Shown: positions 1 through 64,000 of the stretch, one piece after another
Numbering within the stretch: position 1 is the stretch's first letter
How the letters are laid out: each line of letters starts with the position of its first letter
Source: an uncultured Bacteroidales bacterium
GTDB lineage: Bacteria > Bacteroidota > Bacteroidia > Bacteroidales > Bacteroidaceae
Direction: 5' to 3'
DNA length: 64,000 nt
Assembly: GCA_902785075.1 (NCBI GenBank)
Contig: CACZXN010000001.1
Span: forward strand, 1-64,000
Made by a program: the position numbers and the translations under genes
Notes under the pieces: model-generated
Told to the model about the DNA's origin: nothing
Databases searched by the model: none
What the model saw: the letters and a program-made list of their open reading frames with translations, nothing else

Positions 1-339
1 ATTAAGTATTAAATTTCAGTTTTTACTGTAAAAATGAAAAATCAAGATGTCCAAAGTTATAAGTTATAAGTTATAAGTTCATGGAAAGTATTTTTGAATT
101 GTTTGGCAGGATAAAAGATTTGTCGTATTTATGAAATAAAAAACAGAAAACAAGACTCATGTGAAGAAGGAATTCTGTCATTCAATTTGGGAATTTCATC
201 GATGAAATGGGGGAAAATAACGGAAATACACAAAAATTAGCACATAATAATGTAGCAAATACATCACATTAATGTGTTGTATATCTTTCGTAATATTACA
301 AATTCCTCCACTATTGATACACTCCTCCAGAGTAGTTTC

Positions 340-530
340 AAGGTTCAAGAACCCCGTAGGGGTGACAGAACAAAGGATAGGGTGTCAACCCTATCGTAAC
401 AACCAACCCACCATCTCAAAGCTCTGTAAGTGCGACATAATATTTCGCCCCTACAGGGCGATGGGTGTGGTGTTTAAACCGAAATAGGGCTTCCGCCCTA
501 TCCTATATTATTCCGCCCCTTCAGGGCTGG
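340..530. repeat. Cluster of five GC-rich hairpins (REP/BIME-like)
   Basis: Five short palindromes follow one another: ACCCCGTAGGGGT (350-362), ATAGGGTGTCAACCCTAT (377-394), CGCCCCTACAGGGCG (446-460), ATAGGGCTTCCGCCCTAT (484-501) and GCCCCTTCAGGGC (515-527). The fourth and its flank recur at 8536-8570, after another gene. Dispersed intergenic palindromes of this kind are REP-like elements. No transposase gene is nearby. Confidence 0.7.
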
Positions 531-547
531 GTAAACCTAGAAACCAA

Positions 548-571
548 GACCCCCTCTAGCTCCCCCTCTAC
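548..571. repeat. Possible fragment of the leu-operon repeat family
   Basis: The stretch starts GACCCCCTCT and continues with a second CCCCCTCTA block. This resembles the C-rich ends of the repeats at 12338-12381 and 13036-13070. It is short and low in complexity, so the link is tentative. Confidence 0.35.
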
Positions 572-745
572 GACCTCTACCGCGAGCTGGCTCGCACTAC
601 AACGGGTTCGCACGTCAACATCTACAACCATCAACAATACGGTTCGGTTTATGAAGAAACCATGCAAGAGTATTTCCCACAATAAACAACAAATGGTAGA
701 TGCTGCATACATATCATATTTCAACGTCTGGAATGTATGAATAGA

Positions 746-771
746 AAAAGGAGAGCTTCGGCTCTCCTTTT
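746..771 (-). terminator. Rho-independent terminator after folB
   Basis: An 11-bp perfect stem (746-756 with 761-771) is closed by a four-base TTCG loop (CGAA on the minus strand). A-runs and T-runs flank it on both sides, so it could act in either direction. It lies 32 bp beyond the folB stop codon and is the natural end of the dnaA-nrdJ-folB transcript. Confidence 0.85.
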
Positions 772-802
772 CTTTAGCTTCAGCTCTCCTTTCTTTAATG
801 AT

Positions 803-1162
803 TTATTGTTTCCGTTGTTGGGTCAACTCGACTCCGCATCCTCCGCATTCGGCTCCGATGGGTGGATTTTGCTTTACAATGGAGATGGATACTTGATCCA
901 CACACTGGAATTGCTGTAGAATGGCTCGGCATATCCGACCACATACATGTTCCATAAGCTTAGAGGGATTTTGCATCTCTTGCTTCACCACATTGAAGAC
1001 CTTGGAATAGTCAACTGTATCAGAGAGATGATCTGAGAGGGTTGACGACTCATCAAGAACGGTCAGTTGGAGATTGACGGTGTACCAATCTCCAACGATT
1101 TGTTCCTGAGGCATAACGCCATGATAGGCGAAGATGCGTATGTCGTGAAGGTTTATCCGCAT
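803..1162 (-). CDS. folB: Dihydroneopterin aldolase FolB
   Basis: Converts 7,8-dihydroneopterin to 6-hydroxymethyl-dihydropterin and glycolaldehyde in folate synthesis; cytosolic. The 119-residue protein has the usual family length. It shows the N-terminal strand MRINLHDIRIFAYHGV, the conserved glutamate in PQEQIVG, and the late lysine in SIVKQNPPIG that takes part in catalysis in this family. A start at 1195 is open but would add 11 residues with no family counterpart, so the Met at 1162 is preferred. This start overlaps the end of nrdJ by 10 bp, suggesting translational coupling. It is probably the last gene of a dnaA-nrdJ-folB unit. Confidence 0.9.
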   Translation of the reverse strand: MRINLHDIRIFAYHGVMPQEQIVGDWYTVNLQLTVLDESSTLSDHLSDTVDYSKVFNVVKQEMQNPSKLMEHVCGRICRAILQQFQCVDQVSISIVKQNPPIGAECGGCGVELTQQRKQ

Positions 1163-3654
1163 CGTGAGTGTCCGCAGTTTGTACAGATAAGACATCCTTC
1201 TTGATAAACCAACGTTTCCTGTCCACAGTTAGGGCATACTTGTCCTGTTGCTTTGGTTCCATCCTGAACGTATTTCTTGAGGGCACGCTCTACTCCGTTT
1301 TTCCAAGTGTTGATACTTTCGCTCTCAAGCTGTAATGAGCCTACGAGTTTGATGACATTGGTAAGTGGCATACGATAACGTAGCACTCCACTGATGAGTT
1401 TTGCGTAGTTCCAATACTCTTTGTTGAATCGTGCGGAGAGTCCTTCGATAGTTGTCTTATAGCCTCTTCGGTTTTCGAACTGGAAGTCGTAGCGCTTTAC
1501 TCCATTTTCATCGAAGTTCTTGATGATATGTCCCTTTGAGACCGTTTTAGGTAGAGCGATACCGTCTTCGTCATCGAGTACACCTGTGAAGATTTCGTAT
1601 GGATAGCCATCGAGCAACCCGACAAATGCCACCCACTTCTCTTTGTTGTTCTGGAATCGAACGACATCGCATTCAAGACTCTTGGGACGTACCTCCGTAA
1701 CAATTGGTGGAGGACAGTCGCATTCGCCTTCTTCTTTCTTTTTCTTTGCTGTATCGCTCTTTGCCGATACGAGCACACCACTACGACTTCCGTCGCGATA
1801 AACGGTACAGCCCTTGCAACCACTCTTCCATGCTTCGACATAGAGTTGTCCGACAAGTTCCTCGCTCACATCGTTTGGCAGATTGATCGTGACAGAGATG
1901 GAATGGTCAACCCATTTCTGGATTGCACCTTGCATCTTAACTTTCTCCATCCAGTTGACATCGTTAGCGGTAGCTTTATAATAAGGTGAGCGCTGCACGA
2001 GGGCATCAATTTCCTCTTGAGTGTATTTCTTCTCGGTATCGATATTGTTTACCTTCATCCATGTGAGGAACTTAGGATGATAGACGATATACTCTTCGAA
2101 CGAGTCGCCTGTTTCATCGACGAAGTCAACATGCACGTTAGGATCGTTGGGATTTACTTTACGACGACGCTTATAAACAGGCATAAATACGGGTTCAATA
2201 CCTGATGTTGTCTGTGTCATGAGGCTGGTAGTTCCTGTCGGAGCAATGGTGAGGCAGGCAATATTACGACGCCCGTATTTCACCATATCTTCGTAGAGCT
2301 GCGCATCTACGCTCTTGATACGGTTGACAAACGGATTATCTTTCTCGCGCTTCGCATCATACACTTCGAAGGCTCCTCGCTCTTTTGCCATATTGACAGA
2401 ACTACGATAAGCTTCAACAGCTATGGTCTTATGGACTTCGGTTGAAAAATAAGTTGCTTCGGGAGTTCCGTAGGTCAATCCCAACGCTGCCAGCATATCG
2501 CCTTCGGCTGTGATACCTACACCCGTACGACGTCCCTGACGGCTCTTATTGTAGATTTTCTCCCATAGTTTACGTTCGCTAGCCTTTATCTCCTCGCTTT
2601 CGGGGTCTTGGTCGATTTTCTCTTGAATGAGTCGTATCTTCTCAATCTCAAGGTCAATGATATCATCCATGATGCGCTGAGCATACCCTACATGCTGCTT
2701 GAATTTCTCGAAATTGAAATGGGCATTCTTCGTGAAGGGTTCCTCGACGTATGAATAAAGATTGATGGCAAGCAGACGGCAGCTGTCGTAAGGACAGAGT
2801 GGAATTTCGCCGCAAGGGTTGGTTGAAATGGTCTTAAAACCTAAGTCGGCATAGCAATCAGGTACGCTCTCACGAATGATGGTGTCCCAGAAGAGCACTC
2901 CCGGTTCGGCACTTTTCCAAGCATTATGAACGATTTTCTTCCACAACATGCTGGCATCTATTTCCTTTTGGTAGGTAGGAGTGTCCGAATCGATAGGATA
3001 TTTTTGCATGTATGCTTCGCCATTGATGGCTGCATTCATAAATTCATCTGTGATACGCACGCTGACATTGGCTCCAGTCACCTTTCCTTCAGTCATCTTG
3101 GCATCGATAAATGCCTCTGAATCGGGGTGCTTGATGGATACAGACAGCATGAGGGCACCACGACGCCCTTCCTGTGCCACCTCGCGTGTGGAGTTGCTAT
3201 AGCGCTCCATAAACGGAACGATACCTGTCGATGTTAATGCAGAATTCTTTACAGGGCTTCCTTTCGGACGGATGTGTGAGAGGTCGTGTCCGACTCCATA
3301 ACTATCAGCAGGACCATCGAGCCCTATGACAAAGCAGTTGCTGAGCGAAGCTACTTGATAGTTGTTACCAATACCGGTCATCGGACTTCCCGCAGGTACA
3401 ATATATCGGAAATGGTCGAGAAGGTCAAACACTTGTTGAGCCGACATTGGATTCTGGTATTGGTGTTCGATGCGTGCGATTTCGTTGGCGATACGCCAAT
3501 GCATGTCGGCTGGCGATTGCTCATAGATGTTGCCAAACGAATCTTTCATCGCATATTTGTTGACCCACACACGTGCAGCCAACTCGTCACCATCAAAATA
3601 CTTTAACGAGGCAGCGAATGCCTCGTCATAAGAATAGGTGGGTTTTGTATTCAT
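1153..3654 (-). CDS. nrdJ: Adenosylcobalamin-dependent ribonucleotide reductase (class II)
   Basis: Makes deoxyribonucleotides using a B12-generated radical and needs no oxygen, which suits an anaerobe. The 833-residue protein has the active-site loop STNPCGEIPL (about 277-286), the substrate-side motif APTGTTS in the barrel, a TSCPD-type C-terminal region, and a terminal zinc-ribbon-like pair CPNCG and CTNCG. An oddity lies around residues 117-125. The text runs DSYGVGHDLSHIRP, whereas relatives as I remember them carry roughly 18-20 more residues, including an RRGG loop, between SYG and VGHD. This may be an in-frame deletion (see findings). The gene starts 30 bp after dnaA ends, with no terminator or promoter visible between them. 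No cobalamin riboswitch is visible. Confidence 0.93.
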   Translation of the reverse strand: MNTKPTYSYDEAFAASLKYFDGDELAARVWVNKYAMKDSFGNIYEQSPADMHWRIANEIARIEHQYQNPMSAQQVFDLLDHFRYIVPAGSPMTGIGNNYQVASLSNCFVIGLDGPADSYGVGHDLSHIRPKGSPVKNSALTSTGIVPFMERYSNSTREVAQEGRRGALMLSVSIKHPDSEAFIDAKMTEGKVTGANVSVRITDEFMNAAINGEAYMQKYPIDSDTPTYQKEIDASMLWKKIVHNAWKSAEPGVLFWDTIIRESVPDCYADLGFKTISTNPCGEIPLCPYDSCRLLAINLYSYVEEPFTKNAHFNFEKFKQHVGYAQRIMDDIIDLEIEKIRLIQEKIDQDPESEEIKASERKLWEKIYNKSRQGRRTGVGITAEGDMLAALGLTYGTPEATYFSTEVHKTIAVEAYRSSVNMAKERGAFEVYDAKREKDNPFVNRIKSVDAQLYEDMVKYGRRNIACLTIAPTGTTSLMTQTTSGIEPVFMPVYKRRRKVNPNDPNVHVDFVDETGDSFEEYIVYHPKFLTWMKVNNIDTEKKYTQEEIDALVQRSPYYKATANDVNWMEKVKMQGAIQKWVDHSISVTINLPNDVSEELVGQLYVEAWKSGCKGCTVYRDGSRSGVLVSAKSDTAKKKKEEGECDCPPPIVTEVRPKSLECDVVRFQNNKEKWVAFVGLLDGYPYEIFTGVLDDEDGIALPKTVSKGHIIKNFDENGVKRYDFQFENRRGYKTTIEGLSARFNKEYWNYAKLISGVLRYRMPLTNVIKLVGSLQLESESINTWKNGVERALKKYVQDGTKATGQVCPNCGQETLVYQEGCLICTNCGHSRCG

Positions 3655-3684
3655 TGTTATATGGTAATTGAGAATAATGTAATC

Positions 3685-5085
3685 TTATCTGTTACGTTTG
3701 ATTTCGTCCGACAGATCTTCAAGTTCCTGCCTGAACTCTGTATCGGTTTCTGCCAACCCCTGGATATGGCGAATTGAATGCAGTATGGTTGCATGGGTAC
3801 GTCCTCCCAAATTGTCACCTATCTGCATATTCGACAAATCTGTCATGGTGCTTGCCAGATAGGCAACCGTCTGGCGTATCTGATTGATGGGCTGACGACG
3901 GCTTTGTGAACAAAGTTCGGTCTCAGAGATGCTGTAATGCTTGCATACGCATTTCTTGATGTCGTTGATGGTCAAAGGACGTGTGTCAACCTTGATGTAA
4001 CGTGGCAACACCTGATCGGCCAACTTCATATTCACTTCGCACTTGTAGATGGTCGAATATGCCATCATGGAGTTGATGATTCCTTCCAAATCCCTGACGC
4101 TTCCATTTACCCTCTCTGCTATGTAATTGATGACATTTACAGGGATAGGCAAATCATCTTGCTTCACTTTATAAGAAAGGATTGCACGACACAAAGCTTT
4201 TGTCGGCTTCTCGATCTCTGCCTGAAGTCCCCACTTGAACCGTGTAAGCAGTCGTTCTTCCAAACCTACGATGTCAATTGGCGGGCGATCGGCAGTCAAT
4301 ATAATCTGTTTGTTGTTCAGATGCAGATGATTGAAGATGTGGAAGAAGGTTGTCTGTGTCGCCTTGTTTCCCGACCACTCTTGTGTGTCGTCAATAATCA
4401 GCACGTCAATCGTCTGATAGAAACTGATGAAATCGTTTACCTTATTCTGGCGCACAGCTGTGGTATATTGAACTTGGAACAGATGTGCCGACAGATAAAG
4501 CACTCGGAGTGTTGGATGCTGTTGCTTGATGCCCCAACCTATCGCATTCACCAAGTGGGTCTTTCCACATCCTGAAGGTCCATAGATAAACAGCGGATTG
4601 AAAGTTTTAGCAGGATTCTGAGCTATAGCTTCGCCAACACTGCGAGCCAAGCGGTTGCTGTCGCCCTCAATGTAATTAGCAAAAGTATAGTTGACATTCA
4701 ATCGCGAGTCGAGTTCGCTGGCAGCCATCGTCTGCGTCAGTTCATCGAACGCAGTAGGCATCACCTTCGTTTTGACAGGTTCTTGAATGATTATATTTCC
4801 GTCAGATGGTTTGTTGATAGTCTTCGTACCCGCTATCTCCTGGATGTTGTAGCTAAGTTCGACACCCTTTCCAAAAACTCTTGTTATCACCTTATATATT
4901 AAATGTATATAGGTCGTCTCAAGATGGTCGAACACAAAGCGGCTGGGAACCGCTATAACGAGTTGCTTTCCGTCGAACGTCTGTGGCTCGATACAAGCAA
5001 ACCATGTGTCAAACTGCTTTGGAGATATATTGTCTTTGAATATGTCAACACACTCATCCCACAATTCTTTCAACGCTTTCTTCAT
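3685..5085 (-). CDS. dnaA: Chromosomal replication initiator DnaA
   Basis: AAA+ initiator that binds oriC and melts DNA. The 466 residues show the N-terminal helicase-loading domain (about 1-80), a linker, and an AAA+ core with Walker A GPSGCGKT (169-176) and Walker B DVLIIDD (227-233). A C-terminal helix-turn-helix domain carries the DnaA signature LGGRTHATILHSIRHI near residue 430. Length and domain order are normal. It is the first gene of a probable dnaA-nrdJ-folB transcript, which would place replication initiation and dNTP supply under one promoter. No DnaA-box cluster is seen beside the gene, so oriC is probably elsewhere. Confidence 0.97.
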   Translation of the reverse strand: MKKALKELWDECVDIFKDNISPKQFDTWFACIEPQTFDGKQLVIAVPSRFVFDHLETTYIHLIYKVITRVFGKGVELSYNIQEIAGTKTINKPSDGNIIIQEPVKTKVMPTAFDELTQTMAASELDSRLNVNYTFANYIEGDSNRLARSVGEAIAQNPAKTFNPLFIYGPSGCGKTHLVNAIGWGIKQQHPTLRVLYLSAHLFQVQYTTAVRQNKVNDFISFYQTIDVLIIDDTQEWSGNKATQTTFFHIFNHLHLNNKQIILTADRPPIDIVGLEERLLTRFKWGLQAEIEKPTKALCRAILSYKVKQDDLPIPVNVINYIAERVNGSVRDLEGIINSMMAYSTIYKCEVNMKLADQVLPRYIKVDTRPLTINDIKKCVCKHYSISETELCSQSRRQPINQIRQTVAYLASTMTDLSNMQIGDNLGGRTHATILHSIRHIQGLAETDTEFRQELEDLSDEIKRNR

Positions 5086-5454
5086 CGTCTACAGTATTAA
5101 GCTATTGTTTTACTTTGTAAGCACATTTCAATTTTTTCGGTCCGATTCTAATTCGGTGATGCAAAGTTACAACCTTTTTTCATAATGACAAAACAAGAAA
5201 AAAAAGCGAGGGAAAAACAAGAAAATCGTAAGGGTGTTTATTTCAAAGACTTACACATTTGTAAACCACAAAGCCGACTTTTCACCATGAAAATTGTCCA
5301 ACTTGTGTATTACAATGGTTTAGAGGGTTTTACTTTTTGAAAACGGATTTTGAATATTGTTAAAAACTCAAATCCACCCCCATATTTCAGTACTTTAGTT
5401 TTTTCCAATTTGACTCAACCGGGAACTCCTTATTTTAACGGAATTTAAATAAGG
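5086..5454. other. Intergenic region upstream of dnaA
   Basis: Holds the dnaA promoter (5162-5192) and, just past the MCE gene stop, an imperfect AT-rich hairpin (CCTTATTT arms, about 5428-5454) without a clear U-tract. No TTATCCACA-like DnaA boxes and no small ORF were seen. Confidence 0.6.
5162..5192 (-). promoter_or_regulatory. dnaA promoter, Bacteroidetes type
   Basis: Read on the minus strand, the site is TTTG, 19 bases, TAACTTTG. It matches the Bacteroidetes primary sigma consensus at both boxes and in spacing. The expected start site is near 5155, leaving a leader of about 70 bases before the dnaA ATG. Confidence 0.85.
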
Positions 5455-6363
5455 CTATTTTTTCTCTTTCCTTCCGAACACTGAAAAATGCACATATCGC
5501 GATGGATGAAGTCGCAAATCTTCCAATAATCGGGAGGCATTATTCATGGTCGAATCGAGGTGATTATAAATGCTTGGATCGTTCATCAACTTACCCAATG
5601 AAGAGTTTTGATTCGACAGCTGATTCGTGAACAATTGTAGCTCAGAGACTACCTGGTTGGCACTTTTCAAGGTTGCGTTCGCATTGTCGGCCATTCCAGT
5701 CAAATCGATTTCATTCAGTTGTCGGGTCGTGGTTTCGATATTGCTACAGATGGAGTTCGCATGTGTCATCAGCAGAGGAACGTCGTGCCGCATCAGACGA
5801 TTGACATCATCGGTTGTTGCCTTCAAATTTTTTGAAATATATTCCATGTTGTGAAGCGAGGATGCGAGTGCCGGATCGTTGGTCAGCGTGTTGACTGCCG
5901 TAAGAATCGAATCGAGCTTGGGCATCAAGGCTTTGAGCTGTGGAACCATCTCACCGATCGACGACATGAGGTCCCCACCACCTTCGCCGGAAATCGTATC
6001 GCCTTTTGCCAGCAAATCACGTGGATTCTCGCCAAGGATGATGTTCATCTTCGGAGCACCAAGCATATCCTTCACGGTTGTGGCATGACTATTTCGAGGG
6101 AGCGAAAAGCCTTCATTCAGTTCGACGGCAACAGTCAGCATCTGACGATTGCTGTCATAGGTAATATCCTTCACCACCCCAATGTTCATTCCGTTTGCAA
6201 TCACTTCACCAGCTTTGGACAAGCCGCCTACATTCTTCATCTCGACATAGTAGATGTTGTCGGAGCTGAACAACTTCAAGCCTTTCATGAATATAATACC
6301 CAAATATACGATGACTACTGCGATAATGGCAGTGATGGCTATCTTTATTTCCTTTGACTTCAT
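5455..6363 (-). CDS. MCE/MlaD family protein
   Basis: Probable membrane-anchored lipid-binding component of an Mla-type ABC transporter that moves phospholipids between the two membranes. The 302-residue protein has one N-terminal transmembrane helix (about 7-27), then a single MCE domain (about 37-115) with the typical text GGLSKAGEVIANGMNIGVV. A long, mainly helical region follows, which in the family forms a periplasmic bundle. The permease and ATPase partners are not in this window. It lies 56 bp downstream of the amidase gene and is probably co-transcribed with it. Confidence 0.88.
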   Translation of the reverse strand: MKSKEIKIAITAIIAVVIVYLGIIFMKGLKLFSSDNIYYVEMKNVGGLSKAGEVIANGMNIGVVKDITYDSNRQMLTVAVELNEGFSLPRNSHATTVKDMLGAPKMNIILGENPRDLLAKGDTISGEGGGDLMSSIGEMVPQLKALMPKLDSILTAVNTLTNDPALASSLHNMEYISKNLKATTDDVNRLMRHDVPLLMTHANSICSNIETTTRQLNEIDLTGMADNANATLKSANQVVSELQLFTNQLSNQNSSLGKLMNDPSIYNHLDSTMNNASRLLEDLRLHPSRYVHFSVFGRKEKK

Positions 6364-6419
6364 GTTGATAGATCGTTTGTTTCGAGTTCAAGGTTCTTCA
6401 ACCATGAGACTCTTACCTT

Positions 6420-7691
6420 TTATTTCTTTTTACTTTTATTTTTCCACTCATTAATGGCTTCACTGGCATTCACTTTCTGTCCATCTTTGAACGCCACGAT
6501 AAACGCGTCAGGGAAACGGTCGCTTATCTCGTTTTTCATCTTCACGATTTCGTTGTAGTTGGTTGTGGAACCATAAGTGTACTTATATACATTATCCTCC
6601 TTGTACGAGTCGGCCTTCACACCCTTGAATTGGGTGCTACCGGGAACCAGATGTTTGGGTGAGATGAGGAACTGAACCTTGAATACGGGTTGGGAGTTCG
6701 ACGGCTGCTCTGCAGGAGTTGTCTCTTGAAGAACAACTACTGGTGCAGCTGGCTCTGCAACTACAGGTGCGACTTCCTCCACAGGTTTTTCAACAGGTTC
6801 TTCGGCAACTGCTGCATTGTCAATCGCCTCCTTCAGTTCTACGTTGTTCTCGACAATCTGCTTATCGACAGCTTTGGGGTCTATCTTCTCCAACTTGGAC
6901 ATTCGTCCCGTATGCAGCGTCTTATAGCGCGAAATAGCGTTGTAAATACACTTTGCAATCAACGAACGGCCTTCGTCGCTCATCAAGAACAGCTCTTCCT
7001 CTGGCGTGGAAATAAAGCCCACTTCGAGGAGTACGGATGGCATATACGTCAGACGTAAGACGGCAAGATTGGCCTGTAACACACCCATATCCTTGCGTCC
7101 ACCTGTCTTCACCATCTCCTCCTGTGCCAGTTTGGCGAAGTTCACACTCTCCTGCATATCACGATCCTGCATCAGTTCGAACATGATTTCGCTCTCAGGC
7201 GAGTTGGGGTTCATGAAACTATATTTCTGAGCGCCATCCGACTCGAACTGAATGACAGAGTTCTCGCGTTTCTCCACCTCCAGATTCGTCTGAGCCGTAC
7301 GAAGGGTCAACGTATAGGATTGCACCCCCATCGGCCGTCTGCTGGCACTACGTTCAATCGCATTGGTATGTATGCTCACAAACAAGTCTGCTTTCGCTTT
7401 GTTAGCAATATCCGCGCGTCCGCTGAGGGTTACGAAAACATCTGTTGAACGCGTATAGAGCACGCTCACATCAGGACAGTTCTGCTGAAGCAGCTTACCC
7501 ACTTTCAGCGCTATAGCCAGATTGATATCTTTCTCCCTGTTAGTCGTAGGACGTCCTACTGCACCCGCATCATGTCCACCGTGACCAGCATCCAGAACAA
7601 CCAAGAAAGGTTTGTTCTGAGCTGACATCCCTGTGGATATGCCGACCATCAGCACAACAAAAAGTGTGATAATATATATCGTTCGTCTCAT
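6420..7691 (-). CDS. N-acetylmuramoyl-L-alanine amidase with SPOR-like tail
   Basis: Exported zinc amidase that cleaves the bond between N-acetylmuramic acid and the stem peptide, probably at division. The 423 residues start with a signal peptide (about 1-24). The Amidase_3 domain follows with candidate zinc ligands H37 (DAGHGGHDAG), E53 (NREKD) and H108 (SIHTN) and catalytic E223 (LLEVGF). A Pro/Val/Glu-rich linker (about 275-325) leads to a C-terminal region of about 85 residues that resembles a SPOR fold, which binds denuded septal glycan. The gene heads a unit with the MCE protein. Confidence 0.9.
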   Translation of the reverse strand: MRRTIYIITLFVVLMVGISTGMSAQNKPFLVVLDAGHGGHDAGAVGRPTTNREKDINLAIALKVGKLLQQNCPDVSVLYTRSTDVFVTLSGRADIANKAKADLFVSIHTNAIERSASRRPMGVQSYTLTLRTAQTNLEVEKRENSVIQFESDGAQKYSFMNPNSPESEIMFELMQDRDMQESVNFAKLAQEEMVKTGGRKDMGVLQANLAVLRLTYMPSVLLEVGFISTPEEELFLMSDEGRSLIAKCIYNAISRYKTLHTGRMSKLEKIDPKAVDKQIVENNVELKEAIDNAAVAEEPVEKPVEEVAPVVAEPAAPVVVLQETTPAEQPSNSQPVFKVQFLISPKHLVPGSTQFKGVKADSYKEDNVYKYTYGSTTNYNEIVKMKNEISDRFPDAFIVAFKDGQKVNASEAINEWKNKSKKK

Positions 7692-7712
7692 CTCATCTCA
7701 TATATTTCACTG

Positions 7713-7742
7713 CAAAGATACAAAAGATTTATGAAAAACAAT
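7713..7742 (-). promoter_or_regulatory. Probable promoter of the amidase-MCE unit
   Basis: On the minus strand a TATCTTTG -7 box (7713-7720) is preceded 18 bases upstream by ATTG, a partial -33 match. It lies 22 bp upstream of the amidase ATG. Confidence 0.55.
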
Positions 7743-7817
7743 GCAAGCAACCCTTAAAAAAAGGGAACATACGCCATTATTTTAATAAGGTGTCACTGAT
7801 TTTGCATGAAGATTCAT

Positions 7818-7825
7818 TATCTTTG
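7818..7825 (+). promoter_or_regulatory. Probable -7 box of the HD-domain gene
   Basis: TATCTTTG matches the Bacteroidetes -7 box, 29 bp before the ATG at 7855. No good TTTG was found at the usual distance; a TTTG lies only 13 bases upstream. Confidence 0.45.
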
Positions 7826-7854
7826 CATCCGATAAAGAACCAACAACACCCATC

Positions 7855-8478
7855 ATGAACAAAGAATTGCAACAATTCATCACATCGGAGATTCTGCCGC
7901 AATACAATCATTTTGATGCAGCCCACCAGCAAGACCACGCGAAGAAAGTGATGGACGAAAGTATGGCTTTAGCAGCCAACTACGATATTGATACAGATAT
8001 GGTCTATACGATAGCTGCCTATCACGACCTCGGACTCTGTGAAGGACGTGAGAACCACCACCTGACCTCGGGTAGAATCATGCGGAGCGACCAAAGACTC
8101 CTGCGTTGGTTCACTCCGGAACAAATCGAAATCATGGCGCAAGCGGTTGAAGACCATCGTGCCTCAGCCCACCATGCCCCACGTTCGATTTATGGGCGAA
8201 TCGTAGCCGAAGCCGATCGGAACATTGACATCGACGTCATCATCACCCGCACACTCCAATACGGATTGGCACATTATCCCCAACTGAACAGAGAAGAACA
8301 TATCCTTCGAGCACTTGATCACTTACACGAGAAGTACAGCCGCAACGGCTATCTCAAGCTATGGATTCCCGGATCGAAAAACGAACGCGAACTGCATCGG
8401 CTATGGGATCTAATCGACGACAAAACCGCCATCCGAAAGGCTGTAGAGGACAAGTATTCCCAAATAATCAACGAATAG
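7855..8478 (+). CDS. HD-domain phosphohydrolase
   Basis: A 207-residue cytosolic protein of the HD metal-dependent phosphohydrolase superfamily; the substrate is unknown. It has H28 as a likely first metal ligand and the paired H57-D58 in AAYHDLGLC. A further conserved-looking stretch, VEDHRAS, lies about 40 residues on, and VAEADR later may hold another acidic ligand. There is no second catalytic domain, signal peptide or membrane helix. It stands alone, divergent from the amidase gene. Nucleotide or signalling-nucleotide hydrolysis is possible, but nothing here decides it. Confidence 0.8.
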   Translation: MNKELQQFITSEILPQYNHFDAAHQQDHAKKVMDESMALAANYDIDTDMVYTIAAYHDLGLCEGRENHHLTSGRIMRSDQRLLRWFTPEQIEIMAQAVEDHRASAHHAPRSIYGRIVAEADRNIDIDVIITRTLQYGLAHYPQLNREEHILRALDHLHEKYSRNGYLKLWIPGSKNERELHRLWDLIDDKTAIRKAVEDKYSQIINE

Positions 8479-8504
8479 AAGAATTGAAGTTGAAGTTGAC
8501 TATT

Positions 8505-8580
8505 TCCAACAGCCCTGTAAGGGTGAAATAAAACAGGATAGGGCTTCCGCCCTATCCTAAATAATTCCGCCCCGTTGGGG
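8505..8580. repeat. REP-like hairpin group, second copy
   Basis: Contains AGCCCTGTAAGGGT, then GGATAGGGCTTCCGCCCTAT at 8536-8555 (the stem continues to 8557), then a CCGCCCCGTTGGGG stem. The middle hairpin and following bases match the copy at 484-525. It lies just past the HD-domain gene stop and may also act as its terminator. Confidence 0.7.
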
Positions 8581-8600
8581 GAGAGAAATCATAAATTCAT

Positions 8601-8655
8601 GTTAGGTTTCTGTTAGGTCTTAGTTACCTCTTAGTTAGGTCTTAGTTACCTCTTT
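8601..8655. repeat. Tandem 22-bp repeat, AGGT/ACCT type
   Basis: Two full 22-bp units begin at 8612 and 8634, with a partial unit before them at 8601. Each contains AGGTCTTAGTTACCT, with short inverted arms AGGT and ACCT around a seven-base centre. Confidence 0.75.
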
Positions 8656-8791
8656 AGAGACCCAAAAACACAACCACAAGTATCTGTAGAGCTATTTTTA
8701 GGGCATTTTATGTTAGGTCTTTGCAAATTCCATATTATTCTGCATTTTTCATCGAATCTTACGAGGGATTTGACACACGGTATGTCGAAAC

Positions 8792-8879
8792 GGTCCCACA
8801 CTGGGACTGAAGTGGTCCCATATTGGGAATCATATGTTCCCATACTGGGAATAAAGCGGTCCCATACTGGGACTAAGAA
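8792..8879. repeat. Tandem 22-bp palindrome array, GTCCCA/TGGGAC type
   Basis: Four units start at 8792, 8814, 8836 and 8858, exactly 22 bp apart. Units 1 and 4 have six-base arms GTCCCA and TGGGAC around three bases. Unit 3 has TTCCCA with TGGGAA, so both arms changed together and pairing is kept. Unit 2 changed only one arm. Confidence 0.9.
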
Positions 8880-8884
8880 CTAAA

Positions 8885-8930
8885 AGCCCCTCCCCCTTCG
8901 CACTCCCCTAAGGGGAGGGAGGGGAGTAGG
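8885..8930. repeat. Solo C-rich/G-rich palindromic repeat upstream of leu promoter
   Basis: Begins AGCCCCTCCCCC and contains the hairpin CTCCCCTAAGGGGAG (8903-8917), ending GGGGAGTAGG. It resembles the ends of the DUF559 element at 13036-13542 and the fragment at 9262-9295, which has the same GGGGAGTAGG end. Confidence 0.6.
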
Positions 8931-9049
8931 AACTGTCAACCGTAAACTGTAAACTAAGTTGTGGGAAACAAAAAAGCTTAGTGAAAATGGCACAAACAGA
9001 CTTTCTGTGGCAAAAAGACAGCTAAAAGCACATTTTCTTTGACTTTTAT

Positions 9050-9080
9050 TTTGTGGAATGCATAAAATAGTGTAATTTTG
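9050..9080 (+). promoter_or_regulatory. Promoter of the leu operon
   Basis: TTTG at 9050-9053, 19 bases, then TAATTTTG at 9073-9080: a full match to the Bacteroidetes consensus. The expected start site is near 9087, about 16 bases before the leader peptide ATG and about 260 bases before leuA. Confidence 0.9.
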
Positions 9081-9102
9081 CACCGTATTTAAGAACATAG
9101 GT

Positions 9103-9186
9103 ATGAAATCTATTAGCATCATCGGCATTATTCTACCACTACGACTTAGTAAGCTCGGAGTGAGAGAGGCTGTGTTTAATAAATAA
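9103..9186 (+). CDS. Leader peptide of the leu operon attenuator
   Basis: A 27-codon frame with ATG at 9103 and TAA at 9184-9186. It encodes MKSISIIGIILPLRLSKL followed by GVREAVFNK. Eleven residues are Ile, Leu or Val, with five Ile and three Leu packed between codons 4 and 15. Leu codons include CTA twice, CTT and CTC. It begins just after the promoter start site and overlaps the 5' arm of the antiterminator helix (9153-9171). This is the arrangement of a regulatory leader peptide whose translation senses charged branched-chain tRNAs. It is probably not a functional protein in itself. Confidence 0.85.
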   Translation: MKSISIIGIILPLRLSKLGVREAVFNK

Positions 9187-9241
9187 CATATGATGTTTCA
9201 TAGATAAAAAACGAATAGAATAAGCCTTTCTTGCTCCGAGC
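9153..9241 (+). promoter_or_regulatory. Antiterminator helix of the leu attenuator
   Basis: Bases 9153-9171 (GCTCGGAGTGAGAGAGGCT) can pair with 9223-9241 (AGCCTTTCTTGCTCCGAGC) over 19 consecutive positions, three of them G-U. The 5' arm lies inside the leader peptide frame, just after the Ile/Leu-rich codons. The 3' arm is the same segment that forms the left side of the terminator. A ribosome stalled at the Ile/Leu codons would leave the 5' arm free. A ribosome reaching the stop codon would cover it. Confidence 0.85.
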
Positions 9242-9255
9242 GAGAGGGGCTTTTT
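9223..9255 (+). terminator. Attenuator terminator of the leu operon
   Basis: Bases 9223-9235 pair with 9239-9251 in a 13-bp stem with G-U pairs and a three-base loop, followed by a T-run (9251-9255). It cannot form together with the antiterminator. Premature stopping here would occur about 95 bases before the leuA ATG. Confidence 0.88.
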
Positions 9256-9261
9256 GTAATA

Positions 9262-9295
9262 GACCCTTGCCCCTCCCTTTAGGGCGGGGAGTAGG
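9262..9295. repeat. Solo end of the DUF559-element family in the leu leader
   Basis: Starts GACCCTTGCCCCTCCCTTTA and ends GGGCGGGGAGTAGG, closely resembling the left end of the element at 13036-13070. It sits between the attenuator terminator and leuA and would fold as a hairpin in the mRNA. Confidence 0.65.
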
Positions 9296-9350
9296 ATGAA
9301 GGTGGAATATATAATAGAAAATAGTAAATTGTTAAATGGTAAATATAAAG

Positions 9351-10850
9351 ATGGATCGTTTATTGATTTTTGACACAACATTACGTGATGGGGAGCAGGT
9401 TCCAGGATGCCAGCTCAACACGGTAGAGAAGATTCAGGTTGCCAAGCAACTGGAGATGTTAGGCGTCGATGTCATCGAGGCAGGATTCCCTATTTCAAGC
9501 CCTGGTGACTACAACTCGGTAATAGAAATCTCGAAGGCTGTGACTTGGCCTACCATTTGTGCACTGACTCGTGCTGTCGAGAAGGACATCGATGTAGCAG
9601 TGGAGGCTTTGCAGTATGCAAAGCATAAGCGTATTCATACAGGTATCGGCACAAGCGACTCGCACATCAAGTATAAGTTCAACAGCAACCGCGAGGAAAT
9701 CATCGAGCGTGCTGTAGCTGCCGTGAAGTATGCTCGCAGATTTGTTGACGATGTGGAATTCTATGCTGAGGATGCAGGACGTACAGACAACGAATACCTG
9801 GCACGTGTCATCGAGGCTGTTTGCAAGGCAGGTGCAACCGTTTGTAACATCCCCGACACGACTGGTTTCCGTATTCCAAACGAATATCATGAAAAAATTA
9901 AGTATCTCTATGAGCATGTCGATGCATTCGCCGCAGGCAAGTCAATTCTGTCAACCCACTGCCATAATGACCTCGGTATGGCTACAGCCAACACCGTAGC
10001 TGGTGTGTTGGCTGGAGCACGTCAGGTGGAGGTGACCATCAATGGTATCGGAGAGCGTGCAGGTAACACGTCGCTTGAAGAGGTTGCCATGATTTTCAAG
10101 ACCCATCCCGACCTCGGTATTGAGACGAATATCAACACCACCAAGATCTATCCTACCAGCCGTATGGTGTCGAGCCTCATGAACATGCCGGTTCAACCCA
10201 ACAAGGCCATCGTGGGACGCAATGCGTTTGCTCACTCAAGCGGTATTCATCAAGATGGAGTGCTGAAAAACGCATCCACCTACGAGATTATGGACCCCAA
10301 GGATGTGGGTATCGACGAAGCTTCAATCGTACTGACAGCACGTTCGGGACGTGCAGCCCTGAAACATCGCCTACACATCAATGGCGTTGATGTTGACGAT
10401 GAGAAACTCGACAAGGTATATCAATCATTCCTCGAACTTGCCGACAAGAAAAAAGAGGTGACTGATGACGACATCCTCGTTCTGGCTGGTGCAGAGCGCA
10501 CAGAGGCTCACAACATCAAGCTCGATTATCTGCAAGTAACGACAGGTAAGGGTGTACGTAGTGTAGCATCAATCGGATTGCAAATTGCAAACGAGCATTT
10601 CGAAGCAGCAGCTACCGGAAACGGTCCTGTCGATGCTGCCATCAAGGGATTGAAACGAATCATCAAGCGCGACATGACCCTCAAGGAATTCACCATTCAG
10701 GCGATCTCGAAAGGCTCAGACGACCTTGGCAAGGTACACATGCAGGTGGAGTACAACAACCACATCTATTATGGTTTCGGAGCAAACACCGACATCGTGA
10801 CTGCCTCTGTCGAAGCATATATTGACTGTATCAATAAGTTTAAAGATTAA
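9351..10850 (+). CDS. leuA: 2-isopropylmalate synthase
   Basis: Condenses 2-oxoisovalerate with acetyl-CoA, the first committed step of leucine synthesis; cytosolic and normally inhibited by leucine. The protein is about 499 residues. It has the HMGL-type barrel with [13 protein letters not shown] at the start, the metal-site text [14 protein letters not shown], and the NGIGERAGN loop. A C-terminal LeuA regulatory domain is present (about from residue 385, with [15 protein letters not shown]). A start at 9336 would add MVNIK; the Met at 9351 fits the family better. First structural gene behind the attenuator. Confidence 0.95.
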
Positions 10851-10851
10851 A

Positions 10852-10950
10852 GACCCCCTGGAAATACAAGAATATGAATAATCAACAGCAAGTAACAACT
10901 AATGGAGTATCTACTCCTCTCCCTTGTAGGGAGGGGCAAGGAGGTGGGTC
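10852..10950 (+). repeat. Internally deleted copy of the DUF559 element
   Basis: Begins GACCCCCT right after the leuA stop and ends GGTGGGTC inside leuC. Its last 84 bases (10867-10950) align without gaps to 13459-13542, the right end of the DUF559 element, with 71 identities. The match includes the final codons and stop of the DUF559 gene (CAAGAATATGAATAA). The endonuclease gene itself is missing. The copy supplies the leuC start codon. Confidence 0.8.
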
Positions 10951-12337
10951 TGCCTGCCTCTTCGACAAAATCTGGAACGCTCACGTAGTGCAGCAGGTGG
11001 AAGACGGACCAACTCAGTTGTATATCGACCGTCTGTACGCTCATGAAGTGACCAGCCCTCAGGCATTCGACACACTAAGAGACAAAGGAATCAAGGTGTT
11101 CCGTCCTGACCACGTGATAGCAATGCCTGACCATAATACACCAAGTGATCAGCAAGAACGCATAGACGACCCAATAGGTCGCAAGCAGGTGGAGACACTC
11201 AAAGCTAATTGCGAAGAGTTCGGTATCAAGCACTTCACGATGGGCACCAAAGACAATGGTATCATCCATGTCGTAGGTCCTGAGAAGGCACTCTCTTTAC
11301 CTGGTATGACCATCGTTTGCGGAGACTCACACACATCGACACATGGTGCTGTAGGTGCTATCGCAATGGGTATCGGCACATCAGAGGTGGCTCAAGTGCT
11401 TGCTTCACAATGTATCCTTCAGTCAAAGCCCAAAACAATGCGTATCAACATAGAGGGTGAGTTGCAGCCAAATGTTACAGCAAAAGATGTTGCTCTCTAT
11501 ATCATGGCTCAGATGACTACAAGCGGAGCTACGGGTTATGCAGTTGAATATGCAGGAAGCACGATTCGCAACATGTCGATGGAAGGCCGCCTGACATTGA
11601 GCAACCTCAGCATTGAGATGGGAAGCCGTGCAGGATTGATAGCTCCCGATGAAACGACTTTTGCGTACCTCAAAGGACGTGAATACGCACCCAAGGGTGC
11701 AGAATGGGATAAGGCGGTTGAAGAATGGCGCAAGTTGAAGAGCGACGACGATGCTGTATTTGATAAAGAGGTGACATATCGTGCAGAAGATATTGCCCCT
11801 CGAATCACATACGGAACCAATCCAGGTGCTGGTATTGCTGTCGATGAGTGCATTCCAACTATCGAACAGATTGAAGAAGCCGATCGCGGTCAGTTCTTGA
11901 GCATGCTCGACTACATGCAGTTCCAACCAGGACAAAAGCTTGAAGGAACACCTGTTGACTATGTATTCCTCGGCGCTTGTACCAATGGTCGTATCGAAGA
12001 CTTCCGTGCTTTCGCCTCTGTCGTAAAAGGCAAAAAGAAAGCAGAAAACGTAGTTGCCTGGCTTGTTCCGGGTTCATGGTTGGTTCGCCAGCAAATTATC
12101 GACGAAGGAATTGACAAGGTGCTTGCTGACGCAGGCTTTGAACTCCGTCTGCCTTCATGTTCAGCATGTCTGGCAATGAATCCAGACAAAGTACCTGCTG
12201 GTAAACTGGCTATTTCGACTTCAAACCGTAACTTCGTAGGACGCCAGGGACCTGGTGCACGCACCATCCTCGCATCACCACTTACCGTTGCGGCAAGTGC
12301 CATTACAGGAGTAGTAACCGACCCGAGGAAGATTTAA
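10874..12337 (+). CDS. leuC: 3-isopropylmalate dehydratase large subunit
   Basis: Iron-sulfur subunit that, with LeuD, isomerises 2-isopropylmalate to 3-isopropylmalate. The 487 residues show the aconitase-family text [10 protein letters not shown], the DSHTSTHGA motif and [4Fe-4S] cysteines in [14 protein letters not shown] and [12 protein letters not shown]. The first 26 residues ([20 protein letters not shown] and on) are not family sequence. They are encoded by the repeat at 10852-10950 and are 21/26 identical to the start of the LeuA paralogue further down. No other in-frame start precedes the conserved FDKIW, so this added tail is probably translated. Confidence 0.93.
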
Positions 12338-12381
12338 AGCCCCCTCTGCCTGTTAGGCATCTCCCCCTCTATGGGGGAGAG
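12338..12381. repeat. C-rich palindromic repeat between leuC and leuD
   Basis: Starts AGCCCCCTCTGCC directly after the leuC stop. It holds two hairpins, GCCTGTTAGGC (12348-12358) and CCCCCTCTATGGGGG (12363-12377). It is related in composition and position to the other leu-operon repeats. Confidence 0.6.
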
Positions 12382-12427
12382 AAATACCCAAACAGATTGT
12401 TTCAATAAGTTTTAAGATTTAGAGAAA

Positions 12428-13048
12428 ATGGCAAAAGAAAAATTTAACATCATACAATCAACCTGTATACCCATTCAGATTGATAATTGCAACACAGACT
12501 TGATTATTCCAGCAAGATACCTTGCCAGTACCACTCGAGACCCAAAGTTTTTTGGAGATGCCTTCATGCACGACCTACGCTATGATGCAGATGGCAATCC
12601 CGTAGCTGACTTTGTCATGAACCAACCTGCTTACAGTGAAGCACCTCATAAGGGAGTTCATGAGATTATCGTAGGAGGTCAGAACTGGGGGTCAGGATCG
12701 AGTCGTGAACATGCCGCTTGGGCCATTGCCGGCTATGGAGTGCGTGTGGTTATCTCAAGCAGCTTTGCTGATATCCACCGTAACAACCTACTCAACTGCT
12801 TTGTTCTGCCAGTAATCGTCACACCAGAGTTTCAACAGGAGCTGTTTGCAAGCATCGCTGCCGACCCTCAGACGCAAGTCAAGGTAGATGTACCCAACCA
12901 AACAGTCACAAACCTTGCTACAGGTCATTCAGAGCATTTCGACATCAACTCATACAAGAAGTATTGTCTCATGAACGCTTATGACGACATCGACTTCTTG
13001 CTAAGCAATAAAGATAAGATAGAGAAATATGAGGAGACCCACCCCTAA
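12428..13048 (+). CDS. leuD: 3-isopropylmalate dehydratase small subunit
   Basis: Swivel-domain partner of LeuC. The 206 residues show the usual NCNTDLIIPARYL start region and the substrate loop GSGSSREHAAWAIAGYG near residues 88-104. The final residues ETHP and the stop codon at 13046-13048 lie inside the left terminal repeat of the DUF559 element (13036-13070), so the native C-terminus seems to have been replaced. The effect on activity is likely small, because the tail lies beyond the conserved fold. Confidence 0.93.
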   Translation: MAKEKFNIIQSTCIPIQIDNCNTDLIIPARYLASTTRDPKFFGDAFMHDLRYDADGNPVADFVMNQPAYSEAPHKGVHEIIVGGQNWGSGSSREHAAWAIAGYGVRVVISSSFADIHRNNLLNCFVLPVIVTPEFQQELFASIAADPQTQVKVDVPNQTVTNLATGHSEHFDINSYKKYCLMNAYDDIDFLLSNKDKIEKYEETHP

Positions 13049-13542
13049 GCCCCTCCCTGTAAGTGAGGGGAATAGTCACTAATTAGCGTTAAAACAATAT
13101 GAGTTTCAAGACTGCGGCACCAGATAGACATGGGTTGTTGAGGGAGTTCGCTCGTAAGAATCGGAAAAATGCAACACTTGCCGAACAGGTACTTTGGGAA
13201 GAACTCAGAGAGAAAGAATTAGGAGTCCGTTTCTTGAGACAACATATCATTGGTGATTATATCGCGGATTTCATAGCGTTGGAAGTGGGGTTAATCATCG
13301 AGGTAGATGGTTCATATCATTCTGAACCTCAACAGGAAGAAGATGACGAACGAAGAACTAGAAAATTAAAAACTATGGGGTTTGATGTAATACGTTTCAC
13401 CAACGAAGATGTTCTATATAACACAAACAAGGTGATAGATGATATCATTCAAAAACTGCAAGAATATGAATAATCAGCAGCAAACAACATCTAACGGAGT
13501 ATATACCCCCCACCCTTGCAGGGAGGGGTATGGAGGAGGGTC
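13036..13542 (+). mobile_element. DUF559 element with terminal inverted repeats
   Basis: A 507-bp unit. Its left end (13036-13070) and the reverse complement of its right end (13508-13542) are both 35 bases, share GACCC at the edge and the block CCCCTCCCTG inside, and mismatch at about 10 positions. The only gene between the ends is the DUF559 endonuclease. The left end carries the leuD stop, and the right end carries the start and first 26 codons of the next gene. No clear target-site duplication was seen. A shortened relative lies at 10852-10950 and one-ended fragments at 8885, 9262 and 12338. Mobility is inferred, not shown. Confidence 0.65.
13099..13473 (+). CDS. DUF559 endonuclease-domain protein
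   Basis: A 124-residue protein of the DUF559 family, related in fold to very-short-patch repair and type II restriction nucleases. The core RQHIIGDYIADFIALEVGLI then IEVDG gives a nuclease-like arrangement, with D57, E68 and D70 as candidate metal ligands. The N-terminus is basic and helical, as usual. It is not part of leucine synthesis. It sits inside a unit with terminal inverted repeats and its stop codon overlaps the next gene's start by 8 bp (13466-13473). Its role is unknown; it may act on the repeats around it or in DNA repair. Confidence 0.85.
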   Translation: MSFKTAAPDRHGLLREFARKNRKNATLAEQVLWEELREKELGVRFLRQHIIGDYIADFIALEVGLIIEVDGSYHSEPQQEEDDERRTRKLKTMGFDVIRFTNEDVLYNTNKVIDDIIQKLQEYE

Positions 13543-15055
13543 CACTATCGAAATAATGGACACAACACTCCGTGACGGTGAACAAACCAACGGAGTATCG
13601 TTTGTACCTCATGAGAAGCTCATCGTAGCTCGCATGTTGCTGCAAGACCTCAACGTAGATCGTATTGAGGTCGCATCAGCACGTGTGTCCGACGGAGAGA
13701 AAGAAGCTGTACGCAGCATCTGCAAATGGGCACGTATGGCAGGAAAGCTTGACAGAGTGGAGGTGCTAGGATTTGTCGACGGAACGACATCTATTGATTG
13801 GATTGATGACTGCGGATGCCAGATTATCAACTTATTGTGCAAGGGCAGTGAGCGCCATTGTGTCTATCAACTCGGCAAAACACTCGAAGCACATTTAGCC
13901 GACATCCATCAATCCATCAACTATGCCCACCAGAAGGGAATTTCAGTCAACATCTACCTCGAGGATTGGAGCAACGGCATGAAAGATAATGCTGATTATG
14001 TATTCCGATTTGTTGATGCCCTTAAGGATACAGGAGTGAAACGTTTTATGCTTCCTGACACACTTGGCGTCCTCAACCCGATGCAGACGACCGAATATAT
14101 ACGTCAAATGGTAGAACGTTTCCCTCAACTACACTTCGACTTCCACGCACATAATGACTACGACCTTGCTACAGCAAACGTAATGGCAGCTGTGGTTGAA
14201 GGATGTAAGGGTGTGCACACATCTGTCAACGGATTGGGAGAGCGAGCAGGTAATGCTCCGCTCAGCAGCGTACAGGCAATCCTGAAAGATCAATTGGGCG
14301 TGAAGACCAATATCAACGAGGTGAAACTCAACGAAGTCAGTCACCTTATCGAGAGTTACTCAGGTATCGCCATTCCGTCGAACAAACCCATTATCGGCGA
14401 GAATGTGTTTACACAAGTAGCTGGCGTACATGCTGATGGAGACAATAAGAATAATCTCTATTGCAACGACCTGCTTCCTGAGCGATTCGGGCGTAAGCGT
14501 GAGTATGCGTTAGGAAAAAACAGCGGAAAAGCCAACATTCTGAAAAACCTCGAAGAACTCGGATTGGAACTAACGCCTGAGCAAACACGTCGCGTCACAG
14601 ATCGCATCATTGAGTTGGGCGACAAGAAGCAGATTGTAACACAGGAAGACCTACCATATATCGTGAGCGATGTGCTCAAGCATAGCACTCCAGACGAGAA
14701 AGTCAAATTGCTGAGCTATATGGTCAGCACAGCTTACGGCCTCAAACCAATGGCAAGCGTGAAACTTGAAGTCAATGGTGAGGTTTATGAGGAGTCGGCT
14801 ATGGGTGACGGTATGTACGATGCGTTCGTTCATTGTGTACGCCACATCTATCGCGACCGTCTCCACCGTACGTTCCCATGGCTCACCAACTATGTGGTTA
14901 CCATTCCACCTGGAGGTCGAACAGATGCCCTCGTTCAAACATCCATATCATGGACGTATGAGGACAAGTCCTATCGCACTCGTGGCCTTGATGCCGACCA
15001 GACAGAAGCTGCCATAAAAGCGACTATCAAGATGCTGAATTTGATAGAGCCATAA
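13466..15055 (+). CDS. LeuA-family synthase, possibly (R)-citramalate synthase
   Basis: A 529-residue second member of the 2-isopropylmalate/homocitrate/citramalate synthase family. It has [13 protein letters not shown], the FHAHNDYDLATAN metal site, NGLGERAGN, and a C-terminal regulatory domain (ending near KATIKML). Its sequence differs clearly from LeuA in this operon. Location among leu genes, shared LeuBCD chemistry, and Ile codons in the operon leader make citramalate synthase (pyruvate plus acetyl-CoA, for isoleucine) a reasonable guess, but it is not proven. Residues 1-26 are encoded by the DUF559 element. The alternative Met of the DTTLRDGEQ motif would cut off the first strand of the barrel. 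Confidence 0.85.
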   Translation: MNNQQQTTSNGVYTPHPCREGYGGGSTIEIMDTTLRDGEQTNGVSFVPHEKLIVARMLLQDLNVDRIEVASARVSDGEKEAVRSICKWARMAGKLDRVEVLGFVDGTTSIDWIDDCGCQIINLLCKGSERHCVYQLGKTLEAHLADIHQSINYAHQKGISVNIYLEDWSNGMKDNADYVFRFVDALKDTGVKRFMLPDTLGVLNPMQTTEYIRQMVERFPQLHFDFHAHNDYDLATANVMAAVVEGCKGVHTSVNGLGERAGNAPLSSVQAILKDQLGVKTNINEVKLNEVSHLIESYSGIAIPSNKPIIGENVFTQVAGVHADGDNKNNLYCNDLLPERFGRKREYALGKNSGKANILKNLEELGLELTPEQTRRVTDRIIELGDKKQIVTQEDLPYIVSDVLKHSTPDEKVKLLSYMVSTAYGLKPMASVKLEVNGEVYEESAMGDGMYDAFVHCVRHIYRDRLHRTFPWLTNYVVTIPPGGRTDALVQTSISWTYEDKSYRTRGLDADQTEAAIKATIKMLNLIEP

Positions 15056-15106
15056 GAAAATCTCAAAAACTCTACTAACGAAAACTATTTATAAAAAGTT
15101 AAAACA

Positions 15107-16168
15107 ATGAAACTTAAGATTGCTGTTCTTGCGGGCGATGGAATCGGCCCAGAGATTATGGAACAAGGCGTGAAGGTGATGAGCGCCGTTTGTGAGAAAT
15201 TCGGACATGAAGTTAGTTATAAGGAAGCATTGTGTGGAGCACATGCCATCGATGAGGTTGGAGATCCATTCCCAGAAGAGACCTTCCAAACATGTATGGA
15301 GGCTGATGCAGTTCTCTTTGCCTCTGTAGGTGACCCAAAGTTCGATAACAACCCCAACGCAAAGGTACGTCCAGAACAGGGTTTGCTGGCAATGCGTAAG
15401 AAACTCGGGCTATTTGCCAACATTCGTCCAGTAGAGACCTTCGAATGTCTTGTTCATAAATCACCACTCAAAGACGAACTTGTACGTGGTGCGGACTTCA
15501 TCTGCATCCGTGAGTTGACCGGTGGAATGTACTTTGGAGAAAAGAAAGAAGGAACAGACGTTGCATACGACACCAACTACTACACTCGCAAGGAAGTTGA
15601 GCGTATCCTTCGTGTTGCCTATCAGTATGCCATGCAGCGCCGCAAGCACCTCACAGTGGTTGATAAAGCCAACGTACTGGCATCAAGCCGTTTATGGCGT
15701 GCTGTTGCGCAAGAGATAGCACCTCAGTATCCAGAAGTCACTACCGACTACATGTATGTAGATAATGCGGCTATGCGTATGATTCAAGAACCCAAGTTCT
15801 TCGATGTGATGGTTACAGAGAACACCTTTGGCGATATTCTCACCGATGAAGGCTCTTGTATCACTGGTTCGATGGGACTCCTGCCTTCTGCTAGTACAGG
15901 TGAACACACACCAGTTTTTGAACCTATTCATGGTTCATGGCCTCAGGCAAAAGGCCTCAACATCGCAAACCCATTAGCACAGATCCTCTCTGTAGCTATG
16001 CTCTTTGAGTATTTCAACCTCAAAGAAGAAGGTGCACTCATCCGCAAGGCTGTGAATGCAAGCTTAGACGCCAACGTGCGTACGCCAGAGATTCAGGTCG
16101 AAGGAGGCGCTAAGTATGGCACAAAGGAAGTTGGTGAGTGGATTGTTGATTATATCAAGAAAGCGTAG
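15107..16168 (+). CDS. leuB: 3-isopropylmalate dehydrogenase
   Basis: NAD-dependent oxidative decarboxylase, third enzyme of leucine synthesis; cytosolic. The 353 residues show the GDGIGPEIM start, the substrate arginine region [34 protein letters not shown], and the NAD-site text [23 protein letters not shown]. Full family length. Last gene of the operon, 51 bp after the LeuA paralogue. No obvious hairpin terminator separates it from the convergent gene that ends at 16199. Confidence 0.96.
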
Positions 16169-16198
16169 ATATCAAGTAAGCATAGAGGAAAAGAAAGT

Positions 16199-16783
16199 TT
16201 AAGGATGGCCATTTTCGCTGACATTGAGTCGGCGTATCATCCAAGCCATATTACGACCGAGGGTATGCATTGTTTGCATACCTTCTTCGTCTTGAGCCAC
16301 CTGTCCTGGAGCATGCCCATAGGCTAAATTCCAATACTGCGAGCTGACTACAGGCATTTCCATTATGGTGAAATACTTATTCAGGCGGTCAAAGGTAGCA
16401 GTTGCACCTCCTCGACGACATACAACCACACAAGCTCCAGGCTTGAAACGCAACTCACGTCCCAAAGAGTAGAACACACGGTCGAGAAGAGCACATAATG
16501 AACCGTTAGGGCCTCCATAATAGACAGGCGAACCGATTACCAATCCATCTATACCGTCCTTTATGCTTCGCATCACTCTGTAGTAGAGGTCATCGTGAAA
16601 CGTACACCTTCCACCATTCCTCCCACACATGTCACAAGCAATACAACCTTGCACGGCTGCCTTGCCAATCGAAATAATCTCTGTGTTAATGCCCTCATCG
16701 TTCAACGACTTTGCTACTTCGTTCAGTGCAGTAAACGTGTTACCATTCTCATGAGGACTTCCGTTGATGAGCAATACTTTCAT
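16199..16783 (-). CDS. Flavodoxin-family NAD(P)H-dependent oxidoreductase
   Basis: A 194-residue cytosolic flavoprotein with the NADPH-dependent FMN reductase fold. The FMN phosphate loop is LINGSPHENGNTFTALN (4-20). A CIACDMCGRNGGRC cysteine cluster around residues 47-60 is typical of the iron-sulfur-flavoprotein-like branch, although the full cluster pattern is not certain. IGSPVYYGGPNGSLCALLDR contacts the flavin. Electron donor and substrate are unknown. It stands alone, converging on leuB. Confidence 0.85.
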   Translation of the reverse strand: MKVLLINGSPHENGNTFTALNEVAKSLNDEGINTEIISIGKAAVQGCIACDMCGRNGGRCTFHDDLYYRVMRSIKDGIDGLVIGSPVYYGGPNGSLCALLDRVFYSLGRELRFKPGACVVVCRRGGATATFDRLNKYFTIMEMPVVSSQYWNLAYGHAPGQVAQDEEGMQTMHTLGRNMAWMIRRLNVSENGHP

Positions 16784-16812
16784 ATTCTTTAGGAGTTTGT
16801 TTGATTACCAGA

Positions 16813-16878
16813 AAAGCCATCTTCCTATCGACGATAGGTGCATTCGCCTATGTAATGTCCGAAGAAGAAGATGGCTTT
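16813..16878 (-). terminator. Long-armed hairpin between outer-membrane protein and flavoprotein genes
   Basis: Arms of 12 bp, AAAGCCATCTTC (16813-16824) and GAAGATGGCTTT (16867-16878), enclose 42 bases. The interior can itself fold as CCTATCGACGATAGG or as ATAGG/CCTAT. It is placed as the terminator of the gene ending at 16909, but the T-run is short and the interior is unusually structured for a simple terminator. Confidence 0.65.
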
Positions 16879-16908
16879 CAATATGTTAGCACTTAGGGGT
16901 TACACTAC

Positions 16909-17412
16909 TTAGAATCTATAGCCAATACTAACCATCGGAACATGACCATCACCGAAAAGACCTGGCTGATACTTATATTCTCCAGCAAGGAACAAGTTGC
17001 TCTGGAAGTTGTACTGAATACCTGCACCAAGCTGGATACCACCATCTGTTTCCGTATCAGCTCCATCTGCACTTCCGAATGACAATCCATATCCAAGGAG
17101 CGGATAGATTCTAACGTCTTCACCGATATTAAACAGATAATGAACATTCAACCCAACGACGAAATCCGAAAATCCATCCTTCTTTGGGTGATAAATACCT
17201 TCCAAATCCAAACGCCAATGATTCGTCAAATTGTACTGACCAAAAACACCGATACCAAAACGCGTTGAGGTTTCATTGATACTCAAACCCTCAATCTTTA
17301 TCTTTGAGATTGTCGCACCACCACGCAAACCAACTGCGAAGTTACCTTTCTCCTGAGCTTGTGCACTCATACTGAGCAGAGCCACATACATTGCAATTAA
17401 TAGTTTTTTCAT
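16909..17412 (-). CDS. Small outer-membrane beta-barrel protein
   Basis: A 167-residue exported protein with a signal peptide (about 1-19, cleaved after SAQA). Alternating hydrophobic strands follow, ending in the typical C-terminal aromatic GYRF. Strands such as FAVGLRGGATIS, LYNL-type turns and GAGIQYNFQSNLFLAGEYKY fit an eight-stranded porin-family barrel. Function is unknown; many such proteins are structural or adhesin-like. It starts 84 bp after the L,D-transpeptidase gene and may share its transcript. Confidence 0.8.
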   Translation of the reverse strand: MKKLLIAMYVALLSMSAQAQEKGNFAVGLRGGATISKIKIEGLSINETSTRFGIGVFGQYNLTNHWRLDLEGIYHPKKDGFSDFVVGLNVHYLFNIGEDVRIYPLLGYGLSFGSADGADTETDGGIQLGAGIQYNFQSNLFLAGEYKYQPGLFGDGHVPMVSIGYRF

Positions 17413-17496
17413 GTTTGTATGATTTTAATGAAATAAAAAACTGATATAAATAAGATTTCTGTTTGTTTTACTTGTTTTATCTATCGTATGAACCAT

Positions 17497-19041
17497 TTAT
17501 TGAAACCAGCGTTTGCCTCCGGATGTAATGACTGTATCGTAGCCATAAACATCATTCCAGAACTCCACATTACCATTTTCAGGATTAGGATAGGCTGTGT
17601 AGTAAACAATATAGAGGGGCATAGAGGGCTTTACAGCACGCTGACGGATGAGTCGTAGCGGACGTCGATCGTCTTGATGCTCCTCCAGATACTTCTTTCC
17701 ACGCTCGGTTTCTGGCTTGATATCCATCGAAAGCCTCAATTGTTCTACGTCCCATTCTTCCATATCAGGCATTAAGAAGCATGCAAGCTCGAATGGTTTT
17801 TGAACACGTACACACCCATGCGAGAGGGCACGTTGTTCAAGATTAAATGCGCTACGATTACTGGTGTCGTGCAGATAGACGGAGAAGTTGTTGGGGAATC
17901 GGAAAACTATACGCCCCAATGAGTTGCCAGCTCCTCCTCGCTGCCCCACTCTCAGTCGGCCGGATTTCAGTTGGCTAACACCCACTCGTGCTGGATTGAG
18001 CGTATCACCTGTACTCATATCTACGATGTAATAGCGATTACGGACAAAGTAGGCAGAGTCGCCTGCATGAACCGACACTTCGTTCTTGATGATGTTGGGT
18101 GTGATAATCCAATCGGGGTTCACTTCCACACGATTGATGTCGCTCTGTAGCAAAGGGGTTTTGGTGCGTGTCTTTCCGAAACAGATGCGCATATTGACTA
18201 CAGAATCGGGACAGACACACCATAGTTGCTGTGACGGTAGGTTGACAAGCACCATTCGCTCATCAGCTAAAGGTTTCTTTAGTTGCCAACGACAACGCTC
18301 CATATTCACAGCTAACGTATGACGTGCTGCCGCATCTGTGGTACTTGATAATCGGTTTTGCAACGCAGTATAGACGGGATCATCGGGTGCAGACAGCTGA
18401 AGGTAATCCATCCTGTCGTCCGCCAACAGATGACGTATCGCTTCTGAGTAGTCGGGTGCCTTCACTTCGTAGTCAAAGAGACGGATATACTTCTCTCCTT
18501 CTTTCTGACGGTCGAGCCGATTCAACAGTTTATCAGGATTGACGAATCCATAACGCTGCCCGACTGCATAGCGGACATAAGCGTCTGTGAGGTTGTAGTC
18601 GAGTCGAGGAAGCAGGGTATTGATGTCGATTCCGAGCGAGTCGAATGCGAGCAGACGTACCACATGAAGGTCCTCTGCAATTTCTGATAAATGAAAGGCT
18701 GTCGTATCGAGACCTGCTAAGGGTACTTCTCGACGCAGCCAAGCCAACAATGTTTCGGCATCATCGACAACACCCATTCGTGTGAACCACAAAGAGAGAC
18801 GGTCTTGATTCGATTGCTCCGAGTAGCACTGGCGGATAGCGGTCAAAGCCTCATCGTGCGAGTCGTCGGCATTCAGTCTCTCGCTGAATTGCTGCCGCAA
18901 CTGAGCGGTATCGAGCCTGTAGACATATTCTCCAAAGGCTGATAGGTCTGCCTCCGTAGGTCCGAACATACGCTCACACCCTACGCACAGCAGCAATGAG
19001 AGCACGATGACTGAAGGACGAAGTATGGCTTTGAGCGTCAT
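17497..19041 (-). CDS. L,D-transpeptidase (YkuD/YcbB type) lipoprotein
   Basis: Periplasmic enzyme that forms 3-3 peptidoglycan cross-links or attaches proteins to the wall. The 514 residues begin with a lipoprotein signal ending LLCVGC (Cys22). A divergent N-terminal region follows, then a YkuD domain from about residue 240 ([13 protein letters not shown]). The catalytic SHGCVRV has Cys410. The size and layout match the longer YcbB-like group found in Bacteroidetes. Its start overlaps ispD by 4 bp (ATGA), so it is translated from the pfpI-ispD transcript. Confidence 0.88.
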
Positions 19042-19688
19042 AAATCTGCTTTCGTGGTTATCTTGATATTCTCGCGGTTTCCTTCAACAAGAGTGATGGT
19101 ATGCCCCAATGCTTCTACTACCGAAGCATCGTCGGTAAAAGCGGGAGTGAATTCCTGCTGATAGGCTTTGCTAAGTAGTTCTGCCTGAAATACCTGCGGA
19201 GTTTGCACAAGCTTGTATTCACTACGGGGAACTGTTTGGCTACCTCCATCGGGTGTCAGGTGACGAAGTGTTTCAAACACATCCATTACAGGAATTGCAG
19301 CACCATAAGTGGCTGCTGCCTCATAGCAGCGGCTGATTACATCGACAGCCACATAGGGACGTACACCATCATGCACGCCTACCAAGGTGGCCTCAGGATT
19401 GACTTTCGCCAACCCATTCTTCACGGAATGGAAGCGCTCCGCCCCACCGTCGGCTACCTCGAAAGGAAGGACAAACCCGTATTGACGGCACAACTCGCTC
19501 CAATAGTCCTGCTGACTTTGAGGAAGCACCACAATGATTTGCATCGAGGAATCAAATTCATAGAATCGCTCGATGGTATGCATCAGAATCGGTTTGCCGT
19601 TCACCACAAGGAATTGCTTGGGAATGTCGCCCCCCATCCTCAGGCCTTTGCCTCCAGCAACGATAATCACTGCTTTCTTCTCCATCAT
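19038..19688 (-). CDS. ispD: 2-C-methyl-D-erythritol 4-phosphate cytidylyltransferase
   Basis: Third enzyme of the non-mevalonate isoprenoid pathway: joins CTP and MEP. The 216-residue protein has the nucleotide-binding start [20 protein letters not shown], with the usual lysine, VHDGVRPYV in the middle and a [12 protein letters not shown] segment near the end, all standard for IspD. It lies 10 bp after the DJ-1/PfpI gene and overlaps the L,D-transpeptidase gene, so these three form one unit. Confidence 0.95.
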
Positions 19689-19698
19689 TACCTATTTA

Positions 19699-20253
19699 TT
19701 AATAAGGCCACACCATTCCTGCCTTAACCTTTTCACAAGCTTCATGGCCTAACAGATAATCCACGATAGCATAGCCGAAATCGAGTGCGGCACCAGGTCC
19801 GTGTCCTGTTATGAATTGTCCGTCAGTTACAGCTGCCTTATCAATAATGATAGCGCCCCACTGTTCGTCCTCACAGCCAGGATAGCAGGTAGCTTTGACA
19901 CCACGGAGCAATCCCAGACGTCCATAGACAAGGGGTGCGGCACAGATGGCAGCCAGCGGTGTGCCAGCTTTATAATGCTGCATGATGACCTCCTGCAACG
20001 GAGCATAGTCGCTGAGGTTAGTACTTCCTGGCATTCCGCCTGGCATCACTAACATCGCAGCATCGCTGAAGTCGGCTTCCTCGAACAGCATATCGGCCTT
20101 GACGGTTACACCTAACGCACTCTCCACCATCAGATTGCCTGTGATGGATACAGTCTTTATAACCAGACCTGCCTTACGGCATACGGTAACTGGAGCTATT
20201 GCCTCGGTTTCCTGGAAACCTGTAGCAAGGAACAGATAGATTGGTTTCATCAT
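19699..20253 (-). CDS. DJ-1/PfpI family protein
   Basis: A 185-residue cytosolic protein of the DJ-1/ThiJ/PfpI superfamily. It has the early acidic site FQETEAIAP and the nucleophile elbow AAICAAPLVYG with the conserved cysteine, plus TGHGPGAALDFGYAIV near the end. Family members act as glyoxalase III/deglycase-like or stress-protective proteins; the substrate is not shown here. An upstream start at 20289 would overlap the promoter -7 box, so the Met at 20253 (or 20250) is used. First gene of the pfpI-ispD-transpeptidase unit. Confidence 0.88.
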   Translation of the reverse strand: MMKPIYLFLATGFQETEAIAPVTVCRKAGLVIKTVSITGNLMVESALGVTVKADMLFEEADFSDAAMLVMPGGMPGSTNLSDYAPLQEVIMQHYKAGTPLAAICAAPLVYGRLGLLRGVKATCYPGCEDEQWGAIIIDKAAVTDGQFITGHGPGAALDFGYAIVDYLLGHEACEKVKAGMVWPY

Positions 20254-20286
20254 GCTATTACGATTTTGATATTTACGATTTCTCTG

Positions 20287-20318
20287 CAAAGATAATGTTA
20301 TTATTTGAAACTACCAAA
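20287..20318 (-). promoter_or_regulatory. Promoter of the DJ-1/PfpI-ispD unit
   Basis: On the minus strand: TTTG (20315-20318), 20 bases, TATCTTTG (20287-20294). Both boxes and spacing fit the Bacteroidetes consensus, and the start site would fall near 20280, 27 bases before the ATG. Confidence 0.75.
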
Positions 20319-20403
20319 TGTTTTGACGAAAAAAGACGCATCGCATAGGAAACAAAGAATTAAGTGCTAAGGGGAAAAGTTCCAACCCTTAACTCTTTTT
20401 TCT

Positions 20404-20462
20404 GTTGCACGACCTGCAACCTATGTTGCACGACCTGCAACGTACGTTGCACGACCTGCAAC
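20404..20462. repeat. Tandem 21-bp palindrome array, GTTGCA/TGCAAC type
   Basis: Three copies start at 20404, 20425 and 20446, 21 bp apart. Each is the same 17-base inverted repeat, GTTGCA-CGACC-TGCAAC; only the four joining bases differ. Two more palindromes follow, TTCCCCCTAGGGGAA near 20468 and one based on CCCCTTAAGGG near 20492. It lies between the 3' end of recG and the upstream region of the DJ-1 gene. Confidence 0.9.
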
Positions 20463-20583
20463 AGAAATTCCCCCTAGGGGAAAAAACATTTCCCCTTAAG
20501 GGTTGCAAGAAAAAGTATGAAGAGTTGGTGAAATAACGAGAAGAGGAACGGTCGAAGAGCCGAACTTACACCTTATTATTATA

Positions 20584-22689
20584 CTAACTAATCGCACCCC
20601 AATTGATGTTCGAGCGACGAAGTTCGCGAAGACGTATCCAAAGAACATCATTCTGCGGATTGCGCTCATCGGGATCTCCATCGAGAACAAAAGCAGCAGC
20701 TTCGCGAGCCAAGTTGAGTATCTGCCCATCAGAAGCCAGATTGGCAATCTTGAGATCGAACGCCATTCCACTCTGCTGAGTACCTTCGAGGTCGCCAGGT
20801 CCACGCAGTCGCAAATCGGCTTCGGCTATCTCGAACCCATCATTCGAATCGACCATAATCTGGATACGCTTGCGTGTTTCTGTGCTGATTTCGTAGTCAG
20901 TAACCAGAATGCAGTACGACTGATCAGCTCCACGCCCCACTCTGCCTCGCAACTGATGAAGTTGGCTGAGCCCAAACCGCTCGGCGTTCTCGATGACCAT
21001 CACACTCGCATTCGGCACATTCACACCCACTTCGATAACAGTAGTAGCTACGAGAATACGGGTCTCACCCCTAGCGAAACGCTGCATCTCAGCGTCTTTG
21101 TCTGCTGGTTTCATCTTTCCATGAACCTTGCCTACCTGACAGTTAGGGAATCGACGACATATCTGCTCATACCCCTCTTCGAGGTTCTTGAGGTCCATCT
21201 TCTCACTCTCCTGAATCAGCGGATAGACAATATAAATCTGGCGCCCCAAGTCCATCTCCATCTGCACCTTCTGGTAAATACGGTCACGATAGCTGTCGAA
21301 CATGTGGACGGTATAGATTGGCTTACGACCAGGCGGAAGCTCATCGATGATGCTTACATCAAGGTCGCCATAAAGGGTCATAGCTAACGTTCGAGGAATC
21401 GGAGTGGCTGTCATCACAAGCACATGAGGAGGAACGGCATTCTTCTGCCACATTTTGGCCCTTTGTGCTACTCCGAAACGATGCTGCTCGTCAATCACCG
21501 CTAACCCCAGCCGAGAGAACACCACATTGTCCTCAATCACAGCATGAGTGCCAACAAGGATATGAATGTCGCCAGTCTTCAGGTCGTTAAGAATCGTTGC
21601 GCGCTTCTTGCCCTTCACGCTGCCTGTCAGCAGTTCCACCCGAATGGGCATATCGCCCAGAAAGGCACGAAGTGTCTGCAGATGCTGCTCTGCAAGTATC
21701 TCAGTAGGAGCCATAATACAGGTCTGGCACCCATTATCGACTGCCATCAATGCACTCATCAAAGCAACTAGCGTCTTACCCGAGCCCACATCGCCTTGAA
21801 GCAAACGATTCATCTGCTTCCCCGACCCCATATCCTTTCGGATTTCCTTCAGGACACGCTTCTGTGCGCCAGTCAGTTCGAAAGGAAGATGATGATGATA
21901 GAAATCATTAAAAGCATCGCCTATTCGAGGGAAAACAATTCCACGATAATGACGCATGCGGTCGCGAGCATACCGAAGAATGTTAAGTTGCACATAAAAC
22001 AGTTCCTCGAACTTGAGCCTCACTTGCGCTCTACGTAACAGCTCGGCCGACTGAGGGAAATGTATGTTACGAATAGCCTCATCATAGGAAAGCAAGTGAT
22101 AGTGTTCAACAAGATAAGGCGTCAAGGTCTCAGGGAAAGGAGCATCAACAAGTTCGAAAAGACGAGAGGTGAGTTTCATCATAGCTCCTGAGTTCAACCC
22201 CGAACGCTTCATCTTCTCAGTCGTGTTATAGCTCGGAACAAAACGACTACGCCCCTCTCCATCGAACGGTTGAGAGGGATCAACCTTCTCAATCTCGGGA
22301 TGAGCAATGTTGAGTCGGCCACCAAACATGGTAGGTTTACCGAAAACTATGTAAGGAATCGTGAAATCGTAGTTCTTGAGAGCATATTTGATACCCTGAA
22401 ACCACACCAAGTCAATCACACCCGTTCCATCAGAAAAACGAGCCACTAAGCGACGAGCCCGACCCTCTCCAACCATATCGGACGAGAGAATCTTACCCAT
22501 AATCTGAACATAAGGCATAGAGGCATCAATCTCGTTAATCCTATAGATACGAGTCTTATCAACATACTTATAAGGATAATAGGTCAGCAAGTCGCCAACT
22601 GTCTTGATGCCGAGTTCCTTGTCAAGAAGAGATGCACGAGTCGGCCCTACCCCTTGAAGATACTTTATGTCTTGCAATTTCTGAATCAT
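20584..22689 (-). CDS. recG: ATP-dependent DNA helicase RecG
   Basis: Branch-migrating helicase that rescues stalled forks and processes Holliday junctions. The 701 residues contain the N-terminal wedge/OB domain (about 60-160), Walker A in LLQGDVGSGKTLVALMS, the DEQH box in VIDEQHRFGVAQR, motif III VMTATPIPRTLA, and the C-terminal motif V/VI region RGRVGRG. Length and motif order are normal. It starts 60 bp after the DUF4251 gene and may be read from the same transcript. Confidence 0.96.
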   Translation of the reverse strand: MIQKLQDIKYLQGVGPTRASLLDKELGIKTVGDLLTYYPYKYVDKTRIYRINEIDASMPYVQIMGKILSSDMVGEGRARRLVARFSDGTGVIDLVWFQGIKYALKNYDFTIPYIVFGKPTMFGGRLNIAHPEIEKVDPSQPFDGEGRSRFVPSYNTTEKMKRSGLNSGAMMKLTSRLFELVDAPFPETLTPYLVEHYHLLSYDEAIRNIHFPQSAELLRRAQVRLKFEELFYVQLNILRYARDRMRHYRGIVFPRIGDAFNDFYHHHLPFELTGAQKRVLKEIRKDMGSGKQMNRLLQGDVGSGKTLVALMSALMAVDNGCQTCIMAPTEILAEQHLQTLRAFLGDMPIRVELLTGSVKGKKRATILNDLKTGDIHILVGTHAVIEDNVVFSRLGLAVIDEQHRFGVAQRAKMWQKNAVPPHVLVMTATPIPRTLAMTLYGDLDVSIIDELPPGRKPIYTVHMFDSYRDRIYQKVQMEMDLGRQIYIVYPLIQESEKMDLKNLEEGYEQICRRFPNCQVGKVHGKMKPADKDAEMQRFARGETRILVATTVIEVGVNVPNASVMVIENAERFGLSQLHQLRGRVGRGADQSYCILVTDYEISTETRKRIQIMVDSNDGFEIAEADLRLRGPGDLEGTQQSGMAFDLKIANLASDGQILNLAREAAAFVLDGDPDERNPQNDVLWIRLRELRRSNINWGAIS

Positions 22690-22749
22690 CTATGCACCAC
22701 CTTCACGATTCCGTCAAATAAAGATAATTAACAGATTGAATAATGACAA

Positions 22750-23223
22750 TTAACGTTTAGAAAGAGAGGAGCCTTTCTGCCCAATAGGCGACCACTCGCC
22801 TGCGAACGAACAAGTCTGAGCATTACTTGGTATCACAGTAATGTATGCTTTACGATTCGGATAAGCAGTAATCGTAAATTGATGGTCAACAATACCATGT
22901 TTTACAGAAAACGACACGATGACCCCATCCTTTTTCTTAGTTGCTCCAACCTTGAAATCTCTGTATTTCTGATCGAAATGCAAGCCAGGATAGTCGAACG
23001 ATGGGACATAAGCCTCTCCGAAGTATGGCATCAACACGAGCGCAGAATCATTGCGAACCGTGAGAGAGAAGTCGTTCAGCCCATACTGAGCATTATACGA
23101 CATGGGATGCATTTCTGTCACATTAATACGGAAGGCTTCAGGAGAGAAAACGATGCGCTCCTGCGACCATCCACAAACGGCAAACATCATACCGATGATG
23201 AAGGCAATTGTTCTTCGTTTCAT
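22750..23223 (-). CDS. DUF4251 family exported protein
   Basis: A 157-residue exported protein with a signal peptide (about 1-20, ending VCGWSQ). The remainder is the DUF4251 fold common in Bacteroidetes, with SYNAQYGLNDFSLTVRNDSALVLMPYFGEAY as its recognisable part. Function is unknown. An upstream start at 23337 would add 38 residues that precede the signal peptide, so the Met at 23223 is chosen. A weak TTACTTTG -7-like box lies at 23258-23265. Confidence 0.8.
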   Translation of the reverse strand: MKRRTIAFIIGMMFAVCGWSQERIVFSPEAFRINVTEMHPMSYNAQYGLNDFSLTVRNDSALVLMPYFGEAYVPSFDYPGLHFDQKYRDFKVGATKKKDGVIVSFSVKHGIVDHQFTITAYPNRKAYITVIPSNAQTCSFAGEWSPIGQKGSSLSKR

Positions 23224-23392
23224 ATCATTATCAATTAAAACATCTGTTCTTTGATTGCAAAGTAACAAAAAATAATTGAAACAACCAAGAAAAACGGAAG
23301 GAGATAAAAAAAGTGTGCCGAAACTTGTTCGACACACCCGCGAATTGTCGTGTTTTAAAACTTATATATAATTTTGCTATGTATACAAAGTT

Positions 23393-23502
23393 TGTTATTA
23401 CATAACACCTTGAGCCATCAGGGAGATAACATTGGCTTCGCTACGCTACGCCTAAGTTGAACTGCTAGCTCAGATGTTATTACATAACACCTTGAGCCAT
23501 CA
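23393..23502. repeat. 28-bp direct repeat duplicating the gdhA 3' end
   Basis: The 28 bases at 23475-23502, covering the last seven codons and stop of gdhA plus five bases, recur exactly at 23393-23420. The two copies are separated by 54 bases of unrelated sequence. See findings. Confidence 0.9.
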
Positions 23503-24817
23503 TTGCTTTTGCAACTTTCATGAAGCCAGCAACGTTTGCACCCTTCACATAGTTAACATAGCCGTCAGCCTCTGTACCATACTTCACGCAGTTCTCATGA
23601 ATGTTCTCCATAATCCAGAGCAACTTAGCGTCAACCTCCTCTGCTGTCCAAGACAGACGCTCTGAGTTCTGTGACATCTCAAGACCAGATACAGATACAC
23701 CACCAGCATTACTTGCCTTACCTGGAGAGTAGAGAATCTTTGCCTCTTGGAATACACGAATTGCTTCAGGAGTCGTTGGCATGTTAGCACCTTCGGCAAC
23801 AGCGATTACGCCATTTGCAACCAAAGCCTTAGCAGCCTCTTCGTTCAACTCGTTCTGAGTAGCACAAGGAAGAGCGATATCAGCCTTCTCGAACCAAGGC
23901 TTAGCACCAGCAACGTACTTAGCTGTAGGATACTTATCTGCATATTCCTTAATACGTCCACGATAAACTTGCTTCAACTCCATAATATAGTCAAGCTTCT
24001 CACGATCAATACCATCTGGATCATAGATATAACCATCAGAGTCAGACATAGTCATAGGTATACCGCCTAACTGCAGAACCTTTTCTGCTGCATACTGAGC
24101 AACATTTCCTGCACCAGAAATCAGTACCTTCTTACCTTCAACAGTCTGACCTTTTGTCTTCAACATTGCACGAAGGAAGTAAACGGTACCATAACCTGTT
24201 GCCTCAGGACGGATGAGAGATCCACCGAATTCAATGCCTTTACCTGTCAGCACACCGCTATACTCACGAGTGAGTTTCTTGTACATTCCAAACATGTAAC
24301 CAACCTCACGACCACCTACACCTATATCACCAGCTGGAACATCAATATCCGGACCAATATGACGACCCAATTCCAACATGAATGCCTGGCAGAAACGCAT
24401 TACTTCAGCGTTGCTCTTTCCACGTGGAGAGAAGTCAGAACCTCCTTTACCACCACCCATAGGAAGAGTTGTGAGTGAATTCTTGAATGTTTGTTCGAAA
24501 GCAAGGAACTTCAAAATACCAAGATTTACACTACTGTGGAAACGAATACCTCCCTTATAAGGACCAATGGCGTTGTTGTGCTGAATACGATAACCCATGT
24601 TTGTCTGAATCTGATCTTTGTCATCCATCCAAGTAACACGGAACTGATAAACGCGATCTGGAATGCAAAGGCGCTCTATAAGGTTCACCTTATCAAATTC
24701 AGGGTGCTTATTGTATTCTTCTTCGATTGTACTAAGCACTTCTGCAACTGCCTGGTGGTATTCAGGCTCATTAGGAAAACGCATCTTGAGATTTTCCAAA
24801 ACTTTCTTAGAATCCAT
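23480..24817 (-). CDS. gdhA: NADP-type glutamate dehydrogenase
   Basis: Reversible reductive amination of 2-oxoglutarate to glutamate; a main ammonia-assimilating enzyme in gut Bacteroidales. The 445-residue protein has the hexameric GDH I layout. The catalytic-lysine region is PMGGGKGGSDFSPRGKSNAE, the dinucleotide-binding GAGNVAQYAAEK lies in the middle, and the ALPCATQNELNE and EGANMPTTPEA motifs follow. Own promoter at 24943-24973. Its last codons and stop are duplicated downstream. Confidence 0.96.
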   Translation of the reverse strand: MDSKKVLENLKMRFPNEPEYHQAVAEVLSTIEEEYNKHPEFDKVNLIERLCIPDRVYQFRVTWMDDKDQIQTNMGYRIQHNNAIGPYKGGIRFHSSVNLGILKFLAFEQTFKNSLTTLPMGGGKGGSDFSPRGKSNAEVMRFCQAFMLELGRHIGPDIDVPAGDIGVGGREVGYMFGMYKKLTREYSGVLTGKGIEFGGSLIRPEATGYGTVYFLRAMLKTKGQTVEGKKVLISGAGNVAQYAAEKVLQLGGIPMTMSDSDGYIYDPDGIDREKLDYIMELKQVYRGRIKEYADKYPTAKYVAGAKPWFEKADIALPCATQNELNEEAAKALVANGVIAVAEGANMPTTPEAIRVFQEAKILYSPGKASNAGGVSVSGLEMSQNSERLSWTAEEVDAKLLWIMENIHENCVKYGTEADGYVNYVKGANVAGFMKVAKAMMAQGVM

Positions 24818-24942
24818 AATCTTTTTGTTTTATTGATTTATACTCAATTTCTTTAAAATACTTCTAACAATTCGCACAAAACACGAACTACGAGATGGGT
24901 GTTTTTTATCTTGTGTCTGTGTTGTGTTTCTGATTTCGGCTG

Positions 24943-24973
24943 CAAAGGTAAGCATATTCTATGAAACCGCAAT
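24943..24973 (-). promoter_or_regulatory. gdhA promoter
   Basis: On the minus strand: ATTG (near-match to TTTG), 19 bases, TACCTTTG (24943-24950). The spacing fits the Bacteroidetes consensus. It implies a leader of about 115 bases before the gdhA ATG. Nothing else in 24818-25129 looks like a gene. Confidence 0.65.
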
Positions 24974-25129
24974 AGCATAATAGCAAAAAAATACAAAAAA
25001 CAGCAAGAAAAGTGAAAAAAGTAAGGCTTTTCGCACTTTTTAAAGAAAAATGACAGCAAATATGCAGCTGTGTGCGAAAACGAGTCAAACCCAAAACTTC
25101 AATTCAACATTATAGGGAAAAGTATAGAA

Positions 25130-25174
25130 AAAGCAGATTGCGAAACTACCAAAATAGCATCTGCAATCTGCTTT
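25130..25174 (-). terminator. Terminator after rpoC
   Basis: Arms AAAGCAGATTGC (around 25130-25141) and GCAATCTGCTTT (25163-25174) form a 12-bp stem followed on the minus strand by a T-run. It lies just past the rpoC stop and ends the long tuf-secE-rpl-rpo transcript or its rpoBC part. Confidence 0.85.
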
Positions 25175-25197
25175 CACTCTAAATATAAGAGGTGTTG

Positions 25198-28100
25198 TTA
25201 TCGAATATCATCAAATTGGGAGAAAGAAAAGCCTGAAGAATACGAGCGACGTATGTTCAGCAATTCTTCCTTTGAACCAACAACAATTTTCTCAAACTCA
25301 CGAAGACCTGTACCTGCAGGAATAAGGTGTCCGCAAATAACATTCTCCTTCATACCTTCCAACGGATCGCTCTTTCCACTGATAGCAGCCTCGTTGAGCA
25401 CCTTAGTAGTCTCCTGGAACGATGCAGCAGACATGAAGCTTGTGGCTCCGAGAGCTGCACGAGTTATACCTTGGAGAATCTGAGTAGAGGTTGCGGGATA
25501 AGCATCACGAGCCTGTACCAATCTAAGGTCTCTACGCTTAAGGCTTGAGTTCTCGTCACGCAACTTACGTACGGTAACAATCATACCTTTCTGCATAGTC
25601 TCGCTGTCACCTGCATCGGTAACAATCTTCTTACCCCAGATACGGTCGTTCTCTTCATGGAACTCGAGTTTGTCAACGATACCTCCTTCAAGGAAGCGAG
25701 TATCACCCGGATCTTTAATGGCCACCTTGCGCATCATCTGACGTACAATGATTTCAAAATGCTTATCATTAATAGATACACCCTGCATACGATATACATC
25801 TTGTACCTGATTAACAATATGTTCCTGAACTGCTGTAGGACCCTTGATGGCAAGAATGTCAGCAGGAGTTACTGCTCCATCAGAGAGTGGTGTACCTGCA
25901 CGTACATAATCGTTTTCCTGTACCAGAATCTGCTTTGATAATGGAATAAGGTATTGACGAGGTTCGCCCACACGTGGAGTAAGAATAACTTCGCGATTAC
26001 CACGTTTAATCTTACCCATTGTGATTTCTCCATCAATTTCCGCAACAATAGCAGGGTTAGATGGGTTACGTGCCTCAAACAACTCGGTTACACGTGGCAG
26101 ACCACCAGTGATATCACCAGAAGTTCCGACACTACGTGGAATCTTGATAAGCACATCACCCGCCTTCACTTTCTGACCATCCTCTACAGAGATGTGACCA
26201 TTGATTGGGAAGTTATAAGTACGGAGTACTGTACCACTCTTATCCACAATGTGGCATACTGGTACCATTGCTCTGTCACGAGACTCCTGAATAATAAGGT
26301 CGCGCAGACCTGTAGTTGCATCGGCATCAACTCGATAAGTAACACCTTCAACCACACCTTCAAACTGAGCAGTACCTTCGAATTCTGTAACAATGACAGC
26401 ATTGAATGGGTCCCATGTTGCGATGAGTTCGCCAGAATCTACGACATCACCATCTTTGTGGAAGAGTGTTGAACCATAAGGAACACTAACTGTTGACAAC
26501 GCAATACCCGTGTTAATATCAACAAAACGAAGTTCAGCAAGTCGACCAACGACAATCATTGCATCTGCATGGTTATCTGTAGGACGGTTTATTGTACGTA
26601 ATTCTTCGAATTCAAGGCGACAATGGTTCTTTGCAACAATTTGTGCATTCGTTGCAGCTGAACCTGCAAGACCTCCGGCATGGAACGTACGGAGCGTAAG
26701 CTGGGTACCTGGTTCACCGATAGCCTGTGCTGCTATGACACCAACAGCTTCACCCTTTTGTACCATCTGCTGAGTTGCAAGGTTACGTCCATAACACTTC
26801 ATGCAGACACCACGCTTGCTTTCACAAGTAAGTACAGAACGGATTTCTACACTCTCAATTCCTGATTCTTCAATCTCTTTTGCAATACGTTCTGTGATTT
26901 CCTCTCCTGAAGCAACAATAAGTTCGCCTGTTGCCGGATGTTGAATATCATGAACACTAACGCGACCAAGAATACGCTCTGCAAGGGATGCAACAACACG
27001 ATCACCATCCTTAAGAGCTGTGCAGATAAGTCCACGAAGGGTACCACAGTCCTCCTCGGTAATGATAACATCATGAGAGACGTCAACCAGACGACGAGTA
27101 AGATAACCTGCATCGGCTGTCTTCAAGGCCGTATCGGCAAGACCCTTACGAGCACCGTGAGTTGAAATGAAGTACTCAAGTACTGACATACCCTGTTTAA
27201 AGTTCGAAAGGATCGGGTTTTCAATGGTGTTATTGTCATCAGAACCTGCACGTTGAGGTTTGGCCATCAAACCACGCATACCAGCGAGCTGAGCAATCTG
27301 ATCCTTTGAACCACGGGCTCCTGAGTCAAGCATCATGAACACAGCATTGAATCCTTGATTATCTTCAGTCATCGTCTTCAACAAGGATGCTTTCACCTTA
27401 TCGTTAACTTCTGACCATGTTGCAATAACCTTATTATAACGCTCTTTCTCTGTAATAAGACCGAAGGCATATTGCTGAGAAATCTCGTCAATCATCTTAT
27501 TTCCTTCATCAATAAGATGCTGGCGGTCAGCTGGCTCAATGATATCGTCAAGGTTGAATGAAAGTCCACCTTCGTATGCCTTACGGTAACCAAGGTTCTT
27601 CACACCATCCAGGAATTGGCAAGCTCGAGCCATTCCGACAGACTTGATAACCTTTGTGATAACCTTCTTCAGAGCCTTTTTGCCAATAACTTCATTGACA
27701 AAGCCCACTTCAGGAGGCACAATTTCATTGATAATGATACGGCCAACAGTTGTTTCTACGAGATGTTTACAATAATTACCGTTCTCATCAATATCATTCA
27801 CAACACACTTAATCGGAGCATGCACCTCACAACGACCCTCATTGTATGCAATCAAAGCCTCTTCTGGTCCATAGAAAGTCAGTCCTTCGCCCTTTGATCC
27901 GGGACGCACCTTAGAGATATAATACAATCCAAGCACCATATCCTGAGAAGGAACTGTGATAGGATCGCCACTAGCTGGTGACAGGATATTATGAGACTGG
28001 AGCATCAACAACTGAGCTTCCAAAATTGCCTCGTTAGAAAGTGGGAGGTGAACTGCCATCTGGTCACCATCAAAGTCTGCATTGAACGCTGTACATGCAA

Positions 28101-29496
28101 GTGGATGCAACTGAATAGCCTTACCTTCAATCATCTTTGGTTGGAATGCCTGAATACCCAGACGGTGAAGTGTTGGAGCACGGTTAAGAAGAACCGGATG
28201 TCCCTTCATTACATTCTCAAGAATATCCCAAATCTGATCGTCCTTACGGTCAACCATCTTCTTTGCAGACTTAACCGTCTTTACCAAACCACGCTCAATC
28301 AACTTACGAATGATAAATGGTTTGTATAACTCGGCAGCCATAAGTTTTGGGATACCACACTCACCCATCTTAAGCTCTGGTCCAACCACGATTACAGAAC
28401 GTGCAGAATAGTCAACACGCTTACCAAGGAGGTTCTGACGGAAACGTCCTTGCTTACCCTTCAAAGAATCGGAGAGAGACTTGAGTGGGCGATTGCTTTC
28501 CGACTTAACAGCACTTGCCTTACGTGAGTTATCGAACAAACTATCAACGGCCTCCTGAAGCATACGCTTTTCGTTACGTAGTATTACTTCTGGCGCCTTG
28601 ATCTCAATAAGTCGTTTCAAGCGGTTGTTACGTATGATTACACGACGATAAAGGTCATTAAGGTCGGATGTTGCAAAACGGCCTCCATCCAATGGCACCA
28701 ACGGGCGGAGATCTGGTGGAGTAACTGGAATGTTATGCATGATCATCCATTCTGGTTTGTTCTTCTGACGTGAAGCACGGAATGACTCAACAACCTGCAG
28801 ACGCTTCAAAGCGTCCTGTTTGCGCTGCTGACTTCCGTCTGTATTTGCACGGTCACGAAGTTCGTATGATAATGAGTCGAGGTCAACATGCTGAAGCATA
28901 TATTCAATTGCCTCTGCTCCCATCATAGCAATGAACTTATCTGGATCATCATCGGGAAGTTGCTGGTTTCCTTCAGGAAGACGATCAACAATATCCCAAT
29001 AATCTTCCTCTGCAAGAAGTTCACCCGAAACAATATTCTTCTCAACATTTTCAGCAGCACCTGCCTGAATAATGATGTAACGCTCGTAATAAATGATTGA
29101 ATCGAGTTTCTTTGTTGGCAAGCCAAGCAGATAGCCAATTTTATTTGGCAGCGAACGGAAGTACCAAATATGAGCAACTGGCACTACGAGGGCAATATGT
29201 CCCGTACGTTCACGACGAACTTTCTTCTCCGTTACCTCTACACCACAACGGTCGCAGACAATACCCTTATAACGGATACGCTTGTATTTACCGCAATGAC
29301 ATTCGTAATCCTTTGTCGGACCGAATATTCGCTCACAGAATAAACCGTCGCGCTCTGGCTTATAGGTACGGTAGTTGATGGTTTCTGGTTTCAAAACCTC
29401 ACCATGTGAATTTTCCAATATCTCTTCAGGAGAAGCAAGACCAATTGAAATCTTCGTGAAATTAGTCTTTATTTTTGAATCTTTCTTAAAAGCCAT
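25198..29496 (-). CDS. rpoC: RNA polymerase beta' subunit
   Basis: Catalytic subunit of RNA polymerase. The 1432 residues start with the zinc-binding region [20 protein letters not shown]. The magnesium-binding [16 protein letters not shown] follows, then the bridge-helix/trigger-loop regions and a second zinc cluster ([13 protein letters not shown]). The length is normal for Bacteroidetes. Follows rpoB by 45 bp and ends at a strong hairpin. Confidence 0.98.
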
Positions 29497-29541
29497 CTTT
29501 GTATATATAATCTGTTTGTAAGATAAACTAAATTAACACTT

Positions 29542-32500
29542 TTATTCGAGAGATACACTCAAACCAAGTCCACGTAACTCGTGGAGTAACACATTAAGTG
29601 ATTCTGGAATACCTGGAGTTGGCATAGGATCACCTTTGACGATAGCCTCGTAAGCCTTAGAACGGCCAACAACATCGTCGGACTTGATTGTAAGGATTTC
29701 CTGAAGAACATGGGAAGCGCCAAATGCCTCAAGCGCCCAGACCTCCATCTCTCCGAAACGCTGACCTCCGAATTGTGCCTTACCACCAAGAGGTTGCTGA
29801 GTGATGAGAGAGTATGGACCAATTGAACGTGCATGCATTTTATCTTCTACCATGTGACCGAGTTTCAACATGTAAGTAACACCTACAGTTGCTTTTTGGT
29901 CAAATGGGAGACCGGTCTCACCATCGTACAACTGAGTAGAACAGCAACGTGGGAGTCCTGCCTTGTCTGTCCATTCGTTAAGGTCCTCAAGATGAGCTCC
30001 ATCGAAGATTGGTGTTGCAAAACGTACGCCGAGTTTCTGACCTGCTGCACCAAGTACTGCTTCGAAAATCTGACCGAGGTTCATACGTGAAGGCACACCA
30101 AGTGGGTTAAGAACGATATCAACAGGAGTACCATCTTCAAGGAATGGCATATCCTCCTGACGCACAATTTTAGACACGATACCCTTGTTTCCATGACGTC
30201 CGGCCATCTTATCTCCCACACCTATCTTACGCTTTTTAGCAATATATACCTTTGCCATCTGTATAATTCCAGCAGGCAATTCGTCACCAATTGTGAGAGC
30301 CAACTTCTTACGTTTCAACTCTGCATCAAGTACTTTATACTTCTTAAGGTAATTGATAACTAACTCACGAATCAAAGAGTTGACATGTTCATCATTAGTC
30401 CAACCAGTAAGCTGAACGGATGTATAATCAAGATGTTCAAAGTCAGAAGCCTTGAATTTTGCACCTTCTGGGATGATTTCAACACCCATATAGTCTTTCA
30501 CGCCCATTGATACCTTTTTATTTGTAAGCGTGAGCAACTTATCGATGAGGATGGCTTTAAAATCGTCAACTTTATCTTGGAATTCTTTATCAAGTTTTGG
30601 CAATTCCAATTTGTCGCGATTCTTGTCTGCACGCGTCTTCATCGCTTTCGAGAAGAGTTTCTTGTCAATAACGACACCACTAAGTGAAGGATTTGCCTTA
30701 AGAGATGCATCCTTAACATCACCAGCCTTGTCGCCAAAGATAGCGCGCAACAGTTTTTCTTCTGGAGAAGGATCAGACTCTCCCTTAGGAGTAATCTTAC
30801 CAATAAGGATATCTCCCGGTTCCACATGGGCTCCAACACGGATAATACCATTTTCATCCAAGTCTTTGGTAGCCTCTTCGCTGACATTTGGAATGTCCGA
30901 CGTCAACTCTTCAACACCACGCTTGGTTTCACGCACCTCCAAAGAGAATTCATCAACATGAACAGATGTGAGTATGTCATCACGCACTACGCGTTCATTC
31001 AAAACGATAGCATCCTCATAGTTATATCCTTTCCAAGGCATGTAAGCCACCAAGAGGTTGCGTCCAAGTGCCAATTCCCCTTCTGCTGTTGCATATCCTT
31101 CAGTAAGGATATCACCTTTATGTACTCTTTGACCTTTATCACACATAGGACGTAGGTCAATGGTCATATTCTGGTTGGTACGACGGAATTTAGGGAGTTT
31201 GTATTCTTTTACTGCAGGTTCAAAACTTACAAACTCTTCGTCTTCTGTACGATCGTAGAGAATACGTATGGTCGTAGCATCTACATACTCAACTACACCA
31301 TCACCCTCAGCAGTAATCATGGTACGAGAGTCCTCGCAGACCTGCTTTTCAATACCAGTACCCACGATAGGAGTCTCAGTGGTGATAAGAGGAACTGCCT
31401 GGCGCATCATGTTAGATCCCATCAATGCACGGTGAGCATCATCGTGCTCCAAGAATGGAATCAACGCTGCTGCAATAGAAGCTATCTGCTGTGGAGCAAC
31501 GTCCATCAGGTCAACTTGTGCAGGAGGAACAACTGGATAGTCAGCATCCTTACGGCACTTAACGACTTTACGGATAAAGTTTCCATCTTCTGTAAGTGGT
31601 GCATTACCCTGACCTATAATCTTAGACTCTTCTTCTTCTGCTGAAAGATAAATTACATCATCATTATTGACGTTGCAAACACCATTCTCAACTTTACGGT
31701 ATGGAGTCTCAATAAATCCAAGGTTGTTAATCTTTGCATAGACACAAAGAGATGAAATCAGACCGATATTAGGACCTTCAGGTGACTCAATAGGACAAAG
31801 ACGACCATAATGGGTATAGTGCACGTCACGTACTTCGAATCCAGCACGTTCACGGGTCAAACCACCTGGACCCAAGGCTGACAAACGACGTTTATGTGTG
31901 ATCTCAGCGAGTGGGTTGGTCTGGTCCATGAATTGTGACAACGCGTTTGTTCCAAAGAACGAGTTAATTACAGACGAAATCGTCTTTGCGTTGATCAGGT
32001 CGGTTGGAGAGAACACTTCGTTATCACGTACATTCATACGTTCACGTATCGTACGGCTCATACGCGCCAAACCGACTGCAAACTGATTGGATAGTTGCTC
32101 GCCTACAGTACGTACACGACGATTGCTCAAGTGGTCGATATCATCTACGACTGCCTTTGAGTTTGCCAACTCAACCAAGTACTTGATGATTTCGATGATG
32201 TCTTCCTTAGTCAGAACACGGATATTTGGATCTGTGTCAAGACCGAGCTTCTTATTGATTCTGAAACGACCAACATCACCTAAGTCATAACGTTTGTCTG
32301 AGAAGAACAGGTTGTTAATCACCTCACGTGCACTTGCATCATCTGCAGGGTCTGCATTACGCAACTGACGATAGATGAATACCACAGCCTCTTTCTCTGA
32401 GTTACTTGGGTCTTTCTGGAGAGTATTGAAGATGATAGAATAATCCGACGCACCAACTTCTTCATGATGTACGAGGATAGACTCAACTCCTGTTTCCAAG

Positions 32501-33351
32501 ATGATGTCGATTTGCTCGTCTTCAATCACGGTTTCACGTTCAATAACCGTCTCGTTACGTTCAATAGATACAACCTCACCAGTTTCTTCGTCAACAAAGT
32601 CCTCTGCCCAAGACTTCAGTACGCGAGCAGCCAATTTGCGACCTTTTACTTTCTTCAGATTCGTCTTGTTGGCTTTTACTTCTTCTGCAAGATCGAATAT
32701 ACGCAGAATGTCTTTATCTGTCTCATAACCGATGGCACGGAGAAGTGTCGTAACTGGCAACTTCTTCTTACGATCGATATATGCATACATGACATTGTTG
32801 ATGTCTGTTGCGAACTCGATCCAAGAGCCTTTGAATGGGATAATACGTGCTGAGAACAAAGGGGTTCCGTTAGCGTGTATGCTCGAACCGAAGAACACAC
32901 CTGGAGAACGGTGTAACTGAGAAACAACGACACGTTCGGCTCCATTGATGACGAACGTTCCGTTATCTGTCATATAAGGTATAGGACCAAGATATACATC
33001 CTGGATTACTGTATCGAAGTCTTCATGCTCTGGGTCAGAACAATAAAGTTTAAGTTTTGCCTTCAATGGCACACTAAATGTCAGACCTCTTTCCAAACAC
33101 TCCTCTACAGAATATCTTGGGGCATCAATGTAATAGTCCAAGAATTCCAGCACGAAATTGTTACGAGTATCTGCAATAGGGAAGTTTTCTGCAAACACCT
33201 TATACAGACCATCATTCTTGCGCTTCTCTGGTGGTGTATCCAGTTGCAGGAAGTCTCTGAAAGACTCCAGCTGAACATCCAAGAAATCAGGATACGGCAT
33301 AGGGTTCTTTACAGACGCAAAGTTAACTCTGTTTTTTTCGATTTGAGACAT
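29542..33351 (-). CDS. rpoB: RNA polymerase beta subunit
   Basis: Second large RNA polymerase subunit, target of rifamycins. The 1269 residues include the rifampicin-region text [25 protein letters not shown]. The residues usually altered in resistance (Q/D/H/R/S context) appear wild type by eye, though I did not align them. [12 protein letters not shown] and the C-terminal switch region [19 protein letters not shown] are present. It follows rplL across a hairpin that may lower rpoBC expression relative to L7/L12. Confidence 0.98.
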
Positions 33352-33425
33352 CTCTGATATATTGGGGTTAATATGAACGGTTTCTTTGTTGAAACGCTTG
33401 TTCTTTGGTTAAAATATATATACGC

Positions 33426-33461
33426 AAAAAGTTAAGAACCCTCAACCTGAGGATTCTTAAC
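33426..33461 (-). terminator. Hairpin between rplL and rpoB (partial terminator)
   Basis: On the minus strand GTTAAGAATCCTCA pairs with TGAGGGTTCTTAAC around a short loop (33431-33461), followed by TTTTT (33426-33430). A partial terminator between rplL and rpoB is known in other bacteria, where it keeps L7/L12 output above RNA polymerase. This one would serve the same role. Confidence 0.8.
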
Positions 33462-33482
33462 CTGATTATTGTAGGTTACAGT

Positions 33483-33860
33483 TTACTTAACTTCAACTTC
33501 AGCACCAGCAGCCTCAAGAGCAGCCTTCAATGCATCAGCAGTAGCCTTGTCAACACCTTCCTTAACGTTGCATGGAGCAGCGTCTACGAGGTCCTTAGCT
33601 TCCTTAAGTCCAAGACCGCAAGATTCCTTAACAGCCTTTACAACCTGAAGTTTAGCAGCACCTGCGCTCTTGAGAACAACATCGAATGATGTCTTTTCCT
33701 CAGCAGCAGCTTCAGCGCCTGCACCAGGAGCAGCAGCAACAGCAACAGCAGCAGCTGCAGGTTCGATACCATATTCATCCTTAAGGATAGTCTTTAATTC
33801 ACTTACTTCTTTCACTGTCAAATTTACCAATTCTTCAGCAATAGCTTTCAAATCTGCCAT
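33483..33860 (-). CDS. rplL: Ribosomal protein bL12 (L7/L12)
   Basis: The 125-residue stalk protein that recruits translation factors. It has the N-terminal dimerisation domain, an Ala-rich hinge ([19 protein letters not shown]), and the C-terminal domain ([21 protein letters not shown] and [15 protein letters not shown]). Present in several copies per ribosome. Lies 51 bp after rplJ, its stalk partner. Confidence 0.97.
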
Positions 33861-33911
33861 AATTGTACAAATTTTTAATGTTTTATGTTTTCTTTTAGTT
33901 TTTATTTTTAA

Positions 33912-34436
33912 TTATTCGCCTTTCTCAGCGATTGTGTCAAGAACACCATAAATAGTGCTTGCACCAGACTCGAGTGCTCCGAGAACTCCCTGTACTTGTC
34001 CTTCGAGAGCTGCAACAACCTCTGCAATGAGTTCGTTCTTGCTCTTGATTGCACAAAGTGCATCCAAATTCTCTGCCCCTACGTAAATACTTTCTTCTGC
34101 ATAAGCTGCCTTCAGTGCAGGTACACCTTGATGCTCTTTGCTGAATTTCTTCAGCATCTTAGCAGGTACATTGGCTGTCTGACAGAACATGATACCTGTA
34201 GGACCTTTGAGTGCAGGGTCTAATGCAGTATAGTCGCCTTCCAACTTGCCGAGAGCCTTCTCGAACAGTGTGTTCTTAACAACCTGAAGCTTTATCTCAG
34301 ATTTGAAACACTCGCGACGCAATTCGCTTGTTGTGACTGAATCGAGGGCAGTCATGTCAACAAGGTAGAAATGAGGATATTGATTCAAGCTCTCAACGAG
34401 GCTATCAATCATTAAGCTTTTATCTTCTTTTTTCAT
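33912..34436 (-). CDS. rplJ: Ribosomal protein uL10
   Basis: Stalk base protein binding 23S rRNA and the L7/L12 dimers. The 174 residues have the usual N-terminal globular domain (SLVESLNQYPHFYLVDMTAL) and a C-terminal helical tail for L12. Only 18 bp separate it from rplA, leaving no room for a classical L10 leader structure. Confidence 0.96.
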   Translation of the reverse strand: MKKEDKSLMIDSLVESLNQYPHFYLVDMTALDSVTTSELRRECFKSEIKLQVVKNTLFEKALGKLEGDYTALDPALKGPTGIMFCQTANVPAKMLKKFSKEHQGVPALKAAYAEESIYVGAENLDALCAIKSKNELIAEVVAALEGQVQGVLGALESGASTIYGVLDTIAEKGE

Positions 34437-34454
34437 AATCTCACACGATAATTA

Positions 34455-35147
34455 TTATTCAACAGACTTAGGGTCTACTTTGACACCTTTACTCATTGTA
34501 CTAGAAAGATAAATGCTCTTGATGTAAGTTCCTTTTGCAGTAGATGGTTTCAGCTTGATAATTGTGTTGATAAACTCTCTTGCGTTTTCAACAATCTTGT
34601 CAGCTGAGAATGAAACCTTACCGATAGAAGTATGTACAATACCGGCCTTATCTACTTTAAAGTCAATCTTACCTTGTTTTACTTCGCGTACAGCTTTAGC
34701 AACATCCATAGTTACAGTACCGCTCTTTGGGTTTGGCATCAATCCACGAGGACCGAGTACACGACCGAGGGCACCGATTTTACCCATACATGATGGCATT
34801 GTGATGATTACATCAACGTCTGTCCATCCACCTTTGATTTTTTCGATATATTCATCGAGACCAACGTAGTCAGCTCCAGCTTCTTTGGCAGCAGCCTCTT
34901 GATCAGAAGTACAGAGACAAAGAACACGAACTTCCTTTCCTGTTCCGTTTGGAAGTGAAACGACACCACGTACCATCTGATTTGCCTTACGAGGGTCAAC
35001 ACCCAGACGGATGTCGATATCGAGCGACGCATCAAACTTTGTGAATGTAATTTCCTTTACCAAACTTGCAGCCTCACTTAAGGTGTAAGCTTTCCCTGCT
35101 TCAATCTTGTCTGCAACTAACTTTTGGTTTTTTGTCAATTTACTCAT
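34455..35147 (-). CDS. rplA: Ribosomal protein uL1
   Basis: L1 stalk protein; helps move deacylated tRNA from the E site and represses its own operon in other bacteria. The 230 residues show [13 protein letters not shown], the [10 protein letters not shown] signature and the [18 protein letters not shown] segment. It lies 19 bp downstream of rplK. Confidence 0.97.
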
Positions 35148-35166
35148 CTTAATTGAAGTTTGTTAA

Positions 35167-35607
35167 TTATTTACCAGGGAATTCTCCTTTTACAGTGATA
35201 CCCATACTTCTTGCTGTTCCGGCAATCATTGTCATAGCTGACTCGATTGTAAAGCAATTCAAATCTGCCATCTTATCTTCTGCAATCGCTCTTACCTGAT
35301 CCCATGTAACTTCTGCTACCTTCGTACGGTTTGGTTCTGCTGAACCTTTCTTTGCCTTTGAAGCTTCGAGCAACTGTACTGCAGCAGGAGGAGTCTTGAT
35401 CACGAAATCAAAAGACTTGTCTGCATAGTAAGAGATAACAACAGGAAGTACTTTTCCTGCCTTATCTTGAGTTCTGGCATTGAACTGCTTGCAAAAATCC
35501 ATAATGTTGATACCCTTAGAACCCAACGCAGGGCCTACTGGTGGTGATGGATTTGCAGCGCCACCTTTAATCTGTAATTTGATTAATCCAGCAACTTCTT
35601 TAGCCAT
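35167..35607 (-). CDS. rplK: Ribosomal protein uL11
   Basis: Binds the GTPase-associated centre of 23S rRNA and is needed for RelA activation in other bacteria. The 146 residues include [21 protein letters not shown] and the C-terminal [13 protein letters not shown]. It follows nusG by 61 bp. Confidence 0.97.
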
Positions 35608-35668
35608 TTTGTTTCTAAAATTTGATTTTTTAGTTAATACGATCAGAACAACTGCGTAACAGATTCAG

Positions 35669-36211
35669 TTATTCTGTTGTTACTTGTCCATAGCTTAACT
35701 CCAAAGGAGTCACGCGGCCAAAAATCTTGACAGCAACTTTCAGTTTGCGTTTTTCAGAGTTCACTTCCTCTACGGTTCCATTGAAACCGCTGAAAGGTCC
35801 GTCTGCAACTTTCACTGACTGGCCTACCATGTATTCCACAGTAGTGGTTTCAGGTATTTCTTCTCCGTTGACATCTATACCGAGCAAACGGTTGATTTCA
35901 TTCGGACGAAGTGGAGAGGGTTTGTTGCCCACACCGAGGAAACCCAAGACATCGGGTGTGTATCTCAGCATTCCCTGAATCTCGTTTGTCAGAGCTGCTT
36001 CTACCAACACATAGCCAGGAAGCAAATTTGCATCCTTTACTACTTTCTTGTCTCTTTGTTCGACTTCGATTCGTTTGGTAGGTACAAGAACCTGCGGAAC
36101 GTACTTTTCGTAATGGTGGTTCTTCATGTCGATCTCGATGTATTCTTTTACTCGAGCCTCATGTCCACTGATTACTTTCAGCACATACCATTTCTTTTCT
36201 AGTTCTGCCAT
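35669..36211 (-). CDS. nusG: Transcription elongation factor NusG
   Basis: Binds RNA polymerase and links it to Rho or the ribosome. About 180 residues with the NGN domain (KWYVLKVISGHEARVKEYIE, RYTPDVLGFLGVG) and a C-terminal KOW domain (GQSVKVADGPFSGFNGTVEEV). An upstream GTG at 36220 is in frame, but the ATG at 36211 matches the family start MAELEKKWYVLKV. It follows secE closely. Confidence 0.95.
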   Translation of the reverse strand: MAELEKKWYVLKVISGHEARVKEYIEIDMKNHHYEKYVPQVLVPTKRIEVEQRDKKVVKDANLLPGYVLVEAALTNEIQGMLRYTPDVLGFLGVGNKPSPLRPNEINRLLGIDVNGEEIPETTTVEYMVGQSVKVADGPFSGFNGTVEEVNSEKRKLKVAVKIFGRVTPLELSYGQVTTE

Positions 36212-36223
36212 TGTCTTCACCTT

Positions 36224-36427
36224 TTAGTTAAAGAGTGAGTAAACCAAGCTCATGAAATGATTGAATACCCAGTCAATGCCACCAACAACGAGTGCGATGA
36301 TTATGGAAGCGGTTAATACCATCACAGCGCTGTTAGTCAACTCTTTTAAAGTTGGCCAAGTGGTTTTGTGAACAAGTTCATCGTAAGATTCCTTGCAATA
36401 ATTCGTTATGTCTTTTACTGTAATCAT
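36224..36427 (-). CDS. secE: Preprotein translocase subunit SecE
   Basis: Essential small subunit of SecYEG. The 67 residues carry the conserved amphipathic part (SYDELVHKTTWPTLKELTNSA) followed by one membrane helix (VMVLTASIIIALVVGGIDWV). A start at 36445 would overlap the tRNA-Trp gene by 3 bp, so the Met at 36427 is used. Confidence 0.93.
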   Translation of the reverse strand: MITVKDITNYCKESYDELVHKTTWPTLKELTNSAVMVLTASIIIALVVGGIDWVFNHFMSLVYSLFN

Positions 36428-36442
36428 AATTCTTACATTTAG

Positions 36443-36515
36443 CACGGGAAGAGGGGCTCGAACCCCCGACCTTCGGTTTTGGAGACCGACACTCTACCAA
36501 CTAAGCTATTCCCGT
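36443..36515 (-). tRNA. tRNA-Trp (CCA)
   Basis: A 73-base cloverleaf with a 7-bp acceptor stem (ACGGGAA/TTCCCGT), D-arm TAGCTTAGTTGGTAGAG, anticodon loop CTCCAAA giving CCA, and T-loop GTTCGAGCC. The 3' CCA is not encoded. It lies between tuf and secE, as in many bacteria. Confidence 0.95.
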
Positions 36516-36561
36516 ATGTTCAGCTAACGGCCCGGAGACCGTTAACTGAAATTGATATTGA

Positions 36562-37743
36562 TTAGTCGAATACTTCTGTAATCTGACCAGAACCAACGGT
36601 ACGACCACCTTCACGGATAGCGAAACGGAGACCTACGTTGAGAGCTACTGGGTAGATGAGTTCAACTTTAATTTCTACGTTATCGCCTGGCATTACCATC
36701 TCAATTCCGTCTGGAAGAGTGATTTCACCTGTACAGTCCATTGTACGGAGGTAGAACTGTGGACGATAGTGGTTCTTAAATGGAGTGTGACGACCACCCT
36801 CTTCTTTCTTCAATACGTAAATTGAAGCCTTGAAGCCCTTGTGAGGAGTGATTGCTCCTGGGTGAGTGATTACCATACCACGCTTAACATCTTTCTTGTC
36901 GATACCACGGAGGAGCAGACCTACGTTATCACCAGCTTCACCTTCGTCGAGGATCTTACGGAACATCTCAACGCCTGTTACTACTGACTTAGCATCTTCA
37001 CCAAGACCGAGGAGCTGAACTGGGTCGTTTACATGGATAACACCTGTTTCGATACGACCTGTAGCAACTGTACCACGACCTGTGATTGAGAATACGTCCT
37101 CAACTGGCATCAAGAATGGCTTATCCTTATCACGAACTGGCTCCTGAATCCACTCGTCACAAGCGTTCATCAGTTCCATAACTTTCTCTTCCCACTTAGG
37201 AACACCATTGAGTGCGCCAAGAGCAGAACCGCGGATGAATGGAGTGTCCTCTTCGAAATCGTACTGTGCGAGAAGGTCGCGCATTTCCATTTCAACGAGG
37301 TCGAGCATTTCTTCATCGTCAACCATATCACACTTGTTCATGAATACAACAAGACGTGGAACGTTTACCTGACGAGCGAGAAGGATGTGCTCACGAGTCT
37401 GAGGCATTGGACCATCAGTTGCAGCAACTACGATGATAGCACCGTCCATCTGAGCAGCACCTGTTACCATGTTCTTTACATAGTCGGCGTGTCCCGGGCA
37501 GTCTACGTGTGCGTAGTGACGCTTCTCTGTTTCATACTCTACGTGAGCGGTGTTGATAGTGATACCACGCTCTTTTTCTTCTGGAGCATTGTCAATCTGG
37601 TCGAATGACTTAACTTCTGAAAGGCCTCTCTTTGCCAACACTGTTGTGATAGCAGCAGTAAGAGTTGTCTTACCGTGGTCTACGTGACCAATTGTACCGA
37701 TGTTTACATGAGGTTTGGTACGTTCGAATTTTTCTTTTGCCAT
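36562..37743 (-). CDS. tuf: Elongation factor Tu
   Basis: GTPase that delivers aminoacyl-tRNA to the ribosome. The 393 residues have the P-loop GHVDHGKT near the start, DCPGHADY (G3), NKCD (G4) and the two beta-barrel domains ending [19 protein letters not shown]. Normal length. Flanked by tRNA genes on both sides (Thr and Tyr upstream, Trp downstream). Confidence 0.98.
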
Positions 37744-37814
37744 AGCTTTAATTTCTTATATAAGAGTTAATACTTGATATTATTCTTTTTTGTTTCTACC
37801 TTTTGTCTCTGGTG

Positions 37815-37886
<72 letters not shown>

Positions 37887-37952
37887 CTGTTTCTTTTGCA
37901 GCGCGTTGTTTTCGGTCACTTCCTATATATTATATATAATAAGGTGTAACCG

Positions 37953-38035
37953 TGGGCACAGATGGATTCGAACCACCGAAGGTGAAAACCAGCAGATTTA
38001 CAGTCTGCCCCATTTGGCCACTCTGGAATATGCCC
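37953..38035 (-). tRNA. tRNA-Tyr (GTA)
   Basis: An 83-base tRNA with a long variable arm (a class II tRNA), acceptor GGGCATA/TGTGCCC, anticodon stem GCAGA/TCTGC around CTGTAAA (anticodon GTA), and T-loop GTTCGAATC. The 3' CCA is not encoded. Confidence 0.95.
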
Positions 38036-38177
38036 ATTCTCGCCTCAACATCTCTTATTCATCTTGCTCTTACGCGCATCTTTGCCCTTCGAGTCGCTGT
38101 CGGATTTGGCCGTTGCCAATCGAGTTTATGCGGCTCAAAGTTTCCGCGCAAATTTTAGTTTGCACGGAAAACGGCTG

Positions 38178-38207
38178 CAAATTTAGTCAAAAGTTTTGAT
38201 TTGCGAA
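38178..38207 (-). promoter_or_regulatory. Candidate promoter of the tRNA-tuf-secE-rpl-rpo transcript
   Basis: On the minus strand a TAAATTTG -7 box (38178-38185) is preceded 18 bases upstream by TTCG, only a partial match to TTTG. It sits about 140 bp ahead of tRNA-Tyr and just after the hpf stop. A second CAAA-containing AT-rich stretch near 38140 could be an alternative. Confidence 0.45.
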
Positions 38208-38225
38208 AGTTTTTTGCAATCTTTT

Positions 38226-38525
38226 TTACTTTTGGCTCTGTTTTTCTTTAAATTTTGCCAATTGTCTTTCAATTGCTGGCATTGTTTGTGTAATTGCTTC
38301 CTCGAAAGTATCGCTAAGTTTCTCTACGAAAATTTCCTCTCCTGGCAGCTTAACTGTCACGCTCACTTCCTTGTTTTGAGCGGTAGCTGGCTTAACTACT
38401 TTCAATGACACCTCCACCTTCCTTATATTGTCACAAAACTTATCCAGTTTACTTACTTTTTTCTGGATGAACTCCTGCAACTTGTCTGTTGCGTCAAATT
38501 TGATTGCTTTTACTTCAATTTCCAT
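38226..38525 (-). CDS. hpf: Ribosome hibernation-promoting factor, short type
   Basis: Binds idle ribosomes near the decoding centre in stationary phase. The 99-residue protein has the short HPF/YfiA beta-alpha-beta-beta-beta-alpha pattern (MEIEVKAIKFDATDKLQEFI, KVEVSLKVV, KEVSVTVKLPGEEIFVEK) and no long C-terminal dimerisation domain. An upstream start at 38594 would overlap the recombinase gene. It begins 13 bp after that gene and is probably co-transcribed. Confidence 0.9.
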   Translation of the reverse strand: MEIEVKAIKFDATDKLQEFIQKKVSKLDKFCDNIRKVEVSLKVVKPATAQNKEVSVTVKLPGEEIFVEKLSDTFEEAITQTMPAIERQLAKFKEKQSQK

Positions 38526-38538
38526 AGTCGTATTGTTT

Positions 38539-39423
38539 TTATGAACGCGGATGTGCGTTCTGGTAAGCTTTCTTGAGTTCCTCGAAAGAGACATGGGTGT
38601 AAATCTGCGTTGTATTCAGATTAGTATGCCCCAACAATTTCTGGATGGACACCAGGTCAGCGTTGTTGTTCAGCATTGCTGTGGCAAACGAATGTCGCAG
38701 CACGTGTGGACTACGTTTCTGCTGGGTTGTAACCTTCGAGAGATTTTGCTTCACGATTATCTCTACTTCTGCTATCGTCAGGGGATTCCCCTTCACGCCG
38801 ATGAACAATTGTTCGAATCCGCGATCGAATTGTTCGCTTCGTGCGTTCATGTACTCGTGCAGGCAGTCTTCGAGTTCCTTTCCGAATGGGATGATTCGCT
38901 GTTTGTTGCGTTTTCCCGTCACCTTCACTTGCTTGTTGACAAAATCGATGTCGCGATCGGCGAGTGAGAGCAGTTCTGCTCGTCTCATACCTGTGAGGTA
39001 AAGTAGCAGAATCACAGTTTTATTGAGGATGCCTTCGTACGACTTGTCGCTTTCGAGCATTTCGAACAACTCGTCCATTTCCTTTTCCCTGATAAATGCC
39101 GGCAACACTTTTTTCTTTTTCGGCCCCACGATCCGCAACATCGGATCCTTATCAACTGCGCCTATTTTCAGGAGGTAGCGGAAGAACGATCTGAGCGCAC
39201 TCAGTTTTCTATTGACAGACGAGTTCTCTAACTTCTTTTCGTCGAGAAGGTAAATAATCCATTCTCTGACGACTGTCTCGTCAACAGTCTCCCATGTTAT
39301 GCCTTCATTCAGACTCTCGAAAAACTCCTCGAACTCATCAAGGTCGGTGCCATAGCTGTCGACTGTGAGTTGTGAGCTATTCCGTTCTGACTTGAAATAT
39401 TCCAAGAATTTTTCCTTCAACAT
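38539..39423 (-). CDS. XerC/XerD-type tyrosine recombinase
   Basis: A 294-residue site-specific recombinase with an N-terminal SAM-like core-binding domain (about 1-90) and a catalytic domain. Candidate catalytic residues are R147 or R148 (GMRRAEL), K171, H240 and R243 (PHVLRHSF), H266 (LLGHTNL) and Y275 (TQIYTHV). It sits among rpsU, hpf and tRNA genes, not within a mobile element, so it is probably the chromosome-dimer resolving enzyme. The choice between XerC and XerD is not possible by eye. Confidence 0.9.
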   Translation of the reverse strand: MLKEKFLEYFKSERNSSQLTVDSYGTDLDEFEEFFESLNEGITWETVDETVVREWIIYLLDEKKLENSSVNRKLSALRSFFRYLLKIGAVDKDPMLRIVGPKKKKVLPAFIREKEMDELFEMLESDKSYEGILNKTVILLLYLTGMRRAELLSLADRDIDFVNKQVKVTGKRNKQRIIPFGKELEDCLHEYMNARSEQFDRGFEQLFIGVKGNPLTIAEVEIIVKQNLSKVTTQQKRSPHVLRHSFATAMLNNNADLVSIQKLLGHTNLNTTQIYTHVSFEELKKAYQNAHPRS

Positions 39424-39530
39424 AACTTCATCCTCGTAATTTGCGGACTAAATTAGTGAATATTCTTGAAAGAACCAAATTTGTTACGCTAAATTTTTGT
39501 TTTTTAATCTTCTTTTAACGTTACAGCCCC

Positions 39531-39722
39531 TTATTCTTCAACTGTATGGAGCTTATTAACGTAAATTGCGTGCTGCATCTTCACACGTTTTACAACAGAT
39601 GGTTTCTCATACTGCTTGCGTGTTCTCACTTCCTTGATGATGCCAGTTTTCTCTGCTTTTCTCTTAAACTTCTTGAGAGCTCTCTCAATGTTCTCACCTT
39701 CTTTTACAGGTACGATAATCAT
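39531..39722 (-). CDS. rpsU: Ribosomal protein bS21
   Basis: Small-subunit protein near the 3' end of 16S rRNA. The 63 residues are typical: [20 protein letters not shown] followed by basic residues and [10 protein letters not shown] near the end. In Bacteroidetes bS21 helps hide the anti-Shine-Dalgarno. Unlike its neighbours, this gene has AAAGGA at 39731-39736, 8 bases before the ATG. Its leader starts with a hairpin (39768-39784). Both are covered in findings. Confidence 0.95.
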
Positions 39723-39767
39723 GAATCTTTTCCTTTAATTTTGTTTGTTAATGAATAAATTGATTAA

Positions 39768-39784
39768 AATGGGTTAAGCCCATT
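39768..39784 (-). promoter_or_regulatory. Hairpin at the 5' end of the rpsU mRNA
   Basis: On the minus strand AATGGG-CTTAA-CCCATT, a six-base-pair stem starting at about the expected transcription start of rpsU. It may stabilise the mRNA or take part in control. Confidence 0.6.
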
Positions 39785-39790
39785 GGGCAG

Positions 39791-39821
39791 CAAAGTTACT
39801 GCTATTTTGCCACATAGCAAA
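39791..39821 (-). promoter_or_regulatory. rpsU promoter
   Basis: On the minus strand: TTTG (39818-39821), 19 bases, TAACTTTG (39791-39798). This is a perfect Bacteroidetes-type promoter. The predicted leader is about 60 bases. Confidence 0.88.
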
Positions 39822-39956
39822 ACTTTTTTCAAGTTTTTTTAACTTTTTACACATTTCTGCGCCCTACTCCTTATTATTATAGGGACTTGGAAAGCAAAAG
39901 GGCTTTCGTTTTTCGCTTCTTACGGCATTCGGAAAGTGATTATTTTTTCGTTCCGC

Positions 39957-39987
39957 TTGATAATTCAAAGAAGTTTCTGTAACTTTG
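39957..39987 (+). promoter_or_regulatory. mutY promoter
   Basis: TTGA (39957-39960, near-match), 19 bases, then TAACTTTG (39980-39987). The start site would fall near 39994, which rules out the in-frame ATG at 39985 and supports the start at 40015. Confidence 0.65.
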
Positions 39988-40014
39988 CACCCGAAATGCA
40001 TTTTTAACAGCTAT

Positions 40015-41025
40015 ATGGCTTCCGAATTTACCATCCGAATTCTAAATTGGTTTGCTACGAACCGCAGGTCTCTTCCTTGGCGAGACACCAAGGACCCGTA
40101 TGCCATTTGGCTGAGCGAGATTATCTTGCAGCAGACACGCATTCAGCAAGGACAGGCCTATTGGGAACGATTTATGCACAGATGGCCCTCTGTGAACGAC
40201 CTTGCGGCTGCTACAGAAGACGAAGTGTTGCGCGAATGGCAAGGATTGGGTTACTACAGCCGAGCTCGCAACCTGCACACTGCTGCTCAGCAAATTGTGG
40301 CAGAAGGAGGTTTCCCCACTAACCTCGAGGGCCTTCGAAAGCTCAAAGGTGTAGGCGACTATACTGCTGCAGCAATCGCTTCTATCGCTTTCGACCTACC
40401 TGCTGCTGTGGTTGATGGGAACGTTTTTCGTGTCCTCGCTCGCTATTTCGGAATCGATATCCCCATCAACACGACTGAAGGGAAAAAGACATTTACAGCT
40501 TTAGCACAAGAACTTCTGCCCCACGATCAGGCTTCAGCCTTTAACCAAGCGATGATGGACTTCGGAGCCATTCAATGCACGCCTCAGTCGCCCAACTGCC
40601 CTTCTTGTCCTTTAGCAGAAACTTGCGATGCCTTGCATACTCAGCGAATCAGTTCGCTTCCTGTCAAACTCAAGAAATTGAAAATCAGGGAACGCCGTTT
40701 CTATTATTACTACATCAGATACACAGAGAACGGAACTAAGATGACAGCCATCCGACGACGCCCTTCTGGCGACATCTGGGAAGGATTATGGGAACCTTTG
40801 TTACAAGAAGGAAGCTCCGACTTCCCAAACATACAAGGCACCTTTACCCTATTGCATCAAGGCGTCAAGCACGTTCTCACCCACCAAATCATCTACGCAG
40901 ACTTCTTTGTGGTCGAAACAACGAAGAAGCCAAAACTAAACGACTCGTTCATCTGGATACCAGAATCCGACCTCAGTCATTACGCCCTTCCTCGCCTTGT
41001 TGAACGGCTTATTGCTAGCATCTAG
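40015..41025 (+). CDS. mutY: A/G-specific adenine glycosylase
   Basis: Removes adenine mispaired with 8-oxoguanine. The 336 residues have the catalytic glutamate in LSEIILQQTRIQQ, the helix-hairpin-helix LKGVGDYTAAAIASIAF, the aspartate in VDGNVFRVLAR, and an iron-sulfur cluster in the pattern C-X6-C-X2-C-X5-C (CTPQSPNCPSCPLAETC). The C-terminal third resembles the Nudix-like 8-oxoG recognition domain. Start chosen from the promoter position. Confidence 0.95.
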   Translation: MASEFTIRILNWFATNRRSLPWRDTKDPYAIWLSEIILQQTRIQQGQAYWERFMHRWPSVNDLAAATEDEVLREWQGLGYYSRARNLHTAAQQIVAEGGFPTNLEGLRKLKGVGDYTAAAIASIAFDLPAAVVDGNVFRVLARYFGIDIPINTTEGKKTFTALAQELLPHDQASAFNQAMMDFGAIQCTPQSPNCPSCPLAETCDALHTQRISSLPVKLKKLKIRERRFYYYYIRYTENGTKMTAIRRRPSGDIWEGLWEPLLQEGSSDFPNIQGTFTLLHQGVKHVLTHQIIYADFFVVETTKKPKLNDSFIWIPESDLSHYALPRLVERLIASI

Positions 41026-41081
41026 GGAAATAACAAGGAGAATCAAGGAGTAAAAAATGCTTTCCCTTGAGGAAACTTCTA

Positions 41082-41138
41082 TTCAAAGGCTTGGAATATA
41101 TGTTCAAAGGCTTGGAATATATATTCAAAGCCTTGGAA
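41082..41138. repeat. Tandem 21-bp palindrome array, TTCAAAG/CTTGGAA type
   Basis: Three copies start at 41082, 41103 and 41124, 21 bp apart. Each contains TTCAAAGGCTTGGAA (the last has one changed base), an imperfect palindrome. A separate TTCCCTTGAGGAA palindrome lies just before (41062-41074), and a CCTTAAGGGG motif just after. The region separates the convergent mutY and susD-like genes. Confidence 0.85.
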
Positions 41139-41222
41139 CAGAAAAAAGCCTTAAGGGGCAGGAATCTTTCTTCTAAGGTCACGAATTCTTTCACTTAAGA
41201 CAAAGGAAAATAGTCACTAAAC

Positions 41223-41254
41223 AAAAAAAGGTGCCCAACACGTTGGACACCTTT
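41223..41254 (-). terminator. Terminator of the fasciclin/Sus locus
   Basis: On the minus strand AAAGGTGTCCAAC-GTG-TTGGGCACCTTT followed by a T-run (41223-41229). It lies 20 bp past the stop of the last gene (41275). Confidence 0.9.
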
Positions 41255-41274
41255 CAAACTTTAGGCTATTGGAA

Positions 41275-43338
41275 TCATGGTAATGGCAGATACCACTTTC
41301 CGCCCTTCAGAGCGTCAGCACGAGTGTCGTATTGACCAGCACCCTTACGACGAGCTACCTGATTTGCGATGTAGTCAGGATCGTTGTGATACATTGCATA
41401 ACGCATCAGGTCGTAGAAACGCAGACCTTCGAACATTCCTTCGAGAGCTTCCTCGTCAAGAATCATCTGTTCGAGAGCTGCCTGATACTGAGGAACACTA
41501 GCTGTATATGCAGCATTCCGTTCTGTATTCAAGGCAGAATATGTCAGGCTTTCATCTTGGATAAGCTGAGCGAATGCAATGGAATCTGAATCTGACTCAA
41601 ATACATATACATAGTACTTATATCCCTGAATGTTTGGAATGTAACGAGTCTGGACAATTCCGTCATAGAGCTCGACGCTATCTTCTGGAATTTCACGCAT
41701 TTCACGAGTTCCTAGTTCTGAACGGTATCTTGCGTTCAAAGAATCATAGACAACCGCGAGAGAATCAGCTTTTGCCCAAATTGCGGAATCGTGAGGAAGT
41801 ACATAATACTTGTTGTAGTATGAGTCACCACAACCACGAGAGTGGATTCCCTGCATAGTAACGGCCACATTAGGCTGTGCTGCATTTGAAGAATGACGGT
41901 CAACAAATTTATTGCTTGGCCAAGAACCGAGATTACCAAGGAAGTAAGTACCTACTTGATACAAAGCTGCACGCTCAGCAGTAGATACATATTTACTCAT
42001 TGTATCGTCTGAGATACCATACTTCAGGATTGCAAACGCAGTCTCTGGGAATCCTGCACGGTTGAGTGCCTCAGCAAAGTGGAGCCAGATAATGTTCTTA
42101 CGATAGAGGTTGAACTCACGAATCTTGGAGTCAGGACCAACATTACTTGTTGATGAAGCATACTTCATAATATGCTGACGATCCTTAGCAAAGCGATCTG
42201 TGTACTGGTCGCTAACCTGTGAGCGATCGTAAACAGAAACCAAACGGAGGTCACCCATTTCGAGTGAATCTTCCCACTCTACCTTATCTATACTATAGAG
42301 GGTATCACGGTTACCCAATTCCTCAAAGTATCCACAATAGATCTGCTCTTGAGACAACTCGCGAACACGCTTTGAAGGAATAACAGGAACGTAATAGCTG
42401 TTCTCGAACTGAGAGTTGAAGAAGCCATAGATTTCACTCCAAGTACCATCGTATGCACAGGTATCAAGTGGAATGAACGCAATTGCGTCATTGTCGATAG
42501 CATAGCCTTCGTTAACATTTCTGAAACGACGATCCCAAGTAGAACTTGAGGTTCCAGTAGTCACCTCCTGATTAGTGAAGCATACATAGTCGTGATAATA
42601 ACGGCAAGCTTCAACAAAGTCGCTCTGATTCTGTGTGAAGCTACCTCTCCAGAGATAAAGCTCACCAAGCATCAAACGTACAGGGATAAAGAACTTAGAA
42701 CTAGTGTAGTACTCATTGATGGTACCAAAGTTAGGAGTTTCAATTATCTTAGATGCATAAGGCAGCAAGTCGTTGATGAAGTAAGTACAGATCTCGTTCA
42801 TGTCTGCACGGTTCGTTGTACTTGCTACAATATCATCAGCATCGCTTGAAACCAAAACTGGATCAAGAACAAATGGAACCTTACCATAAGTCTTAGCCAA
42901 CTCGAGATATGTCCAAGCACGGAAAACCTTTACTGCCTGAATTTCTTTCTCGAAATGCTTCTGATTGTGTGACACAAAGTCTGAGTCAACATATGACAGA
43001 TAAACGTTACAAGCATTAACAACTGCATAGTAATCAGAAATCTGGTTGTACTCATTCTCTGTAGTGATGTCGTTATTCATCACATCCTGCAAAGAAGTCT
43101 TTGCAACTGTAGGGTCGAGGTCAACAAGGTCGGCACGAAGCTCGCCAAGAACGAGTGTGCGGTCAACCAAGCTCTGCATACGGTTGATAATACCCATAAT
43201 CTGGTAAACCGTATCCTGCGGAGCAAGATTCGTTGTATGCAACTCATCGTCTACAGAAAGCATATCTTCGCACGAAGTAGTAGCAGCTCCAAGTGATGCA
43301 AGGAGCAAGCCTGAAAATATGATTGATTTTGTTTTCAT
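41275..43338 (-). CDS. SusD/RagB-like surface lipoprotein 2
   Basis: Substrate-capturing lid for the neighbouring TonB-dependent channel, on the outer surface. The 687 residues begin with a lipoprotein signal (Cys23 in TTSCEDM, with acidic residues after it, typical of surface export in Bacteroidetes). TPR-type helices follow, and C-terminal text is typical of the family: EALEGMFEGLRFYDLMRYAMYHND. It is the last gene of the locus. Substrate is unknown; no enzyme gene nearby points to a glycan. Confidence 0.9.
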   Translation of the reverse strand: MKTKSIIFSGLLLASLGAATTSCEDMLSVDDELHTTNLAPQDTVYQIMGIINRMQSLVDRTLVLGELRADLVDLDPTVAKTSLQDVMNNDITTENEYNQISDYYAVVNACNVYLSYVDSDFVSHNQKHFEKEIQAVKVFRAWTYLELAKTYGKVPFVLDPVLVSSDADDIVASTTNRADMNEICTYFINDLLPYASKIIETPNFGTINEYYTSSKFFIPVRLMLGELYLWRGSFTQNQSDFVEACRYYHDYVCFTNQEVTTGTSSSTWDRRFRNVNEGYAIDNDAIAFIPLDTCAYDGTWSEIYGFFNSQFENSYYVPVIPSKRVRELSQEQIYCGYFEELGNRDTLYSIDKVEWEDSLEMGDLRLVSVYDRSQVSDQYTDRFAKDRQHIMKYASSTSNVGPDSKIREFNLYRKNIIWLHFAEALNRAGFPETAFAILKYGISDDTMSKYVSTAERAALYQVGTYFLGNLGSWPSNKFVDRHSSNAAQPNVAVTMQGIHSRGCGDSYYNKYYVLPHDSAIWAKADSLAVVYDSLNARYRSELGTREMREIPEDSVELYDGIVQTRYIPNIQGYKYYVYVFESDSDSIAFAQLIQDESLTYSALNTERNAAYTASVPQYQAALEQMILDEEALEGMFEGLRFYDLMRYAMYHNDPDYIANQVARRKGAGQYDTRADALKGGKWYLPLP

Positions 43339-43395
43339 ATAAATACTGTTTTGTTTTCTCTGCTCCTCCCCGAAGGGAGAAACAGATGAGTTTTA

Positions 43396-46300
43396 TTACA
43401 AGTTAATCTTAACTCCAAGTGTAAAGCTACGACCTGAAGGAGTAAAGCCTGCATCGATTCCCTGCAACAATGAGCTGTTAGAGCAAGACACTTCTGGGTC
43501 AGCTCCCAAGTACTTAGTGAATGTTAACAGGTTATTAGCAGCAGCCCACAGAGTCACTCCCTGCAAGAACTTATTGTCAGGAGAGATTGGAAGTTTGTAA
43601 CTCAAAGTAACATTCTTCAACTTAAGGTATGAACCGTCTTCAATCCAACGATCTGAGAAACGGCTGTTGCCCATTGGGTCACCATATACTGCCTGTGGAA
43701 TATCTGTCTGCTGTCCTTCAGCAATCCAACGGCGGCAAAGTGCCGTAGTCTGATTGAGGAACTCGCTACCGCCTTCAAGAACTGAGCGCTGGTAGTTGTA
43801 GATATCGTTTCCAAGGCTATAGTTGAAGTTGAGAGCAAGACTAACGGCTTTTCCGAAGTGGAAGTTAGCATGAACATTTCCATAGATGTCTGGGTTAGGA
43901 TCGCCAATGATAACGCGGTCAGCTGTAGAGATGATCTTGTCACCATTCTGATCAACGAATTTCATATCACCAGCCTTGAAGTCAATCTTGTTGCCTGCCT
44001 TATCAAGAATTCCGAGATTATCAGCAGCAGCGTCAGCTGTAGTAGCATAAACACCATTAGTCTGATAGCCATAGAATACACCCAGAGGGCTTCCAACAGC
44101 AGTCAGGATTGTACCATTATAGTAGTCGGCCTCGATTGAATTAACACCACCAGGAAGCTGAGTAATCTTATTCTTGTAATGACCCATGCTTGCACCAAGT
44201 TCGAACTTAAAGTTCTTACTGTTAACAACCTTAGCAACAGCTGCTACGTCGAAACCTTCGTTCTTCAATGCACCATCATTTGTCCAGTACTGCTTCATAC
44301 CTGTTGGGTAAGAGATTGTACCCAAAGTAGCGAGATGGCTAGTTTTTGCGTTGTAGTAGTTAAACTTCACATTCAGGCGGTTGTTGAAGAAGTTTCCTTC
44401 GAGTCCAACGTTGAAGCGGCTTGTGCTTTCCCAACGGAGTTTAGAGTTTCCGATATTGTCAAGACCTATACTTGAAACCTTATCCTGAAGGAATGCGTGA
44501 GCACTCATGTAAGTGAATGCTGCATTGTTATCATAAGAATCGTTACCCTGAACCTCAAAGCCAGCATTGAGCTTCAACATATTGATTGCGTTATTTGGAC
44601 GGAACCAATCTTCATTGCTGATTACCCAAGCACCTTGGATTGATGGGAAGAATCCCCATGTTACACCAAACATCTTAATACCTGCATCGGCCTTCTTACC
44701 AAAGCGTGAAGAAGACTGGAATGCAAATGAACCCTGAAGGTAATACTTCTCGCGATAGTTGTAATCAACGTTTGCATACCAGTTGAGTGACTTCCAAGTC
44801 TCGTCAATACCTTCACCTTTTTTGTGACGAGTTGCCTGGTCAGGAGTCTTATCGTTTCCTGAATCGTAAGCACTAGTCTTAGAATCTTTGAAGTTATCAT
44901 TGAGGTAGCGCATACCTGCAAAGATATCAAAGCGGTGACGACCAAGTGGTAATGCTAAATCGATACGAGTATCGCTGAGCAAAGCCTTATGCTTATGGAA
45001 GCTAGTACCTGTAGAGTTCTCAACAGTTCCCACATTCTCAACGTAGTAGTTAGGCATACCCTGAACTGGAGTATAGTAGATTTCACTGCAGCTATAAGCA
45101 GAGTAAGCAAACTGCTCCTGAATTGTGAAGTCACGATTAACATGCCATACAGGAGTTACTACAATGTTCACATCGGTATTATCCACACGGTTCTTGTTCA
45201 ATGCGTCAGCATAGTGCAAGATACCAAGAGGGTTGGCAATTGAAGCCTTGCTTCCAAGAGCCTCTGAGAGATAATCATCAGCATCAGAAATGAATGTTGA
45301 AATCTTACCATCTGTAGAGAAGTCATAAGGAGCAACGAAAGGAGACTTCACAAGTGACAAAACGTTTGGAGATGAGATTGCGTTAGCCTGGAATTCAGGA
45401 GCGAAACCGTCGTCTCTCAGGTTACGCTTCAAGTTAGCATAAGCTACGTCGAAACGAGTTGTCAACTTATCTGTCAGGATAATATCTGAGTTGAATCGGA
45501 TATTGAAACGATTGACATTATTCTTCTTCAAAGTAGACTGAGAATCGATGTAACCTACAGAAAGGTTATAGTTAGCAACATCATCACCTCCTTGGATATG
45601 AATTCCGTAGTTCTGAGAGAATGCTTCGTCAAACACAACATCTTTCCAATCCGTATTATTGTGATACATATTATAATAATAATAGGTAGGATCGGTCTGT
45701 AAGAACTTGAAGTTCTCCAACTTACTGCCGGCAGTCTTCAAAAGTCCTGATGCATATGCACGATACTGGTCGGCATTCATGATATCAACAGACTTTGGAA
45801 CCAATTCCACTCCGCCACTGATGTTGACATCGATGACGGTCTTCATGCTCGTGTTACGCTTGGTAGTAACAAGAATCACACCATTTGCACCTTGTGCACC
45901 ATAGATTGCAGTTCCATTCTTCATCACCTTGATGTCAGCAATATCGTCCATATTGATGTTAGCCAGCGGATTATCATAATAACCGTTGTGCATCATCGTT
46001 GACTTGTACATCATATCGTGAATCACTCCGTCGATGATAATCAGCGGCTGAGAAGTAGCATTGATTGAGTGGAAACCATCAATAAACATGCTAACTCCCA
46101 TGCCAGGAATACCAGAACGAGAGATTGAGCGAACATCAGCACCCAGACGGTTCTGAACTTCCTGATCCAAAGTCAGTGCAGTAGAAGTACCAAAATCTGT
46201 TGTAGTAACACTACGTGCTGCAGTTGTCTGAGTTACATAGTCTGCCAGATACTGATCTGAGAATAACTTAATGTCAACTCCTTCGGAGCGGTCGTTAATA

Positions 46301-46671
46301 GCCACTTGTGAGAAGTTATAACCTTCCAACACTGCAGAGAGCGAAGTAACAAATGTAGGCACACTGATTGTATAGGTACCATCTTCATCAGTCATCGCTG
46401 CATAGAAGCTATTGTTGTACGATTTCACTTTTACACCGGCAAGTGGTTCACCTGTTGTAGCATCAACCACCTTACCAGAAACTTCCTTCATCGGATATTT
46501 CTTGAGCGGCTTCTGTACTTTCTTCTTTACAGGAGCTTCAATCTCCTCCATATCAGCATCGTCATCCTGTGCAGACATTGGGAGAACTCCTATGCAGAAT
46601 ATCATAGTTGCAATTCCTGCCTTGCAGAAACGCAGCATATTATTTTCAAAATATGTATTCATATATTTCAT
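43396..46671 (-). CDS. SusC/RagA-like TonB-dependent channel 2
   Basis: Outer-membrane importer energised by TonB. The 1091 residues have a signal peptide (about to SAQ), an unusual acidic-then-lysine-rich linker (DDDADMEEIEAPVKKKVQKP), and a carboxypeptidase-D-like domain (VSGKVVDATTGEPLAGVKVKS). The plug has IIIDGVIHDMM and GANGVILVTTKRN, then a 22-strand barrel ends LGVKINL. A Met nine bases downstream (46662) is an alternative start. It pairs with the SusD-like gene 57 bp downstream. Substrate unknown. Confidence 0.92.
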   Translation of the reverse strand: MKYMNTYFENNMLRFCKAGIATMIFCIGVLPMSAQDDDADMEEIEAPVKKKVQKPLKKYPMKEVSGKVVDATTGEPLAGVKVKSYNNSFYAAMTDEDGTYTISVPTFVTSLSAVLEGYNFSQVAINDRSEGVDIKLFSDQYLADYVTQTTAARSVTTTDFGTSTALTLDQEVQNRLGADVRSISRSGIPGMGVSMFIDGFHSINATSQPLIIIDGVIHDMMYKSTMMHNGYYDNPLANINMDDIADIKVMKNGTAIYGAQGANGVILVTTKRNTSMKTVIDVNISGGVELVPKSVDIMNADQYRAYASGLLKTAGSKLENFKFLQTDPTYYYYNMYHNNTDWKDVVFDEAFSQNYGIHIQGGDDVANYNLSVGYIDSQSTLKKNNVNRFNIRFNSDIILTDKLTTRFDVAYANLKRNLRDDGFAPEFQANAISSPNVLSLVKSPFVAPYDFSTDGKISTFISDADDYLSEALGSKASIANPLGILHYADALNKNRVDNTDVNIVVTPVWHVNRDFTIQEQFAYSAYSCSEIYYTPVQGMPNYYVENVGTVENSTGTSFHKHKALLSDTRIDLALPLGRHRFDIFAGMRYLNDNFKDSKTSAYDSGNDKTPDQATRHKKGEGIDETWKSLNWYANVDYNYREKYYLQGSFAFQSSSRFGKKADAGIKMFGVTWGFFPSIQGAWVISNEDWFRPNNAINMLKLNAGFEVQGNDSYDNNAAFTYMSAHAFLQDKVSSIGLDNIGNSKLRWESTSRFNVGLEGNFFNNRLNVKFNYYNAKTSHLATLGTISYPTGMKQYWTNDGALKNEGFDVAAVAKVVNSKNFKFELGASMGHYKNKITQLPGGVNSIEADYYNGTILTAVGSPLGVFYGYQTNGVYATTADAAADNLGILDKAGNKIDFKAGDMKFVDQNGDKIISTADRVIIGDPNPDIYGNVHANFHFGKAVSLALNFNYSLGNDIYNYQRSVLEGGSEFLNQTTALCRRWIAEGQQTDIPQAVYGDPMGNSRFSDRWIEDGSYLKLKNVTLSYKLPISPDNKFLQGVTLWAAANNLLTFTKYLGADPEVSCSNSSLLQGIDAGFTPSGRSFTLGVKINL

Positions 46672-46686
46672 TGTTTAGGAGTTGTA

Positions 46687-48423
46687 CTATTCTTCATTTT
46701 CCGGAACTAAGACTGGAAGATCATCATCTTCATCCTGCTTAATCGGCATTCCGTGTGGACGGAGAACAAGACGGTCGAGTAACATACGACGAGAGTAAGT
46801 CTTCGCTTCAGAAGAAGATACATAAGACTGAATCTGAATCATCACACCAGCTTTGCTCGTTCTGTAATAACACTCGGTTAACTCAACAGTTCCCAAGAAG
46901 ATGGTATCAATCTTTTCAGGATCGCTTCGGAAGTTTTGATCCTTGCCTAAAGAGTCAGCAGGATTCTTCAAAACTTCGTTACGAGTCTTAGGCCATTGTG
47001 AACCTGTATCAGTTGCCTTGTTCGTACGATAGAACATATTAACACGGAACTGATATCCCTTCAATGTATCAGCATCCTCTACGCTACGACCATATTTCAA
47101 AGGAACAGTTACGAGATAGATGTCATATTTACCTGACAATGTATTAGGAATATTGTAGGCAATATATGGCTGAGCTGCTGCTGTTGCAGGCATCACGTCA
47201 AGATAACCTCTCTCTGATACAGGATGAACATTGTCTGAACGATACGAATAGTTACAATTCTTCGTATAGCTCTGATTTCCCTTCTCATCTTCCTCAATAT
47301 TGATATTACCGGTGCTCTCTGCCTCCAACTTAATTTCGTGGAAGAATGCATCGTAAATCGATGTTGGGAACGAGTCGGTCTTGTAAACAATACCATTACT
47401 ACAAGTGATCTTATCATAATAGCTACCTGGAGCAAGCAAACCTTCCTCTTCGTATGGTTTGTAGAACACATTATGTTCTGGATCCCAACGGCTATACGTT
47501 GTTGTTACCAAAGAGTCCTTGTCGTAAATGTTAGCATTACGGTTATAGAACAAGGTATTCAACGTAAAGTAGTTTGCATAGTATTGCTGCAAAGAGTCAC
47601 GGTCATCTTCGTGAACATTGAAATTGAAATAGCTGTTCACTAACTGATAACGCTCGTTGTATGCACTCTTACGTGGAGCAATAACCAAATAGTTAGAGTC
47701 TTCACGGTAGATGTAAGAATCGAGACGTTGCATCAGTCGATTTGCCTTAATCATCACAGAGTCTACATAGATACGATTTCCATCCTCATCAACTCCACGA
47801 TAAACGCTTCGGTTTACATCCAAAGAGTCATCATCGTAGTACTTGATGATTGTGTACATAGAATCTACATCAGGGTCAAGTTCCAACAACTCATAGATGT
47901 TTGGATGGAAAGTCAACTCTGAATTCATCACATGGAGAATACCATTGTTGCAAACGGTATTAACACTCTTTGCATGAACTGAATCAACTCCAACAACACC
48001 ATTTGTCAAGGTTGTCTTCTTCTGGTTAAGAAGCATGATATCCTGCTTGTTAGTATTTGACGAATAGTTATAACGAGCAATATGGTTCTTCACAAAACGG
48101 GTGATTACCTGATCTTTGTGCCCATTTGCTATTTCAGTGAGAAGGCTGTCTTTATTAAACGATCCATTCACTGGGGCAAATACGGTTACTATCTGGCTTT
48201 CGTCAAGGAGAGCACTATAGCCGGTCTTATCAAGGATTTCAAGGAAATCACTTAATTCGTTTGTCGACTTTATCTGCTGATATATGGTAGCATCAACTAC
48301 ATTTCCTGTTGAAAGATTTGGATCGTAGTGATCATCCCAAGTATCAGAACAGGCATAGCTCACCAGCAAGCCAGTGAAGACTAGGATGCCTGTACGGATT
48401 GATTTATTTATATTCTTTTTCAT
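46687..48423 (-). CDS. Fasciclin-type surface lipoprotein (578 aa)
   Basis: A lipoprotein (signal ending VSYAC, Cys25, then SDTWDD) with at least one fasciclin-like domain in the N-terminal part. This is shown by LSDFLEILDKTGYSALLDES, VTVFAPVNGSF and NGILHVMNSELTFHP around residues 55-175. A second, weaker fasciclin-like region runs about 190-350 (SNYLVIAPRKSAYN). The C-terminal 220 residues look like a beta-sandwich. Fasciclin domains are adhesion or binding modules. It follows the next fasciclin gene by 11 bp. Exact ligand is unknown. Confidence 0.8.
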   Translation of the reverse strand: MKKNINKSIRTGILVFTGLLVSYACSDTWDDHYDPNLSTGNVVDATIYQQIKSTNELSDFLEILDKTGYSALLDESQIVTVFAPVNGSFNKDSLLTEIANGHKDQVITRFVKNHIARYNYSSNTNKQDIMLLNQKKTTLTNGVVGVDSVHAKSVNTVCNNGILHVMNSELTFHPNIYELLELDPDVDSMYTIIKYYDDDSLDVNRSVYRGVDEDGNRIYVDSVMIKANRLMQRLDSYIYREDSNYLVIAPRKSAYNERYQLVNSYFNFNVHEDDRDSLQQYYANYFTLNTLFYNRNANIYDKDSLVTTTYSRWDPEHNVFYKPYEEEGLLAPGSYYDKITCSNGIVYKTDSFPTSIYDAFFHEIKLEAESTGNINIEEDEKGNQSYTKNCNYSYRSDNVHPVSERGYLDVMPATAAAQPYIAYNIPNTLSGKYDIYLVTVPLKYGRSVEDADTLKGYQFRVNMFYRTNKATDTGSQWPKTRNEVLKNPADSLGKDQNFRSDPEKIDTIFLGTVELTECYYRTSKAGVMIQIQSYVSSSEAKTYSRRMLLDRLVLRPHGMPIKQDEDDDLPVLVPENEE

Positions 48424-48434
48424 AAAAACTTGTT

Positions 48435-50489
48435 TTAGTATTTATCTTCTGGATAGTATTCATTATTATACACACTACGAGGACAAAGCTCTATGTAGTC
48501 GAACGCAAATGTACCCAAATCGCCAAGATCGAGTTTCTGCTGTACCCTTACATAGTGGTCGGTCTTACCATCTGAATGGAAGGTAGTCCAAATGCGGCGC
48601 ATCTCGGTCATACCATTACGCATCCAGTATGGAGAACCGGTTCCGTCCTGATTGATGCTACCATAGGAAGCAGGTCCCTTCATCCAGCCACGGTTATGCA
48701 AAGCCTTGTCATAAGCAGCAATTGCTTCGTCATCTCCAAGATCTTGGTCTGGCTTGTTACCGATTGACGGATCAACACCATCTTTTCTCATATCAAGAGG
48801 GATACCACATGGTTTACCATCAAAGTAAACCTGCATGATACCACGGTTGGGGAATCCGAGGCATGTCTGGATACGGAACTCATAATCGCCCTCTGGTACA
48901 GGAGGAAGTCGGAATGTGACATCAAACATACCAGAAATCAGCAATTCATCTCCCTGATATGACCAGAAGCTCAGATAACGGTTACGAACATGCATGTGAG
49001 TCTTCTGAGTGAAGTCGAAATTCGTCACAAAACCACGCTTGAAACCAAGACAGTGATTAGGATTCACATTCGGGTCGGCAGAGTCACTTGAGCGTCCATA
49101 CTGACCTGGATAAGAAGGAACACCTCCTACACCAACAACTCCATGTCCACGAGCTCCACTTGTCAGGAAGTCTGGAGACAACGTAGAAGCATCAATTCGC
49201 ATACGTTCGTTAAGCACCACAGTCTGAGTGACCGATCCATAAGTGATAATGTCTTCGATATAGTGATAAACACCATTCACAGCCACAAGGTCACGACCTG
49301 ACTCTGCTGGAGACTTAATCTTAGCACCTGGTTCTAATACGCCACGAGAGTCCTTTCGGTTCTGAACTCCACGACGGTTGACATAACGTCCTGCCTGAGA
49401 GCCTGAAGGGTAGGAAATCTTCATAATAGAATAAGGAAGCATTGTCTCGTACCAATCAGCTACATCCCAGTGCTTACGGTCAAAACACTTAAGAAGGACA
49501 TTATCTGCAGTCAACATGTTGTAAACAATACGTGCAGGCAGGAAGTGATATGACACAAACCTATTGAGCGAATTACGACGATCCTTATAGTCCGTCACAT
49601 TTGCATCCTCAGGATATACCTCATCGTAGATTGTCTTTGCATAAGCCTTCAGGTCTTCAAGATTATTGATTCCATGGGCAGCAAAGACATCATTCTGCTC
49701 AATAAATCCAGTGAAGCCATAATACCTATGTTCCATATATCCTACAATGTCACGTTCGACAGCAGTCTTCTGAGCGAACCATTCATCGATAGAATCGACA
49801 GACAGGTGGTAGTTTTCATCTTTATATTCGCGCATGAGGGTGTCTAAGTGACAGAGCTTCATAGCGGAATAGAACAGAGAAATCGTAGAGTCTTTCTTCA
49901 TCAAGTCAGGCAACATTTCTGTAGTTGCATCGATAACCTTATCGACGGTGTGTACAACACCATTCTCCACAGAGTCGTCACGAAGAGTGATTTGTGCAGA
50001 CTGATTGATTCTATAGACGATAAGGACCTTACCTGGTTCAGATGTAACATCGGAGTCACAGGTGATTGTCAAATAACGGTCCAACATGTTCTGAGTCGGA
50101 AGGGTTGCATTTGAAAAGTCAGTTGTATAGAATGATTGCTCAATGATATGTGTAGCTGCAATCGTATCGCAATCGGCAACTGGCAATTCGTCAACCGAAC
50201 TCATACCACGACCAGCCAGATAAGCGTCAATAGCCTCATTGGTTGGTGCGAATACGGTGTATGAGCCGTAAGTTCCGAGAAGGTCCAGATTTACAAGCTT
50301 GGACTTATTGATAATCTCGACAAACTTACTGAATGACTCAGGTCGGTTGAGAAGATATGTGTTTGCCATATCTCCTTTAGCAGTGTAATAATGCTCCACG
50401 CCTGGATCATCGTCGCAACTCACCAAGAAGGCAGCCACGAACGTCATTACGACCGCTAGGTATTTATATTTTAAAATAGTAGTTCTCAT
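48435..50489 (-). CDS. Fasciclin-type surface lipoprotein (684 aa)
   Basis: A lipoprotein with the surface-export signature SCDDD (Cys25). Residues 45-190 form a clear fasciclin domain (FSKFVEIINKSKLVNLDLLG, YTVFAPTNEAIDAYL, NGVVHTVDKVID). A second divergent fasciclin-like region covers about 195-430 (VNGVYHYIEDIITYG). The C-terminal 230 residues look like a beta-sandwich (DVTFRLPPVPEGDYEFRIQT), perhaps a ligand-binding module. It begins 8 bp after a SusD-like gene, so the proteins are probably made together. Confidence 0.82.
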   Translation of the reverse strand: MRTTILKYKYLAVVMTFVAAFLVSCDDDPGVEHYYTAKGDMANTYLLNRPESFSKFVEIINKSKLVNLDLLGTYGSYTVFAPTNEAIDAYLAGRGMSSVDELPVADCDTIAATHIIEQSFYTTDFSNATLPTQNMLDRYLTITCDSDVTSEPGKVLIVYRINQSAQITLRDDSVENGVVHTVDKVIDATTEMLPDLMKKDSTISLFYSAMKLCHLDTLMREYKDENYHLSVDSIDEWFAQKTAVERDIVGYMEHRYYGFTGFIEQNDVFAAHGINNLEDLKAYAKTIYDEVYPEDANVTDYKDRRNSLNRFVSYHFLPARIVYNMLTADNVLLKCFDRKHWDVADWYETMLPYSIMKISYPSGSQAGRYVNRRGVQNRKDSRGVLEPGAKIKSPAESGRDLVAVNGVYHYIEDIITYGSVTQTVVLNERMRIDASTLSPDFLTSGARGHGVVGVGGVPSYPGQYGRSSDSADPNVNPNHCLGFKRGFVTNFDFTQKTHMHVRNRYLSFWSYQGDELLISGMFDVTFRLPPVPEGDYEFRIQTCLGFPNRGIMQVYFDGKPCGIPLDMRKDGVDPSIGNKPDQDLGDDEAIAAYDKALHNRGWMKGPASYGSINQDGTGSPYWMRNGMTEMRRIWTTFHSDGKTDHYVRVQQKLDLGDLGTFAFDYIELCPRSVYNNEYYPEDKY

Positions 50490-50497
50490 AGTTAATG

Positions 50498-52351
50498 TTA
50501 AATGTTTCTTTCGTTTTTCTTTTCTTTGTCATAAGCAGGATTCTGCTTCAAGAGTTTGTTACGTTTCAACTCATTCTCTGAGAATGGCATATACAAGAAT
50601 TCAATCATAGCCATCTTGATTCGCATAGCTTGTGAGTTTGAAGTAAACTTACTACTAAGCAAACCTGAAACGTAAGTAGTATTTCCATCACGACGTGCAC
50701 GGCGTACTAAGTCATAATAGCGCTTGCCTTCGAACATCAACTCTCTACGACGTTCGTGCTCAACCAGCTCATCAAAAGATTTCTTGGTTGGGAAGTTTGA
50801 ACGCTGTGGTTTTGCAGCAGCTGTTGCTTGAGGAGCAGAACGCTCATAGATAGCCAATACAATGTTAAATACATCGTCATAATATTCTTTAGCAGTTGTA
50901 TACACATTATTTACAGGTGATACACGATGTGGAGCTGGAGTTGGAGTTACAGGTGTTGCATTGTCATCAAGATATCCAGCTACCTGAACTTCAGCCTCTG
51001 CCTTCATCAACATGATATCTGTAAGTCTGTAAATAATCCAGTTTGCATCAGTCTCTTGACGAGGGCTGTTGTCCAGTTGATCTCCAAGCCAAGCAGTAGA
51101 AGAAGCACCAACCTTAACTCGAGCAGTTCCTAATACATACTTTTGGATTGTATAAGGATCACTCTCATGCCACTTGAAACTTGTCTGACTACGGAAGTCA
51201 AACGAAGAGAACAAACCAGATGACTCGTAATTTGCACTTGGTTTCTGTGGCAACAGGTCATCGTTTGCAGCTAATTGAGCACCACTTTCAGAACTGTTTC
51301 GGCCTCCATAGAGATCACCAATAATGCTATTTTTAGCAGAACTACCATAGCGGTTCTTCTCGTCTTCATAGTTCAACTCGAAAATACTCTCGAATGAGTT
51401 TCCGTCACCACCAAAGATCTTATTGTAAGCCTTAGCCAATGTTCCCTGTCCAGAAGTTGGGTCAGATTCTGTCCATTCTTCAAGAAGAGGGAATCCGTAT
51501 TTAGCATAAATATCACGGCTGATCTGAGGCTTCAAGTTACCATAACGGTCTTCCTTGTACTCGTCAATCTTAGCAGAGATAATCTTATCGCAATACTCTA
51601 TACACTTGAGGTAATCAGCGTTTCGAGTTGCTGGATCAACTGCCGCATTTGAAGCTCTCCAAAGATACATATCAGCCAAAAGTGCATAGATTGCATTTCG
51701 AGAAATACGTGCAGAATTCTCGATTTCTGCAACATAGCGCTTTGGTGCATATACTGCGTATGGCTCCAAATCCATGATCAACGTATCAAGAATCAATTCT
51801 TGCTTTGTAGCACCTAAATCATAGTTTTGATCGTCGTCAATTGATGCAACAAAAGTGAACGGAACATCTCCGAAAGTACGGATCAAGTAGAAATAACTCA
51901 AAGCACGTATAGCCTTCACTTCGGCCAAATTCTGGCGAAGGTCTGACTCCGTGTAGTTAGGGTCACGTTCTTGAATCACTGGAGCATACAGCTCAACAGT
52001 GTTACAACGGTTAATCAGCTTATAGAAAGCACTATAGCTACAAAAAGAGTTGGTCTCAAGGATACTACCATTGAGAAGATATTGAAGGTCTTTACTTGCT
52101 TGGCTGATCTGTTGTCCCTCTTTGATATTATCCGAACGAACCTCGCCCCAGACAACCATACTCTTGACAACATCACCACTTTGCAAGCCTGTATAGCATG
52201 AGAACACAACACTCTCAACGTCTTTTTTACTGGTCCAATAATTCTGCGCAATAATCTGGTTCAAAGGTAACACCTCGACATCGCAAGAAACAAGAGCCAG
52301 GCAAGAAAGAGTTGCCAAACCTATAGACATTATTTTATTATATAGTTTCAT
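50498..52351 (-). CDS. SusD/RagB-like surface lipoprotein 1
   Basis: A 617-residue SusD family lipoprotein (Cys23 in LVSCDVEVLP). The N-terminal QNYWTSKKDVESVVFSCYTGL and mid text LAEVKAIRALSYFYLIRTFGDVPF are diagnostic. The C-terminal ELMFEGKRYYDLVRRARRDGN is also typical. It pairs with the SusC-like channel 12 bp upstream. Predicted location is the outer surface. Substrate unknown. Confidence 0.93.
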   Translation of the reverse strand: MKLYNKIMSIGLATLSCLALVSCDVEVLPLNQIIAQNYWTSKKDVESVVFSCYTGLQSGDVVKSMVVWGEVRSDNIKEGQQISQASKDLQYLLNGSILETNSFCSYSAFYKLINRCNTVELYAPVIQERDPNYTESDLRQNLAEVKAIRALSYFYLIRTFGDVPFTFVASIDDDQNYDLGATKQELILDTLIMDLEPYAVYAPKRYVAEIENSARISRNAIYALLADMYLWRASNAAVDPATRNADYLKCIEYCDKIISAKIDEYKEDRYGNLKPQISRDIYAKYGFPLLEEWTESDPTSGQGTLAKAYNKIFGGDGNSFESIFELNYEDEKNRYGSSAKNSIIGDLYGGRNSSESGAQLAANDDLLPQKPSANYESSGLFSSFDFRSQTSFKWHESDPYTIQKYVLGTARVKVGASSTAWLGDQLDNSPRQETDANWIIYRLTDIMLMKAEAEVQVAGYLDDNATPVTPTPAPHRVSPVNNVYTTAKEYYDDVFNIVLAIYERSAPQATAAAKPQRSNFPTKKSFDELVEHERRRELMFEGKRYYDLVRRARRDGNTTYVSGLLSSKFTSNSQAMRIKMAMIEFLYMPFSENELKRNKLLKQNPAYDKEKKNERNI

Positions 52352-52363
52352 TGTTCCTTAATT

Positions 52364-55300
52364 TTAGAATCCGACATTTATACCTAAAGTAAACTGCTTT
52401 GAACGAGGTGTACGTCCACCATCTGTAGCTGCGGAATATCCACCCTGAGAAACCTCTGGGTCAGCACCAGAATACTTGGTGAGAACAAACACATTGTTTA
52501 AGTTGAAGTTAAGACTCAAGCTCTTGATTCCGAACTGAGAAAGCCTCTTTGGAGGGAAACTGTAAGACATGGTGATGAAGTTCATACGAAGGAACGATGC
52601 ATCTTCCATGAAACGGTCAGAACCTAACCAGTTATAACCATAGTCGTGAAGTGCACGTGGGATAACTGCCACGTCACCTTCGTTGTGCCAACGCCAGTTG
52701 ACAGCACGTGACTGGTTGTTGTTGTCATACATGTTTTCAGCAGTCATACGAGCTTTGTTGATTACCTTCTGACCAATACGATAGTTGAAACGCATGTTGA
52801 AGTTAAATCTACCATAGTTAATCTGGAAACCGAAACCACCAGTCAACTTAGGAAGTGAAGAACCGAGGTAAACGATATCGAGCTCATTGATGTTACCATC
52901 ATGGTTGATATCCTCGTACTTAGCATCACCACCCTTGAACTCATACTGCAAACCACCGTAGTCAAACATCATTGGTTTTGAACGTCCATTTTCATTGAGG
53001 ATAACCTCACCTGCTGCATTACGAGCAACTGGTGCATCAGGACCACTGACGCCAGGAATTTCTGTCTCACTCCACTCACTGTAAGCATAAACGCCCTTGT
53101 GGCGGAAACCATAGATTGAACCGATTGGGTTATGGAGCTGTACACGAGAGAGGTACTGACCATTTTCGTGTTTGAATTCGTCGTTCATACCATCAAGTAC
53201 CATTGCATCCATTTCCAAGATTTCATTACGGTTGTTAGAGAATGCCATATTGAATGAAACAGAGAGCTTACCACGACGGATGAAGTTGTTAGCAGCAAGG
53301 TTGAATTCCCAACCATTGTTACGTACAACACCCTGCAATTTTGCCGGCAACTGTGAATAACCTGATGATGTAGGAATTGGGTAACCAGATACCTGCTCGT
53401 TTCTACTTGTATAGACCTGAACGTCTCCGGAAATCTTGTTGCGGAAGAATGCAAAGTGTGAACCGAAGTTCCATGTGTCGTTATTTGCTGGACGAATAAT
53501 CTTCAGACGAATCTGCTGAGGAGCGATAGCTGTAACTCCAAGGTAAGAACCGTCAGAGCTATAGGTGCTATACATAGAGGTTGAACCACCTGATGGACGA
53601 CCTGAACGACCCCAACCAACACTGAGAGACAACATGTTAATCCACTTCAGTTTCTCTTTAACGAATTTCTCATCAGAGATATTCCAACGACCAGAGATTC
53701 CATAGTATGCACCCCACTTCTTTGGGTTATTGTTTGACTTATCAAAACGTGCTGTAAAGTCGAAACTATATTTACCCTTGAATGAGTAGTGTGACTGGAA
53801 TGCAAAGTTCTCTGACTTAGAAGGAGCGCTTACGTTACCACTTGCTGAGGTAAGGACACCTCCTGCCAAAGCTGAAGTAATGTCACCTGTTGGGAGCCAC
53901 TTACGAGAAACACTTTGAGATGAGCTACTTCCTGTGCTGTACTCACCACGAACCATGAACATAAGAGAATGGTCTTCGTTGTTGAAGTGAGGAGTATAGG
54001 TTAAGCTATGACGTGTACTAAAGTTATTACTCTTGCTCTGGTCTGTAGAAGCAACGTTTGAATTATTGCCGCTCCAACCATCGGTCTGGAGTACGGAAGG
54101 AGTGAAGCGGTGTCCGTCAGAAGCAGAAACGCTGAACGTAACCTGTCCTTGATACTGGAGTCTGTGCTCCTTAGGCTGCGTACCCAAGATGTCGTAACGC
54201 AAGATGAACTCAGGATTGAGTGACAAGTTGCTTTGGAGGTTCTTTCCAAGATATGCTGCAGCCAGAGGGTTACCCTTGCTCAAACGGTCATTCAACTGAG
54301 AAGAAGTATACTCTTTCTGCATGATGTAGAAATCACCTGTAGGATTCTCAAACTCATCCTCCTCATAAGGAGCAAGGTTTGGCATCATTTGGTATGCGAG
54401 ATCGGCAAGACCACCACTGCTAGAAGCTGTCTTCTTATTCTCTGTATATGACAATGAGAAGTTGGTAGCTACCTGAATCTTAGTTGAAACATAGTAGTCG
54501 AGAGCGACACGTGTAGTATAACGGTCCAACTTCTGATTGATAACGGTACCAATCTGATGGTCATAACCACCGGCTACACGGAATCGAGCCTTATCACCAC
54601 CACCAGAGAGAGAAACGTAGTGCTGGTGATTCTGACCAGACTGATTGGTGATGGTCTCCCAGTCGGTATTGTTGTTAAACATATGGTACTGAGAGTAGTT
54701 AGGGTCGTAGTTGATTTCAGGAATGTAATCAGAAGCTGTATTATCTGCAATTGAGCTCTTCAGCGTTGGATTGTAGTATGCTTCCTTCAAGAACATTGTG
54801 TAATCATCACCATTGAGCATCTTCATACCACGAGGCTGCCATGTGCCACTAAAACGATAAGAATAAGTAACACGTGTCTTACCACGTTGACCACGTTTTG
54901 TACGGATTTCGATTACACCGTTTGCACCACGGCTACCCCAGATAGCAGTTGCTGCTGCATCCTTGAGGACTGTGATACTTTCGATATCTTCTGGGTTAAC
55001 CTGGAGGAGTTCTGCGAACTTTTCTTCGTTATAATCATCCTTCTGGTTCATATCGATTCTCAAGTCGCTAGCGTTACCATTGACAACAATCAGAGGTTCA
55101 GCATCACCGGTGATCGTACCGACACCACGAAGACGCATTGTTGAACCGGCACCAAGGTTACCGGAATTCATTACGATATCGAGACCTGCGATACGTCCCT
55201 GCAAAGCTTCATCAACTGATGTCATTGCAAGACCTTCGAATTCCTTCATGTCAATAGTCTGCTGAGCAGTCGTAATTTCAGTGATAGGAATAGACAAACC

Positions 55301-55663
55301 CACGTTTTCAGTCTTCTTTGTGTCTTGAACAACGACGGTCTTTATTCGTGTTGAACTCTGCATCACGATTTTGTACACCTTTTTATTAATAGGCAGACTC
55401 TGCGTCTGATAACCGATATATGAGACTTGGATGTGGTCCTTAGGATTGACCACCTTGAAAGAGAAGTTACCATTGATATCTGTAACTCCATGGGCAACGA
55501 TACGGTTGTTATTGTCAATTTCGACAACATTCACCATCATCAATGGTTCTTGTTCATCAGAAACAGTACCAGAGATCACGTCGCCAGCATTAACCTGTGC
55601 CTGTGCAAAAGAACAGAAACAAGCTAAAAGCATTAACATTGATATTATTCTTTTCATACTCAT
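52364..55663 (-). CDS. SusC/RagA-like TonB-dependent channel 1
   Basis: A 1099-residue outer-membrane importer with a signal peptide (about 1-22, SFAQAQ), a carboxypeptidase-D-like domain (ISGTVSDEQEPLMMVNVVE), a plug with LIVVNGNASD and SRGANGVIEIRTKRG, and a barrel ending LGINVGF. A Met at 55657 (MKRIISML) is an equally good start. It begins 2 bp after the large fasciclin gene ends and pairs with the SusD-like gene downstream. Confidence 0.93.
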   Translation of the reverse strand: MSMKRIISMLMLLACFCSFAQAQVNAGDVISGTVSDEQEPLMMVNVVEIDNNNRIVAHGVTDINGNFSFKVVNPKDHIQVSYIGYQTQSLPINKKVYKIVMQSSTRIKTVVVQDTKKTENVGLSIPITEITTAQQTIDMKEFEGLAMTSVDEALQGRIAGLDIVMNSGNLGAGSTMRLRGVGTITGDAEPLIVVNGNASDLRIDMNQKDDYNEEKFAELLQVNPEDIESITVLKDAAATAIWGSRGANGVIEIRTKRGQRGKTRVTYSYRFSGTWQPRGMKMLNGDDYTMFLKEAYYNPTLKSSIADNTASDYIPEINYDPNYSQYHMFNNNTDWETITNQSGQNHQHYVSLSGGGDKARFRVAGGYDHQIGTVINQKLDRYTTRVALDYYVSTKIQVATNFSLSYTENKKTASSSGGLADLAYQMMPNLAPYEEDEFENPTGDFYIMQKEYTSSQLNDRLSKGNPLAAAYLGKNLQSNLSLNPEFILRYDILGTQPKEHRLQYQGQVTFSVSASDGHRFTPSVLQTDGWSGNNSNVASTDQSKSNNFSTRHSLTYTPHFNNEDHSLMFMVRGEYSTGSSSSQSVSRKWLPTGDITSALAGGVLTSASGNVSAPSKSENFAFQSHYSFKGKYSFDFTARFDKSNNNPKKWGAYYGISGRWNISDEKFVKEKLKWINMLSLSVGWGRSGRPSGGSTSMYSTYSSDGSYLGVTAIAPQQIRLKIIRPANNDTWNFGSHFAFFRNKISGDVQVYTSRNEQVSGYPIPTSSGYSQLPAKLQGVVRNNGWEFNLAANNFIRRGKLSVSFNMAFSNNRNEILEMDAMVLDGMNDEFKHENGQYLSRVQLHNPIGSIYGFRHKGVYAYSEWSETEIPGVSGPDAPVARNAAGEVILNENGRSKPMMFDYGGLQYEFKGGDAKYEDINHDGNINELDIVYLGSSLPKLTGGFGFQINYGRFNFNMRFNYRIGQKVINKARMTAENMYDNNNQSRAVNWRWHNEGDVAVIPRALHDYGYNWLGSDRFMEDASFLRMNFITMSYSFPPKRLSQFGIKSLSLNFNLNNVFVLTKYSGADPEVSQGGYSAATDGGRTPRSKQFTLGINVGF

Positions 55664-55665
55664 AG

Positions 55666-58551
55666 TTATTTACGTTTACGTTTAGTTTCAGCTGCAGTAT
55701 CTTCCTCCTCTTTGTAAACTTCAAATGGAGAATAGATGAACTGATTGTTTTCTGGTAATGTTAGATCTTCACCCTCATAATATTTATAAAGGAGAGGATG
55801 GTCAATTGCATGAAGAACAACACTTGATGAAGTTTCAATCAAAGTTGCACTTTCTACAGCTTTGTTGTTCAACCAATACTCACGAGCCATCACATTATAC
55901 ATCTTACCCTTATTGACCTGTTGAGGATTAGAGCAAACTCCCTGAACGGTAAGATCTGTTCCTGTGTTGGTAACTGTAAGTTTGTATGAACGTCCTGTTG
56001 TAGGATTGGTCTTTGCAGACTCATATCTACCACTTGCGAACTCGTCTCCAACAACTTTATCAATAAAGATGGAGTTATCCTGAATATGATACTTCACAAA
56101 ATCAAGCATCACTTTACGGAGATGAGATGCTGTGTCTGAAATCTGATAATAAAATTTAGGAGTACCTAACAAATCCATTGAGAGCTTATTAGCTTTTATA
56201 CCTGTTTCGTCCCAACGAATGGAATCGCCCTTAGCATTAAAGCATGCGATAGTATCCTCTGACTCATCAATTTCAATTGCCTCTTCAAGCATTTCCATAG
56301 TTGGAAGACCTTTTGCAAATGCCTCGTCCATTGCATCATTTGTTGGAACATAGATGGTGTAATGATAAGTATTCAACAGATAATTGACACTCTCTTCAAC
56401 ATCCTCTGGAATATAAATCAAGTTACCATTCTTAGATGTAGATGACCAGTTCAGACCTTTCTTTCCTGCTACAGCAGCTAAGGCTCCACACTCACGAAGA
56501 AGTTCATAGAATTTAGAGTATTCACCATCTCCTCCAAGCGTCTCATCGTGTTCTGCTAAAATATCACTAACGGCCTTTTGAGCTGTATAAACAGGTGCGT
56601 CAACGATGTATGATTTACCGTTTTCCATATTATAAACCTGTGACACTGTCAAAGGTGAGTCTTTTTCAAGTTGGAATCCGCCAGCAACTGTCATCTGACC
56701 AGGAACGTCGATTGTTCCTCCTACCTTAACGAAGTTCTTACCCTTCGTCTGATAGAATTGCTTGCCTGGCTCAATTGCACCAATGACAATAATATTATCA
56801 AGGAGGTCTTCAAGACGGTCGAATACGCGGTCGGTTGCCGAACTACCGACATAGGTTGTCAATGAGTCGGTCTGAAGCCAACTGCCATCGTCCTGCTTCT
56901 CTGCCTTGTAAACAACAGCTTGAATCTGAGAGAAGAGGTTCGAACCACTTGGTTTTGGATTCATCATGAACTTCCAGATATGAGTTTCTGCCTGTCCGAG
57001 TGAAACTGGGTCAATGTAAGTCAACAAACCTTCATTTACTGGAATGAAGAAACTATAAGTAGATACCATTGAGTTCAAATATGCAGGGAACTCCAAAAGT
57101 GCAATCGCATTGTAAATGACACTTAAGTTCTCGCTAACTACTGCAGGGAACAAAACTGATGAATAAGACATTGGTGAGAACACCTTATTTGTCTGATAAA
57201 CTGCACCGTTACATGCCAGGAAGACACTGTCGACATCAGCAGTTGTGATACCCATTTCCATTGCAGCATCATTGAGCACTGACTTAAACTTAGATGGAAC
57301 TGACTGTACTAAAGAGTAAAGCTGATTGTTTTTCAAAAGTTCAACAATCACATGGTCAGGAACATTATCCCAAGTACCGAAGTTGTCTTGGAGAACCTTT
57401 CCTCCACCATTATTCCACCAATCAGTAAGAGCCGCATCTGTTGGTACCAACATACAACCCATATCTTCCATTACCTCATCACGGTCACGATCGTTGATTG
57501 TACCTGGGTTATAACGGTTCCATCCTGGATCATATTTCAAAAGTTCTGTCAACTTCAAAGAATACAACTGATCCTTGTCTTGGTTGCGGGCTGTTGATTC
57601 AATACCGTTACTCTGACTTCCTCTCTGAGCGAAATAAGACTTCTGATAAACAGAGTCAACTGTCGTCTTATAAATACGATTGTACTCGCGTGTAATCGTA
57701 TAGTCATAGAACGGAGCAGCGAAACGCTCTAAGAAAGAAGAATAAATGCTGAACTGTGGTCTTACACGAATCAACTCTGCCATATTGTCAAGTGGCAACA
57801 TCACCTTATCGACTTTGTGCAAGAATCCGTTCTTACAGAAAATGTTTGCCTCGACCACTTTACAATCGTTTACATAAGCATCGTCAGAAACATGAGTTCC
57901 AGCAGGCTGATTGTAGAGGAAGTCTACATCATTACCTGTAATCATGTTCTGCTCCAAGAAACGAGGCAAGAAATGAATCATGGTTGGAGCTCCTGAGAAG
58001 TCCTTGAAAAGAACAATCGTATCATGAGTCTGAGCCAGATTCTTCCAGTACTTAGAGTTTGGAATTTCCGGATCCGTAGTGCTGACTACCAATACGGAGT
58101 CGTAAGTCTGGAGAGATGCTGTACGACGCATACATTCGCCTTCAATAGGGCCTTGTACACTTGACAGCAAACTAATTGTAGCAGGATTGTCAATCATAGA
58201 TGAACGAAGAATCAACTTCTTTTGTGCATCTGTCAATTGATCATAACTTCTCACACCCCATTTATTATTCGCATAGAATTTCGCAAAAGCGTCATCGTCT
58301 GCGATAAACAGGGTTTTACTACCTGTTTTTGAGAGAGTTGCCTTCTCACCCAGGTCATCAATTAACTGCAAGAAATTCTTATAGTTTCCGTGATCTTCCA
58401 TATAACCATAGATTGTGTTCAGACCTGTTGGTTGGTCTTCATCAAGGTTATAATCTGGTGTACAACCAAAGAAACCAAGAGTTGCAGCACACACAGCACT
58501 TCCTACAAGAAGATGCTTGCGTAGTTTGTTACTCTGAAAGTTAAACAACAT
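55666..58551 (-). CDS. Large multi-fasciclin surface lipoprotein (961 aa)
   Basis: A lipoprotein (Cys30 in LGFFGCTPD) with about four fasciclin-like units. These are roughly 45-265 (NFLQLIDDLGEKATL, LFIADDDAFAKFY, NGFLHKVDKVML), 300-470 (MLVPTDAALTDWW, NGAVYQTNKVF), 475-690 (YSFFIPVNEGLLTYI, GKSYIVDAPVY) and 700-935 (YTIYVPTNDAMDEAF, LHAIDHPLL). Several units carry long insertions. Fasciclin repeats bind surfaces or glycans. It is the first gene of the tightly spaced seven-gene run. A possible TAATTTTG -7 box lies at 58603-58610, about 50 bp upstream. Confidence 0.82.
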   Translation of the reverse strand: MLFNFQSNKLRKHLLVGSAVCAATLGFFGCTPDYNLDEDQPTGLNTIYGYMEDHGNYKNFLQLIDDLGEKATLSKTGSKTLFIADDDAFAKFYANNKWGVRSYDQLTDAQKKLILRSSMIDNPATISLLSSVQGPIEGECMRRTASLQTYDSVLVVSTTDPEIPNSKYWKNLAQTHDTIVLFKDFSGAPTMIHFLPRFLEQNMITGNDVDFLYNQPAGTHVSDDAYVNDCKVVEANIFCKNGFLHKVDKVMLPLDNMAELIRVRPQFSIYSSFLERFAAPFYDYTITREYNRIYKTTVDSVYQKSYFAQRGSQSNGIESTARNQDKDQLYSLKLTELLKYDPGWNRYNPGTINDRDRDEVMEDMGCMLVPTDAALTDWWNNGGGKVLQDNFGTWDNVPDHVIVELLKNNQLYSLVQSVPSKFKSVLNDAAMEMGITTADVDSVFLACNGAVYQTNKVFSPMSYSSVLFPAVVSENLSVIYNAIALLEFPAYLNSMVSTYSFFIPVNEGLLTYIDPVSLGQAETHIWKFMMNPKPSGSNLFSQIQAVVYKAEKQDDGSWLQTDSLTTYVGSSATDRVFDRLEDLLDNIIVIGAIEPGKQFYQTKGKNFVKVGGTIDVPGQMTVAGGFQLEKDSPLTVSQVYNMENGKSYIVDAPVYTAQKAVSDILAEHDETLGGDGEYSKFYELLRECGALAAVAGKKGLNWSSTSKNGNLIYIPEDVEESVNYLLNTYHYTIYVPTNDAMDEAFAKGLPTMEMLEEAIEIDESEDTIACFNAKGDSIRWDETGIKANKLSMDLLGTPKFYYQISDTASHLRKVMLDFVKYHIQDNSIFIDKVVGDEFASGRYESAKTNPTTGRSYKLTVTNTGTDLTVQGVCSNPQQVNKGKMYNVMAREYWLNNKAVESATLIETSSSVVLHAIDHPLLYKYYEGEDLTLPENNQFIYSPFEVYKEEEDTAAETKRKRK

Positions 58552-58733
58552 AATTTTAGAATTATTAATTATTGATTTTGATATGTTTGTTTTTGATTAT
58601 TACAAAATTAAATTAATCTAAGATAACTTACTGTTATTCAGCTATCATCTACTAGCATGTTATGCGTTCTTTCCGTTTTTTTCTGATTCATTGTTTAAAA
58701 ATTTTAATTGGTTATTAATTGTTAATATTTATA
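58552..58733. other. AT-rich gap between CotH-kinase and fasciclin genes
   Basis: Holds a TAATTTTG -7-like box on the minus strand (58603-58610) without a good -33 partner, and no strong hairpin. The seven downstream genes may have their own promoter here. Confidence 0.5.
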
Positions 58734-61187
58734 TTAATTCAGTGTAATCTCCATTTTGAATCGATAGTAATAATGATCATCGTACACCAGGAAGACACTT
58801 GCTGTGCATTTGCTTCCACTGGTTGGTGCTTCGAGATCTGATGTATATGCAAAGTCTAAAGTGCTTGTGTTTGGATTGTATCCCACTTTGCACTCGCTAT
58901 TACCCCATGCAGTAGCTGTTCCGTCAAACATCATATAAAAGCCGTTTGATGAGGTTAAGTTTGAAGTCAGTTCTCCTGTCCTGACATCCGTGCATGCCAT
59001 GAATCGCAAGTCACTAACCGTTGCCCCATTTGGGAACTTCGTGCTGATGTCACTCAAGTTGATAGCAATTGCCTGCTTGCTATAGGAGTCAACATAGTTC
59101 ATGTCATACGTTTTACGAATTGTTTCTTCACCTACTTTTTGCATATTACGCCAAGAATACAGCGATGGGTCGACATTGACATTATCATAAGTTCCTTCAG
59201 GAATGCAATCGATTCCGAAATGAACTGATACGGTAATGTATGACGTTTGTCTGTCGCGTGTGATCGCGTAGCGCATGGATGCAACATATTGGTCTCCTTT
59301 TTGACAATGATTAGGATGACAGCCATAATTCCAGCTATACACATCGCTGGTACTGAGATTCTTAGGTTCTATGAAGACGCGTGAATTACCGCCATAATCT
59401 TCCACATTTCCATCATTATCAAACCAAGCGCCCCAGGTTCCCTGAGCAGTATGTCCACCTGTCGAACCATTGGCATTGAGCGCATTCAGTTTAACACGCG
59501 TATTGTTAAAATCGTTAATTGACAAACCCAACATATCAGCCAGTGTATTCGGGTCAATCTCTATATGGTCAGCTTGCGAATAACCATCGGCTAAACTCAG
59601 CATTGTAAAGATGTCAATACGATTCTCCGAAATAAACGTGTTAAGGATTCCGTACTTCGGTTCGTCTCCGATTTCTTCAGTTCCCGTCTGTGGGTATGCA
59701 TTAATGACTTGATCGAGATAAGCCACACGATTATCCAACCACGTTTTCATCTTCGCCAATTCCTGATTGACATCATAAGTTGCTGGTTGCCACCAAGAAG
59801 GAGTATCGACAATTGGCCAACGTAGTTTATTGCGATCGTATGCACCCTTGTTCAGTTCTGACACATATTCTTCGACAATTGCCCAACTATGTCCTACAAT
59901 CGAATCCTTCACTGAATTCCACAATTCTTTATACTCTTTGGTATAACGATCGGATTTGAACATATCAGTGAAGAATCTTGGAGTAGAACCATACATTCCC
60001 TTGCGATTAGCAGGATCTGTACCTAAGACTAATTCGCGATAGTCGTTGAAATAGCGGAAGATGTTGCCATCGTAGAAGGTTCCCCAGTCAAAGTCGAAGC
60101 CAGCATCCCAATCCCAGAATGGACCCATTGCCCATTTGCCATCACCGTCCTTATACATATAAATGCTACGAGGAGCACATATCTCAACATTCTCAACAAG
60201 TTCCTGAATCATCGCCATCGTCATGAATGAGCGCATATCCATCAAAGAATCAAGCGCCTCATAATCGACTGACTTGATGGCACTCTCCAGTTCGGCAAGT
60301 ACTGCCTGGATAGAATCACGTTGCTCCGTAGTTACGTCATCTGGATGCTTCACGCACATCGGCATATTGTAAACAGTTGACCAGAAATTGTCGGTTGACT
60401 GTGGGCTAAGCTCCGGACCATCATCCTTGTCCATTGCCAGTAAGATACCTTCGGCATCAGACACATCTACGCGATTCGTGCCTTGCTGTACCTGTTCGGT
60501 CAACAGATACAACCCCTCGTACTCTCCGTCGATAAACAACTCCACAAAACGAGAGTGATTCACATAAGGCATACCCATCCAGCGAGCTACTTCAAACACA
60601 AAAGTATTCATCATACTTGTTAGGTCGCGATAGTTTGCCAGCAACACCCAATTCTTTGCTTTAGCCAATCCCAAAACCTTATGCTTTTCATTCAACTTGA
60701 TGCGATAAGGCTTCTTAGGATAGATACTCCAAGTAGAGTTGCCACGTCCACGAATGCTGCCAGTTCCAGAGTACCAATTATAGCCATCTTTACCATCCAG
60801 CGAAACAACGCAATCAACATATTGCTCACGTGAATGAACGCCTACCTGCTCCTTGGTCGTAACACTTAAAGTGTAAACCTGATACTTGTTGTGCGACTGA
60901 AGTTCCTCAGACATTTCGTCAACGAAGGTAACACTATCAATCATCGAAATGGCATAGGAAACATCGCTTGAGGCATCATCAGCAGACTCTCCAGCAAACA
61001 AACGGAAAGAATGGCCATCAGACGAGAAATCAGAATAAGGGAACTGACTGATTTCATAAGGGAAACTCCAATTAAAGTTGTATTTAGAGTCGGAATGAGT
61101 GTTTATCATATACCAATTTTGAGCAACAGAAGGACAGGCCATCACTATGGCCGTCAAGAGGGATAAAAGTTTACTTGCAAGTCTCAT
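58734..61187 (-). CDS. Exported CotH-kinase family protein
   Basis: An 817-residue secreted protein (signal about 1-22, ending SVAQ) with a CotH-type atypical kinase domain. The nucleotide-side motif is GRGNSTW (147-153), with KKPYRIKL (158-165), NWVLLANYRD (179-188), LLTEQV (227-233), and the metal/catalytic acidic motif DWDAGFDFDW (359-368). The C-terminal 250 residues resemble DUF4859, a domain of unknown function in Bacteroidetes. CotH phosphorylates spore-coat proteins in Bacillus; no kinase target is known here. It is followed after 182 bp by the fasciclin/Sus genes on the same strand. A TAAGTTTG box lies at 61237-61244. Confidence 0.87.
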   Translation of the reverse strand: MRLASKLLSLLTAIVMACPSVAQNWYMINTHSDSKYNFNWSFPYEISQFPYSDFSSDGHSFRLFAGESADDASSDVSYAISMIDSVTFVDEMSEELQSHNKYQVYTLSVTTKEQVGVHSREQYVDCVVSLDGKDGYNWYSGTGSIRGRGNSTWSIYPKKPYRIKLNEKHKVLGLAKAKNWVLLANYRDLTSMMNTFVFEVARWMGMPYVNHSRFVELFIDGEYEGLYLLTEQVQQGTNRVDVSDAEGILLAMDKDDGPELSPQSTDNFWSTVYNMPMCVKHPDDVTTEQRDSIQAVLAELESAIKSVDYEALDSLMDMRSFMTMAMIQELVENVEICAPRSIYMYKDGDGKWAMGPFWDWDAGFDFDWGTFYDGNIFRYFNDYRELVLGTDPANRKGMYGSTPRFFTDMFKSDRYTKEYKELWNSVKDSIVGHSWAIVEEYVSELNKGAYDRNKLRWPIVDTPSWWQPATYDVNQELAKMKTWLDNRVAYLDQVINAYPQTGTEEIGDEPKYGILNTFISENRIDIFTMLSLADGYSQADHIEIDPNTLADMLGLSINDFNNTRVKLNALNANGSTGGHTAQGTWGAWFDNDGNVEDYGGNSRVFIEPKNLSTSDVYSWNYGCHPNHCQKGDQYVASMRYAITRDRQTSYITVSVHFGIDCIPEGTYDNVNVDPSLYSWRNMQKVGEETIRKTYDMNYVDSYSKQAIAINLSDISTKFPNGATVSDLRFMACTDVRTGELTSNLTSSNGFYMMFDGTATAWGNSECKVGYNPNTSTLDFAYTSDLEAPTSGSKCTASVFLVYDDHYYYRFKMEITLN

Positions 61188-61474
61188 TTCAAATCTGTTG
61201 TTAATAAAATTGGTACCACTAGCATTAATTGGTGTACAAACTTAGGCATTTTTTTTGGAATAGATAATGTTTTTTAACAAAAAAGTGAAAATCTACCCCT
61301 ATTTTATTCATAAAATAGTTAAAAATGCCTATATCGACATCAAAGACATAGTCTTTATAGACAGCAAACAAGCAAACAAGTATTGTCAAATTTTTCACTA
61401 GTTTTGGGTAAGCATGACCAAACTCCATAACCTGAATATGAAGGTCTTTTCCCATCTGAATTACTGATAGTTTT

Positions 61475-61766
61475 GCAACCTCTAGGGAGAAACACTTGTT
61501 ACCTCTTGGGGGAAACACGTGTAACCTCCAGGAGGAAACAAATGTAACCACTAGGGAGAAAAAACTGAAAAACCCTAAGAGAAAACAAATGTAACCTCAA
61601 GAGAAAAAAATGGCTAACCCCGGGAGAAAACAAATGTAACCTCTAGGGAGAAAAACTGAAAAGCCCTAAGAGAAAACAAATGTAACCTCAAGAGAAAAAA
61701 ATGGCTAACCCCGGGAGAAAACAAATGTAACCTCTAGCGAAAAAAATGCAACCTCTTGAAAAAAAT
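61475..61766. repeat. Large degenerate palindrome array with 91-bp higher-order repeat
   Basis: About 13 short units of the type ACCTCTAGGGAGAA, separated by A-rich links. Centres vary (CCTCTAGGGAG, CCTCCAGGAGG, CCCCGGGAG, CCTCAAGAG) while often keeping partial dyad symmetry. A block of 91 bp is repeated almost exactly: its CCCCGGGAG unit occurs at about 61616 and 61707. Confidence 0.85.
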
Positions 61767-62324
61767 GTTTCTAAATTTTGGGGAAAAGGTGATTTCGAAT
61801 GAACGTTAAAAAAGTATCTCCGACTAAGGGTAAAATCTGTTTCCCTTAAGGGGAATTTTTGTTACCCCTAGGGGCTGCAAAATTTTCTCACAAATAAAGG
61901 GTCAATTCAATTTGCTGTTTAGCAATAATTGGAAATAGCAAAAAACAAAAAAACTTATGATCAAAAAACATAAAAAACAGTTATTTCTTTCCTTGTAAAG
62001 AAGTGGTTAAATCGTTTCCCTTCATATAATAAAAAACACAGGAAACACGCAACCTGAAAAACTCAGGAATATGCATTCATAATGAACCTATCATTCAAAA
62101 AAAACTTCATCGAAGTTATGTCGAACACACATTTAGGGGATGAGAGACGGAAGTGAAAAAGGGATGAAAAAGAGCAGAGATCAATAGGGGTAATAAAGGA
62201 GATTAATAGTGGTGTTTAGGAATAATAGTTATTTATAGATTGAAGATTTGCAGACAATATCACCGAATAGAAATTAACACAGAGATTCGAACAAAAACCA
62301 ACACACTTATCAATAAAAAACAAC

Positions 62325-62357
62325 AAAAACAGCTGCACACAAATTGCACAGCTGTTT
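62325..62357 (-). terminator. Terminator after rplQ
   Basis: On the minus strand AAACAGCTG pairs with CAGCTGTTT around an internal TGCA-containing loop, followed by a T-rich stretch. It lies about 30 bp past the rplQ stop and ends the rpsD-rpoA-rplQ transcript. Confidence 0.8.
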
Positions 62358-62387
62358 AGATGTAAGATATCGTTACTAAACGACTAA

Positions 62388-62942
62388 TTATTCTGCAGCT
62401 TTCTCTTCTGCTGGAGCTTCTGAAGAAACGTTTTCAGGTGCAACTTCAACAGCAGGAGCCTCTACTGGAGCTTCCTCAACTGGGGCCTCTTTTGCAGTTT
62501 CAGCAACTGGAGCCTCAGCCTTAGTTGCAGACTTCTTAGAACGACGTGTACGAGTAGACTTCTTAGCAGTTTTTGCCATATTTTCATCAAAGTCTACTAA
62601 CTCGATAAAGGCCATATCTGCATCATCTGAAGCACGTTTTCCGAGCTTGATAATACGAGTATATCCTCCTGGACGATTTCCGACCTTAGTTGCAACAGCG
62701 CCAAAGAGCTCAGTAATAGCATATTTATTCTGCAAATAACTGAAAACCACACGACGAGATGCAGTCGTGTCATCTTTTGCCTTAGTTATTAATGGCTCCA
62801 CATATACACGAAGAGCTTTTGCTTTCTGGAGAGTCGTAGTAATTCTTTTGTGCAGAATTAATGATGTTGCCATATTTGACAGCATAGCAGCTCTATGTGG
62901 GGCTGTACGACTCAGATGATTGAATTTTTTATTGTGTCTCAT
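62388..62942 (-). CDS. rplQ: Ribosomal protein bL17
   Basis: Large-subunit protein near the peptide exit. The first about 125 of 184 residues are standard ([52 protein letters not shown]). The remaining about 55 are a lysine then Ala/Pro/Val/Glu-rich tail ([20 protein letters not shown]) not found in the short proteobacterial form. Extended L17 tails are common in Bacteroidetes. Lies 6 bp after rpoA. Confidence 0.96.
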
Positions 62943-62948
62943 CTTTGC

Positions 62949-63941
62949 TTAATCTTTTTCCAATTTATACTTAGAAGTGTCTGTTCCAAATGACAATCCA
63001 TGGCGTTCAAGAAGATCATCCAACTCTGTAAGGGATTTCTTTCCGAAGTTACGGAACTTGAGCAAATCAGCCTTTTGATATCTAACCAAATCACCTAATG
63101 TATCCACTTCTGCTGCCTTCAAACAGTTAAGTGCGCGAACAGAAAGGTTCATATCAGTGAGTTTAGTCTTCAGAAGCTGACGCATCCGCAATATTTCTTC
63201 ATCGAATTCCTCATTAGCATCCAAGTCGTTATTATCTAAGGTAATCTTCTCGTCTGAGAAGAGCATGAAATGATAAATCAAGATTTTTGCTGCTTCCTTC
63301 AACGCATCCTTTGGATGTATCGAACCATCAGTTGTGATTTCTAATACCAATTTATCATAGTCAGTCTTCTGTTGAACACGATAAGGCTCAACAGAGAACT
63401 TGACATTACGGATTGGCGTATAGGTTGAATCTATAGCCAATTCGTTGATTTCCTTACAGTACTGTCGATTCTCTTCTGACGGAACATATCCACGACCTTT
63501 ATTGATGTTAAGTTCAATCTCTAAAGTAGCTTTTGGATCTAAATGACAAATTACCAATTCAGGATTTAACACTCCAAATCCAGTAAGATATTTATTAATA
63601 TCTCCAGCTTTAAACTCTGTTTCATTCTCGATAACTATAGAGACTTTTTCGGACTCTATACCATCGGCATTTTGCTTGAACCTTACTTTTTTAAGGTTCA
63701 AAATAATGTTGGTGACATCTTCTTTTACTCCAGGAACAGTAGAAAATTCATGTTCTACTCCAGCAATACGTATGGTATTGATGGCAAAGCCCTCTAAAGA
63801 AGACAAAAGAATGCGTCGAAGTGAATTACCAATAGTAATTCCAAAGCCTGGCTCCAAAGGACGGAATTCAAATTTTCCGCACTTGTCGTCAGATTCCAAC
63901 ATTATTACTTTTTCGGGTTTTTGAAATGCTAATACCGCCAT
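62949..63941 (-). CDS. rpoA: RNA polymerase alpha subunit
   Basis: Assembles RNA polymerase and contacts promoters and activators. The 330 residues have the N-terminal dimerisation domain ([19 protein letters not shown]) and the C-terminal domain ([33 protein letters not shown]). Normal length. Between rpsD and rplQ, the standard order. Confidence 0.98.
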
Positions 63942-63950
63942 TATTAATCT

Positions 63951-64000
63951 TTATTTAGAGTACAACTCAACTATCATCTGCTCTTTAATATTCTCAGGAA
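63951..64000 (-). CDS. rpsD: Ribosomal protein uS4, 3' end only
   Basis: The last 15 codons read PENIKEQMIVELYSK before TAA, matching the C-terminus of S4. The gene continues beyond the window. Its stop lies 9 bp before the rpoA start, and the order rpsD-rpoA-rplQ is the usual one. Confidence 0.85.
   Translation of the reverse strand, partial: PENIKEQMIVELYSK

Follow-up and report, generated by a model that had tools for sequence, protein, structure and literature searches.

Organization of the leu locus

The window, a stretch of 64,000 nucleotides from an uncultured Bacteroidales bacterium, carries on its forward strand a leu operon in which the genes follow a short leader in the order leuA, leuC, leuD, a DUF559 gene, a cimA-like gene and leuB. 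The first gene, leuA (9351-10850), encodes a 2-isopropylmalate synthase that matches TIGR00973 over its cut-off; leuC (10874-12337), leuD (12428-13048) and leuB (15107-16168) were named by family search. The cimA-like gene (13439-15055, with a possible start at 13466) encodes a putative citramalate synthase, for which NF042433 is the best NCBIfam match (629 bits, E 4e-189, under the curated cut-off of 950).

The leader opens with a promoter recognized by sequence, whose -33 element TTTG (9050-9053) and -7 element TAATTTTG (9073-9080) fit the -33 TTTG / -7 TAnnTTTG consensus reported for the Bacteroidetes primary sigma factor (PMC7366714). It is followed by a leader peptide frame, MKSISIIGIILPLRLSKLGVREAVFNK, of 27 codons plus TAA (9103-9186), in which five Ile, four Leu and two Val account for 11 of the 27 codons; the control codons are Ile codons 4, 6, 7, 9 and 10 and Leu codons 11, 13 and 15. 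The antiterminator, placed by folding and covariation, is a helix of 19 continuous pairs, G-U included, between a 5' arm inside the frame (segment 2, 9153-9171) and a 3' arm (segment 3, 9223-9241) that also serves as the 5' arm and loop of an intrinsic terminator (segments 3:4, 9222-9255). The fold of 9153-9241 reaches -37.4 kcal/mol (z -8.35), and none of 200 shuffles was equally good. The terminator is a 14-bp hairpin (9222-9252) pairing 9222-9235 with 9239-9252 at -19.7 kcal/mol (1/200 shuffles equally good), with a U-run at 9251-9255. A further hairpin lies within the frame (1:2, 9137-9162, -6.6 kcal/mol); its 5' arm includes Leu codons 13 and 15, and its 3' arm overlaps the antiterminator arm. 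As 18 of 200 shuffles fold equally well, this hairpin is weak on the window sequence alone, and its assignment draws both on the fold and on the comparison of relatives described below.

An earlier note, made from the sequence alone, had described this promoter, a 27-codon frame with 11 Ile/Leu/Val residues, the 19-bp helix with its 5' arm inside the frame, and the sharing of 9223-9241 by antiterminator and terminator, all of which are found as described; its terminator hairpin with a U-run to 9255 is also present, with 14 bp from 9222 in place of the 13 given. The locus thus combines an intrinsic terminator ahead of the first gene, an antiterminator 2:3 and a terminator 3:4 that exclude one another, a short, putatively translated frame with runs of codons for the products of the operon, and a hairpin 1:2 over the control codons, the last discernible in relatives with adjusted segments.

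Several other features of the region were recorded. The DUF559 gene (13099-13473), whose family match falls under its own cut-off, sits between leuD and the cimA-like gene and is flanked by two palindromes; in four related loci (L009, L010, L012 and L022) a DUF559 relative stands between leuA and leuC instead, as if the gene had moved within the operon. An 89-nt repeat, 83% identical, occurs at 10862-10950 and 13454-13542, where it provides LeuC and the CimA-like protein with a start codon and with extra N-terminal residues (MNNQQQ...NGV.TP.PCREG.GGGS). A similar palindromic core is present between the terminator and leuA (9270-9289) and at 13050-13069, and the palindrome pattern, with up to 3 mismatches allowed, gives 8 matches at 4 sites vs 0.03 expected. 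Four head-to-tail copies of a 22-nt unit with TCCCA...TGGGA occupy 8787-8874. Two matches to the Acido-Lenti-1 RNA over its gathering score, at 350-395 on the reverse strand and 483-528 on the forward strand, both fall outside the taxa of the family's name.

Conservation of the leader upstream of leuA

To survey relatives, 61 genomes were searched for LeuA; 45 gave a match, and the 30 best loci were passed to a detector that requires a frame rich in Ile, Leu and Val directly ahead of a terminator. The detector found such a leader upstream of leuA at 24 of the 30 loci; the corresponding rates were 1/30 on the reverse strand, 0-1/30 in six rounds of dinucleotide shuffles and 1/30 upstream of hisG. 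Inspection by eye added two loci, L026 and the near relative L013, in which the leader is present with a broken U-run, and showed no leader at L017, L024, L029 and L037. Taken singly, the antiterminator pairing stands out in only 15 of the 24 leuA leaders, where at most 3 of 300 shuffles match it. A second sample, drawn from the best 80 of 469 named public matches and partly repeating the genomes of the first, had 79 loci with enough upstream sequence; 41 gave detector hits, among them records of Segatella baroniae B14, Prevotella sp. P6B1 and MA2016 and Bacteroides sp. Marseille-P3684, and 38 gave no leader.

A covariance model, R1, built from 11 leaders of other genera, has hits at E <=0.01 in 112 of 344 genomes of the order. 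Fifty of its sites, some of them from the first set, were inspected: 27 precede leuA, 21 ilvD, one trpB and one an unidentified gene, with ilvD read from its N-terminal motif and confirmed by family search for L068 only. The window's own leader was missed by R1 in the genome scans and was found in a smaller search (28.2 bits, E 0.002). Outside the order, 19 leuA loci (L153-L171) gave no clear leader and one possible leader (L165).

Merging identical leader peptides, some of which came from sites carried under two locus numbers, left 81 distinct leaders: 44 of leuA, 36 of ilvD and one other. L078, L104 and L125 were dropped from these for the promoter motif, the folding (78 leaders each) and the helix test. 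In 65 of the 78 the motif TAnnTTTG occurs no more than 60 nt upstream of the leader ATG, vs 3.1 expected from mononucleotide shuffles.

Covariation of the paired segments

Pairing was assessed without an alignment, by comparing the fit of each leader's own segments with that of segments exchanged between species over 5000 permutations, after removal of identical terminator arms (n=72). Cognate pairing beats swapped pairing for both the antiterminator (z -11.8) and the terminator (z -20.8), with 0/5000 permutations as good in either case. The matched changes can be read directly: CCTTTCTC faces GAGAAAGG in many leaders, CCATTCTC faces GAGAATGG in L072 and GAGGATGG in L077, and CAGCCCTCC faces GGAGGGCTG in L111. 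A covariance count on 11 rows is weak, 26 of 500 shuffles reaching its covariation score.

For hairpin 1:2 the segments chosen first gave z -3.5 overall (1/5000), with 12/5000 for leuA and a null result for ilvD alone (408/5000). With segments moved, after this first choice, to the arm position judged by eye, the values were z -4.3 for leuA (0/5000, n=37) and z -3.5 for ilvD (4/5000, n=33); a second window pair gave 32/5000 and 3/5000. Shifted controls ranged from z -0.6 to +1.8. The pairing test does not fully remove shared ancestry, and these null shifted controls speak against ancestry as the cause of the signal.

Because hairpin 1:2 covaries and overlaps the antiterminator arm, the leader has the layout of the classical 1:2/2:3/3:4 ladder and not of a pair of helices. 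The earlier note had proposed two exclusive helices without the enteric ladder, and such a two-helix design is not supported in view of the conserved and covarying in-frame hairpin at 9137-9162. The comparison of regions upstream of leuA that it had put forward as a check, on the other hand, reveals a conserved Leu/Ile-rich frame and covariation in both of its helices, and its central proposal of a ribosome-mediated attenuator with an Ile/Leu leader is supported on both counts.

Folding of the leader and a model of the switch

The window leader can on paper take two states, since the fold of 9150-9260, with the codons before the arm hidden, is the antiterminator (-38.8 kcal/mol), and that of 9166-9260, with most of the arm hidden, is the terminator. 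The whole of 9102-9260 folds into the terminator together with the in-frame hairpin as part of a larger fold (-46.1, z -4.65).

Equilibrium folding of whole leaders failed as a test of switching for most relatives: the terminator was kept in most of them whatever the stall, and its probability fell to 0.2 or below at some Ile/Leu/Val codon in only 12/44 leuA and 6/34 ilvD leaders. The model consequently needs the order of events during transcription. We therefore folded transcripts cut after segment 3, a choice made only after the equilibrium result was known, with a ribosome mask reaching 15 nt from the P site in each direction; the best stall was chosen among the Ile/Leu/Val codons outside the first three and last five codons. 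In this model the antiterminator probability at the best stall is at least 0.8 in all 44 leuA and all 34 ilvD leaders. When the ribosome sits at the stop codon, this probability does not exceed 0.5 in 37/44 leuA and 26/34 ilvD leaders, and stays above 0.5 in the other 7 and 8, respectively. For the window leader the value holds at 1.0 as far as a stall on codon 16, drops to 0.8 on codon 17 and is 0.00 once the stop codon is reached. Among the ten codons leading to the modelled flip point, 531 of 778 are Ile, Leu or Val, as against 79 of 451 beyond it. In 46 of 78 leaders the longest Ile/Leu/Val run ends close to the flip, which lies at most one codon before or two codons after that end.

Hairpin 1:2 appears to matter in part of the leaders, because masking that also covers the 5' side of segment 2, and so prevents the hairpin, raises the antiterminator probability at the stop codon by at least 0.3 in 12/44 leuA and 12/34 ilvD leaders. 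Without a ribosome, the antiterminator is favoured (above 0.5) in 20/44 leuA cut transcripts, the window's included, and in 24/34 of ilvD, so the modelled switch is not cleanly off by default. When the frames were recoded synonymously, no more than 5 of 200 recoded versions reached the stability of the native one in 9 of 26 leaders; the figure for the window is 71 of 200.

Codon content and the genes of the operon

The leaders of leuA and ilvD differ in the amino acids they spell. Val averages 0.84 per leader before leuA vs 4.08 before ilvD (44 and 36 leaders), and Val-Val occurs in 2/44 vs 27/36 (Fisher 1.7e-11, with all 44 and 36 leaders kept, L104 and L125 included); as the detector takes Ile, Leu and Val together, it does not alone create this contrast. 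Of the 210 Leu codons that the leuA leaders contain, 72 are the rare CTA, vs 10 of 146 in the five leu-operon genes of the window; rare CTA (CUA) codons are likewise found in the enteric leuL. Ile averages 4.43 in leuA leaders, with ATT as 147 of 195 Ile codons, and the conserved stretch ATTATTCTA contains ATTATT.

The high Ile content is likely to reflect the presence of a citramalate synthase gene in the leu operon. In a set of 40 leuA stretches, of which 32 bear a leader, a cimA relative lies within 500 bases after leuD in 28 of the 32, and leuB is also in the stretch in 25 of these 28; cimA was seen in none of the eight leaderless stretches, several of whose contigs end early. Leaders of 27 of the 28 operons with cimA this close to leuD have at least 3 Ile, the exception being L026 with 1. 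Two leader-bearing stretches without cimA, those of genomes G011 (same peptide as L015) and G044 (L136), have 1 and 0 Ile; in G030, with cimA 4.7 kb after leuD, the leader has 0, and in G033 (L248), where the contig ends before cimA could be judged, it has 4. That Ile content tracks the presence of cimA is suggestive, the comparison being post hoc and covering few lineages.

Related leaders in other operons

The same layout is found before ilvD, with Val codons added: the detector gave hits at 22 of 44 ilvD loci, two of which were judged spurious (L104 and L125 are among the 22), with 1/44 on the reverse strand and 0-2/44 in shuffles. A His-rich frame and a terminator, for example MNNTLHHHHHHCNSSR, precede hisG at 18 of 30 loci (L194-L223), a count made without a shuffle control. 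The window's own genome has no leader upstream of ilvD (L118) or hisG (L210). At the trpB site found by R1 (L086), a frame with Trp-Trp-Trp, seen by eye, is followed by a terminator and then by trpB, named by family search. This trpB site is the known Bacteroid-trp element, a match to RF01692 at G021:C1:544879-545007.

Outside the order, 20 better-scoring R1 hits were read, and in ten the leader was judged to suit the gene behind it: four thrA, one asnA, two ilvB, two ilvE and one putative IlvN. A family scan of eight of these ten next genes named seven as read, including the thrA of L176 and L178; the putative IlvN had no family match at E 1e-60. Of the other ten hits, L175 is doubtful and nine are terminator-like without a fitting leader. 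At L176-L179, Thr/Ile leaders such as MTINNTTIITIITTGINFGGR stand with a terminator before thrA, and the enteric thr leader resembles them. At L174 (849-1853 and upstream), an Asn-rich short frame, MKSLKNNFFNYNSNNNIRAERLFY, and a terminator precede asnA; this leader is a possible asparagine attenuator.

Discussion

Comparison of sequences shows the parts of the leader, their conservation and covariation, and the match between its codons and the operon behind it. From these we infer translation of the frame, ribosome stalling, premature termination, transcription of the operon and use of the CimA pathway, and we propose that the element is, with high probability, a classical ribosome-mediated attenuator of leuA-leuC-leuD-cimA-leuB that reads the charging of both tRNA-Leu and tRNA-Ile. 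The reason for reading both would be the citramalate-synthase-like gene of the operon, through which it could feed leucine and isoleucine alike. When both charged tRNAs are plentiful, the ribosome would reach the stop codon, where it and hairpin 1:2 would keep segment 2 off segment 3; with these segments apart, the terminator at 9222-9255 would form and transcription would end. When either is short, the ribosome would stall in the Ile/Leu block of codons 4-15, hairpin 1:2 would be blocked, 9153-9171 would pair with 9223-9241 and RNA polymerase would enter leuA. The outcome would be set by the order in which these steps take place as the RNA is made, as the classical model holds.

The strong folds at the element would also suit a metabolite riboswitch or a protein-binding leader, in which the helices are real and the short frame incidental, and riboswitches commonly have alternative antiterminator and terminator helices. 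The alignments, however, present no conserved unpaired core by eye, but conserved helices and Ile/Leu codons; the codon content of the leader tracks the operon, and no Rfam family is over its gathering score at the element, which together make this reading improbable. The sole leader family listed there is Thr_leader (14.6 bits, gathering 55, E 3.6); Leu_leader and the other enteric leader families have no match over the gathering score, and only rRNA and tRNA genes exceed it at 20 related loci. A T-box, in which uncharged tRNA binds the leader directly, is brought to mind by the control of these same pathways by T-boxes in Firmicutes, but it needs no translated frame with runs of cognate codons, has no gathering-score match in the window or the 20 related loci, and is absent from the seven weak matches at 9000-9400; we regard its probability as negligible. 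Scarcely more credible is a plain terminator of the upstream unit next to a chance frame. Terminators between genes are common, but the low detector rates on the reverse strand, in shuffles and upstream of hisG, the promoter motif just before the frame in 65/78 leaders and the 19-bp helix (z -8.35) all argue against such a coincidence.

More weight is due to the reading in which attenuation is real and senses leucine only, the Ile codons being kept as ATTATT for an RNA fold or a spacer. The predominance of ATT (147/195 Ile codons), within the conserved ATTATTCTA, and the single Ile of L026 although cimA follows leuD, point this way. The post hoc comparison with operon content points the other way, with at least 3 Ile in 27/28 leaders where cimA is near leuD and 0-1 in G011, G044 and G030, and we consider sensing of leucine alone unlikely, though worth keeping in view beside the two-amino-acid attenuator that we favour.

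The attenuation mechanism itself is textbook, as in E. coli. Attenuators of E. coli and Salmonella combine a leader peptide that carries cognate codons with three hairpins that alternate, Leu codons of the rare CUA type and a terminator with a U-run, and the present leaders resemble the enteric leu, ilv, thr, his and trp attenuators in each of these. They differ from the enteric leu leader in that Ile and Leu are both found in the leu leader. They also differ from the enteric systems in their host phylum, whose mRNAs are described as lacking classical Shine-Dalgarno sequences (PMC7366714).

The earlier note knew of no described counterpart in Bacteroidetes, and this has to be revised. Bacteroid-trp RNA (RF01692), from the same phylum, is listed as cis-regulatory (Weinberg et al. 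2010, PMC2864571) and is a sibling whose site at L086 shows a like order of frame and terminator; it is a separate family, with Trp codons and a trp gene, that matched 11 of 61 relatives and had no match in the window or the window's genome (G000). In Flavobacterium psychrophilum strong clues are reported for leader-peptide attenuation upstream of amino-acid operons, and elements upstream of hisG and pheA are listed without Rfam hits (PMC9723704). That case shares the phylum and the kind of operon with ours; it concerns a flavobacterium, not a member of the Bacteroidales, and the portion of the account drawn on here does not name leu and ilv.

Elsewhere, the ilvD gene of Staphylococcus aureus has a Leu-rich attenuator peptide with genetic support, joined with CodY (PMC5794164); compared by description only, it likewise has a branched-chain leader peptide and a terminator/antiterminator pair, but belongs to the Firmicutes and works with CodY. 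The actinobacterial LEU element also places a frame with Leu codons upstream of leuA, but is described as a pseudoknot, the base of which pairs with the leuA Shine-Dalgarno box, and, in the part of that source considered, without a terminator ladder of this kind (PMC1262725). As of 2010, leader-peptide systems were said to be known only from Proteobacteria and Actinobacteria before the Firmicutes case of that paper (PMC2965389). For Bacteroides thetaiotaomicron, where knowledge of post-transcriptional control is called sparse, leaders with short frames reminiscent of attenuation are mentioned, and the portion of the text considered names no leu element (PMC7366714). Among the matches listed in the open-access literature, titles and abstract openings named no leu, ilv or his attenuator of Bacteroidales; earlier predictions may exist, for example in the comparative attenuation works of Vitreschak 2004 and Lopatovskaya 2010. 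On present evidence this type of attenuator seems to be common among gut Bacteroidales and to have received little description.

Of wider significance are the sister leaders found beyond leu. We think it somewhat probable that leader-peptide attenuation is a main control of amino-acid synthesis across the class, Bacteroidales included, with leaders of one layout each spelling the products of its operon: Leu and Ile for leu-cimA, Ile, Leu and Val for ilvD, ilvB and ilvE, His for hisG, Trp for the known trp case, Thr and Ile for thrA, and Asn for asnA, the leu leader acting as a sensor of two amino acids. If this is true, it would add elements that no Rfam family matches here and would allow genome-wide predictions of the amino acid sensed by each operon. 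The leader with Leu and Ile would itself make it possible to test whether the leu operon contributes to isoleucine synthesis by way of citramalate, and the leaders would explain how gut and rumen Bacteroidales could adjust their leu, ilv and his operons to diet.
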